NCBI GenBank assembly: GCA_030834125.1
Contig: JAURFW010000011.1
Span: 1 to 64,000, forward strand
Reading direction: 5' to 3'
Origin: Bacteroidota bacterium
GTDB taxonomy: Bacteria > Bacteroidota > Bacteroidia > NS11-12g > UBA955
DNA length: 64,000 nt
Of this stretch, positions 1-64,000 are shown one piece after another; positions within the stretch are counted from its first letter, which is position 1; every line of letters begins with the position of its first letter. The position numbers were made by a program, and so were the translations under genes. The notes beneath the pieces were generated by a model. That model had not been told where the DNA came from. It did no database searches and was given only the letters and a program-made list of their open reading frames with translations.

Positions 1-2213
1 ACACTAAACACCCAATTGCTTTCCCATTTTCCTTTTTTCTTAGTTGTATATGTTACACTTAGATCTAATCGGTGATAGTTCGGGTTTCTGATATTGTTTC
101 TTGCATTAGTACCGGCATCAGGGATAGTATATCCTTGAACTGTATATTGACCTGAATAAAATGTCGTAGGTGTACCCGAACTAAAAATAAAGTTGGCGGC
201 AAAATCCCACTTATTATTTAAAGCGTATTGAGTTACAATATATAAATTATGAAGTCTGTCAAACCTGCTAGGGTACCAATTAAAGTCATTTATTCCTGGG
301 CTTTTTCTTTCACTTCTAGCTAATGTATAACTAATCCATCCAGTTAGCTTTCCAGTTGATTTTTTCAAATACACTTCTAATCCATACGCACGTCCAGTGC
401 CGGTAATTAATTCTCCCTCGAGAAATTCATTGAGTAATAAGTTTGCACCATCGACGTAATCTACCTGATTTTGTAAGTCTTTATAATAGGTTTCAATAGA
501 AGATTCAAAGTCTTGTTTGCCAATAGAAAAATTTCTAAAATAACCAATGGTATATTGATCTGCTTTTTCAGGTAAAATATTGTTTGTTGATGGTTGCCAA
601 ACATCAAATGGTACACTTGCTGCAGTATTAGAAATTAAATGCAGGTTCTGTACCATTCTGTTATAACCCCCTTTTATACTACTAAATCTATTAAACTGAT
701 ATTTAAAACCCAACCGAGGTTCGGGATTAAAATAACTTGCAATAACTTCATTGCTACTAACTTCCCAAATGCTATCAACGAACTTTCTTTGGCCTTCAGC
801 AATTGGATTTTGATAAGAGTATACTTTGCTCTTTCCTAAATAAAGAAATTGGCTAACACGAAGACCCATGCGGATTGAAAATCTCCCATTTGAATTGTAA
901 TCTTCTGTTAAGTAAACTGCATTTTCAAGGGCGTATTTATTAGGAAGACTAAAGTTATTTGTTCCCGCAGAGCTAGTTGCAACCGCGTTACCCGGAGTAA
1001 AAATGTAGTAAGTAGACTGACCACCAAAGCCTATTTGATTTTTTGGATTTGCGAAATAGGTAAAATCAGCTTTAAGGCTATTGTTGTTTATGTAAGAGGT
1101 CCAATTAAAGGACAAATCATTACCGTTGCTAAACTCTAAATTATATCTATATCGGCTGTAGTAATAGGTTATGTTTGAGAACCATTTGTCATTGTAGACA
1201 TGATTCCATCTACCGGTAACGGTGCTATTGCCCCATTTTACTCCAAACGCATTTGCAGCGTAGAAAATATCATCTCCGATATAAGTTGATAGGAAAAACC
1301 TATCTTTAGCAGTTTCATAATTAACCTTTGCCGTTAAATCATAAAAGTAAAACCTACTTCCACTAAGGTCATCATTTAAAAAGGGTTTCGCTAAAACATC
1401 AATATAACTTCGTCTTCCGGCGATTATAAAACTAGCCTTATCTGTTGCAATGGGACCTTCTATTGAACCACGACTAAAAATTGTACCAATACCTCCATTT
1501 GCTTGATACTTCTTATTGTTACCATCTTTGGTGATAACATCTAATACAGAGCTTAATCTTCCACCATAATTTGCGGGTATACCTCCTTTTATAAGCTGTA
1601 CATCTTTTACCGCATCAGGGTTGAAAATACTGAAAAACCCAAATAAGTGAGCAGAATTAAAAATTGGAGCTTCATCCATTAATACTAAGTTTTGATCTAT
1701 TGATCCGCCGCGAACATTGAAACCGGAAGCTCCTTCACCTACTGTGGTTACTCCAGGTAATAATTGAATGCTCTTTATAACGTCAGCCTCTCCTAAGAAA
1801 GCCGGGATTTTTTTAATTACTTTTCCAGTTATACTTTGTGTTGATATGTCAATTTTCTTAACATTATCATTTTTTCTTGCCCTTACATTAACCTCCTCAA
1901 TTTCCTCAATTTCAGGTTTAAGAAAGAATTTTTTTGAGATAGATTCTCCAGCTTTTATAGTTATTACCGTTTCTAAATTTTCAAAGTCTTTAGAAGAAAT
2001 TTTAATATCGTGTTTCCCGCTAGAAAGTATAAGACTGAAATAGCCGTAATTATTAGTAATAACCGAAGTGTTATCAGTTATTGATTGAACAACTGCTCCC
2101 TTAATTGTTTCACCCGACGAATTATCTTTAATAAATCCACTAAGCGTAGCGGTTTGGGCAATCAAATACCCTGGAAAAATCCAACTCACGAGGAGGAAAA
2201 ACCGAGTCCACAT
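1..2213 (-). CDS. TonB-dependent outer membrane receptor, C-terminus cut by window edge
   Basis: About 738 residues are visible; the gene runs off the left edge, so the end of the barrel is missing. The ATG at 2213 opens a signal peptide (MWTRFFLLVSWIFPGYLIAQ). A carboxypeptidase-like regulatory domain follows at about 22-100. The plug is at about 130-240, with GASGFNVRGGS near 162-171, then MDEAPIFNSAHLFG and NYGGRLSSVLDV. Beta-strand-rich barrel sequence continues to the edge (for example YHRLDLSVTYTT near position 70). Such receptors import bulky ligands across the outer membrane using TonB-ExbBD energy. No SusD partner is visible, so the substrate is unknown. A perfect TAnnTTTG box lies 10 bases before the ATG, inside the terminator stem of the preceding gene. 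The family call is secure. Confidence 0.93.
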   Translation of the reverse strand, partial: MWTRFFLLVSWIFPGYLIAQTATLSGFIKDNSSGETIKGAVVQSITDNTSVITNNYGYFSLILSSGKHDIKISSKDFENLETVITIKAGESISKKFFLKPEIEEIEEVNVRARKNDNVKKIDISTQSITGKVIKKIPAFLGEADVIKSIQLLPGVTTVGEGASGFNVRGGSIDQNLVLMDEAPIFNSAHLFGFFSIFNPDAVKDVQLIKGGIPANYGGRLSSVLDVITKDGNNKKYQANGGIGTIFSRGSIEGPIATDKASFIIAGRRSYIDVLAKPFLNDDLSGSRFYFYDLTAKVNYETAKDRFFLSTYIGDDIFYAANAFGVKWGNSTVTGRWNHVYNDKWFSNITYYYSRYRYNLEFSNGNDLSFNWTSYINNNSLKADFTYFANPKNQIGFGGQSTYYIFTPGNAVATSSAGTNNFSLPNKYALENAVYLTEDYNSNGRFSIRMGLRVSQFLYLGKSKVYSYQNPIAEGQRKFVDSIWEVSSNEVIASYFNPEPRLGFKYQFNRFSSIKGGYNRMVQNLHLISNTAASVPFDVWQPSTNNILPEKADQYTIGYFRNFSIGKQDFESSIETYYKDLQNQVDYVDGANLLLNEFLEGELITGTGRAYGLEVYLKKSTGKLTGWISYTLARSERKSPGINDFNWYPSRFDRLHNLYIVTQYALNNKWDFAANFIFSSGTPTTFYSGQYTVQGYTIPDAGTNARNNIRNPNYHRLDLSVTYTTKKKGKWESNWVFS

Positions 2214-2222
2214 ATTAGACTA

Positions 2223-2255
2223 ACAAAAATACCTCCGAAATGGAGGTATTTTTGT
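2223..2255 (-). terminator. intrinsic terminator after gltA
   Basis: A perfect 14-bp inverted repeat, ACAAAAATACCTCC at 2223-2236 and GGAGGTATTTTTGT at 2242-2255, with a 5-base loop. Read on the minus strand it lies about 50 bases after the gltA stop and ends in a T-rich arm. The same hairpin forms on the plus strand. Confidence 0.75.
2224..2231 (-). promoter_or_regulatory. -7 promoter element of the TonB receptor gene
   Basis: On the minus strand this reads TATTTTTG, a full match to the Bacteroidota -7 consensus TAnnTTTG, and it ends 10 bases before the ATG at 2213. It lies within the descending arm of the hairpin at 2223-2255, so the same bases may end gltA transcription and start that of the receptor. 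No clear -33 TTG is seen at normal spacing. Confidence 0.5.
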
Positions 2256-2261
2256 GATATA

Positions 2262-2282
2262 TCGATTAATGCTATTAATCGA
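2262..2282. repeat. 9-bp perfect inverted repeat downstream of gltA
   Basis: TCGATTAAT (2262-2270), a 3-base spacer GCT, then ATTAATCGA (2274-2282). It sits between the gltA stop and the main terminator hairpin. It could be an mRNA 3'-end stem or a binding site for a dimeric regulator; the sequence alone does not decide. Confidence 0.5.
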
Positions 2283-2302
2283 GGTACAAATGTTGTTATT
2301 AG

Positions 2303-3595
2303 TTAGGCTCTTTTATCTATTGGAATAAACTCTCTCAATGTTGCACCCGTATAAATTTGTCTTGGGCGAGCAATAGGGTGTTTATCACGGCGCATTTCTT
2401 GCCATTGGCTGATCCATCCAGGTAGACGACCTAATGCAAACAATACAGTAAAGAAGTCAGTTGGGAAACCTAGGGCACGGTATATGATTCCAGAATAGAA
2501 ATCTACGTTCGGGAATAATTTACGCTCCACAAAATAGGGATCCTTTAATGCTGCCTGCTCAAGTTCTTTTGCGATTTCCAATACGGGATCGTTAACTCCA
2601 AGTTTTTCCAATACTTCGTCTGCTGAGGTTTTAATTATTTTCGCACGAGGGTCGAAGTTCTTGTATACACGATGTCCGAATCCCATTAAACGGAATGGAT
2701 CATTCTTGTCTTTTGCCTTATCGAGATATTTCTGAACATCACCACCGTCATTTTTGATGTTTTCTAACATCTCTAATACTTCTTGGTTTGCACCTCCATG
2801 AAGAGGACCCCAAAGAGCACTAATACCTGCAGAAATACTACTGTATAAACTTGCTTGGCTTGAGCCTACTACACGAACAGTACTTGCAGAACAGTTTTGC
2901 TCATGATCCGCGTGAAGAATTAAAAGCTTATTCATTGCTTTTACCACCACTGGGTCAGGCGTATAGTTAGGGTCTGCAACTTGACCAAAAGACATATTTA
3001 GGAAGTTGGTCACATAATCTAAATTATTCTTTGGATAAACAGTAGGGTGACCATTTTGCTTTTTGAAAATCATAGCGCAGATGGTTGGCATTTTTGCCAT
3101 TAACCTTATTACAGTGCGGTTTATAGCTTCCTCTGGTCTGTTTGGATTTAATGCTTTAGGGTAATATAAGCTTAGTGCAGAAATCATACTGCTTAATTGT
3201 CCCATTGGATGGCTACCTGTTGGGAATGCCTTAAACATAGCATCTAACCCTTCATTTACTAAAGTGTGTTCAGTGATACTAGTCTCAAAAGATTCTATTT
3301 CAACCTTATTAGGTAGCTTTCCGTAAAGAATCAAGTACGATACTTCAAGAAATGAACAATTTTCAGCTAAATCTTCGATACTATATCCTCTATGACGTAG
3401 AATTCCTTTTTCACCGTCTAAAAAAGTAATTTCACTAGTTGTTGAACCGGTATTTTTATAACCAGGGTCTAAGGTTATATGACCTGTTTTACTCCTTAAG
3501 GTAGAAATGTCAATGGCTTTTTCTCCCTCGGAACCTTTGATTACGGGAAATTCAAATTCATTTCCCTCTAGTGTAATTTTTGCAATTTCTGACAT
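2303..3595 (-). CDS. gltA: citrate synthase, type II
   Basis: 430 residues, the normal length for hexameric bacterial citrate synthase. It condenses oxaloacetate and acetyl-CoA to citrate at the entry of the TCA cycle, in the cytoplasm. The catalytic triad is visible: H266 in GPLHGGAN, H308 in MGFGHRVY and D365 in FPNVDFYSG. HADHEQN (about 228-234) and the C-terminal GWISQW motif are also present. The ATG at 3595 is 19 bases behind a full promoter (TTTG, 20 bases, TATATTTG), and a strong terminator follows, so it appears to be a single-gene transcript separate from the lysS group upstream. Confidence 0.98.
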   Translation of the reverse strand: MSEIAKITLEGNEFEFPVIKGSEGEKAIDISTLRSKTGHITLDPGYKNTGSTTSEITFLDGEKGILRHRGYSIEDLAENCSFLEVSYLILYGKLPNKVEIESFETSITEHTLVNEGLDAMFKAFPTGSHPMGQLSSMISALSLYYPKALNPNRPEEAINRTVIRLMAKMPTICAMIFKKQNGHPTVYPKNNLDYVTNFLNMSFGQVADPNYTPDPVVVKAMNKLLILHADHEQNCSASTVRVVGSSQASLYSSISAGISALWGPLHGGANQEVLEMLENIKNDGGDVQKYLDKAKDKNDPFRLMGFGHRVYKNFDPRAKIIKTSADEVLEKLGVNDPVLEIAKELEQAALKDPYFVERKLFPNVDFYSGIIYRALGFPTDFFTVLFALGRLPGWISQWQEMRRDKHPIARPRQIYTGATLREFIPIDKRA

Positions 3596-3614
3596 ATCTT
3601 TTTTTGGAATTAGG

Positions 3615-3646
3615 CAAATATAGTCAGAAACAAAGGCTGTTTCAAA
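3615..3646 (-). promoter_or_regulatory. gltA promoter (-33 TTTG, -7 TATATTTG)
   Basis: On the minus strand TTTG (3646-3643) is followed after 20 bases by TATATTTG (3622-3615), 19 bases before the gltA ATG. Both elements and the spacing fit the Bacteroidota SigA-type promoter. It is the most complete promoter in the window. Confidence 0.75.
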
Positions 3647-3671
3647 TGTTTGAACAAACTTTACACAAACT

Positions 3672-3926
3672 TTAACGAGATTCTAATTCTTTTATTCCTT
3701 TTGCTGTGAGTTGAAATTTTACTTTCAGAATTGCATCCATATTAATAGTTAATTTCTGTTTATTCGATGAGTCTAATGCCTTGATATACCTATGATGTAG
3801 TAGCTGTTTAACTATATCAATAATTACAGGTTTGCTAAGATTAATTTCATCAATAACTGCTTCCAATGATTCTGCATGAATCATTCTCTCCATTACTAAT
3901 ATTTCGTCATTACCAATTTCGAGCAT
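3672..3926 (-). CDS. small winged-helix-like protein of unknown function
   Basis: 84 residues, ATG at 3926, five bases after the lysS stop, so probably translated from the lysS mRNA. I do not recognise a named family. The order of predicted elements (a helix, then the segment around VIDEINLSKPVIIDIVKQLL, the hydrophobic HHRYIKAL, and a closing FQLTAKGIKELES helix) resembles MarR/PadR-like winged helix domains. Many small wHTH proteins end with a similar TxKG motif. It has no cysteines and no membrane segment. It could be a DNA-binding regulator or a structural winged helix. Its end runs up to the gltA promoter region. Confidence 0.7.
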   Translation of the reverse strand: MLEIGNDEILVMERMIHAESLEAVIDEINLSKPVIIDIVKQLLHHRYIKALDSSNKQKLTINMDAILKVKFQLTAKGIKELESR

Positions 3927-3931
3927 TTCAT

Positions 3932-5446
3932 TTAAAGTCCTTTTTCTGGTCGCATTTGCGGAAAGAAAAGTACCTCTTGTATTGAAGACTGATTGGTTAA
4001 CATCATTGTTAATCTATCGATTCCAATTCCTAAACCACTAGTAGGGGGCATTCCATATTCTAAAGAACGAATAAAATCATGATCCATAGCCATTGCTTCT
4101 TCATCGCCCCTTTCTGCAAGCTTCAATTGGTCTTCAAAACGTTCTTTTTGGTCTATTGGGTCATTTAATTCGGAATAGGCATTAGCTATTTCTTTTCCAT
4201 TTACAAATAGTTCAAAGCGTTCAACTAAACCTTCTTTCTCTCTATGTTTTTTTGTAAGGGGACTCATTTCTATTGGATAATCTGTAATGAACGTTGGTTG
4301 AATTAAATGCCCCTCGGCTTTTGAACCAAATATTTCATCTATGAGTTTTGCTGAACCCATATCCGAAGTAACTTCACAACCTATGCTTTTTGCAAATTGT
4401 CCAAGATCTTCTTCAGATTTACCTTCTATATCGAAATCTGCATATTTTTTAATGGCTTCAGCCATCGTAAGGCGTTGATATGGACGAGCAAAAGATATAT
4501 TATTATCACCAACAGTAGCATCAGTGGTTCCGTTAACATCAATTGCTGCCTTTTCAATCATCTCTTCGACAAAATCCATCATCCAGTTATAATCCTTATA
4601 GGCTACATAAATTTCTAGACCAGTAAATTCCGGATTGTGAGTTCTGTCTATACCTTCGTTTCTGAAGTTCTTTGCAAATTCGTATACACCATCAAAGCCA
4701 CCTACAATGAGCCTTTTCAGATATAGTTCATTTGCAATTCTGAGGTAAAGAGGCATGTCAAGTGCATTGTGATGTGTTTTAAAAGGTCTTGCCGCTGCAC
4801 CACCATGAATTGCTTGTAAAATTGGGGTTTCAACTTCTAGATATCCCCTTTCGTTAAATAGGTTTCTTAGACTTTGAATTAGTTTACTTCTTTTAAGAAA
4901 AATATCTTTTTTCTCAGGGTTAACAATTAAATCTACATAGCGCATTCTGTAACGTGCTTCTGGGTCGGTAAATGCGTCATATATAATGCCATCTTTTTCC
5001 TTGGGAAGTGGAAGTGGATTTAAGCATTTTGACAATAGAGTTAGTGAACTTACATGAACAGAAATTTCACCAGTTTTGGTAAAGAAAACATAACCTTTAA
5101 CTCCAATTATATCGCCTATATCGAGAAGTTTTTTGAATACATTATTGTATAAGGTTTTATCCTCATTAGGACAAATCTCATCTCTATTGACATAAATCTG
5201 GATTTTCGCACTGCTATCTTGAAGAACGGCGAAAGCGGCCTTACCCATGATACGGCGGGCCATTAAACGACCAGCAATAACTACTTCTTTAAAATTATCA
5301 GGGTTATTCTCAAAGTTCGTAAGAATTTCTTGAGCAAAAGTATTTACTGGAAAAAGTTCTGCAGGAAAAGGGTTTATACCTATAGCTTTTAATTCAGAAA
5401 GTGATTCTCTCCTCAGTCTTTGTTGTTCGTTTATACTTGGTTCCAT
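3932..5446 (-). CDS. lysS: lysyl-tRNA synthetase, class II
   Basis: 504 residues, normal for LysRS class II, which charges tRNA-Lys with lysine. It has an N-terminal OB-fold anticodon-binding domain (about 55-165) and a class II catalytic core. The core holds motif 1 around [10 protein letters not shown], motif 2 [15 protein letters not shown], and motif 3 [13 protein letters not shown] near the C-terminus. The start [16 protein letters not shown] is a typical amphipathic leader. A TAAATTTG box 13 bases before the ATG suggests its own promoter, although lspA ends only about 35 bases upstream. The small winged-helix-like gene follows at once. Confidence 0.98.
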
Positions 5447-5459
5447 GCAATATGATTTG

Positions 5460-5467
5460 CAAATTTA
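5460..5467 (-). promoter_or_regulatory. -7 promoter element of lysS
   Basis: TAAATTTG on the minus strand, ending 13 bases before the lysS ATG, in the short gap after lspA. It fully matches TAnnTTTG; no good -33 element was found. Confidence 0.45.
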
Positions 5468-5480
5468 GCCAATTTTTATA

Positions 5481-6149
5481 CTATAAATTGTTTGTGGAAG
5501 AATTATCTGTTTTAGATTCAGAGGATTGTTTTGAGAGAATTATTGACGGTGAAGGAAGGGTAAACCATTTTTGGGCTATAATCATTATTGCTACGCCAAC
5601 TGTTATACAAGCATCAGCAAAGTTCCAAATTGGTGCGAAAAATACAAAATGTTCACCGCCAATAAACGGAATCCAATCCGCAGGAACACCTTCATAAATA
5701 GGGGCATAAAACATATCTACTACGTGGCCCTCGAACCAAGTAGCGACATATCCATTAATATCATCAAAAACAACACCATAAAAGATAGAATCAATAATAT
5801 TTCCAATAGCACCTGCAAGTACCAAAGCCAAAGATATAATTAGTCCTTTATGATAGTTGCCTTTAATAATTGAAACCAAATAAACTATTCCAAAGGCTGA
5901 AACCAGTATTCGGAAGAAAGTGAGGATTAGTTTCCCTACTTTACCGCCTCCAAAAAGTTTCATTCCAAAGGCCATGCCTTCGTTTTCAATAAAGTATAAC
6001 TTAAACCAATTCTCAAATAAAGTAAAAGACTCTCCGTAAATGAAGTGAGTCTTTATATAAATTTTAATAATTTGATCGATTAATACTGCACCAATTAATA
6101 CAGTAAAAGCCAATATCCAACGGTTTCTACTAGTTTTTAGAGATTCCAA
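5481..6149 (-). CDS. lspA: lipoprotein signal peptidase (signal peptidase II), Bacteroidota long form
   Basis: 222 residues, against about 165 in E. coli. It is an inner-membrane aspartyl protease that removes signal peptides from lipidated prolipoproteins. Four hydrophobic segments are visible. The catalytic aspartates correspond to D145 (GHVVDMF) and D179 (FNFADA), with the conserved GNIID at 116-120. The extra length lies in two periplasmic insertions: about 16 residues between GNIID and VVD, and about 15 between VVD and NFAD. A polar tail also follows residue 200. The start codon lies 2 bases after the DksA-like gene's stop, in the ileS operon. Confidence 0.96.
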   Translation of the reverse strand: MESLKTSRNRWILAFTVLIGAVLIDQIIKIYIKTHFIYGESFTLFENWFKLYFIENEGMAFGMKLFGGGKVGKLILTFFRILVSAFGIVYLVSIIKGNYHKGLIISLALVLAGAIGNIIDSIFYGVVFDDINGYVATWFEGHVVDMFYAPIYEGVPADWIPFIGGEHFVFFAPIWNFADACITVGVAIMIIAQKWFTLPSPSIILSKQSSESKTDNSSTNNL

Positions 6150-6151
6150 AA

Positions 6152-6529
6152 TTAACGCTTAATTTTAGCTTCTACAGTTTGGGTAGTGTGTGGAACCAGT
6201 ATTAATCTTTCTTTGGGAATAAGCTTTCCAGTGGTTTTGCATACACCATAGGTTTTATTTGAAATTCTTACCAAAGCAGCCTCTAAACTTTTGATAAATT
6301 TTAATTGGTGTGCAGCCAACTGATTTAAACTTTCTTTCTCTAAGGTCTCCGCACCATCATCTAAAGTAAGGTAATTATTATTTGAAGAATCTGCACCACT
6401 TCCATCACCATCTTTTAATTGACCCTGTAAAGTTCTAAACTCAGATTTTGCCGAGTCCAATTTCTTCATAATTATGGCTCTGAACTCTTCTAATTCAGCA
6501 TCGGTGTAACGGGTTTTTTCTCTTTCCAT
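6152..6529 (-). CDS. DksA/TraR-family protein with degenerate zinc finger
   Basis: 125 residues. It has an N-terminal coiled-coil region (about 8-40) and an acidic linker. The ending is DksA/TraR-like, YGVCKTTGKLIPKERLILVPHT, but only one of the four usual zinc cysteines remains (C97). The family binds the RNA polymerase secondary channel and alters promoter response to ppGpp; that role is inferred here. Metal-free versions occur in other bacteria. It sits between ileS (gap about 18 bases) and lspA (2 bases), an order common in Bacteroidota and probably one operon. Confidence 0.9.
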   Translation of the reverse strand: MEREKTRYTDAELEEFRAIIMKKLDSAKSEFRTLQGQLKDGDGSGADSSNNNYLTLDDGAETLEKESLNQLAAHQLKFIKSLEAALVRISNKTYGVCKTTGKLIPKERLILVPHTTQTVEAKIKR

Positions 6530-6547
6530 AGACTTTAAGTTTTAGAT

Positions 6548-9500
6548 TTAACTTTTTATAATTTTCAAAAATAGGGGTTTTTCGTATACTTCTGTTTGAA
6601 GTTCTGTTACTGAATCGTTAAACGAAATACTTGACGCAAGTACTTCAGAGGCAATATATTGCGAAAAATTAAATGCACTTTCTTGAAGCTCTGAATCACC
6701 AGAATATTCAATTTCTATATGGTCTGTAACTTCAAATCCAAGTTCTTTTCTGAGGTTTTGAATTCTATTTACCATTTCACGTGCAATACCCTCTTGTTTT
6801 AACTCATCAGTAATATTAATATCAAGTGCAACGGTCGTATCACCTTCACTACTAACTAACCATCCTGGCATATCTTGTGTAGATAATTCAATTTCGCTAA
6901 TGAGAATTTCTTGGATTTCACCGTTTACATCTATTTCAATTTTCCCTTCAGATTCAAGAATTTGAATCTGTTCTTTGTTTAACAATTGAATTGCATTTCC
7001 AACCACCTTCATTTTAGGACCAAGTTTTTTACCAAGTACCTTAAAGTTGGGTTTAACTTTTTTAACTAAAAGTTGATTGTCTGCTGAAAGGAATTCAATT
7101 TCTTTAACATTTACCTCAGAAAGAATAATATGTTTTACGGCATTTAATTCTTCTTCCATTTTGGGATTTAAGATGGGAATTAATATTTTTTGTAATGGTT
7201 GACGTACCTTAATTTTCTCTTTTTTACGAAGTGATAATACGAGACTACTTACAAGTTGCGCCCTTGCCATTTTCGATTCTAGATCGGTATCAATCCAACT
7301 TCTATCAACTTCAGGCCAGTCTGTTAAATGAACAGATTCTACTTCACTGCCTTGATGAATTTTATGGTTATTTAAAGCGCGGAATAACCAATCTGAGAAG
7401 AAGGGTACAACCGGAGCAATAATTTTAGAGAGGGTATTTAAGCAAGTAAATAGAGTATCATAAGCAGCGAGTTTATCTTCGTTTAATTCACCTTTCCAAA
7501 AGACTCTTCTTGACAAACGAACAAACCAGTTACTGAGTTCTTCACCAACAAATTCTTCTATCAATCTTGATCCTTTTGTTGGATCATAGTCATTCAATGA
7601 ATTGGTTACCTCACTTACTAATGAGTTTAACTTACTCATAATCCATCTATCTAACTCACTTCGATTTTCTTTATTAATTGTTCTATTCGAGTCAAACTGA
7701 TAATTATCAATATTGGCATAGATTGCAAAGAATCCATAAGTATTATAAAGGGTACCTAAGAATTTTCTTTGCGACTCTTGCACGCCATCTAAGTCGAATT
7801 TTAAATTATCCCAAGGTTGTGAATTAGTTGACATATACCAACGAACGGCATCTGCTCCAAATTTATCAACTGTGGTAAACGGATCAATTGCATTGCCAAG
7901 TCGTTTACTCATTTTATTGCCGTTTTTATCTAGTACTAGACCATTGGCAATTACATTTTTAAATGCTACACTATCAAAAAGCATAACACCCAGCGCATGA
8001 AGTGTGAAGAACCAGCCTCTAGTTTGATCCACTCCTTCTGCTATAAAGTCAGCAGGGAAGTTAGAATTGAAAATATCATCATTTTCAAATGGCCAGTGCC
8101 ATTGTGCATAAGGCATTGCACCACTATCAAACCAAACATCTATTAGGTCAGTTTCTCTTTTCATTGGTTTACCTGAAGGGCTAACCAACGTAATATCATC
8201 TACAAAAGGACGATGTAAATCGAAGGAGTCTTTATCTACAGTTTGATTTAAGCCTAATGATTGGTTTGCATTTTCAATTTCCTCAACTAATTGGTTTATA
8301 CTTCCGATACAAATTTCCTCTTCTTGGTCTTCTGTGCGCCAAATAGGCAAGGGTGTTCCCCAATATCTAGATCTACTTAGATTCCAATCTACAAGATTCT
8401 CCAACCAGTTTCCAAATCTACCTTCACCTGTACTTTTGGGTTTCCAATTTATGGTTTTATTTAGCTCTACCAAACGATCTTTAACAGCCGTAGTTTTGAT
8501 GAACCAACTTTCTAATGGATAGTAAAGTATTGGTTTATCTGTTCTCCAACAATGCGGATAAGTGTGCTCATAACGTTCAACTTTAAATGCTTTATTTTCA
8601 GTTTTTAGTTTAATGGCAATTCTCTCGTCAACGCTTAGGTATTTATCACGTCCTTGAATTTCAATTTCTGTATTTTTTTCGTCTTCAGATAGATATGCTT
8701 CCTTAACGAATTCACCTGCAAAATCAATTACCTCCTCTACAAATTTTCCTTCTTTATTAACAAGGGTTAAACTACCAATTCCATTTTGCTTGCAGGTTCT
8801 AAAGTCATCTGCTCCAAAACTTGGTGCTAAATGTACAATACCAGTACCATCTTCAGTACTAACAAAATCGCCGATTACAACTCGAAATGCATCACCATCT
8901 GTAGGTTGGGTATAAGGCAAAAGTTGTTCGTATTTAGTGCCTTCTATGTCTTTTCCGATGATGGTTTTAATGATTTTCCAAGGAAGTTGTTTACTTCCAG
9001 GTTCATATTCATCAAATGATATATTTTCATTTTCAGCGTTGAAGAATTTATGAATTAAATCCTTCGCTAATGTCACGATAATTTTATCTCCAGTGTAAGG
9101 ATTAAAGGTTTCAACATCCACATATTGAATTCTTGCTCCAACTGCTAATGCTGTATTACTTGGTAAAGTCCAGGGTGTGGTTGTCCAAGCAATGAAATAT
9201 TCATTTTCTGTTCCTACTTTTTTAAACTGGGCTACAACCGTAGTGTCTTTAACATTTTGGTAAGTACCAGGTTGGTTTAACTCATGTGAACTTAATCCCG
9301 TGCCGGCAGCAGGTGAATAAGGCTGAATGGTATATCCTTTATACAAAAACCCTTTATCGTAGAGCTTTTTTAATAAAGACCACAGGGTTTCTATATATTC
9401 ATTTTCGTAGGTTACATAAGGGTTATCTAGATCAACCCAGTAACCAATTCTTTTAGTTAAATCATCCCAAGTATCCTTAAACTTAAGGACATCTGTTCTA

Positions 9501-9856
9501 CATTCTTTATTGTAATCAGCAACAGAAATTTTAGTTCCAATATCGTCTTTTCGAATTCCTAATCTTTTTTCAACCTGAAGTTCAATTGGTAATCCATGAG
9601 TATCCCATCCTCCTTTTCGCTCTACTTTATAACCTTGTTGGGTTTTGTATCGACAGAATATGTCCTTCATTGCGCGTGCCATTACGTGATGTATACCGGG
9701 CATTCCATTAGCTGAAGGAGGACCTTCAAAGAAGGTAAATGAGCGATTTGCAGACCGACCATTAATACTTTTTTGGAAGATTCCTTTTTCCTCCCAAAAT
9801 TGAAGAATTTCTTTTTCAATTTCGGGCCAATTCATCTGCGCTAATGTTTTGTACAT
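6548..9856 (-). CDS. ileS: isoleucyl-tRNA synthetase, type 2 (IleRS2) with swapped GIHH motif
   Basis: 1102 residues; charges tRNA-Ile in the cytoplasm. The Rossmann core carries the class I signature KMSKR at 648-652, and a CP1 editing domain lies at about 190-420. The C-terminal region is long and lacks the CxxC zinc fingers of E. coli-type IleRS, which marks the eukaryote-like IleRS2 group. The usual HIGH motif reads G54-I55-H56-H57 (context ANGMPGIHHVM), so its first and third residues are exchanged. That GxHH form has been tied to very strong mupirocin resistance in some IleRS2 enzymes. It heads the ileS-dksA-like-lspA operon; a TATTTTTG box lies 26 bases before the ATG. Confidence 0.97.
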   Translation of the reverse strand: MYKTLAQMNWPEIEKEILQFWEEKGIFQKSINGRSANRSFTFFEGPPSANGMPGIHHVMARAMKDIFCRYKTQQGYKVERKGGWDTHGLPIELQVEKRLGIRKDDIGTKISVADYNKECRTDVLKFKDTWDDLTKRIGYWVDLDNPYVTYENEYIETLWSLLKKLYDKGFLYKGYTIQPYSPAAGTGLSSHELNQPGTYQNVKDTTVVAQFKKVGTENEYFIAWTTTPWTLPSNTALAVGARIQYVDVETFNPYTGDKIIVTLAKDLIHKFFNAENENISFDEYEPGSKQLPWKIIKTIIGKDIEGTKYEQLLPYTQPTDGDAFRVVIGDFVSTEDGTGIVHLAPSFGADDFRTCKQNGIGSLTLVNKEGKFVEEVIDFAGEFVKEAYLSEDEKNTEIEIQGRDKYLSVDERIAIKLKTENKAFKVERYEHTYPHCWRTDKPILYYPLESWFIKTTAVKDRLVELNKTINWKPKSTGEGRFGNWLENLVDWNLSRSRYWGTPLPIWRTEDQEEEICIGSINQLVEEIENANQSLGLNQTVDKDSFDLHRPFVDDITLVSPSGKPMKRETDLIDVWFDSGAMPYAQWHWPFENDDIFNSNFPADFIAEGVDQTRGWFFTLHALGVMLFDSVAFKNVIANGLVLDKNGNKMSKRLGNAIDPFTTVDKFGADAVRWYMSTNSQPWDNLKFDLDGVQESQRKFLGTLYNTYGFFAIYANIDNYQFDSNRTINKENRSELDRWIMSKLNSLVSEVTNSLNDYDPTKGSRLIEEFVGEELSNWFVRLSRRVFWKGELNEDKLAAYDTLFTCLNTLSKIIAPVVPFFSDWLFRALNNHKIHQGSEVESVHLTDWPEVDRSWIDTDLESKMARAQLVSSLVLSLRKKEKIKVRQPLQKILIPILNPKMEEELNAVKHIILSEVNVKEIEFLSADNQLLVKKVKPNFKVLGKKLGPKMKVVGNAIQLLNKEQIQILESEGKIEIDVNGEIQEILISEIELSTQDMPGWLVSSEGDTTVALDINITDELKQEGIAREMVNRIQNLRKELGFEVTDHIEIEYSGDSELQESAFNFSQYIASEVLASSISFNDSVTELQTEVYEKPLFLKIIKS

Positions 9857-9882
9857 GAAATGACTAACGATTTTTGGAAGTG

Positions 9883-9890
9883 CAAAAATA
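9883..9890 (-). promoter_or_regulatory. -7 promoter element of ileS
   Basis: TATTTTTG on the minus strand, ending 26 bases before the ileS ATG, with TTTG 13 bases further upstream (shorter spacing than usual). It lies just past the terminator of the preceding gene. Confidence 0.5.
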
Positions 9891-9909
9891 CCACTTTTTA
9901 TACCAAAAG

Positions 9910-9932
9910 AAAAGGGCCGCTCGGGCCCTTTT
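9910..9932 (-). terminator. intrinsic terminator after the exported hydrolase-like gene
   Basis: Stem AAAAGGGCC (9910-9918) and GGCCCTTTT (9924-9932), loop of 5 bases. On the minus strand the G+C-rich stem is followed by a T run, about 25 bases after the stop at 9958. Confidence 0.8.
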
Positions 9933-9957
9933 ACTTAAATGATGTATGTAAAATAAA

Positions 9958-11475
9958 TTATTTCACAATGAGCTTGGTAGAACCAATTCCATTTTGGAAT
10001 TCCATTCCTACCATGTATATGCCTGGAGTTAAGTTTATTTGATAAACATTGTGAGCACCTTGCACGTCAAGGTCTAATACCTGTTGACCATTCATATTAC
10101 GAATAACAACTTTAGTTAAGTCGTTATTTTCCCAGTTGTTGTGAATGATAAGTTGATTAGTGGCAGGGTTAGGAGCCACCGTTACGTTGCTTGCTAAATT
10201 TTCCTTAGAAATACCCATCGTTTCAATTAATCCTAAAGAAATAGCTATTCTTGGCGCAAAGTAGTTTGTGATGGTATCAATAAATTTCATTGCTCTCATT
10301 TTACTATGTAAAGGATTTGAAGCTTTAATACCACCTAAAATTGTGTTAACATCATATGGAGGTGATGGCAATTGCTTGATAGCCATTGTATCATACCATT
10401 CATATGGCCCAGATGCATTTTGCACACCAACAAATGGGTATAATCCATCTATACCATCATTGACTTTATTAATTTCTGTTGTGTAGGCGTCCATGATTTT
10501 TCCTTTGTATGGAGCGGTATTACCTAATGATTCACAGCGTTTCATGATATCATAACCTCCAGAAACCTCAACTACTTGTAAAGTAGTACCGGGCACATTT
10601 ACCATACCAGTAGTGTAAGGGGCAAAAGGATCATAAACAGAATGTGCCCAAATGAACGGAATTTCCCCTGCATCCATCCAACTAGTATCTCCCAAAGCAC
10701 CGCCAATACCAAAAGCCAAAGCTGCTTCTGTAGTGTGTCCGGTGTTATTTTCTACGTTGTAACCTGGAAATCCACCATAACCATGACGATCTCCCCAAAC
10801 TGCATCGTTAACCATTGGATCACCGGTTGTAGGATCACGAAATTTATTAATTTTAATCTCTGCTTGGTCATCCAAACTAGCAAACGCAGCAGACATGTAG
10901 CTACCCGTTCCTTGTCCACCAACTACTATCATTGTAGTGTCGATACCATAGAGGTTACCAAATAGATATTCATCCTTAAACCAACGGATACAAGCACTAA
11001 CGTCTTGTACGCCTTTGTATGCAGCATTGATAATAGTACTTCTACGAACAGTTTCATCTAATGATCTTGGATCCCAACCCATTCTATAACTCATGGATGC
11101 TACTGTGTATCCTTTTTTAGCAAACTCCATGCACATTGCTACCATTGAGCTATCATCTTTATATCCAGTAGGTGTATTGTTTATGTAACGAGGAAGAAAA
11201 CTTCCTGAATGCATTAAAATTATTAATGGTTTCGTTGAAACTGTATCGCTGCTTCCAACATAAATGTCCATCAATAAGTTTTGAAGAACGGGCTGAAAAC
11301 CAGGAGTTGTTGTGTCAGCATCTCCGAATAACACAGTGTAGTTTTCTGCATACTTAACATCTTTCTCCACATAAATATCTAAATCAGTGAAGATGTTGTC
11401 TACATAGCGAGTTTGGGCATTAATAATTCCTCCCAAAAACACTGACAGACCTAAAAATAGTAAAGTTTTTTTCAT
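9958..11475 (-). CDS. secreted alpha/beta-hydrolase-like protein with T9SS sorting domain; no elbow serine
   Basis: 505 residues. A signal peptide (1-20, ending INA-Q) leads into an alpha/beta-hydrolase-like domain (about 60-410). The last 75 residues, from VTVAPNPATNQLII to the end, form a type A T9SS sorting domain, so the protein is predicted to be exported to the cell surface or medium. Fold markers are the strand LIILMHSGSF (oxyanion-hole region, HSGS instead of HGGG), the elbow VVGGQGTGSYMSAA (183-196) and HSVYDPFAPY, where an acidic residue is expected. The elbow reads G187-Q-G189-T-G191, so the usual nucleophile serine is glycine. It is probably co-transcribed with the TonB receptor 71 bases upstream. 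Function unknown: a divergent esterase or a binding protein. Confidence 0.85.
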   Translation of the reverse strand: MKKTLLFLGLSVFLGGIINAQTRYVDNIFTDLDIYVEKDVKYAENYTVLFGDADTTTPGFQPVLQNLLMDIYVGSSDTVSTKPLIILMHSGSFLPRYINNTPTGYKDDSSMVAMCMEFAKKGYTVASMSYRMGWDPRSLDETVRRSTIINAAYKGVQDVSACIRWFKDEYLFGNLYGIDTTMIVVGGQGTGSYMSAAFASLDDQAEIKINKFRDPTTGDPMVNDAVWGDRHGYGGFPGYNVENNTGHTTEAALAFGIGGALGDTSWMDAGEIPFIWAHSVYDPFAPYTTGMVNVPGTTLQVVEVSGGYDIMKRCESLGNTAPYKGKIMDAYTTEINKVNDGIDGLYPFVGVQNASGPYEWYDTMAIKQLPSPPYDVNTILGGIKASNPLHSKMRAMKFIDTITNYFAPRIAISLGLIETMGISKENLASNVTVAPNPATNQLIIHNNWENNDLTKVVIRNMNGQQVLDLDVQGAHNVYQINLTPGIYMVGMEFQNGIGSTKLIVK

Positions 11476-11546
11476 ATTTGGTTTGATTTAATTTGTTGTA
11501 TTGTATTCGAAATTAGGTAATTGCATTGATAAATTAATAATTTATT

Positions 11547-14393
11547 CTATATATCATTAAGGTCAAATAGTAAACTAAAATATGCCATTCGACCAATTCT
11601 AGGTCCACCATAAACTTGCATTACCATATTGTTGGTAAGGTTTGAAGCGCCTAATTTCAGCTGCATATTATATTTAGAAATTTCCTTCGCTAGCATCATA
11701 TCTAACAAATAATATGAGTTGATTTCTCCTGTAAATTGGGGAGATCCTTCAAAAAGAAATCCTTGGACCCATTTGTAATTAATATTGAAAGACCAATGTT
11801 TAGTGTTTTTGATGGGAAAGTCATTTGCGGAAAAACTTATATTAAATTTATTCGGAGGGGTATTAAAGGCTGGAATAATAGGATCATCTTTATCTTGTTT
11901 AAACAGTTTATTATAACTGTAATTAAATCCAAAAGTATAATAGTCGCCGGCAAAATAATTTAAACCAACGGAAAAACCATTAGTTAATACTGTACTTTTG
12001 GCATTGGTTGCTATTCGATAAACTTGACCCCCAATAATTTTTTTAATGGTAGGCTCTATGTAGGGGTCAAACCCAATAGTATAGCCAATGAAATCCTCAT
12101 ACTGACTGAAATATCCACTGGCGTCAACATTCAATTTATTATCGATTAAAAATGATTTATATCCCAATTCTATACTTTGAACTTTTTCCGGAACAACTGG
12201 GTTTACATCAAAATATTTTAATAAATTTAACGATGGATTAGCGACTAGAAAATAGTCATTTAAAGATTCTAAAGTTACTAAATTTTTATAACCATTTAAA
12301 TTTCCTAATAAAATTGCTCGGCCAACATTATAATATAGATATTGGTCTGCTAATGTAGGATTTCTTACACCTCGGTTTATTGATAATCTGTAGAAAGTAG
12401 TTCTATCTGGTGTGTAAACCAATGATAAGGCGGGAGAAACAATTGCGGGGAAATTGACATTTTTATCAGTTCTGAAGGTCGCATTTAGTTTCCATCTATT
12501 CATATCCCAACGTTTCTCATAACCAACATATGCTCCACCTTCGTAGTTCTGAATTACTCTACCATTGGTATCGGAAAATATTGTTCCTGCGCTGTTTGGA
12601 GTATATAGTCTGCCACTACCTCCTATAATCAATTGTTGGGATGCCTTCCAATGAAAATGATGTTCAAATTGTATATTATATAGAGCACTTTTATCATAAA
12701 AGCCACTTCCTCCCTCTCCAAAACTCTTACGACCGGTAACCGAATTTTTTAATGAATCAAAACGAGTTGTTCCTGGAACCAATCTATTATATGTTTCACC
12801 AAATGAATGAGGAAATCCACGGTAATCATTTGAACTATTTGCTTTATCCCTAGCTTCCTGGTGCCATTGCCTTAATAGGTCCTTATTGTTTACCAAAACA
12901 TCATTTACCATTTTTCTGAAATACGCTGTATCATCGGCAGGGAAAAAGTTGGCATCATAACCTGGTAGAGACTTCACTCTATTGGCAATTTTAGAATAAT
13001 AATAATTATAGTAGTCTCCACCCCATAAATCTGAAGGTTTCGTAAGCTCTTGCATAATCAATGCAGTAAACACGGCATCGTAGGTATTTCCAGCGTCTTC
13101 ATGGGTTGAGTAAACTCTGAAGAATCCATTTTTGTGCTTGAATTCTAGTCTATTTTGAAAAAATCGGATATCATTTAAACTGTAGCGATTATCTCCTTGA
13201 TAAACAGTTGTACCCATTCCAAAATTAGACTGATAAATAAACTCTGTTGATTTGTCTTTAAATGGTTTAAAAGCTAAAGTTGCAGATGTTTTTAAATTGT
13301 AGGTATTGTAGTCTACTATATCACTTTCCCAATAACCATCTCGATAATATCGATTTAAACCTGGGGTCTGGTACATGCCAGTAAGGGAGGTTTGATCGTA
13401 TTCTCCTGGTCTCAATATTTCATCACCGTATTTATTAACAGCATCATATCCTCCAGGATTATCTCGTTTTACCGCGCTGCCGTATATAGGATCGGCGTTA
13501 TCTGCAACCCAATCATATGCTTTTAGGTAAAAGAAGTTCAACTTAAAACCGAAAATATCTTCTTTATTATTATTTTGAAAAACCTTTGCGTATCGAAGAG
13601 AATTCTCTATTAATTGTCTTTCACCTACTTTGAATTTATAACTAAAACCGGGTGTTTTCCATAAATTTTTGGTGGTTAAGCTAATTACCCCATTAAATGC
13701 TCCTGGACCATAAAATGCACTGCTAGCACCAACAATTATTTCTTGATTGGCGACATCAAGTTCTGATGCACCTAGAAAGTTACCCAAAGAAAAGTTGAGG
13801 CCTGGACTTTGATTATCTACGCCATCAATAATTTGTAATGTTCTTACAGGTGAGGTTGAATTAAAACCGCGCGTATTTACAATCCTAAAACCAAGAGATG
13901 CAGCTGTTACATCCACTCCTTTTAAATGTCCAAGCGCCTCATAAAAATCAGATGCTGGAGTTGCTTTTATGCTTTGAGCAGACATGCTTTCAATAGTCAG
14001 AGGAGATTCTTTTAACTTCTCCTTTAATCTGTTTTGTTTGATGGTAACAGTCTCAATTCTATCTATTTCTTTAGGATTTTCTGCTTTCGCGTTTTCAATC
14101 TCATAAGGGATGTAAATTATCCATGGGTCAGCATCTTCCTCATATTTAATAATTTGAGATATATCTCCAATTTTTAAATACATTATTTCACGTGCAATAG
14201 AGGATCTTTCAATTTCAAATTTTCCATTTTCATCGGTAATTGCTATTGTATTGGAGAAACGATTAACGATGGCAACATTTGGTATTGGTTTTTTCCCTGT
14301 TTGAGATTTAACGTAGCCTTCTAATAATGGTACTTGAGCAAGAACAGTGGCATAGGTGAGAACCCATAAAAATAAGAGTAATATTTTTCTCAT
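11547..14393 (-). CDS. TonB-dependent outer membrane receptor
   Basis: 948 residues. I chose the ATG at 14393 because it gives a clean signal peptide (MRKILLLFLWVLTYATVLAQ); an ATG five codons upstream (14408) is also open. A carboxypeptidase-like domain (about 22-100) precedes a plug with RTLQIIDGVDNQSPG and FYGPGAFNGVISLTTKN, which could occlude the barrel pore. The rest is barrel, ending in an aromatic-containing strand (YFSLLFDLNDI). It imports an unknown ligand. The following gene encodes a T9SS-exported hydrolase-like protein, which suggests the pair handles one extracellular substrate, but there is no SusD-type lipoprotein. Confidence 0.95.
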   Translation of the reverse strand: MRKILLLFLWVLTYATVLAQVPLLEGYVKSQTGKKPIPNVAIVNRFSNTIAITDENGKFEIERSSIAREIMYLKIGDISQIIKYEEDADPWIIYIPYEIENAKAENPKEIDRIETVTIKQNRLKEKLKESPLTIESMSAQSIKATPASDFYEALGHLKGVDVTAASLGFRIVNTRGFNSTSPVRTLQIIDGVDNQSPGLNFSLGNFLGASELDVANQEIIVGASSAFYGPGAFNGVISLTTKNLWKTPGFSYKFKVGERQLIENSLRYAKVFQNNNKEDIFGFKLNFFYLKAYDWVADNADPIYGSAVKRDNPGGYDAVNKYGDEILRPGEYDQTSLTGMYQTPGLNRYYRDGYWESDIVDYNTYNLKTSATLAFKPFKDKSTEFIYQSNFGMGTTVYQGDNRYSLNDIRFFQNRLEFKHKNGFFRVYSTHEDAGNTYDAVFTALIMQELTKPSDLWGGDYYNYYYSKIANRVKSLPGYDANFFPADDTAYFRKMVNDVLVNNKDLLRQWHQEARDKANSSNDYRGFPHSFGETYNRLVPGTTRFDSLKNSVTGRKSFGEGGSGFYDKSALYNIQFEHHFHWKASQQLIIGGSGRLYTPNSAGTIFSDTNGRVIQNYEGGAYVGYEKRWDMNRWKLNATFRTDKNVNFPAIVSPALSLVYTPDRTTFYRLSINRGVRNPTLADQYLYYNVGRAILLGNLNGYKNLVTLESLNDYFLVANPSLNLLKYFDVNPVVPEKVQSIELGYKSFLIDNKLNVDASGYFSQYEDFIGYTIGFDPYIEPTIKKIIGGQVYRIATNAKSTVLTNGFSVGLNYFAGDYYTFGFNYSYNKLFKQDKDDPIIPAFNTPPNKFNISFSANDFPIKNTKHWSFNINYKWVQGFLFEGSPQFTGEINSYYLLDMMLAKEISKYNMQLKLGASNLTNNMVMQVYGGPRIGRMAYFSLLFDLNDI

Positions 14394-14532
14394 AAATTCT
14401 AGCAGCATGCAATATAATGATTAAATGTTTTTACAAGAAGATAGTGAGTAATTCATTTAATGTTAATAAATGAACAGTTTTAGTCTGTTTTCGGCACTAT
14501 TGGTTGATTATTTTGTAAAATTGCAGTCCTAA

Positions 14533-16578
14533 ATGGTAGAGAAAAAGGTTTTATTGGAGGCTTGGCGTTTGATGCAAACGGCGAGAGCAATGGCAAAAAT
14601 CTACGACGAAAATCGTAGCATTACAAAATATGTGCATAGTACTTCAAAGGGTCATGAAGCAATTCAAATTGCTACTGGAATGCACCTTAAACCAATAGAC
14701 TATGTATATCCTTATTACCGTGATGAAAGTATGCTTCTTGCAATGGGGATGGAGCCTTATGAGTTGATGTTGCAATTACTTGCAAAAGCTGAAGATCCAT
14801 TTTCCGGTGGTAGGACCTACTATTCACATCCCTCTCTTGATCGCCCTAAAATGCCTAAAATGCCTCATCAAAGCTCTGCAACGGGTATGCAGGCAATTCC
14901 TGCTACAGGCGCTGCGCATGGCATCAAGTTTAAAGAAAATCATGATTTATTAAAGGGTGCAGAAAAGCCGGTAGTTGTTTGTTCATTAGGAGATGGTTCT
15001 GTGACCGAAGGTGAGGTTGCGGAAGCAATGCAAATGGCTGTTTTAAAAAAACTTCCAATTATTTATTTAATTCAAGATAACGATTGGGGAATTTCAGCAT
15101 CTGTTGATGAAATGAGGGCCATGGATGCCTTTGAATATGGATTAGGTTTTAAAGGTCTCAGGAGAATTAGAATCAATGGTTCTGATTTTGTTCAGTGTCA
15201 CGATGAGATGAAACGGGCCATTGAAACCGTTAGAGAAAAAAGAGAACCATTATTAGTCCATGTGAAAGTACCATTATTAGGACACCATACTAGTGGTGTT
15301 AGAAGTGAATGGTATCGCGATGATTTAGAAAAGCATGAAAGAATTGATCCTCTTCCAAGATTATATAATTTACTGTTAAGTTTAGCCGAGACTGATTTGA
15401 GCCTCGATGCAATAACTGCAGAAGCTCAAAAAGCAGTGAAAGTAGCTTTTGAAAAAGCTGTCGCTGCTGAAGAGCCAAAGCCTGAAACTTTATGGGACCA
15501 TATTGAAGCACCTACTGAGATCACCGAAGAAAAAGGTGAGCGCTCACCTGCGGATCGTGAACCAGTTGTAATGGTAGATGCAGCATTATTTGCTGTAGAT
15601 GAAATATTAAAATCCCATCCAGAAGCTTTACTTTATGGACAAGATGTGGGACACAGGCTTGGAGGAGTATTTCGTGAAGCTGCCACTTTAGCAGAGAAGT
15701 ATGGAGAGAATAGAGTTTTTAATACGCCAATCCAAGAAGCATACATAGTTGGTAGTACTGCAGGAATGAGCGCTGTTGGATTAAAACCAATAGTTGAAAT
15801 TCAATTTGCAGATTATATATGGCCAGGGATAAACCAATTAGTTACTGAATTATCTAAGAGCTCCTATTTATCAATGGGTAAATACCCTGTTTCAAGTATT
15901 ATTCGTGTTCCAACAGGTGCTTATGGTGGCGGTGGACCATATCATTCTGGAACAGTAGAAAGCAGTATACTACCCATTAAGGGAATTAAGATTGCTTACC
16001 CGAGCACTGCAGCTGATATGAAAGGTTTAATGAAATCAGCTTTTTATGATCCAAATCCTGTGATAATGTTTGAACACAAAGGATTGTATTGGAGTAAAGT
16101 TCCTGGAACCGAATTAGCCAAAACGCCTGAACCTTCAGAAGATTATGTGATACCTTTTGGTAAGGGTAGAACAGTAATAAATTGCTCTGAAGAATATTTT
16201 GAAAAGGGAGAAACTATTGGCGTTGTAACATATGGAATGGGAGTCTATTGGGCTCTTGACGCGGCCAAAAAACTAGAAGGAAAAGTAGAGATTTTTGACC
16301 TACGTACTTTAGCACCATATGACAAAGAAGGAGTATACGAGTTGATAAAAAAGCATGGTAAACTTCTAATTATTACTGAGGAAACAATAACCAATAGTTT
16401 TGCAGAATCATTAGCGGGCAGAGTGGCTAGAGATTGTTTCCAAGACCTTGATGCTCCTGTGCAAACCATAGGGAGCGAAGATATTCCCGCTGTGCCGTTA
16501 AACATGGGGATGGAAAGCGTGATGCTACCTAATGCCGATAAAGTATTTGAAAAAATGTCGTATTTGTTGAGCTATTAA
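14533..16578 (+). CDS. 2-oxoacid dehydrogenase E1 component, fused alpha and beta subunits
   Basis: 681 residues. The thiamine-diphosphate-dependent E1 alpha part (about 1-330) has the ThDP motif GDGSVTEGE at 153-161 with the matching N183, and the GHHTSGVRSEWYR loop near 255. The E1 beta part (about 345-681) includes LYGQDVG, EIQFADYIWPGINQL and a C-terminal transketolase-like domain. The enzyme decarboxylates a 2-oxoacid and passes the acyl group to E2. Fused E1 of this kind in Bacteroidota is usually assigned to branched-chain 2-oxoacids (2-oxoisovalerate), but pyruvate cannot be excluded from sequence alone. E2 and E3 are not nearby. A near-consensus box (TAAAATTG) ends 9 bases before the ATG. 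It meets the ALDH gene tail to tail with a one-base gap. Confidence 0.93.
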   Translation: MVEKKVLLEAWRLMQTARAMAKIYDENRSITKYVHSTSKGHEAIQIATGMHLKPIDYVYPYYRDESMLLAMGMEPYELMLQLLAKAEDPFSGGRTYYSHPSLDRPKMPKMPHQSSATGMQAIPATGAAHGIKFKENHDLLKGAEKPVVVCSLGDGSVTEGEVAEAMQMAVLKKLPIIYLIQDNDWGISASVDEMRAMDAFEYGLGFKGLRRIRINGSDFVQCHDEMKRAIETVREKREPLLVHVKVPLLGHHTSGVRSEWYRDDLEKHERIDPLPRLYNLLLSLAETDLSLDAITAEAQKAVKVAFEKAVAAEEPKPETLWDHIEAPTEITEEKGERSPADREPVVMVDAALFAVDEILKSHPEALLYGQDVGHRLGGVFREAATLAEKYGENRVFNTPIQEAYIVGSTAGMSAVGLKPIVEIQFADYIWPGINQLVTELSKSSYLSMGKYPVSSIIRVPTGAYGGGGPYHSGTVESSILPIKGIKIAYPSTAADMKGLMKSAFYDPNPVIMFEHKGLYWSKVPGTELAKTPEPSEDYVIPFGKGRTVINCSEEYFEKGETIGVVTYGMGVYWALDAAKKLEGKVEIFDLRTLAPYDKEGVYELIKKHGKLLIITEETITNSFAESLAGRVARDCFQDLDAPVQTIGSEDIPAVPLNMGMESVMLPNADKVFEKMSYLLSY

Positions 16579-16579
16579 T

Positions 16580-17959
16580 TTAGTTCAATAACCACTTTAT
16601 TAGTTTTAAAGCGCCTTTAGAATGGGGTGGATATTTTTGCTTTAAATCGAACCAGTTTCCTGTTTTTACAATGCTTCTTTTATGTGAAAAAGCTTGGAAT
16701 CCATATTCCCCATGGTAGGCGCCATAACCCGAATTACCAATTCCACCAAAAGGAAGTTCAGGTTCAACAATGTGCATCAGCGTATTATTAATAGACCCTC
16801 CACCAAAAGAGATTTTTTGGAGAATAGAATTCTCTAGTTTTGTATCATTTGCAAATAAATAAAGACTTAAAGGATTCGAATTTTTTGCAATAATTGGGAA
16901 AATATCTTCCTCATTAATAAATGTGAACACAGGTGCAATTGGCCCAAAAATTTCTTCTTTCATTATGGGCGAATCTAATTCGGCCGAAACCAATGTAGGC
17001 TCTATTTTCAATTTTTCTTTTGAGTAATTTCCACCATATAGAATTTCCGTTTTATCCAATAAGTTAATTAAACGATTAAAATGATTTTCATTAATTATAC
17101 GGGTATAATTTGGGTTGTTTATACCACCATCAGCTCCATAAAAGTCACGAACTACTTCCTTGTACATTAAGATAAAATCATCTTTTATCTTTTCATGCAC
17201 AATAAAGTAATCTGGAGCGACACAAGTTTGACCGGCATTAAGGCATTTTCCAAATACAATTCTTTTTACAGATACTTCTAAGGATGCCGTTTTATCTAAA
17301 ATACAGGGACTTTTACCTCCGAGTTCTAAAATACTAGGAACTAGGCTTTCTGCAGCTTGTTTTGCTATGATTTTTCCTACTTGAGTGCTACCTGTGAAAA
17401 ATACAATGTTCGGCTCAAAATCGTTAAAAACTTGAGGAATAACGACTTTACCATCGCCCAATACAACCCTTGCTATTTTAGGATCGAAATTTTCATGAAT
17501 CAACTTTTCAATAAGGTTGGCGATGTTTGGAGTAAGTTCAGAAGGTTTAAGCAAAACACTATTGCCTGCTGCTAAAGCGGCAATCATAGGTGCAATAGTT
17601 AACTGGAAAGGATAATTCCAAGGGGCAATTATTAATGCCTTACCAAATGGAACATATTGAATTTTTGCCCGAGAGGGAAATAATGAAATTGAACTAATAA
17701 TTTGTTTATCAGCGGCCCAGTGCGAGAGATTTTTGAGTGTAAGATTAATTTCCTGATAAAGAAATCCAATTTCTGAAGAAAATGCTTCAAATTCTGATTT
17801 TCCTAGATCTTGATTTAACGCTTGTAAAATGGCAGATTCGTTATTCTTAATCACATTTTTTAGATGTTTCAGAATAGTTTTACGCTCTTTAATACTAAAG
17901 CTGCCTTCTTGAACGAATGTGGATTGAAGGTTGCTTATTTCAGAAATTGTAGGATTCAT
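16580..17959 (-). CDS. aldehyde dehydrogenase, class 3 / coniferyl-aldehyde type
   Basis: 459 residues, the short form typical of ALDH3-like enzymes. It oxidises an aldehyde to the acid with NAD(P). Motifs seen: PWNYP (113-117), FFTGSTQVGK (Rossmann), LELGGKSPCI with general base E212, and NAGQTCVAPDY with catalytic C246. Near the C-terminus are PFGGIGNSGYGAYHG and the ALDH3-like FSHKRSI. The substrate is not defined by sequence; medium or long fatty or aromatic aldehydes are usual for the group. It starts 12 bases after the GreA-like gene, so the two are probably one transcript. Confidence 0.95.
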   Translation of the reverse strand: MNPTISEISNLQSTFVQEGSFSIKERKTILKHLKNVIKNNESAILQALNQDLGKSEFEAFSSEIGFLYQEINLTLKNLSHWAADKQIISSISLFPSRAKIQYVPFGKALIIAPWNYPFQLTIAPMIAALAAGNSVLLKPSELTPNIANLIEKLIHENFDPKIARVVLGDGKVVIPQVFNDFEPNIVFFTGSTQVGKIIAKQAAESLVPSILELGGKSPCILDKTASLEVSVKRIVFGKCLNAGQTCVAPDYFIVHEKIKDDFILMYKEVVRDFYGADGGINNPNYTRIINENHFNRLINLLDKTEILYGGNYSKEKLKIEPTLVSAELDSPIMKEEIFGPIAPVFTFINEEDIFPIIAKNSNPLSLYLFANDTKLENSILQKISFGGGSINNTLMHIVEPELPFGGIGNSGYGAYHGEYGFQAFSHKRSIVKTGNWFDLKQKYPPHSKGALKLIKWLLN

Positions 17960-17971
17960 GATTTTTCAATA

Positions 17972-18424
17972 TCAATAACAATCTTGAATAAAATATAGAT
18001 TGTTATTCAAGATAATTTTATCACCTTTTTGTTTTCCAACTAAAAGCTTGCCCAACGGAGAACTAGGAGAGACCGTTTTTATGGTTACTTTATTTTCAAT
18101 CTTTAAATCCCCAATTGAAACACCTATAAAAATTGAAATATTAAGTTTATTAAAAACAAGGTTTACGATGTTGCCATTTTGTATGTATTGATAATTTGGA
18201 TTGAGTTCTGACACAAAAATCTGATTTTCAAGATTTGCAAGTTGTTCCTGAGTTCTAGTGATTTCTTGTTGTATCATTTCTCGTTGAGTTTCATATTTAT
18301 CCCCCATGCTGCTTTTTGTTTCTTGTTGTAATGACAATTGTAAATCGTGTATTTCATTTTTAAGTTCATTTTTTAATGAATCAAATCTGATTTTGATTTT
18401 ATCAATAACTTCTCTGCGATCCAT
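17972..18424 (-). CDS. GreA/GreB-like transcription factor
   Basis: 150 residues from the ATG at 18424 (MDRREVIDKIKIRF). An in-frame TTG 12 bases upstream is unlikely because it overlaps a promoter-like box. The N-terminal half is a long charged coiled coil (about 5-80). The C-terminal half (KVTIKTVSPSSPLGKLLVGKQKGD region, about 90-150) resembles the GreA/GreB FKBP-like domain, including the SPLG(K/R)xLxGxxxGD signature. Gre factors stimulate RNA cleavage in backtracked RNA polymerase, but I cannot confirm the acidic coiled-coil tip needed for that. Such proteins are often misannotated in Bacteroidota as 3-oxoacyl-ACP synthase. A near-consensus box CATATTTG lies 9 bases before the start. Confidence 0.8.
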   Translation of the reverse strand: MDRREVIDKIKIRFDSLKNELKNEIHDLQLSLQQETKSSMGDKYETQREMIQQEITRTQEQLANLENQIFVSELNPNYQYIQNGNIVNLVFNKLNISIFIGVSIGDLKIENKVTIKTVSPSSPLGKLLVGKQKGDKIILNNNLYFIQDCY

Positions 18425-18517
18425 GATTAATTGCAAATATGCATAATGTTTATCCGATAGAATGCTAGTTTGAAACGAAATAATAAATAATCTTTAATAT
18501 TTGGATTAAAGGCATTG

Positions 18518-18525
18518 TACCTTTG
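18518..18525 (+). promoter_or_regulatory. -7 promoter element of ribBA, leaderless spacing
   Basis: TACCTTTG, a full match to TAnnTTTG, ending 4 bases before the ribBA ATG at 18530. The predicted transcription start therefore falls on or next to the start codon. A TTTG at 18500-18503 is only 14 bases upstream, short for a -33 element. Confidence 0.65.
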
Positions 18526-18529
18526 TACT

Positions 18530-19744
18530 ATGAGTAATGAGTCTTTTACATTAAATACAATTGAAGAAGCAATCCAAGATATAAAAGAGGGAAAAGTTGT
18601 GATTGTAGTTGATGATGAGGATCGAGAAAATGAAGGTGATTTTTTAACCGCTGCACGAAATATGACTCCTGAATTAGTCAATTTCATGGCTAAGGAGGGT
18701 AGAGGGCTGATATGTGTTCCATTAACAGAGGAAAGATGTGATTCTTTGGGACTGGAAATGATGGTGGGTAAAAATACGGCTACACACGAAACTGCCTTTA
18801 CCGTTTCTGTAGATCTTCTCGGACATGGTTGTACCACAGGAATTTCTGCTCATGATAGGTCAAAAACAATTTTAGCACTTACAGATGATAGTATTGATAA
18901 AAATGAGTTGGGAAGACCAGGACATATTTTCCCGCTAAAGGCTAAATCTGAAGGTGTATTGCGTAGAGCGGGACATACAGAAGCTGCAATTGATTTATCT
19001 CGTATGGCAGGATTTGAACCCGCCGGATGTATTGTTGAAATTCTCAATGAGGATGGTACTATGGCACGTTTACCTGATCTAATTGAAGTTTCAAAAAAGT
19101 TTGATCTTAAAATTATTAGTATAGAACAGTTAATAGAATATAGAATTAAAAATGAGAGTTTAATTCAACGTGAAATTTCTGTTCAGATGCCTACCCAAGT
19201 TGGCGAATTTGATCTTGTGGCTTACAAGCAAAAGGATACTCATCAAGAACACCTTGCATTAATTAAAGGTACTTGGAATGAGGATGAAGAAATTTTAGTA
19301 AGAGTGCATTCTAGTTGTTTAACTGGAGATATTTTTGGAAGTTGTAGATGTGACTGTGGGGAGCAATTAAAGAGGGCTATGGAACTTATTGAAGAAGAAG
19401 GAAGAGGCGTTATTGTCTATATGAATCAAGAGGGTCGAGGAATAGGATTGTTAAATAAATTGCGAGCCTACAAATTACAAGAACAAGGCTTAGATACGGT
19501 GGAAGCCAATATAAAACTTGGCTTTAATATGGATGAAAGAGATTACGGAATAGGTGCTCAAATTTTAAGAGATCTAGGTGTTGGGAAGATGAGGTTAATG
19601 AGTAATAATCCTAGAAAGAGAACGGGTTTGATTGGGTATGGATTAGAAATAGTAGATAATGTTCCGCTACAAGTTCCAGCAAATCCACACAATGCCAAGT
19701 ATTTAGATACTAAAAAGATAAAAATGGGACATACATTAAAATAG
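18530..19744 (+). CDS. ribBA: bifunctional DHBP synthase / GTP cyclohydrolase II
   Basis: 404 residues from the ATG at 18530 ([10 protein letters not shown]); an in-frame TTG at 18515 lies upstream of the promoter box and is rejected. The RibB half (about 1-200) makes 3,4-dihydroxy-2-butanone 4-phosphate from ribulose 5-phosphate and carries [13 protein letters not shown] and [10 protein letters not shown]. The RibA half (about 205-400) opens GTP; it has the zinc-binding cysteines in [19 protein letters not shown] and the [10 protein letters not shown] motif. Together they feed both branches of riboflavin synthesis. A flavin reductase-like gene follows after 8 bases, so flavin supply and a flavoprotein are probably made from one mRNA. 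I saw no FMN riboswitch upstream; the promoter spacing leaves no leader for one. Confidence 0.98.
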
Positions 19745-19752
19745 TAATTAAG

Positions 19753-20595
19753 ATGAAGACAATTATTCCAGGTGAAATTCCAATTCCACAATTACATCAA
19801 TTTTTAATAGGAAGTGTAGCACCACGTCCAATATGTTTTGCAAGTACAATCGATTCCCAAGGGATCCCGAATTTAGCTCCATTTAGCTTTTTTAATGTGT
19901 TTAGCGCAAATCCTCCAATTTTAATATTTGCACCAAATAATAGCGGACGCACTGGTCTGCCAAAAGACACTTTGCTTAATGTAAAACAGGTTCCAGAAGT
20001 GGTTATTAACATGGTGAATTTTGAGATGGTTGAGAAGATGAATGTGGCAGCCGCTCCATGGGATAAAGGAATAAGTGAATTTGATAAAGCTGGGTTTACT
20101 GCACTTGATTCAGATATAGTTAAACCATTTAGAGTTAAGGAATCACCAGTTCAAATTGAATGTAAGGTTCTTGAAGTTAAAGAAATGGGTACCGGCGGAG
20201 GTGCTGGAAACATTGTGATTTGTCAGGTAGAAAAATTGCACATTGAAGAGGCTATTTTAAATGAAGAAGGTAAGATAGATCAAAATAAGATAGACCTTGT
20301 GGGTCGTTTGGGTGGTAGTTGGTATTCTCGATCAAACTCACCCTCTTTATTTGAGTTAAAACAACCCATGCAGGCAACTATTGGATATGACGCTTTGCCC
20401 AAGTCTTTAAAAGAAAGTTTGTTGGTTTCAGCTAATATAATTGGTAAAATTTCTTCGCTGTTAGAATGGCCCTCGAATGATCAAATTACAAAGGCCAAGG
20501 AAAACTTAGAAAGCCGCTCACTGGAAGATTTAGTTAATGAATCGATTCAAAAAGAGGACTTTGTTAGTGTTTTATCGCTGTATTTAACACATTAA
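19753..20595 (+). CDS. flavin reductase-like FMN-binding split-barrel protein
   Basis: 280 residues. The N-terminal half (about 10-190) is a flavin reductase-like split barrel. The start (IPQLHQFLIGSVAPRPICFAST) fits the DIM6/NTAB group, as do NLAPFSFFNVFSANPPILIFAP, which usually contacts FMN, and LGRLGGSWYSR. It probably binds FMN and uses NAD(P)H, but the acceptor is unknown. It starts 8 bases after ribBA, so the two are an operon. A hairpin at 20604-20624 follows the stop. Confidence 0.9.
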   Translation: MKTIIPGEIPIPQLHQFLIGSVAPRPICFASTIDSQGIPNLAPFSFFNVFSANPPILIFAPNNSGRTGLPKDTLLNVKQVPEVVINMVNFEMVEKMNVAAAPWDKGISEFDKAGFTALDSDIVKPFRVKESPVQIECKVLEVKEMGTGGGAGNIVICQVEKLHIEEAILNEEGKIDQNKIDLVGRLGGSWYSRSNSPSLFELKQPMQATIGYDALPKSLKESLLVSANIIGKISSLLEWPSNDQITKAKENLESRSLEDLVNESIQKEDFVSVLSLYLTH

Positions 20596-20603
20596 ACTAT
20601 TGA

Positions 20604-20624
20604 TTTGAGGCTTTTTGCCTCAAA
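20604..20624 (+). terminator. hairpin after the flavin reductase gene
   Basis: Stem TTTGAGGC (20604-20611) and GCCTCAAA (20617-20624) around a TTTTT loop, 8 bases after the stop. No T run follows, so termination may be weak. The loop provides the -33 TTTG of the next promoter. Confidence 0.5.
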
Positions 20625-20641
20625 AGTTCGTTGTATCTTTG
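20614..20641 (+). promoter_or_regulatory. yqeY promoter (-33 TTTG, -7 TATCTTTG), leaderless spacing
   Basis: TTTG (20614-20617), 16 bases, TATCTTTG (20634-20641), then 5 bases to the ATG at 20647. The -7 match is complete, and the -33 lies in the loop and stem of the preceding hairpin. Confidence 0.65.
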
Positions 20642-20646
20642 CACTC

Positions 20647-21090
20647 ATGACATTGGCAGATAAAATCAATGAGGGTATAAAAGAGGCGATGAAAGCTAAA
20701 GATAGCGATCGTTTAAGGGCACTTAGAGGTATTAAAAGTGCATTTTTATTATTACAAACAGCAGAGGGCGCAAGCACTATAACAGAAGATAGTTACATCA
20801 AAGCCCTTCAAAAATTAGCAAAGCAAAGAAAAGACTCAATTGAAATTTACGAACAGCAAGGTCGTGAGGATTTGGCAAATACCGAGAAATCTGAATTAAA
20901 GTTTATTGAACAATATTTACCAGCACAAATGGGTGAGGAAGAAATTCGTGCTATCATAAAAAATATTGTCAGTGATCTAGGTATTTCAGGGCCTGCAGCG
21001 ATGGGCAAGGTAATGCCAGAAGCAATGAAGGCATTAGGGGGTAAAGCAGATGGCAAATTAATTTCTCAAATTGTTAAAGAATCATTATAA
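20647..21090 (+). CDS. GatB/YqeY-domain protein
   Basis: 147 residues from the ATG at 20647 (MTLADKINEGIKEAM), the usual YqeY length. The helical N-terminal part includes LRALRGIKSAFLL and the YIKALQKLAKQRKDSIEIYEQQ segment. The C-terminal part (QYLPAQMGEEEIRAII, then GKVMPEAMKALGGKADGKLI) matches the tail domain of GatB, which recognises tRNA in the amidotransferase. YqeY proteins stand alone, and their exact role is not settled; tRNA binding is the usual inference. gltX starts 3 bases after the stop, which supports a link to glutamyl-tRNA metabolism. Confidence 0.93.
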   Translation: MTLADKINEGIKEAMKAKDSDRLRALRGIKSAFLLLQTAEGASTITEDSYIKALQKLAKQRKDSIEIYEQQGREDLANTEKSELKFIEQYLPAQMGEEEIRAIIKNIVSDLGISGPAAMGKVMPEAMKALGGKADGKLISQIVKESL

Positions 21091-21093
21091 AAA

Positions 21094-22632
21094 ATGTCAA
21101 GACCAGTAAGAGTCAGATTTGCACCTAGTCCCACTGGCCCATTGCATATTGGGGGTGTTCGGACAGCATTATACAACTATTTGTTTGCAAAGAAAAATAA
21201 TGGTACTATGATCCTTCGCTTGGAGGATACTGATCAAACAAGGTTTGTTGAGGGTGCAGAAAAATATATTAAAGAAAGTCTTTCTTGGTTAGGAATGGAA
21301 ATTCATGAAGGGCCAGACCAAGGCGGACCGCATTCCCCGTATCGTCAAAGTGAGCGTAAACCCATGTACAGGCAATATGCAGAACAACTTATTGAAGCAG
21401 GTTTAGCATATTATGCTTTTGATACTTCTGAAGAGTTGGATGAAATGAGGAAAAGATTGGAGGCAAGTAAAATGCAACCGGCATACGACTCTGTGAGCAG
21501 AATGTCCATGAAAAATTCATTAACACTGTCTGCAGATGAAGTAAAATCACGACTTGATAACGGGGATGACTATGTTATTCGAATAAAACTCCCGAGAAAA
21601 GAAGAAGTAAGATTTCATGATATTGTTCGAGGTTGGGTAGTTGTAAGCACAGGTCAAATGGATGATAAAGTACTATTGAAAGCAGATGGAATGCCTACTT
21701 ATCACTTGGCCAACGTTGTAGATGATTATCTAATGGGAATTTCTCATGTTATACGTGGAGAAGAATGGCTACCAAGCGCACCTTTACATGTAATGTTATA
21801 CAAATTTCTCGGTTGGGAAGATGCAATGCCCGAATTCGCACACTTACCATTGTTGTTGAAGCCAGAAGGAAATGGTAAATTAAGTAAACGGGATGGCGAT
21901 AGGTTAGGTTTTCCTGTATTTCCAATGGATTGGATTGATCCTAAAACTGGAGATAAAAGCTCAGGGTATCGTGAGTCAGGATATTTCCCTGAAGCGGTGG
22001 CAAACATGTTGGCAATGTTAGGTTGGCACCCATCTGACAATCGAGAATTGTTTACAATAGATGAGCTTATAGATGCATTTTCACTAGAGCGAGTAAGTAA
22101 AAGTGGGGCTAAATTTGATGTACAAAAGGCATATTGGTTTAATCAACAATATCTTCAAAAAAAGAGCCCTTCCGAGGTATATAAGATGATCGAATCGATT
22201 GTTGAAGAAAATGGTTTTGATGCTTGTCAAGAGTATATTGAATCGGTAGTTGTATTGATGAGAGAGAAGGTACAATTTGCCAAGGATATTGTATTACAGG
22301 GACAATACTTTTTTAAAGATCCTACCGAGTATGATCAAACAGTAATTCAAAAGAAGTGGAAAGAAAATACCAACCAAATATTGGGCGATATTGCAAAGAA
22401 ATTCGAAACCTTATCTGAAGCAGCATCTCCCGAGGAATATGAAAATTCCTTCAAAGAAGCTTGTGAATACCATGGAGAGAAACCGGGTTCATTACTCCAA
22501 CCCTTGAGAGTTGTTGTATCTGGACAAGGCGTTGGGGCTCCGATCTGGGATATGATTGCTTTAATTGGAAGAGATTACATAATAAATCGCATTCAAACAG
22601 CAATTGGTAAAATTTCATTTTCAATTGGTTAA
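21094..22632 (+). CDS. gltX: glutamyl-tRNA synthetase
   Basis: 512 residues; attaches glutamate to tRNA-Glu. The class I signatures are PSPTGPLHIGGVRTALYN (about 9-26) and KLSKRDGDR (KMSKS equivalent, about 265). Between them is the IRLPRKEEVRFHDIVRG-like acceptor-binding segment, and the HVIRGEEWLPSAPLH motif lies just before. The C-terminal helical anticodon-binding part includes QPLRVVVSGQGVGAPIWD. No CxC zinc site is seen. It is translated with yqeY (3-base gap). The next gene has its own A-rich leader, so the pair probably ends here, although no hairpin was found. Confidence 0.98.
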   Translation: MSRPVRVRFAPSPTGPLHIGGVRTALYNYLFAKKNNGTMILRLEDTDQTRFVEGAEKYIKESLSWLGMEIHEGPDQGGPHSPYRQSERKPMYRQYAEQLIEAGLAYYAFDTSEELDEMRKRLEASKMQPAYDSVSRMSMKNSLTLSADEVKSRLDNGDDYVIRIKLPRKEEVRFHDIVRGWVVVSTGQMDDKVLLKADGMPTYHLANVVDDYLMGISHVIRGEEWLPSAPLHVMLYKFLGWEDAMPEFAHLPLLLKPEGNGKLSKRDGDRLGFPVFPMDWIDPKTGDKSSGYRESGYFPEAVANMLAMLGWHPSDNRELFTIDELIDAFSLERVSKSGAKFDVQKAYWFNQQYLQKKSPSEVYKMIESIVEENGFDACQEYIESVVVLMREKVQFAKDIVLQGQYFFKDPTEYDQTVIQKKWKENTNQILGDIAKKFETLSEAASPEEYENSFKEACEYHGEKPGSLLQPLRVVVSGQGVGAPIWDMIALIGRDYIINRIQTAIGKISFSIG

Positions 22633-22678
22633 TCTATCGCGTATTTTCGCCCTTCATAATAAAAAAAGAAATTAAAAC

Positions 22679-25600
22679 ATGCGTTCCTTTTCAAAACTAA
22701 ATGTAATTATTGGATGGCTGATGTTTTTGGTTGCCCTTGTGGTTTATACTTTAACATTGGAGCCGTCGGTGAGCTTGTGGGATTGCGGAGAATTCGCTTC
22801 GGCAGCTTATAAACTTCAAGTTGTTCACCCTCCTGGAGCACCATTTTTCTTGATGGTGGGTAGGTTATTCTCATTATTGGCGACTGATCCCGCTTCTGTA
22901 GGATTTTGGATTAATATGTTATCTGCAGTTTCATCTGCGGGAGCTGTAATGTTTACTTATTGGATTACAACATACTTCGCGGATAAATTAGTTGAGGAGG
23001 ATAACGATTCAAGAAATATACTTATCTATGGAGCAGGTATAATTGCAGCATTAACAAACACCTTTGTTGATACATTCTGGTTCAGTGCAGTGGAAGCTGA
23101 GGTATATGCAATGAGTTCCTTTTTCACTTCATTAACTTTCTGGGCTGTATTGAAATGGTATAAAATGGATGACAATAAATATACAGATCGTTGGATTGTA
23201 TTTATTGCTTTCATGATCGGATTGGCTTTAGGAACACACATGTTGAACTTACTTGTGATTCCAACTGTTTGCTTGGCTTATTATTTTAAGAAATATACCC
23301 CTACCAGAAATGGAGTTATCATGGCGCTTGGAGCTGCTGCTGTAGCATTAGCGGTTGTAATGAAGTTTATTTATCCTGGAATTCCTTGGTTGATTGCAAA
23401 TTTGGATAGAGCATTTGTTAACGGTATGGGAATGCCGTTTTATTCTGGTGCAATTACAGCAGTTGCATTAGTATTTGCCTTAGTAATTTATCTTGTACAC
23501 TATACGCACAAAAGGCAAATGCATAATCTCAATGTGATAATTTTATCTGCTGGATTTATCATATTTGGTTATTCGTCATATGCAATGGTAATTATTCGTT
23601 CAATGGCTAATACAGCGATTGATATGAATAACCCAGAAGATCCATATAAATTTTATGGATATATCACTCGTGAGCAGTATGGAGATCGCCCCTTGGCATA
23701 TGGTCCATATTTTAATGCACCTCAAACTGGATATAATAAAAAAGGAACTAGATATTTTAAATCTGACGAGAAATACGAAAAGGGTGGAGATATAATTGAG
23801 CCAACCTTTGAGGCAGTAGACATTGATGGTAATGGAGTTCCCGATGATTACAATACATTATTCCCAAGAATGGGTCGAAGTGGTAAGCCAAATGATGCTC
23901 GAGGATATCGTTTGTATGGTGGAATGGATGATGTACAGGCAGAAATTGATCGTTTAAATTCTAAAGCCCGTCAACAACCCTTAAGTCAACAAGAGAGGTA
24001 TCAATTACAATTGTTGAATTATCAAATACCATCTTTTTCGAATAACATGAGGTTCTTCGTTAACTATCAGATTAGATATATGTATTTGAGGTATTTCATG
24101 TGGAATTTTGTTGGAAGGTTCAACGATCAGCAAGCAACTTCGGGAAATACTCAATTGGATGGAAACTGGTATAGCGGAATTCCATTTATTGATAATTGGA
24201 TTATTGGTGATGTTGAGGAGCTACCTGATTTCTACAATAATCAGAAAGCAAGAAATGCATACTATTTCTTGCCATTAATTTTGGGTTTACTTGGTTTAGT
24301 ATTCCAATACGGTAAAAAGAAAAAAGATTTTTGGTTAATCATGACCATGTTCATCTTCACAGGAATACTGATTATTGTTTATACCAATCAGCCACCATAC
24401 GAGCCTCGTGAGCGAGATTATGCGGTGGTCGGCTCCTTCCAAATATTCTGTATTTGGGTTGGGTTAGGCGTGTTGTCAGTTGCGAAATGGTTAAAGAAAT
24501 ATGCTGGTAAAAGTGCGGCGATAATTTCCATCGGGCTTTCAATTCTTTTAGTTCCGGTAAATATGGCTGCAGAGAATTGGGATGATCACGACCGTTCTGG
24601 TAGATATATTGGAATAGATATGGCTAAAAATTTCTTAGAAAATTTAGAGCCAAATGCGATTTTATTCTGTAATGGTGATAATGATACATACCCGTTGTGG
24701 TATGCTCAAAATGTTGAGGGAATTCGTACGGATGTTAGAATTATTAATCAATCCTTATTACCAACAGAATGGTATAGTTCAGTATTATTAGATACGGTTA
24801 ATAAATCTACACCTTTGCCATTGACGCTAACTAAAAAAGATCTTCAAACGGGTAGTTTTGATTATGGCATCATGATTGATACTACAAATTATCCGCCACA
24901 AAATGCGGGAGAGATAATTAAGGGGATGTTAGCGCTTAAAGAAAAGCAAGGTGGATTAACAGATGGAATTTCTTGGAAAGGGAAACAAATTTATATTCCA
25001 GTAGATAAAGAAGAGGCGTTAAAGTCTGGCATTGTAAATCCTTCAAATGCTAGTTTAATTGTGGATTCAATAGCTATAAGTTTAGGGGGACAAACCTACT
25101 TAGACAAGGGCGATTTATTGATGTATGATCTTGTTAATCAGGTGGCAAGGCAAGGTTGGAAAAGGCCAATATACTTTACATCTGTTTCTGGCTTTGATTT
25201 TAAAGGAATGAACGACTATCTTGAATTAGAGGGATTGGTTTATAAGTTAGTTCCAATAAAAGGAGGTTCAAGCAATAGAATTCCGATGAGAACTAATTAT
25301 GATAAGCTCTATAATAATTTGGTAAATACCTATAAATATTATCAAATGAAGGAGAAAGAAAACTTCTTTTTAGATGATAAAGCTTCTTATGTTCCTATGG
25401 ATATTCACAGATTTGCATACGATTTAGCAAGTCATTATGTGCGCCAAATTGATTTAATTAATCAAATTAATGTGCAAATGGGTGTGAACGAGGCTGCCAT
25501 TCGCCAAAATGCTTCTCCAGAGCCAGGCTATGCGAATGCTGGTGAATATTTTGATATGAATAAGGATAGTATTGAAGCGTTCAAAAATAAAGCTAAAAAA

Positions 25601-25939
25601 GTGCTTGACCATGTTAGAACAGAGATTCCAGAGAAAGTACTTCCATTAAATAGAGATTTAAGAATTGAGTTTGCTAATCTTTATTTAAGTCTTGGAGCTG
25701 ATAAGGAGGCTAAAGAATTATTTGACCTGAGTTTTGAAGAAAATCGTAAATATTTTAATTTCTATTATCAAGGTGGAAAAGGTTTAGATGAGCCATCTGA
25801 TTATGTTCTAAGAGAAATTTACACCTCGAAACAATTAATTCAACGAGCCGTTCAATTGTTGGAGTCAAAAGGAAAAAAGCAGTGGGTTACCGAATATAAA
25901 CCCAAGGTTCAGAATATTTTAGATCTTAAATTACAATAA
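22679..25939 (+). CDS. DUF2723 / GT117 multi-pass membrane protein, probable glycosyltransferase
   Basis: 1086 residues. The first 330 or so hold many membrane helices in the DUF2723 pattern, with the signature SLWDCGEFASAAYKLQVVHP near residue 35. Two more helices lie at about 535-620, and the C-terminal part is mainly soluble, with a helical TPR-like end. The family (GT117) includes TMEM260-type protein O-mannosyltransferases, so a lipid-sugar-dependent transfer to exported proteins is the likely role; donor and target are unknown here. The aspartate and glutamate of WDCGEF resemble the acidic first-loop residues of GT-C enzymes. An A-rich leader precedes the ATG, and a TATTTTCG box (7 of 8) lies 29 bases upstream. 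A strong terminator follows. Confidence 0.9.
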   Translation: MRSFSKLNVIIGWLMFLVALVVYTLTLEPSVSLWDCGEFASAAYKLQVVHPPGAPFFLMVGRLFSLLATDPASVGFWINMLSAVSSAGAVMFTYWITTYFADKLVEEDNDSRNILIYGAGIIAALTNTFVDTFWFSAVEAEVYAMSSFFTSLTFWAVLKWYKMDDNKYTDRWIVFIAFMIGLALGTHMLNLLVIPTVCLAYYFKKYTPTRNGVIMALGAAAVALAVVMKFIYPGIPWLIANLDRAFVNGMGMPFYSGAITAVALVFALVIYLVHYTHKRQMHNLNVIILSAGFIIFGYSSYAMVIIRSMANTAIDMNNPEDPYKFYGYITREQYGDRPLAYGPYFNAPQTGYNKKGTRYFKSDEKYEKGGDIIEPTFEAVDIDGNGVPDDYNTLFPRMGRSGKPNDARGYRLYGGMDDVQAEIDRLNSKARQQPLSQQERYQLQLLNYQIPSFSNNMRFFVNYQIRYMYLRYFMWNFVGRFNDQQATSGNTQLDGNWYSGIPFIDNWIIGDVEELPDFYNNQKARNAYYFLPLILGLLGLVFQYGKKKKDFWLIMTMFIFTGILIIVYTNQPPYEPRERDYAVVGSFQIFCIWVGLGVLSVAKWLKKYAGKSAAIISIGLSILLVPVNMAAENWDDHDRSGRYIGIDMAKNFLENLEPNAILFCNGDNDTYPLWYAQNVEGIRTDVRIINQSLLPTEWYSSVLLDTVNKSTPLPLTLTKKDLQTGSFDYGIMIDTTNYPPQNAGEIIKGMLALKEKQGGLTDGISWKGKQIYIPVDKEEALKSGIVNPSNASLIVDSIAISLGGQTYLDKGDLLMYDLVNQVARQGWKRPIYFTSVSGFDFKGMNDYLELEGLVYKLVPIKGGSSNRIPMRTNYDKLYNNLVNTYKYYQMKEKENFFLDDKASYVPMDIHRFAYDLASHYVRQIDLINQINVQMGVNEAAIRQNASPEPGYANAGEYFDMNKDSIEAFKNKAKKVLDHVRTEIPEKVLPLNRDLRIEFANLYLSLGADKEAKELFDLSFEENRKYFNFYYQGGKGLDEPSDYVLREIYTSKQLIQRAVQLLESKGKKQWVTEYKPKVQNILDLKLQ

Positions 25940-25940
25940 C

Positions 25941-25968
25941 AAAAACCCCGCTGAAAGCGGGGGTTTTT
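25941..25968 (+). terminator. intrinsic terminator between the DUF2723 gene and rlmB
   Basis: Stem AAAAACCCCGC (25941-25951) and GCGGGGGTTTTT (25957-25968) with one extra G, loop TGAAA. The T5 run is immediately followed by the rlmB start codon. Confidence 0.85.
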
Positions 25969-26715
25969 ATGAAGTCTAATCAGTCATTAATTTACGGAAT
26001 CCATCCAGTTATAGAAGCGCTGGAGTCAGGAAAAACTATTGATAAAGTATGGATTCAAGAGGGTTTTCAAACCGGCCAACTGGCTGAAATAATTCAACTT
26101 CTAAAGAGTAGAAGAATTATTTGGAGACAAGTTCCTTCTAGTAAATTAAATTCCTTAGTTAGAGGGAATCATCAAGGGATAGTCATTTCGCTTTCATCCG
26201 TTGATTTTGCTCGAATTGAAGATGTTATTGACGCAGCCTATTCCAAAGGTAAAGATCCATTTATTTTAGTGTTAGATGGGATTACTGATGTTCGAAATTT
26301 TGGCGCTATTACTAGAACGGCATTGAGTGCAGGAGTGGACGGAATAATAATTCCTGAAACTGGCGCTGCACCAGTGGGCCCAGATTCAATAAAGACCTCT
26401 GCAGGGGCCCTGCTGAAAATACCAATTTGTAGAACAAATTCAATGCATCATTCACTGAAGCATTTAAAAAATTCAGGATTAACAATTGTGGGGGCAACTG
26501 AAAAAGCGGCTCAAGGACTTTACGAAACAGATTTTTCTGGTCCATTGGCTGTGGTAATGGGTAATGAGGAGAAAGGAATTTCTTTAGACGCAACTAAAAT
26601 GTGCGACTATACAATAAAAATTCCAATGGCAGAAGGTTCAATCGATTCATTGAATGTTGGTGTGGCTACTGGTGTTGTCATATATGAAGCTTTCAGACAA
26701 AGATTAATAATGTAA
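25969..26715 (+). CDS. rlmB: 23S rRNA (guanosine-2'-O)-methyltransferase, RlmB type
   Basis: 248 residues, the usual RlmB length. The N-terminal L30e-like RNA-binding domain starts IYGIHPVIEALESGK (about 8-22). The SpoU/TrmD knot methyltransferase domain has its three motifs: VRNFGAITRTALSAGVDGI (I), VMGNEEKGIS (II) and IPMAEGSIDSLNVGVATGV (III). It methylates the 2'-OH of G2251 in the 23S P-loop, or a tRNA in close relatives. The ATG directly abuts the T run of a terminator, and no full promoter box lies in the gap. A TATTTTAG (7 of 8) at 25915-25922, inside the preceding gene, could start an mRNA through the hairpin. Confidence 0.93.
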   Translation: MKSNQSLIYGIHPVIEALESGKTIDKVWIQEGFQTGQLAEIIQLLKSRRIIWRQVPSSKLNSLVRGNHQGIVISLSSVDFARIEDVIDAAYSKGKDPFILVLDGITDVRNFGAITRTALSAGVDGIIIPETGAAPVGPDSIKTSAGALLKIPICRTNSMHHSLKHLKNSGLTIVGATEKAAQGLYETDFSGPLAVVMGNEEKGISLDATKMCDYTIKIPMAEGSIDSLNVGVATGVVIYEAFRQRLIM

Positions 26716-26724
26716 TTTGGGTTT

Positions 26725-27843
26725 ATGAAAGGAATTCAAATGGTCAATTTGGTTTCTCATTATAATCGGTATAAAAAGCTGATTGATGCAAGAATAAATT
26801 CGGTTTTAGAACATGGAAAATTCATACAAGGGCCCGAAGTGCGAGAATTTGAGCATGAATTAGCTAAATTTCTAGGAGTAAACCATGTAATTACCTGCGG
26901 TAATGGCACCGATGCACTTCAAATTGCCTTTATGGCACTTAATTTAAAAGAAGGCTCAGAAGTAATCGTTCCTTCTTTTGCCTATGCAGCTTTGCCAGAA
27001 GTATTATTATTATTAAGACTAAAACCAATTTTTGTTGATGTAAACCAAGATACCTTTCTCATTGATATAAAAAAGGTAGAGGAAAAGATTACTGAAAAAA
27101 CCGTTGCAATAGCTCCAGTTCATTTATTTGGCCAAAATGCCAATATGGAAGCAATTGTAAAAATTGCAAAAGAAAATAATTTAAAAATTGTTGAAGACGC
27201 CGCTCAAAGTTTGGGTAGTTGGTATTGCTCGGAAAACATCCACGGTGCATCAGGTTGTATAGGTGATATTGGTATAACATCATTTTTTCCGAGTAAAAAT
27301 TTAGGTTGCTTCGGCGATGGAGGTGCAATATTTACCAACGATTCTAAATTGGCAGAAAGAGCAAGAAAAATATCAAATCACGGTCAGTCCAAGAAATACA
27401 CTCATGAAATTATTGGCTTGAATTCGCGTTTAGATACAATGCAAGCAGCAATCTTACTGGCAAAATTACCTCATTTAGAATCATGTATTTATGGTAGAGT
27501 TAAGGTGGCTGAACGCTATCAATCAGAATTATCAAAAATAAGTTCAATTAAACTTCCTAAAAGAGATTCCAATGGAACGCACTCTTATCATCAATACACT
27601 ATCAAACTAGAAAATAGTATTATCAGGGATAATCTTGCCGCGTATCTGCATTCAAAAAATATAGCATCTATGATTTATTATCCCCTACCTTTGCATAGAC
27701 AAAAAGCTTATTCTGTGCTTATTGATCTATCCGTATCTGAAAATCTCTGTTCTACAGTTTTAAGCTTACCAATTTGTCCAGAATTGACAGAAGTTGAACA
27801 ATTTGAAATTATAAACGAAATAAAATTTTTCTTTAATCAATGA
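26725..27843 (+). CDS. DegT/DnrJ/EryC1/StrS-family sugar aminotransferase
   Basis: 372 residues; a PLP-dependent aminotransferase acting on a nucleotide-linked keto sugar. Motifs seen: GNGTDALQIAF (about 59-69), EDAAQSLGS (PLP aspartate) and SFFPSKNLGCFGDGGA with the Schiff-base lysine K191. It looks closest to the WbpE/WecE-like group that aminates 3-keto or 4-keto UDP sugars, which is an inference from overall pattern. An alternative ATG five codons in (26740) is possible. It starts 9 bases after rlmB and overlaps ugd by 4 bases, forming a sugar-nucleotide operon. Confidence 0.92.
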   Translation: MKGIQMVNLVSHYNRYKKLIDARINSVLEHGKFIQGPEVREFEHELAKFLGVNHVITCGNGTDALQIAFMALNLKEGSEVIVPSFAYAALPEVLLLLRLKPIFVDVNQDTFLIDIKKVEEKITEKTVAIAPVHLFGQNANMEAIVKIAKENNLKIVEDAAQSLGSWYCSENIHGASGCIGDIGITSFFPSKNLGCFGDGGAIFTNDSKLAERARKISNHGQSKKYTHEIIGLNSRLDTMQAAILLAKLPHLESCIYGRVKVAERYQSELSKISSIKLPKRDSNGTHSYHQYTIKLENSIIRDNLAAYLHSKNIASMIYYPLPLHRQKAYSVLIDLSVSENLCSTVLSLPICPELTEVEQFEIINEIKFFFNQ

Positions 27844-29147
27844 AAATAGCAGTAGTAGGCACAGGGTATGTTGGTTTAGTTAGTGGAACTTGTTTCGCGG
27901 AAACAGGAAACGAAGTAATTTGTGTGGATATTGATCAATCTAAAGTAGACAGATTAAGCGATGGTCAAATTACGATATATGAGCCTGGCCTTGAAGTATT
28001 GTTTAAAAGAAATTTAAAGGAAGGCAGATTAACATTTACTAAAAATCTTGATGAGGCTATTAAAGATAGTTTGGTGATATTTTTAGCATTACCAACTCCT
28101 CCAGGTGAGGATGGTTCTGCGGATTTACGTTACGTATTAGGTGTTGCTAAAAATCTTGGAAAAATATTGACTGATTACAAGGTTATTGTTGATAAAAGTA
28201 CTGTCCCAGTTGGTACTGCAGATAAAGTAAAAGCTGCAATCCAAGAAAATTTCAAAGGTGATTTTGATGTTGTTTCTAATCCTGAGTTTTTAAGGGAAGG
28301 GGTGGCAGTTGATGATTTTATGAAACCAGATCGTGTTGTAATTGGTGCAGAATCAGAAAAGGCATTTGGCATCATGGATGAATTATATGCACCTTATGTA
28401 CGCCAAGGTAATCCAGTGATGCATATGGATACTAGAAGTGCCGAGTTAACCAAATATGCTGCGAATTCATTTCTAGCAACTAAAATTTCCTTTATGAATG
28501 AAATTGCTCGTTTATGTGAGTTATTAGGGGCGGATGTAGATATGGTCCGTAAAGGTGTTGGAAGTGATGATAGAATAGGAAAAAGATTCTTATTCCCAGG
28601 GATCGGCTATGGTGGAAGTTGTTTTCCAAAAGATGTTAAAGCATTGGTTCATAGCGCCTCCGAAGTGAATTACGATTTTAAAATATTAAAGGCTGTCGAA
28701 TTTGTAAACGCGGATCAAAAGAAGGCCTTATTACCAAAAATTGACTCACATTATAACTCAATTGAAGGGAAGACAATTGCAATATGGGGCTTGGCATTTA
28801 AACCAAATACAGATGATATTAGAGAAGCTCCGGCTTTAGAGATGATAGATGAATTGAAGAAAAGAGGAGCAAATATCAAGGTTTATGACCCTGAAGCTAT
28901 GTTAAATGTTAAAAATTTAATTAGCGAGAAGGTTGAATATTGTGATTCTAGCTATGAGACTATTGAAGGCGCAGACTTTTTAATAATTGCAACAGAATGG
29001 CCTGAATTTAGAACACCTGATTTCCAGAAAATCAAAGATAAATTAAAGGAGTCGGTTATTTTCGATGGTCGAAATTTATTTGACTTAGCACTCATGAAAA
29101 AACATGGTTTTACCTACTACAGTATTGGTAGATCAACTATAAAATAA
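27840..29147 (+). CDS. ugd: UDP-glucose 6-dehydrogenase
   Basis: 435 residues; oxidises UDP-glucose to UDP-glucuronate with two NAD. Seen: the N-terminal Rossmann motif [13 protein letters not shown] (4-16), the central [20 protein letters not shown] helix segment, and [12 protein letters not shown] with catalytic C261. The C-terminal UDP-binding domain has [19 protein letters not shown]. The family also contains UDP-ManNAc and UDP-GlcNAc dehydrogenases, but the neighbouring UDP-glucuronate decarboxylase makes UDP-glucose the likely substrate. Its ATGA start overlaps the aminotransferase stop, and the decarboxylase ATG comes one base after its own stop. Confidence 0.95.
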
Positions 29148-29148
29148 C

Positions 29149-30132
29149 ATGAAGAAAGAAAGAGTTTTAATCACTGGTGCTGCAGGTTTTTTAGGTTCAC
29201 ACCTTTGCGATAGGTTTATTAATGAGGGTTACTACGTAATCGGGATGGATAATCTAATAACTGGTGACCTCAGAAATATAGAGCACTTATTTCATCATGA
29301 GGACTTTGAATTTTCTCATCATGATGTAAGCAAATTTGTTCATGTTCCAGGTGAGTTAAAGTTCATTTTGCATTTTGCATCTCCAGCAAGTCCTATTGAT
29401 TATTTAAAAATACCCATTCAAACATTGAAAGTGGGTTCTTTAGGTACTCATAATTTATTGGGACTGGCAAAAGATAAAAAGGCTAGAATATTAGTTGCAA
29501 GCACAAGTGAAGTATATGGTGACCCGACTGTACATCCTCAAACTGAAGATTATTGGGGAAATGTTAATCCCGTAGGACCAAGAGGAGTATATGATGAGGC
29601 AAAGCGTTTCCAAGAGGCGATGACCATGGCCTATCATACTTATCATCAGGTTGAAACTAGGATTGTTCGTATTTTCAACACGTATGGACCTAGAATGCGT
29701 CTTAATGATGGTAGAGTATTACCTGCATTCATGGGACAAGCACTTCGCGGTGAGGATTTAACGATATTTGGAGACGGCAGTCAAACTCGAAGTTTCTGTT
29801 ATGTTGATGACCTGGTAGAGGGCATTTATAGATTATTGTTATCTGATTGTGTAGATCCGGTTAATGTGGGCAATCCTAAGGAGATTTCTATAAAAGAATT
29901 TGCAGATGAAATAATAAGGCTTACTGGTACAGATCAAAAAGTTGTTTATAAACCATTACCAACCGATGATCCTAAACAGCGTCAGCCAAATATTGATAAA
30001 GCTAATGAAATTCTTGGTTGGGAACCAAGATATACTCGTGAAGAAGGATTGAAAATAACTTGGGAATATTTTAAAAGCTTGCCAAAAGAACGCCTTTACG
30101 AAGAGGCGCACCATAGAGATTTTAAAGGATAG
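29149..30132 (+). CDS. UDP-glucuronate decarboxylase (UDP-xylose synthase)
   Basis: 327 residues, an extended short-chain dehydrogenase. It has the NAD motif GAAGFLGSH (10-18) and the catalytic Y148 and K152 in RGVYDEAKR, which is characteristic of [12 protein letters not shown] (118-126) supplies the glutamate used for decarboxylation. It converts UDP-glucuronate from the preceding enzyme to UDP-xylose or the UDP-4-keto-pentose. With the DegT aminotransferase this could give an amino-pentose, in principle like the ArnA/ArnB route, but no ArnA formyltransferase is present. Its stop touches the rlmN stop on the other strand with no gap. Confidence 0.95.
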
Positions 30133-31158
30133 TTATTGTTTTAATGCTAATTGTCCGCACGCGGCATCAATATCTTTTCCTCGACTTTTTCTTACATTTA
30201 CTATTAAGCGTTGTTTTTCGAGGTTGCTCGCGAATTGGTCTAACCTACTCGTGGGTAAATAGTCCGCTGTACTAATAGGGTTATATTCAATTAGGTTAAT
30301 TTTACATGGAAATAATTTTGCAAAAGCTGCCAACTCTTTTTCAGATTGACTATCGTCGTTAACTTTTGCAATAACGGTATATTCTAGGGTTGGTCTAATT
30401 TGAGTCTTTTCATACCAATAATTCAAAGAATCCGCTAAATCTTCTAAAGGATTACTATCATTAATAGGCATTATGGCAGAACGTTTTTCGTTAGAAGCTG
30501 CATGTAAACTCAATGCTAAATTAGTTCGAAGTCCATCATCTGCCATTTTTTTAATCATTTTGGTGATTCCAGCAGTTGAAATTGTTAATCTTGAAGGACT
30601 CATAGCTTGACCATCGGGTGATGTCAGAAGATTTACGCTTCTCAATACTTCAGAATAATTCAATAAAGGTTCGCCCATCCCCATATAAACTATATTGTCT
30701 AGCTTTTTTTGATGGTGTTCAAAAGATAGTTTATTGATTAGGTTGAATTGGTCGAAAATTTCCGCAGCTTTTAAGTTTCGCTGTCTTTTTAAATAGCCAG
30801 TGGCACAGAATTTACAATCAAGGCTACATCCTACTTGACTGCTGATGCAAGCAGTAGTTCTATTTTTTGTTGGAATTAATACACCTTCAACTAAATTCTC
30901 ATCCCATAATTCGAAGATTACCTTTATTGTCCCATCACTAGAGTATTGTGCTGTTTTTATTTTTGTGATGTTAAAAGTAAATTCATCCGATAGTCTATCT
31001 CTTAATGACTTGGAAATATTGGTCATTTCATCAAAAGAAGCACAGCAGTTTTGCCAAAGCCATTTATAAATTTGTTTTGCCCTGAATGCAGATTCTCCCC
31101 AATTTTCAAGGATATTTTGGATTTCTAATAATGAAAGGTCTCTAATATCTTTCATCAT
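30133..31158 (-). CDS. rlmN: 23S rRNA (adenine2503-C2)-methyltransferase
   Basis: 341 residues; a radical SAM enzyme that methylates C2 of A2503 in 23S rRNA and A37 of some tRNAs. The FeS cluster cysteines are C111, C115 and C118 (GCSLDCKFCATG). The two mechanistic cysteines are C104 (TACISSQ) and C334 (DAACGQL). Other marks are MGMGEPLLN and STAGI. Its start overlaps the der stop by one base, so der and rlmN are probably co-transcribed. The C-terminus ends against the decarboxylase gene, and no terminator is visible. Confidence 0.98.
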   Translation of the reverse strand: MMKDIRDLSLLEIQNILENWGESAFRAKQIYKWLWQNCCASFDEMTNISKSLRDRLSDEFTFNITKIKTAQYSSDGTIKVIFELWDENLVEGVLIPTKNRTTACISSQVGCSLDCKFCATGYLKRQRNLKAAEIFDQFNLINKLSFEHHQKKLDNIVYMGMGEPLLNYSEVLRSVNLLTSPDGQAMSPSRLTISTAGITKMIKKMADDGLRTNLALSLHAASNEKRSAIMPINDSNPLEDLADSLNYWYEKTQIRPTLEYTVIAKVNDDSQSEKELAAFAKLFPCKINLIEYNPISTADYLPTSRLDQFASNLEKQRLIVNVRKSRGKDIDAACGQLALKQ

Positions 31159-32465
31159 TATTTTTTCCTGTAGAATATACTAAATGGAACACCAGTAAAG
31201 TTAAACTTTTCCCTGATTTTATTTTCTAAAAATCTCGTGTAGCTCTCAACCACATACTGTGGAAGATTACAGAAAAACGCAAAAGCCACTCTTCTACTTG
31301 GCAACTGGGTTACAAACTTGATTTTTACGAATTTTCCTTTCCTACTTGGAGGTGGAGTTACTTCCATAATTGGTAAAAGATAATCGTTCAATTCACGTGT
31401 ACTAATTTTTGTACTGAGTGAATCATAAACTTCAACCACCGTTTCAATTGTTTGGAAGATTCGTTGTTTTGTTAATGCCGAAATGAAGAGAATTGGTACA
31501 TCTACAAATGGCGCAATTTTTGTTTTTATATTCTCGGCATAATCCCTCGCGGTATTGGTTTCCTTTTCAACCAAATCCCATTTATTCACCAAAATAACTA
31601 AACCTTTACCCAGTCGATGTGACATCCAAAATAAGTTAAGATCTTGCGATTCTAACCCTTGTTGTGCATCAAGTACAAGTACAACTACATCAGAGTTTTC
31701 TAATGCTTTAAGGGAGCGCATTACAGAATAGAATTCTATGTTTTCACGCACTTTACTCTTTTTTCGTATTCCTGCCGTGTCCACCAACATTAGCTCTTTG
31801 CCGTATGCCTTGTATAGAGTATCTATACTATCGCGTGTAGTACCCGCAATATCAGTTACAATATTCTGCTCTTTACCAATTAATGCATTGATAAGACTAC
31901 TTTTACCCACATTTGGCCTTCCTACAATCGCAATTCTTGGATATTCCTCATCAACTACAACTGGAGGCTCATCCTGAAGCAGATCGGTAACTTTATCCAA
32001 TAACTCACCTGTACCAGAGCCGCTCGCAGATGATACTTCAAATATTTCATCAAATCCTAGAGCATAAAATGAAGGGGCTTGAAGTCTTAAATCTTCATTA
32101 TCAACTTTGTTCACACAAAGTACAACTGGTTTTTTATGTCGATGTAAAAGCTTTGCAAATTCTTCATCTAAAGGATGAATATCTGACTGTACATCAACCA
32201 TAAAAACTAAAACTGCAGCTTCCTCTATTGCTATATGTACTTGTTCTCGTATTGCAGTTTCAAAAATATCAGCACTATCTGGAACGAATCCCCCAGTATC
32301 GATTACTGTAAATTCAAGACCATTCCATTCAGATCTTCCATAGTGCCTATCACGAGTAACACCACTATAGTCATCAACAATGGCCTTTCTTGCACCAGTT
32401 AATCGATTAAATAAGGTGCTTTTTCCCACGTTAGGTCTTCCCACGATGGCTACAATTCTACTCAT
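31158..32465 (-). CDS. der: ribosome-assembly GTPase Der (EngA)
   Basis: 435 residues with two tandem GTPase domains. The first has GRPNVGKSTLF (7-17), DTGG and NKVD; the second has GRPNVGKSSLI (about 180), DTAGIRKK and NKWD. A KH-like domain occupies the last 80 or so residues. It acts in assembly of the 50S subunit. The ATG at 32465 is 4 bases behind a perfect TATCTTTG box, so a leaderless mRNA is predicted. The promoter is divergent from folA. Confidence 0.98.
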   Translation of the reverse strand: MSRIVAIVGRPNVGKSTLFNRLTGARKAIVDDYSGVTRDRHYGRSEWNGLEFTVIDTGGFVPDSADIFETAIREQVHIAIEEAAVLVFMVDVQSDIHPLDEEFAKLLHRHKKPVVLCVNKVDNEDLRLQAPSFYALGFDEIFEVSSASGSGTGELLDKVTDLLQDEPPVVVDEEYPRIAIVGRPNVGKSSLINALIGKEQNIVTDIAGTTRDSIDTLYKAYGKELMLVDTAGIRKKSKVRENIEFYSVMRSLKALENSDVVVLVLDAQQGLESQDLNLFWMSHRLGKGLVILVNKWDLVEKETNTARDYAENIKTKIAPFVDVPILFISALTKQRIFQTIETVVEVYDSLSTKISTRELNDYLLPIMEVTPPPSRKGKFVKIKFVTQLPSRRVAFAFFCNLPQYVVESYTRFLENKIREKFNFTGVPFSIFYRKK

Positions 32466-32469
32466 ACCG

Positions 32470-32477
32470 CAAAGATA
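32470..32477 (-). promoter_or_regulatory. -7 promoter element of der, leaderless spacing
   Basis: TATCTTTG on the minus strand, ending 4 bases before the der ATG at 32465. Full consensus match; no clear -33 TTG. Confidence 0.6.
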
Positions 32478-32560
32478 CGAACTTCATTACTTAGGCAGGA
32501 AAATTAATGACCTTATCAAGATTCCATCATTTGTAATCAGAGTTTTATTATTTATTGGCC

Positions 32561-32568
32561 TATTTTTG
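32561..32568 (+). promoter_or_regulatory. -7 promoter element of folA, leaderless spacing
   Basis: TATTTTTG ending 4 bases before the folA ATG at 32573. Full match in a T-rich region, so the chance of a random match is higher than elsewhere. Confidence 0.5.
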
Positions 32569-32572
32569 TTTT

Positions 32573-33061
32573 ATGGGTGTATCTATTATTGCTGCTATTG
32601 GAATAAATAACGAATTGGGCGCTCAAAATGATTTACTTTGGCACTTGCCGACAGATTTCAAGTGGTTTATTTCCCATACAAAAGGTAAACCAGTTATCAT
32701 GGGAAGGAAAACAATGCTGAGTTTAGGTAAACCACTTAAAGGACGACTGAATATTGTTGTAACCCGAGGTAAATTCAACGTTGATGGTTTTCTTTTCTTC
32801 AATTCTATAAAGGAAGCCATAAAATATGCTCAACTGGAAAATGATGAAATTATGATTATTGGCGGAGCAGAAATCTATAAACAGACAATAGATCTTGCAG
32901 ATAAGTTAATTATCACACGTGTGCACGGTGCATTTGAACAAGCGGATGTTTTTTTTCCTGAGATTTCAAACTGTTGGGAATTACAGTCTCAGGTATCTCA
33001 CGGGGTAGATGAAAATCATGCCTATGCGTTTGACTTTCAAATTTTCATAAAATGCGATTAA
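32573..33061 (+). CDS. folA: dihydrofolate reductase
   Basis: 162 residues from the ATG at 32573 (MGVSIIAAIGINNELGAQND). An in-frame TTG at 32555 lies upstream of the promoter box and is not used here. It reduces dihydrofolate to tetrahydrofolate with NADPH. Motifs: LLWHLPTDFKWF with the catalytic aspartate at about 28, PVIMGRKTMLSLGKPL, and MIIGGAEIYKQ. Length and motifs are those of chromosomal DHFR, the trimethoprim target. nadK follows after 30 bases but has its own promoter box. Confidence 0.97.
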   Translation: MGVSIIAAIGINNELGAQNDLLWHLPTDFKWFISHTKGKPVIMGRKTMLSLGKPLKGRLNIVVTRGKFNVDGFLFFNSIKEAIKYAQLENDEIMIIGGAEIYKQTIDLADKLIITRVHGAFEQADVFFPEISNCWELQSQVSHGVDENHAYAFDFQIFIKCD

Positions 33062-33074
33062 TGAGATGATTGAT

Positions 33075-33082
33075 TACCTTTG
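33075..33082 (+). promoter_or_regulatory. -7 promoter element of nadK
   Basis: TACCTTTG ending 9 bases before the nadK ATG at 33092; full consensus match, no -33 TTG at normal distance. Confidence 0.55.
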
Positions 33083-33091
33083 TAAATAACC

Positions 33092-33973
33092 ATGAAAATC
33101 GGGGTATACGCAAAATCTGTAAAGGATAAAAAACATGGAGATGCCGTTCTTCAATTGGTTGATTTATTGTCAAATCGAGGACATCGAATATGGACCACTC
33201 CACCAATTGAAGATTTTATTAGAATGCATACTGTTGATGTAGATCTAATGGTTTTTGATTCTTTTGATATTAACTATGCTCCGATAGATGTAATTTTCAG
33301 CATTGGTGGTGATGGAACTATTCTTGAGACTTTACAAATAATTAAAAATAGTGGAATTCCAGTATTATCGATTAATACTGGAAGGTTGGGTTTTCTTGCA
33401 GGGTTTACTGAAGAGAAAATGGAAAAGGCTATAACAGAGCTGGAGAAGGGAAATTATTCTATAGAAAAACGTTCATTATTGCATTTAGATTCAAGTAATG
33501 AAATATTCGAATTTAATTATGCATTAAATGACTTTGTGATTCATAAAAAAGAAACTTCAAGCATGATAATTGTTCATGCCTATATTAATGGAGAGTTTTT
33601 AAATAGTTATTGGAGTGATGGATTGATAATTGCTACTCCAACTGGTTCTACAGGTTATTCCTTAAGTTGCGGCGGGCCAATTATTTTTCCTAAATCAGAT
33701 AGTTTTGTTATTACTCCAATTGCACCTCATAATTTAAATGTTAGACCTGTAATAATTCCAGATAATTCGGTAATTTCATTTGAAATTGAAGGAAGAGCAA
33801 GTAGTTATCTTGCTAGTTTAGATAGTAGAAGTGAGAGTATTACGGATGAAGTCTCTATGGCTGTTAAACGTGCTGATTTTGATTTAAATTTAATTAGGCT
33901 TAATGAGATAAATTTTTTAGATACATTAAGAGGGAAATTAAACTGGGGTTTTGATAAGCGTTCAACAAATTGA
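33092..33973 (+). CDS. nadK: NAD kinase
   Basis: 293 residues; phosphorylates NAD to NADP. The conserved GGDGT is at 72-76 (FSIGGDGTILET), followed by INTGRLGFLAGF. The second lobe has YWSDGLIIATPTGSTGYSLSCGGP, and IAPHNLNVRPVIIP follows. Length is normal for the bacterial family. Its stop shares bases with the TTG start of the secreted nuclease-like gene, so the two are translationally coupled although their functions look unrelated. Confidence 0.98.
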   Translation: MKIGVYAKSVKDKKHGDAVLQLVDLLSNRGHRIWTTPPIEDFIRMHTVDVDLMVFDSFDINYAPIDVIFSIGGDGTILETLQIIKNSGIPVLSINTGRLGFLAGFTEEKMEKAITELEKGNYSIEKRSLLHLDSSNEIFEFNYALNDFVIHKKETSSMIIVHAYINGEFLNSYWSDGLIIATPTGSTGYSLSCGGPIIFPKSDSFVITPIAPHNLNVRPVIIPDNSVISFEIEGRASSYLASLDSRSESITDEVSMAVKRADFDLNLIRLNEINFLDTLRGKLNWGFDKRSTN

Positions 33974-35088
33974 GAGTAATTATCTTTATTATAAGTATTC
34001 TATTTATTGGTATTACAAATTCTCAAATACCAAATCTAGACAGATCAGATAGATTAGATGTATTAACATGGAATATTGAATGGTTCGGTGATGCAAATAA
34101 TGGACCGTTGAATGAGCAAACGCAGTTAAATAATGCCGTAAATATTATTAATAGTACGAATTGTGATATTATTGGTCTATGTGAAATTTCAAGTATTTCG
34201 TACTGGAATTCATTATTAAATTCATGTAGCAATTATTCCGGTGTTATTAGTACTTGGTCTCAAACACAGAAAACAGCTTTATTATTTAAAAAAAGTGAGT
34301 ATAAATTAGTGTATTCTAAACATATACTTGATAATTATGAATATGAATTTGGAGGAGGAAGACTTCCATTAGAGGTTTGTTTGGTGTCTAATAACAAAAA
34401 TAACTCTATTGATACTTTAAGAGTTTGGGTTATTCATATGAAAGCAAACACGGGATCGTCTTCTTCCAAAATTACCGCATATAATAGACGTTATGATGCA
34501 AGTATATTATTAAAGTCGCACCTTGCTTCTTTCGGATCTGATAATAAAGGGTTGGTTATTGGTGATTGGAATGATGATTTTGATCAAAGTATTTTAAGTG
34601 GATATAATACACCGTATGGTAATTGGTTAAAAGATACCAATTTTACGGTAGCAACATATAGTTTAACAGTTAACGGCGATAGATCGACGGCAGGTTACCC
34701 TAATATGATTGACCATATTGTAGCTAATGCAGGATTAAAAGGTACATGTGTGATAGATTCTTCAAGTGTATTGTATGCTAATAATTGGATTAGTGGATTT
34801 TCAAATAATACAAGCGATCATTATCCAGTATATGCAAAGTTTAGGAATGAGCGAAAACCCATAAATACGGTCAGTACATTGAAGAAAAGTCAAGGATCTA
34901 TTTATCGTGATCAATCAGGACGTTGGTTTTTAAATGGAAATGATATTTCAAATTGTATTGCTTCAATTTATTTGATAGATGGTCGTAAAATATATTCTGG
35001 GAAAATAGAAAAATTTGAAAATAGATATGGAAATCAAGTTTTTCTGCTTAAAATCTCAGATAAGATTTATCGTATTATCAAAATTTAA
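33970..35088 (+). CDS. secreted endonuclease/exonuclease/phosphatase-family protein with T9SS-like tail
   Basis: 372 residues from a TTG at 33970 that overlaps the nadK stop by 4 bases (TTGA). I kept it because it exactly opens a signal peptide (MRVIIFIISILFIGITNSQ). The EEP metal-dependent domain (about 28-295) has LTWNIEWFG, LCEIS, VIHMKANT, GDWNDD, MIDHI and SDHYP, so the acidic and histidine active-site residues are kept. A 75-residue tail with YLIDGRKIYSG resembles a type A T9SS sorting domain. Extracellular DNase or phosphodiesterase activity is likely; the substrate is unknown. A GH13 amylase follows after about 200 bases. Confidence 0.85.
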   Translation: MRVIIFIISILFIGITNSQIPNLDRSDRLDVLTWNIEWFGDANNGPLNEQTQLNNAVNIINSTNCDIIGLCEISSISYWNSLLNSCSNYSGVISTWSQTQKTALLFKKSEYKLVYSKHILDNYEYEFGGGRLPLEVCLVSNNKNNSIDTLRVWVIHMKANTGSSSSKITAYNRRYDASILLKSHLASFGSDNKGLVIGDWNDDFDQSILSGYNTPYGNWLKDTNFTVATYSLTVNGDRSTAGYPNMIDHIVANAGLKGTCVIDSSSVLYANNWISGFSNNTSDHYPVYAKFRNERKPINTVSTLKKSQGSIYRDQSGRWFLNGNDISNCIASIYLIDGRKIYSGKIEKFENRYGNQVFLLKISDKIYRIIKI

Positions 35089-35285
35089 GCAATAAATAAA
35101 TCGAGAAATGCTCGTTGTTTGCCCAATTTTAACTAGTGTAATCATTTTTTCAATAAATTTGGTTGTAGCTCATGACTTTTCCTATAATATTTTGCCATTA
35201 AATAATGGTAGTTTTGTCAACAAGGAGTATTGTGATTTTGATTCGAATAATATGGATAAAGTTAATTTTAACGAGAGAACTATAT

Positions 35286-37622
35286 ATGTGGTTTAAAAAG
35301 CTAAATAAATACGGAGTAATTGGTTTGATTTTTTTTAGTACTGTTGGTATTGATGCCCAAATTATTCCTGTACGCTTAAGTCCTACTGTAACCGATATAA
35401 ATTTATTAGATTATATAGATTCTGCTGATTTAGATGCTGTAGATTACAATATATTAGAGGTAAGTGATCGTACCTTGATAAACTCAACCAATTTTCAAAT
35501 CGAGCGTGACAATGCAGTCATTAATATTAATAAGATAGGAACTCAATTAATGCCAATGTATGTTTTAAGAATTAAAGCAAATGGTAAAAATAGTTTTGTA
35601 CCGCTTATTAGTTCCAGCAAGAGAAACTTTATTTTTAAATTACCGGATTCCAATCATAAGTATAAATCTGTTAAGGTTAAGGGTACATTTAATGCTTGGA
35701 CGGCATCAAATCTTGAATTAACGTACGAAGGGGGTGAATGGATGGGAACTTCACTGATTTCTCCTGGAATTGAGCAATATGTATTTGTAATTGATGGGAT
35801 AGAAAATATCGATCCTACGAATAAGTCAAAAGTGAACAATGGTTTTGGAGGATTTAATTCTGTTATCGAAACTAAGGAAGAAAAATTAGTAATTGAACCT
35901 TATGGTGTTAATGATAGTCAGGTAATTGTTAGTTGTAAAAATTCTGCAGACCTAGTTTCTTTATTCTGCTTTGATAGGGATTCAATTATTTTTCCTGAAT
36001 TGATTTCAAATGGTGGCGATTTTTTAGCCTTATTTAGTGTCCCTAAAAAAGATGGATACAATCAATTAAGGATTTGGGCACAATCCTCAAAAGCTTTGAG
36101 TAACGATATTTGGTCGCCAATTTTGGATGGAAGGGTTATCATTAATTCTGAGGTTTTTGGTAGAGTTAAAGATCCTCGATCTATGATCATTTACAATCCG
36201 ATGATTGATAGATTTCATAACGGGAATATATCAAACGATTATAAAATTAATAGCGATTCGGTAAATTCTAAAGTGGATTATTTTGGTGGTGATATGGCAG
36301 GAATTCAGCAAAAGTTAAAAGAAGGATATTTTAAAAAACTTGGTGTGAATACTCTATGGATATCGCCGGTAATAGAGAACCCTTTTGAACCATGGGGACA
36401 ATGGCTAAAACCAAGAACAAAATTTTCAGGCTATCATGGATATTGGCCTATTTCTTTAACCAAGGTTGATCCACGATTTGGCGGTGAAAAGGATTTTAAT
36501 GAATTAATTAACTCTGTGCACCAATCAAAAATGAGAATCCTAGTAGATTATGTGGCTCATCACATACATCAAGACCACCCATTATATGAAACGCATCCCG
36601 AATGGTTTACTTCTTTAAATTTGGAGAACGGTAAGTTGAATATGCAACTTTGGGATGAGCAAAGATTAACCACATGGTTCGATACTTTCCTTCCCACATT
36701 TAACTTTTTCAATTCAGCTGCTGTAAATGCACTTTCTGACAGTGCTATGTACTGGGTTAATTCATTTGAAATTGATGGTTTTCGTCATGACGCTACAAAA
36801 CATATCCCAAATCCATTTTGGAGAAGTTTAACTTATAAGATTAAAAAATCTCAACGTCAGAAACTAAATTTTTTCCAAATAGGAGAGACTTATGGAACTC
36901 CAGAGTTGATTTCTTCTTATTTAGGTAATGGATTACTGAATTCACAGTTTGATTTTAATATTTATGATGCCGCTGTTGCTGCTTTTAAGTCGGAAAATGG
37001 GGGGTGTAAACACTTAACACAAACCATTAATAGCTCCTTGAAGTGGTATGGTTCAAATCATATGATGGGTAATATTACTGGTAATCAGGATAGACCTCGT
37101 TTTGTTTCCAAAGCGGATGGAAGTATAAAGGATAATGAAGATGGCAAACAAGCGGGCTGGGATAATGATATAATAGTAAGAAATGATAATGCCTATGAAA
37201 AGTTACAAAACCTTATGGCATTCAATATTATGTTACCAGGAATTCCAGTTATTTACTATGGCGATGAAATAGGAATGCCGGGAGGTAATGATCCGGACAA
37301 TAGAAGAATGATGAGATTTGATTCAGCACTTACGAAACAAGAAAAAGAAAACTTAAATACGTTCACTAGATTGTTGAAAATAAGAAATCAATCAATTGCT
37401 TTGCAAGCTGGTAGTACAAAAGTTTCAAACCCTGATGACAATACCTTAATTATTAGGCGAAAATATTTTGATATCGAGGAGATCGTATTCGTATTCTACA
37501 ACGGAAAAGAAAAAAGAGAATTAGATCAAATTAAAAAGAACTTTGCTTCTTACGATATGATTTTTGAAAATCAACTTAATAATAGCTTCAGTTTTACTGC
37601 TATATATCGAACTAAAAAATAA
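35286..37622 (+). CDS. secreted GH13 alpha-amylase-family protein with N-terminal domains
   Basis: 778 residues from the ATG at 35286, which opens a signal peptide (MWFKKLNKYGVIGLIFFSTV, cleavage near IDA-Q). Upstream in-frame codons add an unlikely cytoplasmic extension. N-terminal beta domains include a CBM48-like piece (KVKGTFNAWTASNLELTYEGG, about 140-160). The GH13 barrel follows: ILVDYVAHHIHQDHP (region I), DGFRHDATKH with nucleophile D502, QIGETY with acid/base E534, and TGNQDRPR with D602. Region I has H in place of N, and region IV has Gln601 where His is usual. It probably hydrolyses alpha-glucans or maltodextrins in the periplasm or at the surface; no sorting domain is seen. Confidence 0.9.
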   Translation: MWFKKLNKYGVIGLIFFSTVGIDAQIIPVRLSPTVTDINLLDYIDSADLDAVDYNILEVSDRTLINSTNFQIERDNAVININKIGTQLMPMYVLRIKANGKNSFVPLISSSKRNFIFKLPDSNHKYKSVKVKGTFNAWTASNLELTYEGGEWMGTSLISPGIEQYVFVIDGIENIDPTNKSKVNNGFGGFNSVIETKEEKLVIEPYGVNDSQVIVSCKNSADLVSLFCFDRDSIIFPELISNGGDFLALFSVPKKDGYNQLRIWAQSSKALSNDIWSPILDGRVIINSEVFGRVKDPRSMIIYNPMIDRFHNGNISNDYKINSDSVNSKVDYFGGDMAGIQQKLKEGYFKKLGVNTLWISPVIENPFEPWGQWLKPRTKFSGYHGYWPISLTKVDPRFGGEKDFNELINSVHQSKMRILVDYVAHHIHQDHPLYETHPEWFTSLNLENGKLNMQLWDEQRLTTWFDTFLPTFNFFNSAAVNALSDSAMYWVNSFEIDGFRHDATKHIPNPFWRSLTYKIKKSQRQKLNFFQIGETYGTPELISSYLGNGLLNSQFDFNIYDAAVAAFKSENGGCKHLTQTINSSLKWYGSNHMMGNITGNQDRPRFVSKADGSIKDNEDGKQAGWDNDIIVRNDNAYEKLQNLMAFNIMLPGIPVIYYGDEIGMPGGNDPDNRRMMRFDSALTKQEKENLNTFTRLLKIRNQSIALQAGSTKVSNPDDNTLIIRRKYFDIEEIVFVFYNGKEKRELDQIKKNFASYDMIFENQLNNSFSFTAIYRTKK

Positions 37623-37724
37623 TTCGGCGAGAATGGTGTTAAGTTAGAACCTATAATCAATTTCTGTGTATTCCATCAAGAGGTAACTGTTTCAGTGCTT
37701 TAAAAAATCAATTTTGACGATTAC

Positions 37725-37757
37725 TTGTTCAATTCATAATTACACAAGTTAATTTTG
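37725..37757 (+). promoter_or_regulatory. promoter of the metallophosphoesterase gene (TTG, 22 bases, TAATTTTG)
   Basis: TTG (37725-37727), 22 bases, TAATTTTG (37750-37757), ending 9 bases before the ATG at 37767. Both elements and the spacing fit the Bacteroidota consensus. Confidence 0.6.
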
Positions 37758-37766
37758 TCTGTCGAG

Positions 37767-39026
37767 ATGTTTAAAAGTAAAGTAGTTGGTTTCATGTTTT
37801 TTGCCCTTTTGTTTATACTTCTGGATGTGTATACTTGGCAGGGAGTCAGAGTTTTAATTAAAAACTCAGAAAGTTGGGTTAAAAAATTAATAGCAATAAT
37901 TTACTGGGGATATTCAGTGGCTCTGATAGTTTTTATGGGATTAATGAGATCTTCTAAGCTTGATTTGAATCCGATTACCATTAGATTTATTGCAGGATTT
38001 ATCTTTAGTATTTTTATTGTGAAATTACTTTGGGTAATTTTCTTAATTCTGGATGATGGAATAAGAGTGATAAAATGGTTTTGGTTCGATATAACTGCAA
38101 ATTCTAAAATTCAAGGAGTAGAGTCACAAGCGAATGGAGGAATAACAAGGTCTAAGTTCTTAACGTATTTAGGTTTAGGAGTGGGAGCACTGTTTTTTGG
38201 ATCAGCAGTATGGGGAGTATTTAAAGGTGCACACAATTATATTATCCGAAGGCGAAAGTTGAAATTAAAGAATCTTCCTGAAAGTTTTAAAGGGTTAAAA
38301 ATTGTACAAATTTCTGATATACATAGTGGAAGTTTTTGGGACTGGGATGCCGTAATTAAAGGAATTGATTTAATTAATGAACAAAAGCCTGATATGGTTT
38401 TTTTTACTGGTGATTTAGTAAATGATACTGCAAAAGAAGCTCTTCCATGGATTGATATTTTTAAAGAAATTAAAGCACCTATGGGTGTGTACTCAATACT
38501 GGGTAATCATGATTACGGCGATTATGTTATTTGGGATAATCCTAAAGAAAAACTCAAAAACATGGAATTAATGTATCAAAATCATAAGCAATTAGGGTGG
38601 GATTTATTGCTTGATGAACATAGGGTATTAGAAAAAAATGGAGAGAAAATTGCTATAATAGGAATACAGAATTGGAGTGAAAAAGGCCGTTTCCCTAAAT
38701 ATGGGAATTTAGAAAAATCTATAAAAGGATTGGATGATAATATTAACGTGAAGCTTCTATTGAGTCATGACCCTAGCCATTGGCGTGCTCAGGTACTGGA
38801 AAAAACCGATATTGATGCCACGTTCAGTGGGCATACTCACGGAATGCAGTTTGGTATAGATTCAAAATTTTATAGATGGAGCCCTGTAAAGTATTTGTAT
38901 AAAGAGTGGATTGATATATACTCGGAAAATAACCAATACCTATATGTTAATAGAGGGTTTGGTTATCTAGGTTATCCTGGAAGAATGGGTATTTATCCAG
39001 AAATAACAGTATTTACTTTAGTATAA
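37767..39026 (+). CDS. membrane-anchored metallophosphoesterase (YkuE-like)
   Basis: 419 residues from the ATG at 37767; the in-frame TTG at 37755 is part of the promoter box. Four hydrophobic segments occupy about 1-165. A calcineurin-like domain follows (about 175-419) with the metal motifs VQISDIHSG, FTGDLVND, LGNHDYGD, LLSHDP and SGHTHGMQFG. Relatives hydrolyse phosphoesters such as UDP-sugars or lipid phosphates; the substrate is not predicted. The gene stands alone with its own promoter and is followed by a hairpin shared with htpG. Confidence 0.93.
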   Translation: MFKSKVVGFMFFALLFILLDVYTWQGVRVLIKNSESWVKKLIAIIYWGYSVALIVFMGLMRSSKLDLNPITIRFIAGFIFSIFIVKLLWVIFLILDDGIRVIKWFWFDITANSKIQGVESQANGGITRSKFLTYLGLGVGALFFGSAVWGVFKGAHNYIIRRRKLKLKNLPESFKGLKIVQISDIHSGSFWDWDAVIKGIDLINEQKPDMVFFTGDLVNDTAKEALPWIDIFKEIKAPMGVYSILGNHDYGDYVIWDNPKEKLKNMELMYQNHKQLGWDLLLDEHRVLEKNGEKIAIIGIQNWSEKGRFPKYGNLEKSIKGLDDNINVKLLLSHDPSHWRAQVLEKTDIDATFSGHTHGMQFGIDSKFYRWSPVKYLYKEWIDIYSENNQYLYVNRGFGYLGYPGRMGIYPEITVFTLV

Positions 39027-39045
39027 AAAAAGGGACCCTTTTTTT
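39025..39045. terminator. bidirectional terminator between the metallophosphoesterase gene and htpG
   Basis: AAAAAAAGGG at 39025-39034 and CCCTTTTTTT at 39036-39045. The stem is about 9 bp with a 3-base loop, and there are T runs in both directions. It overlaps the stop codon of the plus-strand gene. Confidence 0.65.
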
Positions 39046-39065
39046 ATAGATTTTTTTGGTTTACT

Positions 39066-40877
39066 CTAATTGATAGAGTTTTTTACCTTTTGGATAAATC
39101 TTTCTAGATCGTTTCCAGCAAGTAAACCTTTTTCGAGTAAGGCAATATCTAAAAAGTGTTGGATATAGTTTGATTGTTCTTCAGCAGCTTTATTCAATGT
39201 ATTACTCGCGACTTCACTGTTTGAATTTACCACCAGCGTTTTCTTGTTCATACCCAAGTCTCCAAAAGGCATTGATTGCCCCATTTTTGCATATTCTTCC
39301 ATTCTTCTTTCCCATTCGTTCTTATGGATACTTATAAAATCTTGTTGTGGTGGCAGAGATTCGATTTTTATATCGAAAGACGCCTCATTTACTAATGATT
39401 TAACTACTTTTTCTAGTTCTTCTTGTTGTTCTTTTGATAATACACTTTCAATCGTTTCATCCTTCTCAATTAACTGATTTATTGGTGCACTATCTACGCC
39501 TTTAAATTTAACTTTCTCAAACTTTCCTTCGGCAAATCCGGCAAAATGTACATCTAGCGGTCCTTCTAATACAACAACTTCATAACCTGCATTTTGAGCA
39601 GCTTTAATACTCATGTGTTGAGCTTTTATATCAGTAGTATAAAGGATTATAGTTTCATCGTTTTTATCAGTTTGATTAGTCTTACAATGATTAATCCACT
39701 CTTCAATGGTATATAACTTCTCTTCAGTAGTTTTTACCAAGCAATAATCCTTCATTCTATCAGCGAACTTTTCATCTGATAGCATACCATATTTTACAAT
39801 GAGGTCGAGATATTCCCATTTATTTTGGTATTCTTCTCTATCAGCCTTGAATATTTCTTGTAACTTATCACTAACTTTTTTCGATATATGTGCAGTGATT
39901 TTTTTAACATTTGAGTCACTTTGTAATGCGCTTCTGCTCACATTTAATGGAATATCAGGAGAGTCTACTACACCTTGTAATAGTACTAAAAACTCGGGTA
40001 ATACATCTTTTACATCCTCAGTAACGAATACTTGATTACTGTATAATTGTACTCTATCTTTTCTGTTATCTAATGCTTGGTTAATTTTAGGGAAATAAAG
40101 TACACCATTGAGATTAAAAGGAAAGTCGGTGTTGATATGGATGTGAAATAAAGGAGCTTCCTGCATTGGATAAAGCTCTTCAAAGAATTTTGTGTAGTCT
40201 TCAGTATTTAATTCACTTGGTTTTTTCTTCCATAGAGGATCAGGATTATTTATTGTTTCTCCCTCAAATTCAATTGGTATAGGTAAAAAACGACAGTATT
40301 TACGGAGTAATTCTTTTATTTTCCATTGCGATAAGTAAGTCTCAGAATCTTCGTCTGTTAAATGTAGAATGATATCTGTACCTCTTCTTTTACGCTTAGC
40401 TTTATCCATTGAATAAGAAGTTGTCCCATCACAATTCCATTTAACTACTTCAGCGTCTTTCTTAAACGATTTGGAGATTATAGTAACTTCTTTTGCCACC
40501 ATAAAAGCTGAGTAGAAACCAAGACCAAAATGCCCGATCATTTGTTCTGGGTCTTTATCTTTCCATTTTTCTACAAACTCCGTTGCTCCTGAAAATGCAA
40601 GTTGAGTTATGTATTTTTCAATTTCTTCTTCAGTCATACCCACACCATAATCTGATATGGTTAAGGTTTTCTTCTTATCGTCAATTTTTACTTCTACTTT
40701 CAGTTCCCCTAAATTGCCTGATGCCTCACCAATGCGATTAAGAGTTTGAATTTTTTTTGTGGCATCTACAGCATTACTTACTAATTCCCTAATAAAAATC
40801 TCTTGATCAGTGTAAAGGAACTTTTTAATGATTGGGAAAATATTTTCGGATTGTACGGAAATTTGACCTGTTCTCAT
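39066..40877 (-). CDS. htpG: molecular chaperone HtpG (Hsp90)
   Basis: 603 residues (E. coli 624). The N-terminal GHKL ATPase domain has FIRELVSNAVDATKK (about 27-41), ISDYGVGMT, GHFGLGFYSAFMV and RRGTDIILHL. Middle and C-terminal dimerisation domains follow, with LNVSRSALQSD. It acts as a cytosolic ATP-dependent chaperone. A partial promoter-like sequence (ACACTTTG) lies just upstream. No CIRCE element was seen. Confidence 0.98.
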   Translation of the reverse strand: MRTGQISVQSENIFPIIKKFLYTDQEIFIRELVSNAVDATKKIQTLNRIGEASGNLGELKVEVKIDDKKKTLTISDYGVGMTEEEIEKYITQLAFSGATEFVEKWKDKDPEQMIGHFGLGFYSAFMVAKEVTIISKSFKKDAEVVKWNCDGTTSYSMDKAKRKRRGTDIILHLTDEDSETYLSQWKIKELLRKYCRFLPIPIEFEGETINNPDPLWKKKPSELNTEDYTKFFEELYPMQEAPLFHIHINTDFPFNLNGVLYFPKINQALDNRKDRVQLYSNQVFVTEDVKDVLPEFLVLLQGVVDSPDIPLNVSRSALQSDSNVKKITAHISKKVSDKLQEIFKADREEYQNKWEYLDLIVKYGMLSDEKFADRMKDYCLVKTTEEKLYTIEEWINHCKTNQTDKNDETIILYTTDIKAQHMSIKAAQNAGYEVVVLEGPLDVHFAGFAEGKFEKVKFKGVDSAPINQLIEKDETIESVLSKEQQEELEKVVKSLVNEASFDIKIESLPPQQDFISIHKNEWERRMEEYAKMGQSMPFGDLGMNKKTLVVNSNSEVASNTLNKAAEEQSNYIQHFLDIALLEKGLLAGNDLERFIQKVKNSIN

Positions 40878-40989
40878 GCCTATCGATACTCAAAGTGTAT
40901 TCCAATTAATGAAGTAGGAAAAATTGTCATGATTTTAACTTTAAAATCCGAAATTATGTCAGTATTAACTTTTGTTTTTACTTTGTGAT

Positions 40990-41493
40990 GTGGCATGGCA
41001 GAAGAAACCTACCTTCCTAACCCCTGAAAAAGTTTTACAAAAACTTGAGAAGTATTGCGTCTATCAAGAGCGAAGTCAATTACAAGTAGAAAATAAATGT
41101 CGTGAATATGGAATGACAGCAGAAGAAACGGGTCAAATTTTGGTTGATTTAATTCAATCTAATTTTATTAATGAGGAGCGGTTTGCTTTAGCTTATGTAA
41201 AAGGAAAGTTTAATCAAAAAAACTGGGGACCCAAAAAGATTGAAATAGGTTTGAAGCAAGCTGGGATTAGAAAGTCTCTAATAGATAGAGCCTTAAGTAG
41301 TATAGTTGATGACCAACAAGCGAATAAAATTGAGAAACTTGCTAGAAAAAAAATTAAATTAATGGGATATTCCAATGAGGGATCATTATCAGAACTTAAG
41401 TCACAATTAAACTTTTTAGAACAGCAAAAGGTTATGAAATATTTATTTCAAAAAGGGTACCTTTTGGATGAAATTAATAAGGTATTTAGTTGA
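40990..41493 (+). CDS. recX: RecX-family regulator
   Basis: 167 residues if started at the GTG at 40990 (VAWQKKPTFLTPEKVLQKLEKYC). The only other in-frame upstream start is a TTG at 40972 in a T-rich promoter-like stretch, and there is no in-frame ATG before codon 40. Three helical repeats of the RecX type are visible: CVYQERSQLQVENKCREYGM, then FINEERFALAYVKGKFNQKNWGPKKI, then a weaker third. RecX binds RecA and limits filament growth. recA is not nearby. The last 8 bases overlap the end of the opposite gene. Confidence 0.9.
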   Translation: MAWQKKPTFLTPEKVLQKLEKYCVYQERSQLQVENKCREYGMTAEETGQILVDLIQSNFINEERFALAYVKGKFNQKNWGPKKIEIGLKQAGIRKSLIDRALSSIVDDQQANKIEKLARKKIKLMGYSNEGSLSELKSQLNFLEQQKVMKYLFQKGYLLDEINKVFS

Positions 41494-42286
41494 TAGGTTT
41501 TAAGGAAGCATTATCAGAAATACTTCCACGCATGGTTAAAGGAATTCTAAACTCGCTCATCAAGAGATTTCCTGTTAATTCCATTTGGTAGAATAATTTA
41601 GTTATTAGGTTGTTATTTAAATCCACTTGAATATTACCATTAGATGTTCCTACAACTGTTTGTTCAGACTCAACTCCAGAAAAATTAGTTTTTGTCGTGT
41701 AATCCATTTCTTGGTTAACGGTAAAATATCCAATATTAGCAACCACGCTATCGAAGGTGTAATTTATTATACCATACTGATTGTATGATGAGTCTATCCA
41801 AGAATCTCCAATGTTTCGAGCAATATCTGTATTTATGAAAACTCCGTAAGGTAAACCTTCTTGCATACCAGAAACAGGATTAGCTTTCAATGCTTCAATT
41901 ATATCTGGACTCCCTTCAACGGATTTAATTATGCCTTTTTCGCCGAGTTTTAGGGTGAAGTTTAGTTCACCCTCAAGAGGGGTGATTTGATCCATTCCTG
42001 AATCTAGATAAACTACAACATTAGTTTTTTGTGTACCTTCATGAACTGCAGTTTGTATTTGGTTTTCAATTTCTCCTGTCAAGTCAATTGTATTTCGTGT
42101 GGTGTTCTTGAATCCGTTAACAAAATCAGTACCTAAATAAAGATAGTTTGTGGTCATATCCATAACCGTCTTTTTATAAATTTTTACTGAAGGAAAAAAC
42201 CCTTCTAAAGGCTTTAATATCTTCTGTTGTGCTGATAGAATACCAGAAAATGCAACTGCAACAACTAAACCAACAAACTTTTGCAT
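41486..42286 (-). CDS. exported protein of unknown function, DUF6263-like
   Basis: 266 residues with a signal peptide (MQKFVGLVVAVAFSGILSAQ). The rest is beta-rich, with repeated TG(E/N) turns and a pattern like DUF6263 periplasmic proteins, including the ending that compares a defined slope or tolerance (GNIQVDLNNNLITKLFY). I am not certain of the family. It has no lipobox, membrane helix or sorting domain. A perfect TAATTTTG box ends 4 bases before the ATG, with TTG 20 bases further upstream. Confidence 0.75.
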   Translation of the reverse strand: MQKFVGLVVAVAFSGILSAQQKILKPLEGFFPSVKIYKKTVMDMTTNYLYLGTDFVNGFKNTTRNTIDLTGEIENQIQTAVHEGTQKTNVVVYLDSGMDQITPLEGELNFTLKLGEKGIIKSVEGSPDIIEALKANPVSGMQEGLPYGVFINTDIARNIGDSWIDSSYNQYGIINYTFDSVVANIGYFTVNQEMDYTTKTNFSGVESEQTVVGTSNGNIQVDLNNNLITKLFYQMELTGNLLMSEFRIPLTMRGSISDNASLKPIN

Positions 42287-42290
42287 AAAC

Positions 42291-42321
42291 CAAAATTAAC
42301 TATTTTCAATCCACTCTACAA
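42291..42321 (-). promoter_or_regulatory. promoter of the DUF6263-like gene (TTG, 20 bases, TAATTTTG), leaderless spacing
   Basis: On the minus strand TTG (42321-42319), 20 bases, TAATTTTG (42298-42291), then 4 bases to the ATG at 42286. Confidence 0.6.
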
Positions 42322-42363
42322 GTCATTATTGTCATAAAAGACAAAATTATCTAAATAATTGAC

Positions 42364-43392
42364 CTATTTGAAATGATCCGCAGACATTTTCAACCATTGT
42401 AAGGCTGACGCACCTAATAATTTTTCTTGGATTATATCTGAAAATCCTGTTTCTTTTATTAATAGTCCAGGGATATCTTCACCCAATGGAAAAGGATAAT
42501 CGGTGCCTAAACAAACTTTGTCTGGCCCAACTAAATCAACAATATACTCCAACATTTTAGGATCGTGAACAAGGCTATCTAACCAAAATTGTCCCAGGTA
42601 CTTTTTAGGGTTATGTATATTATCTACTGCAACTAAATCCGGTCTCGCTTTCCAACCGTGTTCAATTCTTCCAATAGTTGCAGGAAATGCTCCACCACCA
42701 TGCGCAAAAGCTACTCTTAGATTTGGTAGCCTTTCAAAGATCCCTCCAAAAATAAGTGAACTAACAGCTAAGGAAGTTTCAGCTGGCATACCAACGAGCC
42801 AGGGTAACCAGTAATCAGGCATTTTCTTTTTCGCAGAATACCACCATGGATGAATGAATAACGCCATATCTAGATCTTGCATTGCTTCAAAAATTGGGAA
42901 TAGTGATGGGTCATTTAAGTTTAAATCATTAACATGTGATCCTATTTGAACTCCTTTTAGACCTATTTTCTTGCATCTTTTTAATTCTTGAATTGCTAAC
43001 TCAGTGTGTTGCATTGGAATTGTACCTAATCCCACAAATCTCCTGGGGTATTTAACACAAATCTCAGCAATATGATCGTTTAGAAATTTGGATATTTCCA
43101 ACGTGTGTTTTGGTTCTGCCCAATATGAAAACATTACTGGAATAGTACTTAATACTTGTACATCTACCGGAACTTGGTTGCATTCATGAATTCTTTGTTC
43201 TGCACTCCAACAGTTATTTTCAATTTCTCGAAAAAACTCGCCATCCATCATCATTCTTGCGCAGCAAGGTTTATGATGCTCAAGTGATACAAATTCACCA
43301 TATCCAAATTTTTCTTTCCATTGTGGTAGGTTTTCTGGTATGATGTGAGTGTGAATGTCTATCGTTAGAAAGCGAGATTTCGATTGTTCCAT
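42364..43392 (-). CDS. 2-amino-3-carboxymuconate-6-semialdehyde decarboxylase
   Basis: 342 residues; amidohydrolase superfamily, ACMSD type. It removes CO2 from aminocarboxymuconate semialdehyde in tryptophan (kynurenine) breakdown and diverts it from quinolinate. Zinc-site motifs: DIHTHIIP (about 13-20), MALFIHPWWYS, FAHGGGAFPATIGRIEHGW and CLGTDYPFPLGE. The match to ACMSD is good, but no other kynurenine gene lies in the window. A TATTTTTG box ends 4 bases before the ATG; the permease gene is divergent. Confidence 0.92.
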   Translation of the reverse strand: MEQSKSRFLTIDIHTHIIPENLPQWKEKFGYGEFVSLEHHKPCCARMMMDGEFFREIENNCWSAEQRIHECNQVPVDVQVLSTIPVMFSYWAEPKHTLEISKFLNDHIAEICVKYPRRFVGLGTIPMQHTELAIQELKRCKKIGLKGVQIGSHVNDLNLNDPSLFPIFEAMQDLDMALFIHPWWYSAKKKMPDYWLPWLVGMPAETSLAVSSLIFGGIFERLPNLRVAFAHGGGAFPATIGRIEHGWKARPDLVAVDNIHNPKKYLGQFWLDSLVHDPKMLEYIVDLVGPDKVCLGTDYPFPLGEDIPGLLIKETGFSDIIQEKLLGASALQWLKMSADHFK

Positions 43393-43396
43393 TGAG

Positions 43397-43404
43397 CAAA
43401 AATA
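43397..43404 (-). promoter_or_regulatory. -7 promoter element of the ACMSD gene, leaderless spacing
   Basis: TATTTTTG on the minus strand, ending 4 bases before the ATG at 43392. No -33 TTG at usual distance. Confidence 0.55.
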
Positions 43405-43451
43405 AAGTAATACTTAAAAAGCTTGATTTTTTTTACGTTTTTTGAACTTGG

Positions 43452-44771
43452 ATGTCAAAACGTAATATTGGCTTTTGGTCTGCCACAGCTATTGTCGTAG
43501 CCAATATGATTGGTACTGGAGTATTTACAAGTTTGGGTTATCAGATTATAGACATTCATCAGAGTTTTCCAGTATTAATGCTATGGATTATTGGTGGTTT
43601 TGTTGCTTTGTTGGGCGCTATTAGTTACGCTGAATTAGCATGCAGACTTCCAGAAGATGGAGGTGAGTTCTATTTTTTATCAAAGATTTTTCATCCTGCA
43701 GTTGGGTACATGGCTGGTTTTGCAAGTTCAACTGTCGGTTTTACTGCACCTGTAGCTGGTGCAGCTTTGGCCTTAGGTGCCTATCTAAAAGGGGTAATTC
43801 CTTGGATCTCTCCAAAGGAAATTGCCGCTGTTGTGATAATATTGATAACTGCAATTCATGCGTGGAATGCAAATTATGGATTGTGGTTCCAAAAGGTATC
43901 TACTGCAGCAAAGGTTTTATTAATAGCTATTTTTATTGGATTTGGACTCCTTGCTATTAATAATTCTCCATCACCTACTTTTAATGGTGTTACCGTTAAT
44001 AGCTCATTTAGCTTTGCTGATATTTGGGATGGTCTTTGGTTTGCTCCGGCATTTTCAGTTGGACTTGTTTGGGTATCATTTGCCTACAGTGGTTGGAATG
44101 CATCGGCATACTTTGCTGGTAGCGTTAGAAATCCTCAGAAAACTTTAACATCTAGCATAATCTTAGGGACGGCTTTGGTAACTGTACTTTATGTGTTCTT
44201 AAATTATGTTTTTATGAACTCCACTAATTGGGAGAATTTGGTTTTTAAAAAAGAGGTGGGATTGATTGCCGCCGAATCACTATTCGGTATAAAATGGGGT
44301 AATATAATGGGCGGAATTATTTCGATTTTATTGATTTCTACAATCAGTTCAATGGTTTTTACAGGGCCACGAGTCTTGAAATCAATGACTGAAAAAATGG
44401 GTATTTTTAAAGCTTTATCAAGGGTAAATAGTAGTAATTCCCCAAGGAATGCATTAATATTTCAAGGTATATTAAGTATCATATTTTTGTATACCCTAAG
44501 TTTTGAGTCGCTCATTTATTATGTGGCTTTTACACTGTCTATATTTACATTACTTACGGTTATAGGAATGATGAAGCTTCGTATTACAAATGGTAAACCA
44601 ACAACCTATAAAGCTTGGGGATATCCAATCACTCCCTTAATTTTTATAATAATTACTGCATTGGTTGCGTGGTACTTTATTATGGAGCATCCTAAGGAGA
44701 GTATTATTGGTGTAATTACCTCATTATTGGGCTTGTTACTATATTTTTTTAGTAAAAATAAGGAGATTTAA
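43452..44771 (+). CDS. amino acid permease, APC superfamily
   Basis: 439 residues with about 12 membrane helices. The first helix carries the APC motif VVANMIGTGVFTSLG (about 15-29), and SYAELACRLPEDGGEFYFL follows. It is expected to move an amino acid or polyamine with a proton or by exchange. The substrate is unknown; divergent placement next to ACMSD hints at tryptophan or a related compound, but that is a guess. The end overlaps the MFS gene's end by 4 bases. Confidence 0.92.
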   Translation: MSKRNIGFWSATAIVVANMIGTGVFTSLGYQIIDIHQSFPVLMLWIIGGFVALLGAISYAELACRLPEDGGEFYFLSKIFHPAVGYMAGFASSTVGFTAPVAGAALALGAYLKGVIPWISPKEIAAVVIILITAIHAWNANYGLWFQKVSTAAKVLLIAIFIGFGLLAINNSPSPTFNGVTVNSSFSFADIWDGLWFAPAFSVGLVWVSFAYSGWNASAYFAGSVRNPQKTLTSSIILGTALVTVLYVFLNYVFMNSTNWENLVFKKEVGLIAAESLFGIKWGNIMGGIISILLISTISSMVFTGPRVLKSMTEKMGIFKALSRVNSSNSPRNALIFQGILSIIFLYTLSFESLIYYVAFTLSIFTLLTVIGMMKLRITNGKPTTYKAWGYPITPLIFIIITALVAWYFIMEHPKESIIGVITSLLGLLLYFFSKNKEI

Positions 44772-46132
44772 TTTTTACTTTCTCCAAAGAGTGGTTCTTT
44801 TATTCGAAGTGTTAATAACGCTGCTATAATAAAGAATACACCTCCAAGCATTACATATTGAATTGGATAGTTCCCAAAAATATTTTTAACAATTGGGCCT
44901 CCAATTACGCCATTAATTATTTGAGGAATAACTATAAAAAAGTTAAATATTCCCATGTAAACACCCATTTTATGTTTAGGTATTTTGTCAACCAATAACG
45001 TATAAGGAATTGATAGTATACTTCCCCATGCCAGTCCTACGCCAATCATTGGAATCCACAGTAGTTGAGGATCATTGAATGAATACATTGAAATTAAACC
45101 AATTCCACCTGCAATCAAGGAGAAAATATGAACAAACTTTCTAGATGTAGCTTTTGCAAATTTATGAATGAAAAAAGCATAAATTGCAGATACGGCGTTG
45201 TATATACCAAATAAAATTCCAACCCAATCTCCAGCATCATTAAAAGCTTGAGAATGATTATCCTCTGGACTTAACCCGTAATGGTGGGTAGCAATAGCGG
45301 AAGTGGTATAAACCCACATTGTAAAAAGGCCAAACCAAGAAAAGAATTGAATCCAACCCAGTCTTTGCATTCTAATGGGCATTTTTGCAAAATCCTTCAG
45401 AATATCAGAAAATTTACTTTCTTCTTTTTCCTTTACATCGTTATATTTTTCAAATTCTTCTGGGGGATATTCTTTAGTTTTTATAATTGTAAGTAAAACC
45501 GTTCCTAAAAGTATCACCGCACCTATGTAAAATGAATAGACTACATTGTCTGGTACAATACCTTTAGTAGCTTTGTTTGAAACACCGAAAAAATTAGTTA
45601 AAGAATACGGTAGCCAAGATCCAATAACTGCACCAATACCTATTAAACCAGTTTGAACACCAAACCCTTGAGTGCTTTGTTCATCGGGTAGCATATCTCC
45701 TACCAGCGCTCTAAAAGGTTCCATGGCAATGTTAAAACTTGCATCCATAAATGCTAAGAATAGACCACCAATCCACAGCACTACAGAAAGGCCAAAAAGG
45801 GTGGCACTTGTATTAGATAACCCACTTGCATTAGGTAAAAAAATCAATCCTAAAAATGCTAAAACTGCTCCCAATAAAAAATATGGCTTCCTTCTTCCAA
45901 GTGCACTCCATGTTTTGTCGCTGAAAAAGCCAATAATGGGTTGAACCAATAAGCCGGTTATCGGAGCAACCAACCAAAACCAAGACAGTTGGTGCACATC
46001 GGCACCGAAAATTTGTAGAATTCTGCTCGCATTACCGTTTTGCAATGCAAAACCGCCTTGAATACCTAAAAACCCAAATGATAAAAACCATATTTGGGAA
46101 GTCGATAATTTTGGTTTTAAGGATTTAGACAT
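44768..46132 (-). CDS. MFS sugar transporter, SLC45/GPH-like
   Basis: 454 residues with about 12 membrane helices. SDKTWSALGRRKPYFLLGA (about 72-90) is the cytoplasmic loop signature of sucrose/maltose-type carriers, and PITGLLVQPIIGFFSDK precedes it. It is likely an H+-coupled maltose or maltodextrin uptake system, because the amylase gene ends 2 bases before its ATG and they form one operon. Substrate inference depends on that neighbour. Confidence 0.88.
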   Translation of the reverse strand: MSKSLKPKLSTSQIWFLSFGFLGIQGGFALQNGNASRILQIFGADVHQLSWFWLVAPITGLLVQPIIGFFSDKTWSALGRRKPYFLLGAVLAFLGLIFLPNASGLSNTSATLFGLSVVLWIGGLFLAFMDASFNIAMEPFRALVGDMLPDEQSTQGFGVQTGLIGIGAVIGSWLPYSLTNFFGVSNKATKGIVPDNVVYSFYIGAVILLGTVLLTIIKTKEYPPEEFEKYNDVKEKEESKFSDILKDFAKMPIRMQRLGWIQFFSWFGLFTMWVYTTSAIATHHYGLSPEDNHSQAFNDAGDWVGILFGIYNAVSAIYAFFIHKFAKATSRKFVHIFSLIAGGIGLISMYSFNDPQLLWIPMIGVGLAWGSILSIPYTLLVDKIPKHKMGVYMGIFNFFIVIPQIINGVIGGPIVKNIFGNYPIQYVMLGGVFFIIAALLTLRIKEPLFGESKN

Positions 46133-46134
46133 AT

Positions 46135-47535
46135 TTATTTATTGATAGTTAATACTATAAACCCATTAGGTTGGATTGTGAACTTTCCATCATTTAAGTC
46201 AACACCATCGGAAACAAATTCTTCAAAACCACTTAAATCCAAATTCGAATTGTATTCCTCTTGTCTCTTGGAAAAACTCACAGCCACTAGTACTTCGCTA
46301 TTAGCACCCTTTCTAGAAAAAACGTACAAACTATTTAATGTATTAGCCGAAAGAACTTTAGCTTTTCCACCCCATTTTCCATTTGCTAAACAATCTATTC
46401 TGTGCTTCAATGAATTCAATTTTCGATACCAGTTATACAGACTAGTATCGCCCCACTTGATTTGATCTTTTTCAAAAAATTCTAACCTTTTTTGATTGTT
46501 TGCCTCTTCTCCGGAATATATTAGTGGGAAGCTTTGTGGAAGAGTGTAGTTTAACACACTCCATTTTTTCCATTCGTTACCATACTTTTCAAGAACTGTT
46601 CCATTCCAAGAATTTTCATCATGATTTGTTAAAAAATGCATTTTGAAAACGTCAGAAGGAATCTCTTCATAGTTATTTTTCATATGCTCTAAGAAATCGT
46701 TGTAGGATTTATTTCCATGTGAAATTTCATGGGATAGAAAGTGATACCCCCATGCATAGTTTGCGTTAAATGCATTTTCAAAATATTCCTGAAAATTGGG
46801 ATTAATATCTGTTTGAGCTTCCATCTCAGCCAACATAAAAACGGGTTTTATCTTTTCTAATTTTGCTCTTGTATTTTGCCAGAATTTCGCTGGAACAAGA
46901 AAGGCAACATCGCATCTGTATCCATCAATATCACAATCTTTTACCCAATATTCCATTGCCGAGGACATTGAATCATGCAATTCTTCATTCGAATAATCAA
47001 ACTTTGCAACATCAGTCCAATCAAATTGAGTAACTATATTACCCACACTATCTTTCATATAAAATTCTGGCTTTTCTTCAATCCAAGGGTTATCCCAAGC
47101 AGAGTGATTGGCTACCCAATCAATAATAACTTTTAATCCATTATCGTGAGCTACTTTAACAAGGTTTTTAAATTCATCTGTGTTTCCATATTCAGGATTA
47201 ACTTTAGTGTAGTTTTGTACACTATAGTAACTTCCTAATCCACCTTTTCGGTTTTTAAATCCAATAGGGTGAATTGGCATTAACCACAATATATCTGCAC
47301 CTAAAGCTTTAATTCTAGGAATATCTTTGGTAAAAGCGGAAAATGTGCCTTCCTCAGTATGTTGTCTTATATTTACCTCGTAAATGACTGCATTTTTTGA
47401 CCATTCTGGTGCATAAAATTCTTTAGAATACTTAGAATCTTTTGTTTCAGAGTTTTGTGTTTGAGAGTGGGTAGTAGATAAACCTATTAGGCCGATTAGA
47501 ATTAGTTGGGATAGGGTTTTATTCATATGTGTCAT
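46135..47535 (-). CDS. GH13 alpha-amylase-family protein, exported
   Basis: 466 residues; a signal peptide begins at the ATG at 47535 or 47526 (MNKTLSQLILIGLIGLSTTH). It has a complete GH13 catalytic set: IIDWVANHSAWDNPW (region I), DGYRCDVAFLVP with the nucleophile aspartate (II), MLAEMEAQ with the acid/base glutamate (III) and LTNHDENSW (IV). A short beta domain ends the protein. It likely cleaves maltodextrin in the periplasm to supply the MFS carrier encoded downstream. Unlike the amylase at 35286 it has no large N-terminal domains. Confidence 0.93.
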   Translation of the reverse strand: MTHMNKTLSQLILIGLIGLSTTHSQTQNSETKDSKYSKEFYAPEWSKNAVIYEVNIRQHTEEGTFSAFTKDIPRIKALGADILWLMPIHPIGFKNRKGGLGSYYSVQNYTKVNPEYGNTDEFKNLVKVAHDNGLKVIIDWVANHSAWDNPWIEEKPEFYMKDSVGNIVTQFDWTDVAKFDYSNEELHDSMSSAMEYWVKDCDIDGYRCDVAFLVPAKFWQNTRAKLEKIKPVFMLAEMEAQTDINPNFQEYFENAFNANYAWGYHFLSHEISHGNKSYNDFLEHMKNNYEEIPSDVFKMHFLTNHDENSWNGTVLEKYGNEWKKWSVLNYTLPQSFPLIYSGEEANNQKRLEFFEKDQIKWGDTSLYNWYRKLNSLKHRIDCLANGKWGGKAKVLSANTLNSLYVFSRKGANSEVLVAVSFSKRQEEYNSNLDLSGFEEFVSDGVDLNDGKFTIQPNGFIVLTINK

Positions 47536-47603
47536 TTTTACACTAAGTGTTGCAATTTAATACAATATGTGTGTTTTACAAATAAATAAAGAATCAATAT
47601 TAA

Positions 47604-47611
47604 TACCTTTG
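47604..47611 (+). promoter_or_regulatory. -7 promoter element of the YbjN-like gene, leaderless spacing
   Basis: TACCTTTG ending 4 bases before the ATG at 47616; full consensus match, no -33 TTG at normal distance. Confidence 0.55.
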
Positions 47612-47615
47612 CAAA

Positions 47616-48083
47616 ATGGATTTAGTTGAACTTCAGGAGAAAGTGAAGACTGGAATTATTTCAATGGGTCTTTCAGAAAATGAGGCACAATGGGATGAGC
47701 ATGGGCAATGGGTATTATTAAAAGATGAGATCCCAGTATATATAGATGCTTGGGAGGAAACAGAAAGTACCCCTTGGAATTATGCAAATTTTGAGAAGGA
47801 CAGAAGTATTTTTCAAATTACCATACCGTTTTGTTTTGGACCAACGTTAAAGCGTGATGCTTTCTTTGAGGAGCTCTTGTCAGTGAATTTAAATCTGTTG
47901 TTTGGAAAATTTTCTTTTAACTCAAAAGAAAATATTTCTGTGATCTCTTATAGAATCCCAGGAGAAGCATTTCAGTCAACTAGTTTGCAGAGCATGATTG
48001 ATCTTTTGGCTTATTATTCTGAAATGGCTTATCACGTTTTAAAGGATGAGTTTAATCTTAAGCGTGTAAGTGCTATAAATTGA
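47616..48083 (+). CDS. YbjN-like small protein
   Basis: 155 residues, no signal peptide or membrane helix. The alternating strand and helix pattern, with Trp-rich segments (AQWDEHGQWVLLKDEIPVYIDAWEE, then IFQITIPFCFG) and a C-terminal helix LLAYYSEMAYHVL, resembles YbjN or type III chaperone-like folds, usually involved in protein interaction. The assignment is by shape only and no function can be given. It precedes a lipoprotein gene by 15 bases, but that gene has its own promoter box. Confidence 0.75.
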   Translation: MDLVELQEKVKTGIISMGLSENEAQWDEHGQWVLLKDEIPVYIDAWEETESTPWNYANFEKDRSIFQITIPFCFGPTLKRDAFFEELLSVNLNLLFGKFSFNSKENISVISYRIPGEAFQSTSLQSMIDLLAYYSEMAYHVLKDEFNLKRVSAIN

Positions 48084-48085
48084 TT

Positions 48086-48093
48086 TATATTTG
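48086..48093 (+). promoter_or_regulatory. -7 promoter element of the TPR-like lipoprotein gene, leaderless spacing
   Basis: TATATTTG ending 5 bases before the ATG at 48099. It overlaps the end of the preceding gene's 3' region; no clear -33. Confidence 0.5.
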
Positions 48094-48098
48094 ACACA

Positions 48099-48824
48099 AT
48101 GAAATTATTTACATTAATCGGAATTTTTGCTGCAATTTTATTTACAGCATGTGGTTCTAAATCAACTGATGAAAAAGTCACCCTAGATGTAGAAAAAGCT
48201 TACAATTTGGCTCATTCTGCTGGGGATAAGGAAACAGTAATTCAAACTTTAACACAATGGGCTGCAATTGATTCAAGTATCACGAATTGGGTGTGGGATA
48301 CGCTTGCTTATTACCATTATTTTTATAAAGTTACACCGGGTGCAGTTAGAAATCCGGGAACAGCACTATTTTATGTAAACAAGGGACTTGCAAATTCACC
48401 AAGCAATGAATTTTTAAAAGATATAAAAGCTAAGTTAGTTTTAGAAAAAGGAGATGATACTACTGCCTATACTATGTTTGAGGAAATGTGGAATTCTACT
48501 CACAAACCAACGTATTTCTGGGATCTTACATGGTTAGAAGTTGCACGTGGGAATGTTCCTAAAGCATTGCAAATGATTGATCAGGCAATGAATGACAGCG
48601 CTATCATGAGTGGAACCGTAACAATGGAACATATTCAAGCACAAATGACAGAAAACGTTAAGGCTGAAGCAGCATTCTTATTTCTTAAGTATCAAATTGA
48701 ATTTGCTAAGCAAAATATTATGAAAGGTGCGGAATATCTCCAGAAATGTGTGGAGATAGATCCAAATTTCTATGCTGCCAAACGGAGTATTATGGAGCTG
48801 CAGAGGTATTCTGCAGGACGATAA
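48099..48824 (+). CDS. lipoprotein with TPR-like repeats
   Basis: 241 residues. The lipobox is at the signal peptide end (GIFAAILFTACGSK), so the protein is lipid-anchored, probably in the outer or inner membrane. The rest is helical with TPR-like spacing (ALFYVNKGLANSPSNEF, ALQMIDQAMNDSAIM, GAEYLQKCVEIDPNFYAAKR). It may act in protein assembly at the envelope; no specific function is recognised. It meets the EEP gene tail to tail with a 3-base gap. Confidence 0.85.
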   Translation: MKLFTLIGIFAAILFTACGSKSTDEKVTLDVEKAYNLAHSAGDKETVIQTLTQWAAIDSSITNWVWDTLAYYHYFYKVTPGAVRNPGTALFYVNKGLANSPSNEFLKDIKAKLVLEKGDDTTAYTMFEEMWNSTHKPTYFWDLTWLEVARGNVPKALQMIDQAMNDSAIMSGTVTMEHIQAQMTENVKAEAAFLFLKYQIEFAKQNIMKGAEYLQKCVEIDPNFYAAKRSIMELQRYSAGR

Positions 48825-48827
48825 AAT

Positions 48828-49922
48828 TTATTCTAGTATTTGTGATAAATCTACTGCTGCTGAAACCAAGCAGTGGTCTCCAGGAACGTTTTTTCTGCTT
48901 TTATAGGAATTGAACGTAAATGGTTCTGAAGCAAATAGGTAGTCAATTCTAAAGGATGGAAATGGTCCTTTATAGGTGGTTTCAAACCCTTTGCCTTTTT
49001 CAACAAAAGCATCATTGAGATTTTCAGATAATTGTTTGTAGGTAAAACTTTGTGGAACGTCGTTGAAATCTCCTCCTATAATTCTTGGTTTTCTGTATTG
49101 TTCAATAGCAGTTTTGAGGAGCATAACTTGCTTGGCCCTTAGTTTGTATGCCTCCCTCATTCTCTTAACGAGGTTTTCTGTACCTATTTGGTCAAAGTCT
49201 GTATTTTCTTGCGCATTTTTCACAGTAAAATAGTCTGACTTGCTAAATCTAAAAGATTGTAAATGAATGTTATAAAATCTGATTATTCTATTTTGGTTAT
49301 AGTTGTTTATCTTGATATCTGCATACATGGCCATATTGCCAGTTTGATCATTAAAAGATATTCGATCGAAATTCTCAATAGGATATTTCGATAAAATACA
49401 CATTCCATATTCTCTACGTTGGTTAAGTTTTACTATTGAAATATGTTTGAAGGGAGTTTTATCCTTAATTTGATATAATAATTTTTCAAGACTTCCCTTT
49501 TTGGAATAAACCTCTTGCAACATTGCTACATCGGAATTTTCTGTATTTAAAATTTGAACTACGCTATCTACAGTCCAAATATTTTGGTAGTAACCGAATA
49601 AATTACAATTGAATATACTAACCTTTAAGCTGTTTTTTGAACTTGTTTTAGCATTCCATTGAACATAATTTGAGATAGGTCCAAATGAAAGAATTAAAAC
49701 AATTAATGGGATAATAGTTCTGATTTTCTTTTGAAAAGCCCAATAAATCAGTAATAATAAGTTGCCAATGAATAAAATAGGTAAAGCGAGACCGAATAAT
49801 GGTACATAACTAATCCATTCCGGAGATACATAGGGACTTCCTAGTGAAATTAATGTTAGTAATGTCCAAACCAGGGTTAAGGGAAAAACTATCCAATTAA
49901 ATATAGCAACTAAACTCTTCAC
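48828..49922 (-). CDS. membrane-anchored endonuclease/exonuclease/phosphatase-family protein
   Basis: 364 residues. The N-terminal helices (about 5-90) are followed by an EEP domain with VSIFNCNLFG, MLQEVYSK, FYNIHLQSF, GGDFNDVP, FRIDYLFAS and PGDHCLVSAAV, so the metal and catalytic residues are kept. Substrate could be nucleic acid, phosphoinositide-like or other phosphodiester. It is the last gene of the overlapping mutL-rhomboid-rhomboid-EEP operon; its ATG overlaps the upstream rhomboid stop by 4 bases. Confidence 0.92.
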   Translation of the reverse strand: MKSLVAIFNWIVFPLTLVWTLLTLISLGSPYVSPEWISYVPLFGLALPILFIGNLLLLIYWAFQKKIRTIIPLIVLILSFGPISNYVQWNAKTSSKNSLKVSIFNCNLFGYYQNIWTVDSVVQILNTENSDVAMLQEVYSKKGSLEKLLYQIKDKTPFKHISIVKLNQRREYGMCILSKYPIENFDRISFNDQTGNMAMYADIKINNYNQNRIIRFYNIHLQSFRFSKSDYFTVKNAQENTDFDQIGTENLVKRMREAYKLRAKQVMLLKTAIEQYRKPRIIGGDFNDVPQSFTYKQLSENLNDAFVEKGKGFETTYKGPFPSFRIDYLFASEPFTFNSYKSRKNVPGDHCLVSAAVDLSQILE

Positions 49923-50743
49923 TTTTTGCTAGCTTTAAATAGCATTTCTTTTTCTTTCTTGGTTAACTTATCATAGCCCGTTTGTGATATCTTATCTAAG
50001 ATTTTATCAATTTCTTCTTGTGAAGGGGTTTGCTTATTATTATTTATTGATACGCTTGCGCTTCGGCTAGGCTTTTGATTAAAACTATTCTTTTTCCAAG
50101 TGATTTTTGGGAATTTCCAAATGCCTTTTAATTCAGTTACATAAAGGGCGCCAAAAATATATCCTCCCACATGTGCTTGATTCCCACCGGCATTCATGCC
50201 GCCAAACATACCCAAAACGTCAAATACAATTTTGGCAATCACAATCCAACGCAGTTCTACAGCAATCATCCCAAATAAATAGACCCTGTAATTTGGGGTA
50301 AAAATGGCTGTGGCTAAGAGAATAGCAGAAATTCCAGCAGAGGCACCCACCAATGGAGCCTTATTATTAAAAACAATACTTAATATGTAAAATAGAATTA
50401 CCCCAGAGATCCCCCCTCCGAAAAATAGTTTCCAAATATGCTTTTTCCCTATGAGATCTTCTAAAATCATCCCTACAAAATACAGCCACAACATATTACC
50501 TAGAATATGCCAAAGTCCGGCATGAACGAATAAACTAGTTACAATACTGTAAAATGAAAAATATAAAGGCCATGTTGGATTAAAAGCAAAAATATTAAAT
50601 AAGAATCCTCCCAATGAGGTGAAAGATAAAATCCAAAGCGAGATAAAGACAATAACATTAATCCAAATAAGATTAATAACAGCTGGATTTAATGGGGAAA
50701 GAGGTTTTGCGTTTAAATTGACAAATGGTCTATTGGTAATCAT
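49919..50743 (-). CDS. rhomboid intramembrane serine protease with cytosolic tail
   Basis: 274 residues; six membrane helices with GASAGISAI (catalytic serine) and HVGGYIFG (catalytic histidine), the intramembrane dyad. The C-terminal tail ends EEIDKILDKISQTGYDKLT plus KKEKEMLFKASKK, a motif often seen in Bacteroidota rhomboids. It cleaves single-pass membrane proteins; the target is unknown. It overlaps its neighbours on both sides by 4 bases. Confidence 0.95.
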   Translation of the reverse strand: MITNRPFVNLNAKPLSPLNPAVINLIWINVIVFISLWILSFTSLGGFLFNIFAFNPTWPLYFSFYSIVTSLFVHAGLWHILGNMLWLYFVGMILEDLIGKKHIWKLFFGGGISGVILFYILSIVFNNKAPLVGASAGISAILLATAIFTPNYRVYLFGMIAVELRWIVIAKIVFDVLGMFGGMNAGGNQAHVGGYIFGALYVTELKGIWKFPKITWKKNSFNQKPSRSASVSINNNKQTPSQEEIDKILDKISQTGYDKLTKKEKEMLFKASKK

Positions 50744-51387
50744 TGATTAAATTTCTTTTTGAAAACTTGAATAAATATAAAACCAACAATTGCACCACCG
50801 ATATGTGCGAAATGAGCAATATTATCACTTTCCAAATCGAGAAAAGCTAATAATATATCCAGAGATACAATTATTGGAACCAAATATTTTGCTTTAATTG
50901 GATAAGGGAGAAAAAGGAAAATCATACTTTCATTGGGATATAAAACCGCGAAGGCAGTCATAACACCATATAGAGCACCACTGGCACCGAGCATTGGAGG
51001 ATAAGGAATATATAATCCACTTTCCATACTAGGGAAAAAAGTTCCTACTTTAGCATTTATGGATAGTCCCATCCAAATAAAATGAAGAAGAACTGCTCCG
51101 AAACCACTAATAAAGAATAACTTCAAGAATTTTCCCGTTCCCAAACGCATTTCTACAATCATCCCGAAAGAAAAGAGAGCAATTCCGTTAAATAATATAT
51201 GACCAAATCCACCATGGCAAAAGATATGTGTCACCAGTTGCCAAATTCTAAAATTAGAACTGTCAGGATAATACAAGTACCATAAATCTGGACTTATTCC
51301 AATATTTGGCAATGCAGTCTGCGCCATGGCACCTAAAACCATAATAATTAGGATATTTTTTAGACCGGGTGGTAGGTTTCTTATCAT
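50740..51387 (-). CDS. rhomboid intramembrane serine protease
   Basis: 215 residues, about six membrane helices. Catalytic serine in GASGALYGVM and histidine in HIGGAIVGF, so both rhomboids of the pair look active. It lacks the cytosolic tail of its neighbour. The start overlaps the end of mutL by 4 bases and its end overlaps the next rhomboid, so all four genes are translationally coupled. Confidence 0.94.
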   Translation of the reverse strand: MIRNLPPGLKNILIIMVLGAMAQTALPNIGISPDLWYLYYPDSSNFRIWQLVTHIFCHGGFGHILFNGIALFSFGMIVEMRLGTGKFLKLFFISGFGAVLLHFIWMGLSINAKVGTFFPSMESGLYIPYPPMLGASGALYGVMTAFAVLYPNESMIFLFLPYPIKAKYLVPIIVSLDILLAFLDLESDNIAHFAHIGGAIVGFIFIQVFKKKFNQ

Positions 51388-53222
51388 TTTTTTCTTTTGT
51401 TGAATAAATCAAAAAGGGTATCGGTGCCTATTTTAGCCATAATTGGTTGCCCATTTCGAGTAATTTGGTTTTCGTTCATTGAGAACAATTCCTCCAAGAT
51501 AAACAATTGTTCTTCATAATTGATTGAATGAATTTGCTGATTTGCATATTGTTGTGCCATTCCCCATGCTATACTTTCATTTTGCTTTAATTTTGTTTCA
51601 CCAGCAGTAGATTCATAATCGTTTAGAAGTGTTTCAATTAACTTTTGTTCATCAAGTCCAGAGAATTGGGGAGGAATTCCATTTACAATTAATGAGTTTC
51701 CTCCAAAATGCCCCAAGTCAAATCCAATAAATTTCAGAATATCTAAAATTTCAAGGATCATTGGCATTTGATTTGCACTTAATTCTATAGTTCTTGGAAA
51801 CAGAAGTTGCTGTGATTGACAAGTTTGTCTTTCAATTTTATCTAAAAAAGCCGAGTAATGAATATGAATTAAGGCTCTTTTTATATGAATTAACAAAAGC
51901 TGACCATCAATGGAAGTGGCTAAATATTGATTGCCTAAGGGAAAAAATTCGCTAATTTGAGGTTTTTTATTTTCAAAATTAACTGGATTGAACGAGAGAG
52001 TTTCTTCTGATTGATTTGGGTAATCATCATTCAGACTATCAATGGGTCCCAAGATTTTTTGCCATTCCTGTTTTTCAGATCTGTGGGGTCTTGATTGTCC
52101 AAATGGATTATAATTTTTACTATCAGAGGATGAAGAAACATTATCCGTTTTAAATTGAGACCAATTAATTGTTTCATTATTTAAAAATTCATTGAAGTTC
52201 TCTGCTCCCGAGATATCTGATTCTTTAGGTAAAAAATGTTCACTCAATGCGCGTTTAAGGGATACCTTTATAATTTGATATATGTATTTTTCATCTTCAA
52301 ATTTTACCTCAGTTTTTGTGGGATGAACGTTTACATCGACTTTAGAGGGGTCAACATTCATATAAATTACGAAAGTTGGAAAGTTTTCTTTTTGAATTAA
52401 TCCTTCATATACATTAGAGATTGCATGATTAAAGTATGGAGACTTAATAAATCTCCCGTTTACAAAGAAATATTGTTCACCTCTGGTTTTTCTAGAAATT
52501 TCAGGTGTCCCTGCAAAACCTCGAATCTTAACAATATCTGTGGTTTCTTCAAATTCAATAAAAGTATTCTTTTCTTTCGGACTTATAATGTCACTAATTC
52601 GCTGCAAAATGCTGCATTCTGGAAAATGATGAATCTCTTGGCCATTATTATATAATACAAATTCAATGGACGGGTTTGCTAATGCTTGTCTGTAAAATTC
52701 TTCGTAAATATGTTTTGTTTCAACCGGAATTGATTTTAAGAAATTACGTCGAGCAGGAATATTAAAAAAGAGATTTTTAATAGTAATTTTTGTTCCTAAA
52801 GGTGCTTGTATTTCAGTTTGTTCAATAACTTCACTACCTTCAATTCTAATAAATGATGCAACATCGTTATTTGCCTGCCGAGTAGTCATTTCAACCTGGG
52901 CAACTGCTGCAATGGAAGCAAGTGCTTCTCCTCTGAAACCATAAGTATTTAGCGTAAATAGGTCCTGGGCTGTGTTGATTTTGGAAGTAGCATGGCGCTC
53001 CCAACACATTCGCGCATCAATCTCATTCATTCCTTTCCCATCATCAATTACTTGAATGAGACTACCGCCTCCATCACGAATTAAAAGTTTTATCTTTTTT
53101 GATCCTGCATCAATACTGTTTTCTAATAATTCTTTTACTGCACTTGCAGGTCGCTGAACTACCTCTCCCGCCGCAATTTGGTTAGCAACAGCATCGTTTA
53201 ACAGTTTAATAATTCCAGACAA
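51384..53222 (-). CDS. mutL: DNA mismatch repair protein MutL
   Basis: 612 residues, starting at a TTG at 53222 (MSGIIKLLNDAVANQIAAGE). Only three sense codons lie upstream before a stop, so this is the only possible start in place. The GHKL ATPase has ENSIDAGSKKI (about 34-44), DDGKGM, GFRGEALASI and GTKITIKNLFFNIPARR. A linker with many S/N follows, then the C-terminal dimerisation domain. I do not see the DQHAxxER endonuclease motif in the C-terminal part. It heads the rhomboid operon; a TAAATTTG box lies 24 bases upstream. Confidence 0.97.
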   Translation of the reverse strand: MSGIIKLLNDAVANQIAAGEVVQRPASAVKELLENSIDAGSKKIKLLIRDGGGSLIQVIDDGKGMNEIDARMCWERHATSKINTAQDLFTLNTYGFRGEALASIAAVAQVEMTTRQANNDVASFIRIEGSEVIEQTEIQAPLGTKITIKNLFFNIPARRNFLKSIPVETKHIYEEFYRQALANPSIEFVLYNNGQEIHHFPECSILQRISDIISPKEKNTFIEFEETTDIVKIRGFAGTPEISRKTRGEQYFFVNGRFIKSPYFNHAISNVYEGLIQKENFPTFVIYMNVDPSKVDVNVHPTKTEVKFEDEKYIYQIIKVSLKRALSEHFLPKESDISGAENFNEFLNNETINWSQFKTDNVSSSSDSKNYNPFGQSRPHRSEKQEWQKILGPIDSLNDDYPNQSEETLSFNPVNFENKKPQISEFFPLGNQYLATSIDGQLLLIHIKRALIHIHYSAFLDKIERQTCQSQQLLFPRTIELSANQMPMILEILDILKFIGFDLGHFGGNSLIVNGIPPQFSGLDEQKLIETLLNDYESTAGETKLKQNESIAWGMAQQYANQQIHSINYEEQLFILEELFSMNENQITRNGQPIMAKIGTDTLFDLFNKRKK

Positions 53223-53246
53223 ATCCTTCTTTTACTTTGGGGATCT

Positions 53247-53254
53247 CAAATTTA
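53247..53254 (-). promoter_or_regulatory. -7 promoter element of the mutL operon
   Basis: TAAATTTG on the minus strand, ending 24 bases before the TTG start of mutL. Part of it overlaps the 3' end of prmA. Confidence 0.5.
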
Positions 53255-54112
53255 CGACTCCTTTTTTAGATAACCCAAAAGCATCCATTCAGCTGATTGT
53301 TTTGTACATATACTTTGAAGGTTCAAATTTTGCGCGACTTCATCGATTAAGTATTTATCTGGTACCATAACACCACTTAAAAAAATTAATCCATTTCCCT
53401 TGGTAACCCTTGTATACTCTTTAAGGTCTGCAATAAGTACCTCTCTATGTATATTGGCCAAAGTAATATCGAAAGTATTTTCTTTAAAGTTTGTAAGGTA
53501 TTCCGCTGTACCTAATTCAATTTTTGTTTTTGTGCAATTATTTAAATGAATATTTTCATTTGCATTTTCTACCACCCAATCATCAATTTCTACACCTAAA
53601 ACTTTATTTGCCCCTACTTTTTCACCAGCTATTGCAAGAATACCAGAACCAGTTCCCATATCCAGTAAGTTGGAGTTCATTATTCGGCTTTGATAATCTT
53701 GAATAACTTCAAGCATAAGTCTAGTTGTATGATGATGCCCTGTTCCGAAGCTCATTTTTGGCTCAATAGTAATTACAATTTCACTATTGCTTTCGGGATG
53801 AAATGGAGCACGTACGTGAATGTTTTTTATATCAATAGGTTGAAAGTAGTTTTTTTCCCATTCCTCGTTCCAATTTTTAGTTTCAATTTCTGCCCAATTA
53901 AGGGTTTCACAAAAGGGATTAATTAAGGCTTCAATCTCCAATTTATCTTTGTCTGAAACGCCACCTTTTTGTGCATACGCTTTTATCCATCCTGTTTCAT
54001 GCTCGAAAGTATGAAATTTGAATTCGGAGATGAGTGCGATGATGATTTCTTCTGAATCAGGTGCAATATTATTTGTTATTGCGTGCAGTTCTGTGAAAGA
54101 TAATGAGCTCAT
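53252..54112 (-). CDS. prmA: ribosomal protein L11 methyltransferase
   Basis: 286 residues; trimethylates lysines and the N-terminus of L11. The C-terminal Rossmann methyltransferase domain has IEPKMSFGTGHHHTT (about 117-131) and LLDMGTGSGILAIAG (motif I), and LANIHREVL follows. The N-terminal substrate-recognition domain (about 1-100) is shorter and more divergent. Its ATG overlaps the stop of the lipoprotein gene by 4 bases (ATGA), so the two are coupled. Confidence 0.95.
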   Translation of the reverse strand: MSSLSFTELHAITNNIAPDSEEIIIALISEFKFHTFEHETGWIKAYAQKGGVSDKDKLEIEALINPFCETLNWAEIETKNWNEEWEKNYFQPIDIKNIHVRAPFHPESNSEIVITIEPKMSFGTGHHHTTRLMLEVIQDYQSRIMNSNLLDMGTGSGILAIAGEKVGANKVLGVEIDDWVVENANENIHLNNCTKTKIELGTAEYLTNFKENTFDITLANIHREVLIADLKEYTRVTKGNGLIFLSGVMVPDKYLIDEVAQNLNLQSICTKQSAEWMLLGYLKKES

Positions 54113-55293
54113 TTTTTTAGCGCCAATTGTAAATTACACTCGCCATATTGAGCATTGTAACCAATATTAAATGGTAGTTTTTTAGGTTGCCAATCATTGT
54201 ATTGTTCTGCTAAATCTTCTTGAAATCTATTACTAAAAAGTGGTATGGTACGCGTGTATTCACCTAAAAATGTAACACCAAATCCAGCAGGCTTAAAATA
54301 CTCTAATTTTATTCCACTATCATCCTGTAAAATAACCTTACCGTTATTTAGGCAAATATTTCTGATATCTGAAAAATAATCTTTATGCATTAAATATGTA
54401 GCAGCTTTGAAGAAGCAGGCAACATCTTTTTTATTATTTAAGAAATGATAAGCAGGAATTCTTTTTGAATCTTTACCGCCGGAATAACGAATTCCACTAT
54501 TAGCTAAATTTTCACTAAAATATATTAACTCTTTTACCTTATTATCAGATTCGCTGGAATAGCCTATTCGGTAGCCTTTAAAGTTTTTACTATTTACATC
54601 CATCTCTTTTACATCATCAAAGTTGCCATTATCATCAAAATTGAAAGTTTTGATATAATGAATGTTTTTTCCAAACTTGGCTAAGTAATAAAGGCAGGTA
54701 TGTATGGTTCCATTCAATAAGCCTTTTTCGAAATCTACAGCCATACTTTTGGTTCTGAAAAAACCCAATTTGTGCGGGAAAAATAATGAATGTTCTAAAT
54801 TTTTTAAATATTCATTTAGCTCCTCTTCTTCAACTTTTTGTGGATTAAAAATAGTTCCCGCAGGTTCTAATCCTACCATGATAATTGTGTCTTTGTTTGG
54901 GAAGAATAAACTGGCATAAAAATAATCTCCTCCAGCGAATGGATATAGCAATGTTCGAGTTGGGATGTCATTGTAGCTTTGACTCAAAACCCATTTGGAT
55001 ATAGGTTGGGCTAATTTACTGTTAAGCACATTCCATTTCTTTTCACTCTCATTAGCAAAGTGTATCCAAATTGCTTGATGTTTGGTTTTGCTATCCATCA
55101 AATGAGTATCACCTGCTAATAATCGGCAAAATTGATTATGAGATTCATTTAAAGGAATTTTATTTTGCTTTTCAATAGCAGTAGTATCGATGGTTTGCTG
55201 ATTTTCAACTCCAGCATTATTAGTTGGTTTATGGTTATTTTGGCATGAAAAAATGCTTACTAAGAGCAGGGGTGTTAGAGCTTTAATTTTCAT
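54109..55293 (-). CDS. lipoprotein of unknown function
   Basis: 394 residues from the ATG at 55293 (MKIKALTPLLLVSIFSCQNN). An in-frame TTG at 55317 overlaps the promoter box and is rejected. Lipobox SIFSC at about 14-18 predicts a lipid-anchored protein. The polar N-terminal stretch is followed by a globular domain with no motif I recognise (landmarks: FADNG-like FNFDDNGNFDD, YSGGKDSKRIPAYHFL). Co-translation with prmA is likely by overlap, but no functional link is known. Confidence 0.8.
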   Translation of the reverse strand: MKIKALTPLLLVSIFSCQNNHKPTNNAGVENQQTIDTTAIEKQNKIPLNESHNQFCRLLAGDTHLMDSKTKHQAIWIHFANESEKKWNVLNSKLAQPISKWVLSQSYNDIPTRTLLYPFAGGDYFYASLFFPNKDTIIMVGLEPAGTIFNPQKVEEEELNEYLKNLEHSLFFPHKLGFFRTKSMAVDFEKGLLNGTIHTCLYYLAKFGKNIHYIKTFNFDDNGNFDDVKEMDVNSKNFKGYRIGYSSESDNKVKELIYFSENLANSGIRYSGGKDSKRIPAYHFLNNKKDVACFFKAATYLMHKDYFSDIRNICLNNGKVILQDDSGIKLEYFKPAGFGVTFLGEYTRTIPLFSNRFQEDLAEQYNDWQPKKLPFNIGYNAQYGECNLQLALKK

Positions 55294-55306
55294 AAGTCGA
55301 CAAACA

Positions 55307-55314
55307 CAAATGTA
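55307..55314 (-). promoter_or_regulatory. -7 promoter element of the lipoprotein gene
   Basis: TACATTTG on the minus strand, ending 13 bases before the ATG at 55293; full consensus match. Confidence 0.5.
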
Positions 55315-55325
55315 CAAGATGTAAC

Positions 55326-56033
55326 TTAGAATAACGTGGTTTGTGGGGGAATATATTTTTCAATTGACCAAGCTGCATTTCTTTTGTTTTTAGGTGAATT
55401 TAACATTGGGTTAACTTCATGTGCAACAAGGTAGTCTGCACTATTTTCATTGGCTATTTCAAATCTGTTTTTAGCGTTTTCACTTATCCAATCTTTAGCA
55501 AGATTATGCGGGATGATAAGAGGCATCCTTTTTTTGGTATTGTGAATTTCAGACATAAGAGCATTGGCTTCTCGAGTAATTATACTGTATGTTCTAATCC
55601 AACGTGATTGGGTGTTATCGAACCAATCATTAAAAATCCCACCAAATAAAAGAATTTCATTATTTTGAGGGTAAATGTAGAAAGGATATTTCTTGTTATC
55701 CCTGTGTTGCCATTCAAAAAAACCTGAAGCTAAAATTAAACATGGATTGTTATTCCAAGAATCATTAAAAGAGGGTTTAGAGTCAATTGTTTCAATTCGA
55801 GCATTTAAAGTCTTATTTGAGAATTCAATAGTTCCCGCATGATTCTTTAACCACTTTGGTATTAATCCCCATTGTGCAGTTTCAATTTTTCCTAACTTAC
55901 TTACAATTGGCAAATTTGGGTGATCAAATCCGTTAAAGAAAAACCCAAGTTGTTGTGCATCTCCTGTAGGGTTTATACCTATGTCTTTAGGAGTGATCTT
56001 TCCTTGTAGGTTCACTGAATAAGAGAAACACAT
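55326..56033 (-). CDS. SRAP-family (HMCES/YedK-like) DNA-protein crosslink sensor
   Basis: 235 residues. The start methionine is followed by the reactive C2 (MCFSYSV), which forms a crosslink with abasic sites in single-stranded DNA after Met removal. Other active-site segments are NARIETI (Asn), ASGFFEWQH (Glu) and the histidine in EIHNTKKRMPLIIP. The protein shields abasic sites during replication. A TACTTTTG box ends 4 bases before the ATG. No LexA-type operator was recognised. Confidence 0.94.
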   Translation of the reverse strand: MCFSYSVNLQGKITPKDIGINPTGDAQQLGFFFNGFDHPNLPIVSKLGKIETAQWGLIPKWLKNHAGTIEFSNKTLNARIETIDSKPSFNDSWNNNPCLILASGFFEWQHRDNKKYPFYIYPQNNEILLFGGIFNDWFDNTQSRWIRTYSIITREANALMSEIHNTKKRMPLIIPHNLAKDWISENAKNRFEIANENSADYLVAHEVNPMLNSPKNKRNAAWSIEKYIPPQTTLF

Positions 56034-56037
56034 TAAT

Positions 56038-56045
56038 CAAAAGTA
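56038..56045 (-). promoter_or_regulatory. -7 promoter element of the SRAP gene, leaderless spacing
   Basis: TACTTTTG on the minus strand, ending 4 bases before the ATG at 56033. Full consensus match; no -33 TTG. Confidence 0.55.
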
Positions 56046-56142
56046 ATAAAATCATTATAATCGGTAGATATTTAATAATGTCCTACGAGAATCATGGAAA
56101 CAATAAATATAATTACGAAATTTGCCGAAAATTAATTTAAGC

Positions 56143-56559
56143 ATGTCGAATCGTACATTTACAATGATTAAACCAGATGCAGTTGCAAACGGACATTCTG
56201 GTAAAATTTTAGATCACATTATCCAAGCAGGATTTAAAGTAGTAGCGTTAAAATACACTAAGCTTACCCAGGAACAAGCTGGAGCATTTTATACTGTTCA
56301 TAAAGAGAGACCGTTTTATGGCGAATTAGTTGATTTCATGACTAGCGGTCCGATTTATGCAGCTATTTTGGAAAAGGATAATGCAGTAGCAGACTTCCGA
56401 GATCTTATTGGTACAACTAACCCAAAAGAAGCAGCTTCAGGAACTATTCGTAATTTGTATGCTAAAAGTATTGATGCAAACGCAATTCATGGTAGCGATT
56501 CTGATGAAAATGCTGCCATAGAAGGTAATTTCTTCTTCTCTTCGTTTGAGAGATTTTAA
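56143..56559 (+). CDS. ndk: nucleoside diphosphate kinase
   Basis: 138 residues from the ATG at 56143 ([17 protein letters not shown]), the normal length; the in-frame TTG at 56122 is rejected. It transfers the terminal phosphate between nucleotides. Seen: TMIKPDAV, and catalytic H116 in [12 protein letters not shown] strong terminator follows. Only a weak promoter-like GAAATTTG lies 18 bases upstream. Confidence 0.97.
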
Positions 56560-56579
56560 TTATTAACTATGAATAATTA

Positions 56580-56610
56580 AAAACCTCGAATTCATATTCG
56601 GGGTTTTTTT
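56580..56610 (+). terminator. intrinsic terminator after ndk
   Basis: Stem AAAACCTCGAA (56580-56590) and TTCGGGGTTTT (56597-56607) with one G-T wobble, loop TTCATA, then a T run to 56610; 20 bases after the ndk stop. Confidence 0.85.
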
Positions 56611-56627
56611 ATGTATTTTTACTATTC

Positions 56628-57344
56628 ATGGCAAAAAGGAAATTAGCTAATATTCATTTACTAGAAGGTCCACATAACCGATTCACCGAATTATTTTTCG
56701 GTTTCCGAGTATTAAACGAATTTTTAAAGGGATTCAGGAAGTTACATTTTGTTGGACCCTGCATAAGTATTTTTGGTGGAGCAAGGTTTAAAACGGATTC
56801 TAAGACCTATCAACGCGCCAAAGCAATGGGTAGTCGTGTAAGTGAAATGGGATTTACTGTTTTAACTGGTGGCGGACCAGGAATTATGCAAGCAGCAAAT
56901 GAGGGAGCGAAGGCTGTTGGGGGTAAAAGTGTAGGTGTAAATATTGAATTGCCATTTGAACAAAAGCCAAATCCTTTTCTAGATGTTTGGGTTGATATCA
57001 GATATTTCTTCGTTCGTAAAGTGCTACTATTTAAGTACTCATTCGGATTTATTGTGTTCCCAGGTGGCTTTGGTACACTAGATGAAATGTTTGAAGCATT
57101 AACATTAATTCAAACTCAAAAGGTTCCAAACTTTCCTGTTGTTCTGATTGATACTGAATATTGGAGTCCGCTTAAGAATCTTATTGAGACATTTAAAGAT
57201 AAAGGGAGTATATCTCCTGAAGATACCCAATTACTTTTAATAACAGATGATTTTGATGAGGCCTTAGAATTTATTAAGAGTAAGGTAGATAAAATGCCGC
57301 GTAAAACGAGTAGATTTAAACGTTTATGGTGGCTTGGTGAGTAA
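56628..57344 (+). CDS. LOG-family (TIGR00730) phosphoribohydrolase
   Basis: 238 residues; a Rossmann-like domain with GGGPGIMQAANEGA (about 83-96) and the hallmark PGGFGTLDEMFE (about 145-156). Family members release the base from nucleoside monophosphates (AMP nucleosidase or cytokinin-activating activity). Which substrate is used here is not predictable. A TATTTTTA box (7 of 8) ends 6 bases before the ATG. Confidence 0.93.
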   Translation: MAKRKLANIHLLEGPHNRFTELFFGFRVLNEFLKGFRKLHFVGPCISIFGGARFKTDSKTYQRAKAMGSRVSEMGFTVLTGGGPGIMQAANEGAKAVGGKSVGVNIELPFEQKPNPFLDVWVDIRYFFVRKVLLFKYSFGFIVFPGGFGTLDEMFEALTLIQTQKVPNFPVVLIDTEYWSPLKNLIETFKDKGSISPEDTQLLLITDDFDEALEFIKSKVDKMPRKTSRFKRLWWLGE

Positions 57345-57377
57345 AATCAAAACATACCAGCAAAAAAATTTTGGTTG

Positions 57378-57385
57378 TACCTTTG
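57378..57385 (+). promoter_or_regulatory. -7 promoter element of the deoxyhypusine synthase-like gene, leaderless spacing
   Basis: TACCTTTG ending 4 bases before the ATG at 57390; full consensus match, no -33 TTG at normal spacing. Confidence 0.6.
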
Positions 57386-57389
57386 CCCC

Positions 57390-58361
57390 ATGAAAGGTCC
57401 TATTTCTCAGTTTGTAGAAAAACATTACAAACACTTTAATGCTGCGGCTTTAGTTGATGCGGCTAAGGGATATGAAACTCATATTAATGAGGGTGGTAAA
57501 ATGATGGTAACTTTAGCAGGGGCAATGAGTACTGCGGAGTTAGGTAAGAGTTTAGCCGAAATGATACGCCAAGGGAAAGTGGATATTATAAGCTGTACGG
57601 GAGCAAACCTAGAAGAGGATATAATGAACCTTGTAGCTCACAATCATTATAAAAGAGTGCCACATTACAGAGATTTAAGTCCTAAGGATGAGTGGGATTT
57701 ACTTGAAAATCATTATAACAGAGTTACTGATACCTGTATTCCGGAAGAGGAAGCATTTCGTAGATTACAAAAGCATATTCACGGTATTTGGAAAAAGGCA
57801 GAGGACTCGGGAGAAAGATTTTTTCCTCATGAGTATATGTATCAAATATTGTTAAGTGGTGAGTTAAAACAATATTACGAAATTGACCCAAAAGATAGTT
57901 GGATGTTAGCCGCTGCAGAAAAGAATTTACCAATTGTTGTTCCTGGATGGGAAGATTCTACTATGGGAAATATTTTTGCTAGTTACGTTATTAAAGGCGA
58001 GTTACAAGCATCCACCATGAAAAGTGGTATTGAATATATGGCCTGGTTAGCGGATTGGTACGTAAAAAATAGTGATGGAAAAGGTATAGGCTTTTTCCAA
58101 ATTGGAGGCGGTATAGCCGGCGATTTTCCAATTTGTGTTGTTCCAATGTTATATCAAGACATGGAAATGGAAAACATTCCATTCTGGAGTTATTTCTGTC
58201 AAATATCAGACAGTACAACTAGTTATGGAAGTTACTCTGGAGCTGTCCCGAATGAAAAAATAACCTGGGGTAAGTTAGATATTGATACTCCTAAATTTAT
58301 TGTTGAAAGTGATGCTACAATTGTGGCTCCTTTAATGTTTGCATGGATTCTTGGTTGGTAA
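57390..58361 (+). CDS. deoxyhypusine synthase-family protein
   Basis: 323 residues from the ATG at 57390 (MKGPISQFVEKHYKHFN); in-frame TTG at 57375 lies upstream of the promoter box. NAD-binding and active-site segments: LAGAMSTAELGK, ISCTGANLEEDI, IVVPGWEDSTMGN, FFQIGGGIAGDFP and TWGKL with the lysine K295 equivalent to the catalytic lysine of eukaryotic enzymes. Bacteria lack the eIF5A target, and bacterial homologues are thought to act in polyamine (homospermidine-type) metabolism. The KdsC-like gene follows after one base. Confidence 0.93.
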   Translation: MKGPISQFVEKHYKHFNAAALVDAAKGYETHINEGGKMMVTLAGAMSTAELGKSLAEMIRQGKVDIISCTGANLEEDIMNLVAHNHYKRVPHYRDLSPKDEWDLLENHYNRVTDTCIPEEEAFRRLQKHIHGIWKKAEDSGERFFPHEYMYQILLSGELKQYYEIDPKDSWMLAAAEKNLPIVVPGWEDSTMGNIFASYVIKGELQASTMKSGIEYMAWLADWYVKNSDGKGIGFFQIGGGIAGDFPICVVPMLYQDMEMENIPFWSYFCQISDSTTSYGSYSGAVPNEKITWGKLDIDTPKFIVESDATIVAPLMFAWILGW

Positions 58362-58362
58362 A

Positions 58363-58884
58363 ATGGGTAGTTTAATTCCAGAACTTAAGAAAATTAAGGG
58401 TTTTATTTTTGATGTAGATGGTGTTATGACTCCCGGTCAGGTATTGATTACCGAAGAGGGTTATATGCTGCGATCAGTAAATATTAAAGATGGTTTTGCT
58501 ATTCAACATGCTGTAAAGGCTGGTTATAAAGTGGGTATAATTTCAGGTGGTAAATCTGAAGGTGTTCGAAAGCGTTTTGAAGGTCTTGGTGTAGAGCATA
58601 TATATTTAGGTCAGAAGGAAAAAGTTAATGCATTCAATGAATTGATCAAAATATGGGGTATTGATTCTTCGCATATTGCATATATGGGTGATGATTTTCC
58701 AGATGTACCTGTTTTAGAATTAGCAGGTATTAGTTGTTGTCCTAAAGATGCAGCTGTTGATGTTTTGGATGTTTGTGAATTTATCAGCCCTATCAATGGC
58801 GGTCAAGGTTGTGTTAGAGATTTGATAGAGAAAACTATGAAAATCCAGGAAACTTGGTTCAACGATGAAAGCCATCGTTGGTAG
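58363..58884 (+). CDS. KdsC-like HAD phosphatase
   Basis: 173 residues from the ATG at 58363; the in-frame TTG at 58339 inside the previous gene is less likely. HAD motifs: FIFDVDGVMTPG (I, two aspartates), GIISGGKSEG (II), and GDDFPDVPVL (IV). It matches 3-deoxy-D-manno-octulosonate 8-phosphate phosphatase, which completes Kdo for LPS, though other HAD-IIIC substrates are possible. It is one base after the deoxyhypusine synthase-like gene, so the two are co-transcribed; the functional link is unclear. Confidence 0.9.
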   Translation: MGSLIPELKKIKGFIFDVDGVMTPGQVLITEEGYMLRSVNIKDGFAIQHAVKAGYKVGIISGGKSEGVRKRFEGLGVEHIYLGQKEKVNAFNELIKIWGIDSSHIAYMGDDFPDVPVLELAGISCCPKDAAVDVLDVCEFISPINGGQGCVRDLIEKTMKIQETWFNDESHRW

Positions 58885-58907
58885 CTTCGATATATTCTTT
58901 ATATTTG
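58878..58907 (+). promoter_or_regulatory. promoter of the CBS-domain gene (TTG, 19 bases, TATATTTG), leaderless spacing
   Basis: TTG (58878-58880), 19 bases, TATATTTG (58900-58907), then 4 bases to the ATG at 58912. The -33 overlaps the end of the KdsC-like gene. It is the best-formed of the leaderless-type promoters. Confidence 0.7.
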
Positions 58908-58911
58908 ATTC

Positions 58912-59574
58912 ATGACAGCATCAGAATTAATTAATGAAAACATCCATGTTTTGCGCATTACTGATACTGTAGAATGTGCTATCGATTTATTGTGTCAGCA
59001 AGGCATGAGTGAATTACCGGTTGTACTAAATAAAAAGCTATACAATTATGTTCGACTTGATTTATTGTACGCAATTGATGATAAATCTCAGGAGCTTAAA
59101 ACTGTATTAAAAGAGAATCCTCATGCCGCAATTGTTATGGCTCATTCCCATATTTATGAATTAATTCCCCTATTGGCAACTAATCAATTAACTGCCATTG
59201 CTGTATGTAATAACAATTTTGACTTCCTTGGAGTAGTTGATCAAAAGAGGATAAATGAAATTATTACAAATTCTTTAACATACCGAGGTTTTGGTGCGGT
59301 AATTGTGCTTAATGTACCTTCATCAGATTATGCTCCATCTATTATAGCGAGATGGGTTGAAGAAAATGGAGCAAAAGTATTGGGAATGATGGTTACCCAA
59401 ATGCAGGAATCTAGATTGCGTGTTAATATAAAACTTAACACAACTCAAGTACGCAGCATTATCGCTACTTTTCAGCGTCAGGGATTTCAAGTTGAGCAGG
59501 TTTATATGGCCGAAGATTCCAATGAAGATACTAGCAGAGCTGTTGATATGGCGCTGAGATTTTTCGATTTATAA
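58912..59574 (+). CDS. CBS-domain protein with ACT-like C-terminal domain
   Basis: 220 residues. A tandem CBS pair (about 5-125) is followed by a segment (YRGFGAVIVLNVPSSDYAPS, to the end) with the beta-alpha-beta rhythm of an ACT domain. Such proteins sense adenine nucleotides or amino acids and regulate partners; none is identified. A hairpin follows about 20 bases after the stop. Confidence 0.88.
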   Translation: MTASELINENIHVLRITDTVECAIDLLCQQGMSELPVVLNKKLYNYVRLDLLYAIDDKSQELKTVLKENPHAAIVMAHSHIYELIPLLATNQLTAIAVCNNNFDFLGVVDQKRINEIITNSLTYRGFGAVIVLNVPSSDYAPSIIARWVEENGAKVLGMMVTQMQESRLRVNIKLNTTQVRSIIATFQRQGFQVEQVYMAEDSNEDTSRAVDMALRFFDL

Positions 59575-59595
59575 TTAGTTTTCGGGTATAGATTG

Positions 59596-59618
59596 TGGAA
59601 AAACCAAAGGTTTTTTCC
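59596..59618 (+). terminator. probable terminator after the CBS-domain gene
   Basis: TGGAAAAACC (59596-59605) and GGTTTTTTCC (59609-59618) around a short AAA loop, one T unpaired, with a T run in the second arm. No free T tail follows, so the call is moderate. Confidence 0.5.
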
Positions 59619-59648
59619 GAAATACGATGTAGTAAACGTCCGTTTAAA

Positions 59649-59656
59649 TATCTTTG
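59649..59656 (+). promoter_or_regulatory. -7 promoter element of the wzz-like gene
   Basis: TATCTTTG ending 18 bases before the ATG at 59675, after the hairpin at 59596-59618; full consensus match. Confidence 0.55.
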
Positions 59657-59674
59657 AAAGCCTATAACAATCTT

Positions 59675-60748
59675 ATGACTGAAAAAGATTCCTCCTATCA
59701 ATCAGAAAATTTATTAAACGAGAATGAAGTAAAGCCTATTACATTAGTAGGTGTTGTAAACTTCTTTTGGCGTTGGCGTAAAGTATTCATTATTAGTTCA
59801 GTGATTGCAATAATCGTTTCAATAGTTATTACCCACCCTTCTATTACCAAACCAAAATATAAAGCTCAACATATATTTTATCCAACAAAAAATAATTCAA
59901 TATCAAATGCTTTATTAACAGAGTTAAATCAGCGACAACAAGACCCCCTTGAATTCGGAGAGGAGATCGAAGCCGAAAAAGCTCTACAAGTATTGCAGTC
60001 AGGAACATTATTGGGACGATTAGTTCGTAATTTTAACCTGCTGGAGCATTATGGAATTGATCCCAAAAAGGAGAAGTTTCCAAAGTATGCCCTTGATAAT
60101 AAACTTCAAGAAAATTTTAATTTTGAGCGAACTCGTTATTTAAGTATAAAAATTGAAGTTTTAGATGAAGACCCTAAAATGGCTGCTGACTTGGCAAACG
60201 GTATTGCTGATTTATACGATTCCGTAAAAACAGAAATTCAAAATCAAATAGCACAACCTGCACTACAGATTGTGGAACGTGCACTAAATCAAAAGCGCGA
60301 AAAAATTCAGAGTATTAAAGACGAATTGCGTGAATTAGGAACTAAAGGTATTACCAACTATGAGGAACAGTCTAGAGCCCTAGCCGAGGAAATATATAAA
60401 GTACAATCTTCAGGCAGAACTTCTCAACTTTCTCAACTAATGGAGGAAAGGAAACAATTAGTTGCAAATGGTGGTGATTTTATTGCCTTAAATGAATTAA
60501 TTAAATTGGAAGAGGAGAAGGAAAGTGATTTAATGACTCAATATGAAAAACGTAAAGTAGATGTTGGGGAGAGATTAACACACAAATTTTCAGTTGAGGA
60601 AGCTACGGTTCCAGAAATTAAATTCTGGCCCAAAAGAACATTAATTCTTTTATTATCGGTGTTTGGAACCTTTGCAGCAACCGCTGTTGCACTACTTCTG
60701 ATTGAATTATTTAAAAAACCTTTATCGCGTGTCTCTAATCCTGCGTGA
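59675..60748 (+). CDS. Wzz-like polysaccharide chain length determinant
   Basis: 357 residues from the ATG at 59675 (MTEKDSSYQSENLLNE); an in-frame TTG at 59654 is part of the promoter box. Two membrane helices, about 33-52 and 322-345, flank a large periplasmic domain with coiled coil (about 185-310), as in PCP-type co-polymerases. The second helix is preceded by ATVPEIKFWPKR, a proline-rich motif typical of Wzz. No tyrosine kinase domain. It probably sets the chain length of the polymer made by the overlapping downstream ligase or polymerase gene. Confidence 0.9.
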   Translation: MTEKDSSYQSENLLNENEVKPITLVGVVNFFWRWRKVFIISSVIAIIVSIVITHPSITKPKYKAQHIFYPTKNNSISNALLTELNQRQQDPLEFGEEIEAEKALQVLQSGTLLGRLVRNFNLLEHYGIDPKKEKFPKYALDNKLQENFNFERTRYLSIKIEVLDEDPKMAADLANGIADLYDSVKTEIQNQIAQPALQIVERALNQKREKIQSIKDELRELGTKGITNYEEQSRALAEEIYKVQSSGRTSQLSQLMEERKQLVANGGDFIALNELIKLEEEKESDLMTQYEKRKVDVGERLTHKFSVEEATVPEIKFWPKRTLILLLSVFGTFAATAVALLLIELFKKPLSRVSNPA

Positions 60749-62195
60749 TTTAAATAACACTAAAAAAATTATACTTTGGATAATTCTTATTTCATTGGGA
60801 ATAGGAATACCCTTTTCTGTAATTATGCAACAATATTGGGTATTGGCTATTCCCTTTGGAGTACTTACAATAGTTGCTGCGTTCATTTACACTGAAAATA
60901 CACTTTTACTTGCGGGAGCAATAGCTCCATTATCGGTTAACTTTCAAGACTTAGGCAATGGATTAGGTATGTCGCTGCCTACCGAACCTATTTATATATT
61001 TCTCTTTGGATTATTAATATTCCATTCAATAAAGGAAAGGGCATTTATTGGAGATGCATGGAAGCATCCGCTCACAATTATTGTGAGTATATATATATTT
61101 TGGTTGTGGTTCAGCTCAATTTTTTCTACCATGCCTATGGTGAGCATGAAATTCGCTCTAGCAAGATCTTGGTATATTACCTTGTTCTTTTATTTTGGGA
61201 TTCGAATTTTCAATAATTATAACAAAATTCATTTCTTCATGAAATGGTTTGTTTTCTTTACCATTATTGTAGCCACATATACCTTATACATGCATTCTCA
61301 AGATGGATTTTCAAGAGCAGCAAGTTATGGAATATCCTGGCCGTTTTTTCCCGATCATGGTATGTATGCGGCAGCTTTGGCATATGGAGTTTTTAGCTTG
61401 TTGATTTATACTTTTTACGTTCGACAATTTAATATTCAACTTGCTTGGGCACCAGTATTGTTTTTAGTTTTTACTTGGTTAATGTTTGCAATTGTAAACA
61501 GTTATACGCGAGCTACGTGGTTGAGTTTGATTATTGCAATTGGAGCCTGGTTATTGACGAAGTTTAGGATAAAATTCTTTTGGATAGTTATAGCATTTTT
61601 TATTGCATTAGGTGCGAGTTATCTAAAACAAGATGACATACAATATGCATTAGAAGCAAATAAACAAGGAAGTAGTGATGAGTTAGAGGGTCACGTGAAA
61701 TCTGTATCAAATATATCTACAGACCCAAGTAATTTGGAAAGAATAAATCGATGGAAATGTGCCGCTAGAATGGTAAAGGAGAGACCAATTTTTGGTTTCG
61801 GCGCCGGTACTTATGTTTTTCAATATGGACCATTCCAAAAGTCGAGTGAATTAACTATTATTAGCACTAATTCAGGAGACTTGGGAGATGCGCATAGTGA
61901 ATATTTTTCTGCAATGAGTGAGATGGGTTTTCCGGGATTGGTGATTTGGTTAAGTTTTGTTTTTATTACCATCGGGGTTGCATTTCGAATTATTTATACC
62001 ACAGAAAATTTGAAGATTAAATTAACCACCTACATGGCATTATTGGGATTAATTGCATACCATGCTCATGGTGTGTTAAATAACTACAGTCAATATGATA
62101 AGTTAGCCGTTCCTTTGTGGGCGTTTACAGCAATTATTGTTGCTTTGGATAGGAGGAATAATATGCTTTTAAATAATGTTAGGTCAAAAGAATAA
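60729..62195 (+). CDS. O-antigen ligase / polymerase-like membrane protein
   Basis: 488 residues from a GTG at 60729; an in-frame TTG at 60702 is the alternative, and there is no nearby ATG. About 11-12 membrane helices and a large periplasmic loop (about 290-400) with the Wzy_C-type motif MVKERPIFGFGAGTYVF and DAHSEYFSAMSEMGFPGL. It either joins O-antigen to lipid A core or polymerises repeat units. Overlap with the Wzz gene and the downstream permease (20 bases each) suggests one operon. Confidence 0.88.
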   Translation: MSLILRDLNNTKKIILWIILISLGIGIPFSVIMQQYWVLAIPFGVLTIVAAFIYTENTLLLAGAIAPLSVNFQDLGNGLGMSLPTEPIYIFLFGLLIFHSIKERAFIGDAWKHPLTIIVSIYIFWLWFSSIFSTMPMVSMKFALARSWYITLFFYFGIRIFNNYNKIHFFMKWFVFFTIIVATYTLYMHSQDGFSRAASYGISWPFFPDHGMYAAALAYGVFSLLIYTFYVRQFNIQLAWAPVLFLVFTWLMFAIVNSYTRATWLSLIIAIGAWLLTKFRIKFFWIVIAFFIALGASYLKQDDIQYALEANKQGSSDELEGHVKSVSNISTDPSNLERINRWKCAARMVKERPIFGFGAGTYVFQYGPFQKSSELTIISTNSGDLGDAHSEYFSAMSEMGFPGLVIWLSFVFITIGVAFRIIYTTENLKIKLTTYMALLGLIAYHAHGVLNNYSQYDKLAVPLWAFTAIIVALDRRNNMLLNNVRSKE

Positions 62196-63210
62196 TAGGC
62201 TTTTTAAAACGGGAATTTTTATTAGCGTATCATTTACGTTGATCGGTGTTTTAGGCTATTTTTTAACTACTGATACTACTCCTAATGCAAATTTAATTAA
62301 ACCTGAATGGGCAAGTTTAAAACCTGGAGCTAAAGTGTTCTTTTTTCAGGGTAAACGTAAAACTGCTAGATCTATATTTTATGGATTTTGGGGAGATGAA
62401 AATTTAGGCGAACAGTTTAGTGTTGATCCAAGTTTTAAGGTGGCTAATGATGGTAAAAACTGGCATTATAAGTCTCTTAAAACTGGATTAGTTGAGGAAG
62501 TCGATCAAAAGTTAGTAGAAGGGGATTTACAAACTAAAACCTTTTGGCTGGGCTCAGATATTTTTGGAAGGGATGTAATGAGTAGGCTTATTATTGGTAC
62601 TCGAATCTCCTTGAGTATTGGCTTGTTGTCTATGGTATTGTCCTTAGTGATTGGAATAACAATAGGGTTATGTGCTGGTTACTTTGGAGGATGGGTTGAT
62701 AAAGTTTTAAGTTGGTTGATAACTGTATTTTGGTCTGTTCCAACACTATTGCTTGCATTGGGTTTAAGTGTGTTTTTAGGTAAGGGCTATTTTCAGGTTT
62801 TAATAGCTACTGGATTAAGCACATGGGTGGAGGTAGCGCGTGTTGTGAGAGGGCAAACTTTAGAATTAAGTAAGCGTGAATTTATATTATCCTCAAAAAT
62901 AACAGGATTCGGATCATTTCACATTATGTTCAAACACATTTTGCCTAACCTAACGGGAACACTTACTGTTTTGGCAACTACTAATTTTGCTTCAGCAATA
63001 CTTTTAGAGGCAGGTTTAGGTTTTTTGGGTTTAGGAGTTGAACCACCTATACCAAGTTGGGGTACAATGGTGAAAGAAAATTTGGGATATCTTGTTTTAG
63101 ACCAAGCTTATTTAGCAATAATTCCCGGAGTCGCAATTATGATTCTAGTAATGAGTTTTAATTTGCTCACAATGGGACTCCGAGACTATTTCTCAGAAGA
63201 TTCGATTTAA
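62176..63210 (+). CDS. DppC/OppC-like ABC transporter permease
   Basis: 344 residues. A first membrane helix (about 11-31) is followed by a roughly 95-residue periplasmic segment, then WLGSDIFGRDVMSRLI (about 124-139), a 5-helix permease core and the EAGLGFLGLGVEPPIPSWGTM EAA-type motif of dipeptide/oligopeptide permeases. Usual family members have a shorter link between first helix and GxDxxGRD. The partner permease, ATPase and binding protein are not in the window. Start overlaps the ligase gene by 20 bases. Confidence 0.92.
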   Translation: MLGQKNNRLFKTGIFISVSFTLIGVLGYFLTTDTTPNANLIKPEWASLKPGAKVFFFQGKRKTARSIFYGFWGDENLGEQFSVDPSFKVANDGKNWHYKSLKTGLVEEVDQKLVEGDLQTKTFWLGSDIFGRDVMSRLIIGTRISLSIGLLSMVLSLVIGITIGLCAGYFGGWVDKVLSWLITVFWSVPTLLLALGLSVFLGKGYFQVLIATGLSTWVEVARVVRGQTLELSKREFILSSKITGFGSFHIMFKHILPNLTGTLTVLATTNFASAILLEAGLGFLGLGVEPPIPSWGTMVKENLGYLVLDQAYLAIIPGVAIMILVMSFNLLTMGLRDYFSEDSI

Positions 63211-64000
63211 TAAATTACCTCGAATTTTCTGCTATTGATTTCACCTTGTTCATTTTGGAAATTAATGATATATACGCCTATTTCTAGGTTAGAGGTATTA
63301 ATATAACCATTAGATGGCTTTTCAAATAATTCAACAATTCTACCTTGAACATCAATAACTTTAATCCACTTAGCATTTTTTAATCCAATTATTTGAATGG
63401 GTTGTCCTTTACTTACAGGATTGGGGAAAATGCTGATACTATTTTCTAAATTGTTAATTCCATTATGACTCACATTTACAGGTACAGTAGCTGTATCTTT
63501 GCAACCAGTTGTTGTGTGTGTTCCAATCATAGTAATATCATACTCTCCTGCCTGATCGTAGGTATGGTCTGCACTGTTACCAGTTGTTGTATTTCCATCA
63601 CCTAAATCCCATTCAATGGACATATTTGTAGTGTTTATTGGAGTACAAACTACTCTCCGTTGCCATAATAATTCCCATTGAAAACCAGCACTTGGACGAT
63701 CAAGTGAATTTACTGTAATTGACATTCTATCTGATGTACAACCATTTTGAACGGTTTCGTAATAGACAGTTTTACTAGCAAATATTAAACCTAAATCTAA
63801 GGATGTACCTGAAGCAAATGATGATGTGGTAGTTTCATCCTCAAACCAATTAATTTGTCCGTAATCTATATCAAGACTAATAGATCCAGGAGTCTTGAAA
63901 CAAACTGCAGGTGCATTAATGTTTTTTGCTGCTGGAGGGATGTTTACAATGATTTCTACACTATCGAAATTATCGTTAAGACAATTGCCATCATAGGTTT
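63207..64000 (-). CDS. secreted PKD-domain protein with T9SS sorting domain, N-terminus beyond window
   Basis: 264 residues visible; the reading frame is open to the right edge, so the N-terminal part is missing. Ig-like repeat sequence (for example VNIPPAAKNINAPAVCFKTP) precedes a PKD domain with WDLGDGNTTTG and HTYDQAGEYDITM. The C-terminal 75 residues (SISIFPNPVSKGQPIQIIG to the end) form a type A T9SS sorting domain. It is likely a surface adhesin or matrix protein. Ends overlap the permease gene by 4 bases, tail to tail. Confidence 0.92.
   Translation of the reverse strand, partial: TYDGNCLNDNFDSVEIIVNIPPAAKNINAPAVCFKTPGSISLDIDYGQINWFEDETTTSSFASGTSLDLGLIFASKTVYYETVQNGCTSDRMSITVNSLDRPSAGFQWELLWQRRVVCTPINTTNMSIEWDLGDGNTTTGNSADHTYDQAGEYDITMIGTHTTTGCKDTATVPVNVSHNGINNLENSISIFPNPVSKGQPIQIIGLKNAKWIKVIDVQGRIVELFEKPSNGYINTSNLEIGVYIINFQNEQGEINSRKFEVIY

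Follow-up and report, generated by a model that had tools for sequence, protein, structure and literature searches.

Introduction

In type 2 isoleucyl-tRNA synthetases (IleRS2), the first and third residues of the class I signature motif HxGH can change places: in a prokaryotic set of 163 such enzymes, 86 carried G/AxHH and 77 carried HxGH, while no IleRS1 carried the exchange (Brkic et al., 2023; PMC10485003). The natural ALHH enzyme of Deinococcus radiodurans is inhibited by mupirocin with a Ki of 6.6 mM, a value 823-fold lower once the motif is changed to HVGH, and the introduction of GVHH into the IleRS2 of Thermus thermophilus or Priestia megaterium raises the Ki by about 200-fold or more (PMC10485003). 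Natural GxHH enzymes were reported to pay little catalytic cost, and the authors inferred antibiotic selection from at least two origins of the motif in IleRS2 and from a modelled steric clash with the drug. The main text of that study describes the motif as widespread; the word stem “Bacteroid” is absent from it. Here we describe an IleRS2 with such a motif encoded in a draft genome of the phylum Bacteroidota, and its distribution in the phylum. The window referred to below is the whole stretch of 64,000 nucleotides that was analyzed.

Results

The ileS gene of the window is an open reading frame on the minus strand (6548–9856) for a protein of 1102 aa, of which EGPPSANGMPGIHHVMARAMKD is the motif-bearing passage. 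The features of the locus are as follows.

5481–6149, minus strand: lspA, lipoprotein signal peptidase II (Pfam PF01252), a conserved neighbor of ileS
6152–6529, minus strand: TraR/DksA-type zinc-finger protein (Pfam PF01258), the next gene downstream of ileS and its conserved neighbor in Bacteroidota
6548–9856, minus strand: ileS, type 2 isoleucyl-tRNA synthetase (IleRS2), 1102 aa, identified by TIGR00392, Pfam and solved relatives
6566–7132, minus strand: C-terminal DUF5915 domain (Pfam PF19302), residues 909–1097, without zinc CxxC fingers, as expected for IleRS2
7901–7915, minus strand: second class I motif, KMSKR, residues 648–652
9686–9697, minus strand: class I signature motif GIHH (G54-I55-H56-H57), residues 54–57, identified by gap-free alignment and phylum-wide occurrence

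The protein is a full-length IleRS, scoring 989.2 bits against the ileS profile TIGR00392 (cut-off 621.4), and its Pfam domains are tRNA-synt_1, Anticodon_1 and DUF5915. In a phmmer search of solved structures, the top matches were four P. megaterium IleRS2 entries, followed by the T. thermophilus IleRS; the best of them (8c8w, 858 bits, E = 6e-257) stood far above the IleRS1-type entries, at about 240–330 bits. The last 250 residues hold no CxxC, as against CPRC and CGRC in the IleRS1 of Escherichia coli. The assignment to type 2 and the lack of C-terminal zinc CxxC fingers, both proposed in the original prediction, are borne out by the DUF5915 domain, the solved relatives and the CxxC check.

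The same prediction had read the HIGH motif as swapped to GIHH and had called for an alignment with IleRS sequences and for a search for a second ileS. In phmmer alignments with the IleRS2 of P. megaterium and T. thermophilus, G54 is aligned to the first His and H56 to the Gly of HVGH with no gaps; “gmpgihh” of the window enzyme is paired with “glphvgh” and, in 8c8w, with “glpgvhh”, where GVHH marks that entry as the engineered GVHH form of the P. megaterium enzyme. A pattern check of the whole 1102-aa protein found no further H.GH string. The enzyme therefore belongs to the GxHH IleRS2, with Gly or Ala first and His third in the signature motif, and the predicted swap, placed at 9675–9720, was read exactly; that interval encloses the motif. 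The KMSKR predicted at 648 was found at residues 648–652; this form occurs in 103 of 106 Bacteroidia homologues, and KMSKS in most homologues from other classes.

Residue S48 (9713–9715 of the window) occupies the position of Tyr59 of E. coli IleRS1, which has been linked to pre-transfer editing and for which Phe or Thr is reported in eukaryote-like enzymes (PMC4861432). Each of the 106 readable Bacteroidia homologues has Ser at this position, and those of other classes have Thr. The window enzyme also contains no CxxC pair at all, the zinc-type region concerned being residues about 180–516. The IleRS2 of Sutcliffiella, Acetoanaerobium and Rhodococcus have CPxC or CSRC, CWRC and further CxxC pairs; CWRT and zero CxxC were observed in 109 of 109 Bacteroidia homologues, and at least two CxxC are kept in 8 of 29 homologues from other classes. 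In Bacteroidia, the catalytic part of IleRS seems to have lost its zinc-type sites.

The source genome is a 2.3 Mb draft of 94 contigs, 98% complete, in which the profile search gave one match above the ileS cut-off and found no second ileS; the weaker matches in other open reading frames are presumably other class I synthetases. The view that this is the sole housekeeping ileS thus held. The order ileS, traR/dksA, lspA recurs in records of Parabacteroides and Riemerella.

Apparently normal ileS genes were also met in plasmid-labelled records of Parabacteroides, Riemerella and Prevotella (L188, L189 and L193), and in the first two the usual neighbors lie beside the gene. These were considered as mobile GxHH resistance genes and rejected as such: because two of them stand in the normal traR/dksA, lspA context, the two are taken for secondary replicons or for chromosome fragments filed under the wrong label, and not for resistance plasmids; for the plasmid-labelled records as a whole, an assembly artefact or a secondary replicon may be the explanation. 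In G171, one of the sampled genomes of the phylum, the GxHH IleRS2 motif stands at two places (C1:44012 and C10:603), reflecting either a duplicate ileS or contamination. Outside the phylum, the ileS on plasmid pTML1 of Pseudoalteromonas sp. SANK 73390 (L190) reads F-A-T-G-K-P-H-H-G-H, so that x of the motif is itself a His; pTML1 carries the biosynthesis of thiomarinol, a mupirocin-like compound.

Relatives came from two sources, members of the same order and matches in a scan of the GTDB contig collection. Counting the window's own locus, the motif could be read at 110 loci and was GIHH at every one, as it was in all 106 readable proteins of the full-length Bacteroidia set. For the phylum, 396 genomes were searched at the DNA level with a pattern for P-x-(A/V)-N-G-x-P-(G/A)-x-H-H, and the [G/A]xHH motif was present in 393 of them, including every one of the 372 genomes with completeness of 90% or more and contamination of 5% or less; the three genomes with no match are 81–88% complete. 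The canonical pattern P-P-x-(A/V)-N-G-x-x-H-x-G-H gave no match in any of the 396. In controls, the latter pattern detected the ileS of E. coli and Paenibacillus and missed the HAGH enzymes (Sutcliffiella and mupA), so that an enzyme of the HAGH type could escape it; the finding that all good-quality genomes carry GxHH does not rest on that pattern. A narrower first pattern for IleRS2 had produced apparent exceptions, 30 of which were followed up: 28 proved to have V-N-G instead of A-N-G and still GxHH, and the remaining two were split hits with no readable motif in the fetched piece, both matching the wider GxHH pattern. The original prediction had also called the motif an unusual active-site variant, which does not agree with 393 of 396 genomes of the phylum and 86 of 163 published IleRS2 carrying the swap.

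In a maximum-likelihood tree of 40 rows, the members of the phylum form one clade (support 99/97) in which all enzymes are GxHH. Outside it lie the canonical enzymes of Sutcliffiella and Paenibacillus and mupA, as well as the GxHH enzymes of Acetoanaerobium and Rhodococcus, the last on a long branch that makes its placement unsure.

Discussion

The window enzyme resembles the natural G/AxHH IleRS2 of Streptomyces griseus and of D. radiodurans (ALHH) in its type and in the exchange of HxGH positions one and three; it differs from these enzymes of other phyla in combining GIHH and KMSKR without any CxxC pair. The closest solved relative, matched over nearly the full length, is the P. megaterium IleRS2 with its GVHH mutant (PDB 8c8u, 8c8v and 8c8w), but HVGH is the natural motif of that enzyme, and P. 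megaterium has an IleRS1 besides, whereas the genome of the window has IleRS2 only. The plasmid-borne MupA and MupB of staphylococci are of the IleRS2 family as well. With 804 and 793 bits on their models, against cut-offs of 1900, the window protein is not an acquired MupA or MupB; in addition, it is encoded by the one ileS of its genome, among conserved neighbors. The mupA motif, HAGH, follows the canonical pattern, in contrast to the GIHH of this single housekeeping copy. The IleRS1 of E. coli shares with the window gene its activity and the ileS-lspA neighborhood and, unlike it, has a HIGH motif and C-terminal CxxC pairs and is of the mupirocin-sensitive type.

The best explanation, to which we assign a probability of roughly 0.93, is that the window encodes the sole housekeeping IleRS of its organism, an IleRS2 with the known GxHH motif that has been inherited vertically in the phylum, with H56 as the catalytic His and with hyper-resistance to mupirocin. 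Motif, enzyme type, single copy and the near-complete fixation of GxHH among the sampled genomes of the phylum are direct observations; by analogy with the characterized enzymes, we infer the catalytic role of H56 and the hyper-resistance. As described for other IleRS2, the third-position His would supply the catalytic imidazole that normally comes from the first His; the shifted helix tip of IleRS2 leaves space for it beside the adenine. Mupirocin would push the motif back, the third His would then clash with the drug, and the Ki would be expected in the high-micromolar to millimolar range. GIHH thus probably gives the window enzyme extreme resistance to mupirocin, and resistance of the organism itself would be predicted.

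Mupirocin often penetrates Gram-negative cells poorly; whole-cell resistance alone would therefore not implicate the motif. Literature searches yielded no mupirocin Ki or MIC tied to the GxHH motif in the phylum. In a paper on a Bifidobacterium and a Bacteroides strain, the isolation medium contained mupirocin at 50 mg/L (PMC9022498), which fits a target-based cause without proving it, as poor uptake could explain it too.

The alternative with most weight concerns why the motif is there. It may be an ancestral marker of the lineage, kept by descent and drift, for which mupirocin-like antibiotics never selected, resistance being a by-product. Near-fixation in the sampled phylum and the single clade fit one ancient change that has since been kept, and the low catalytic cost of natural GxHH enzymes points the same way, but the repeated origin of the motif in IleRS2 and the modelled mupirocin clash were read by Brkic et al. 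(PMC10485003) as signs of antibiotic selection. We put this explanation at somewhat under an even chance; it is at odds with the hyper-resistance reading over the reason for the motif only, and is compatible with its biochemistry.

The GIHH enzyme could also be an accessory, resistant second IleRS in an organism whose canonical, sensitive housekeeping copy was missed in the assembly. Both IleRS types coexist in some bacteria, and a draft in 94 contigs at 98% completeness leaves some room for a missing gene; yet the genome search found only the one ileS, no canonical motif appeared in any of the 396 genomes, including many with a completeness of about 100%, and the gene lies in the conserved ileS-traR/dksA-lspA neighborhood, which together make this very improbable. 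Even less credit is due to a sequencing or assembly error, or to a misalignment that masks a normal HxGH: identical GIHH at all 110 readable loci excludes a sequencing slip, and the gap-free alignment and the lack of any other H.GH in the protein refute the rest. The reading as a vertically inherited, hyper-resistant housekeeping enzyme is accordingly preferred. The original prediction stands in its motif, enzyme type, single copy and link to resistance, the last resting on published work (Brkic et al., 2023; PMC10485003), and finds no support for the supposed rarity of the variant. Motif and mechanism were already published in 2023; the resistance reading is known and ordinary for the phylum, and still the best one.

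What is new here is the near-complete fixation of GxHH across the sampled phylum, since the motif in IleRS2 at large was already known. Virtually all Bacteroidota, taking the phylum in the broad sense, are likely to have the GxHH IleRS as a fixed feature, so that mupirocin hyper-resistance of the target enzyme would be an ancestral trait of the phylum. A swap in the most conserved motif of class I synthetases is then no rarity, but a stable, phylum-wide state of a housekeeping enzyme. If the inference holds, mupirocin would have no use against Bacteroidota as an agent acting on this target, and annotation pipelines that automatically label such ileS genes as resistance genes, as in Ornithobacterium (PMC10835994), would be describing an ancestral rather than an acquired trait.
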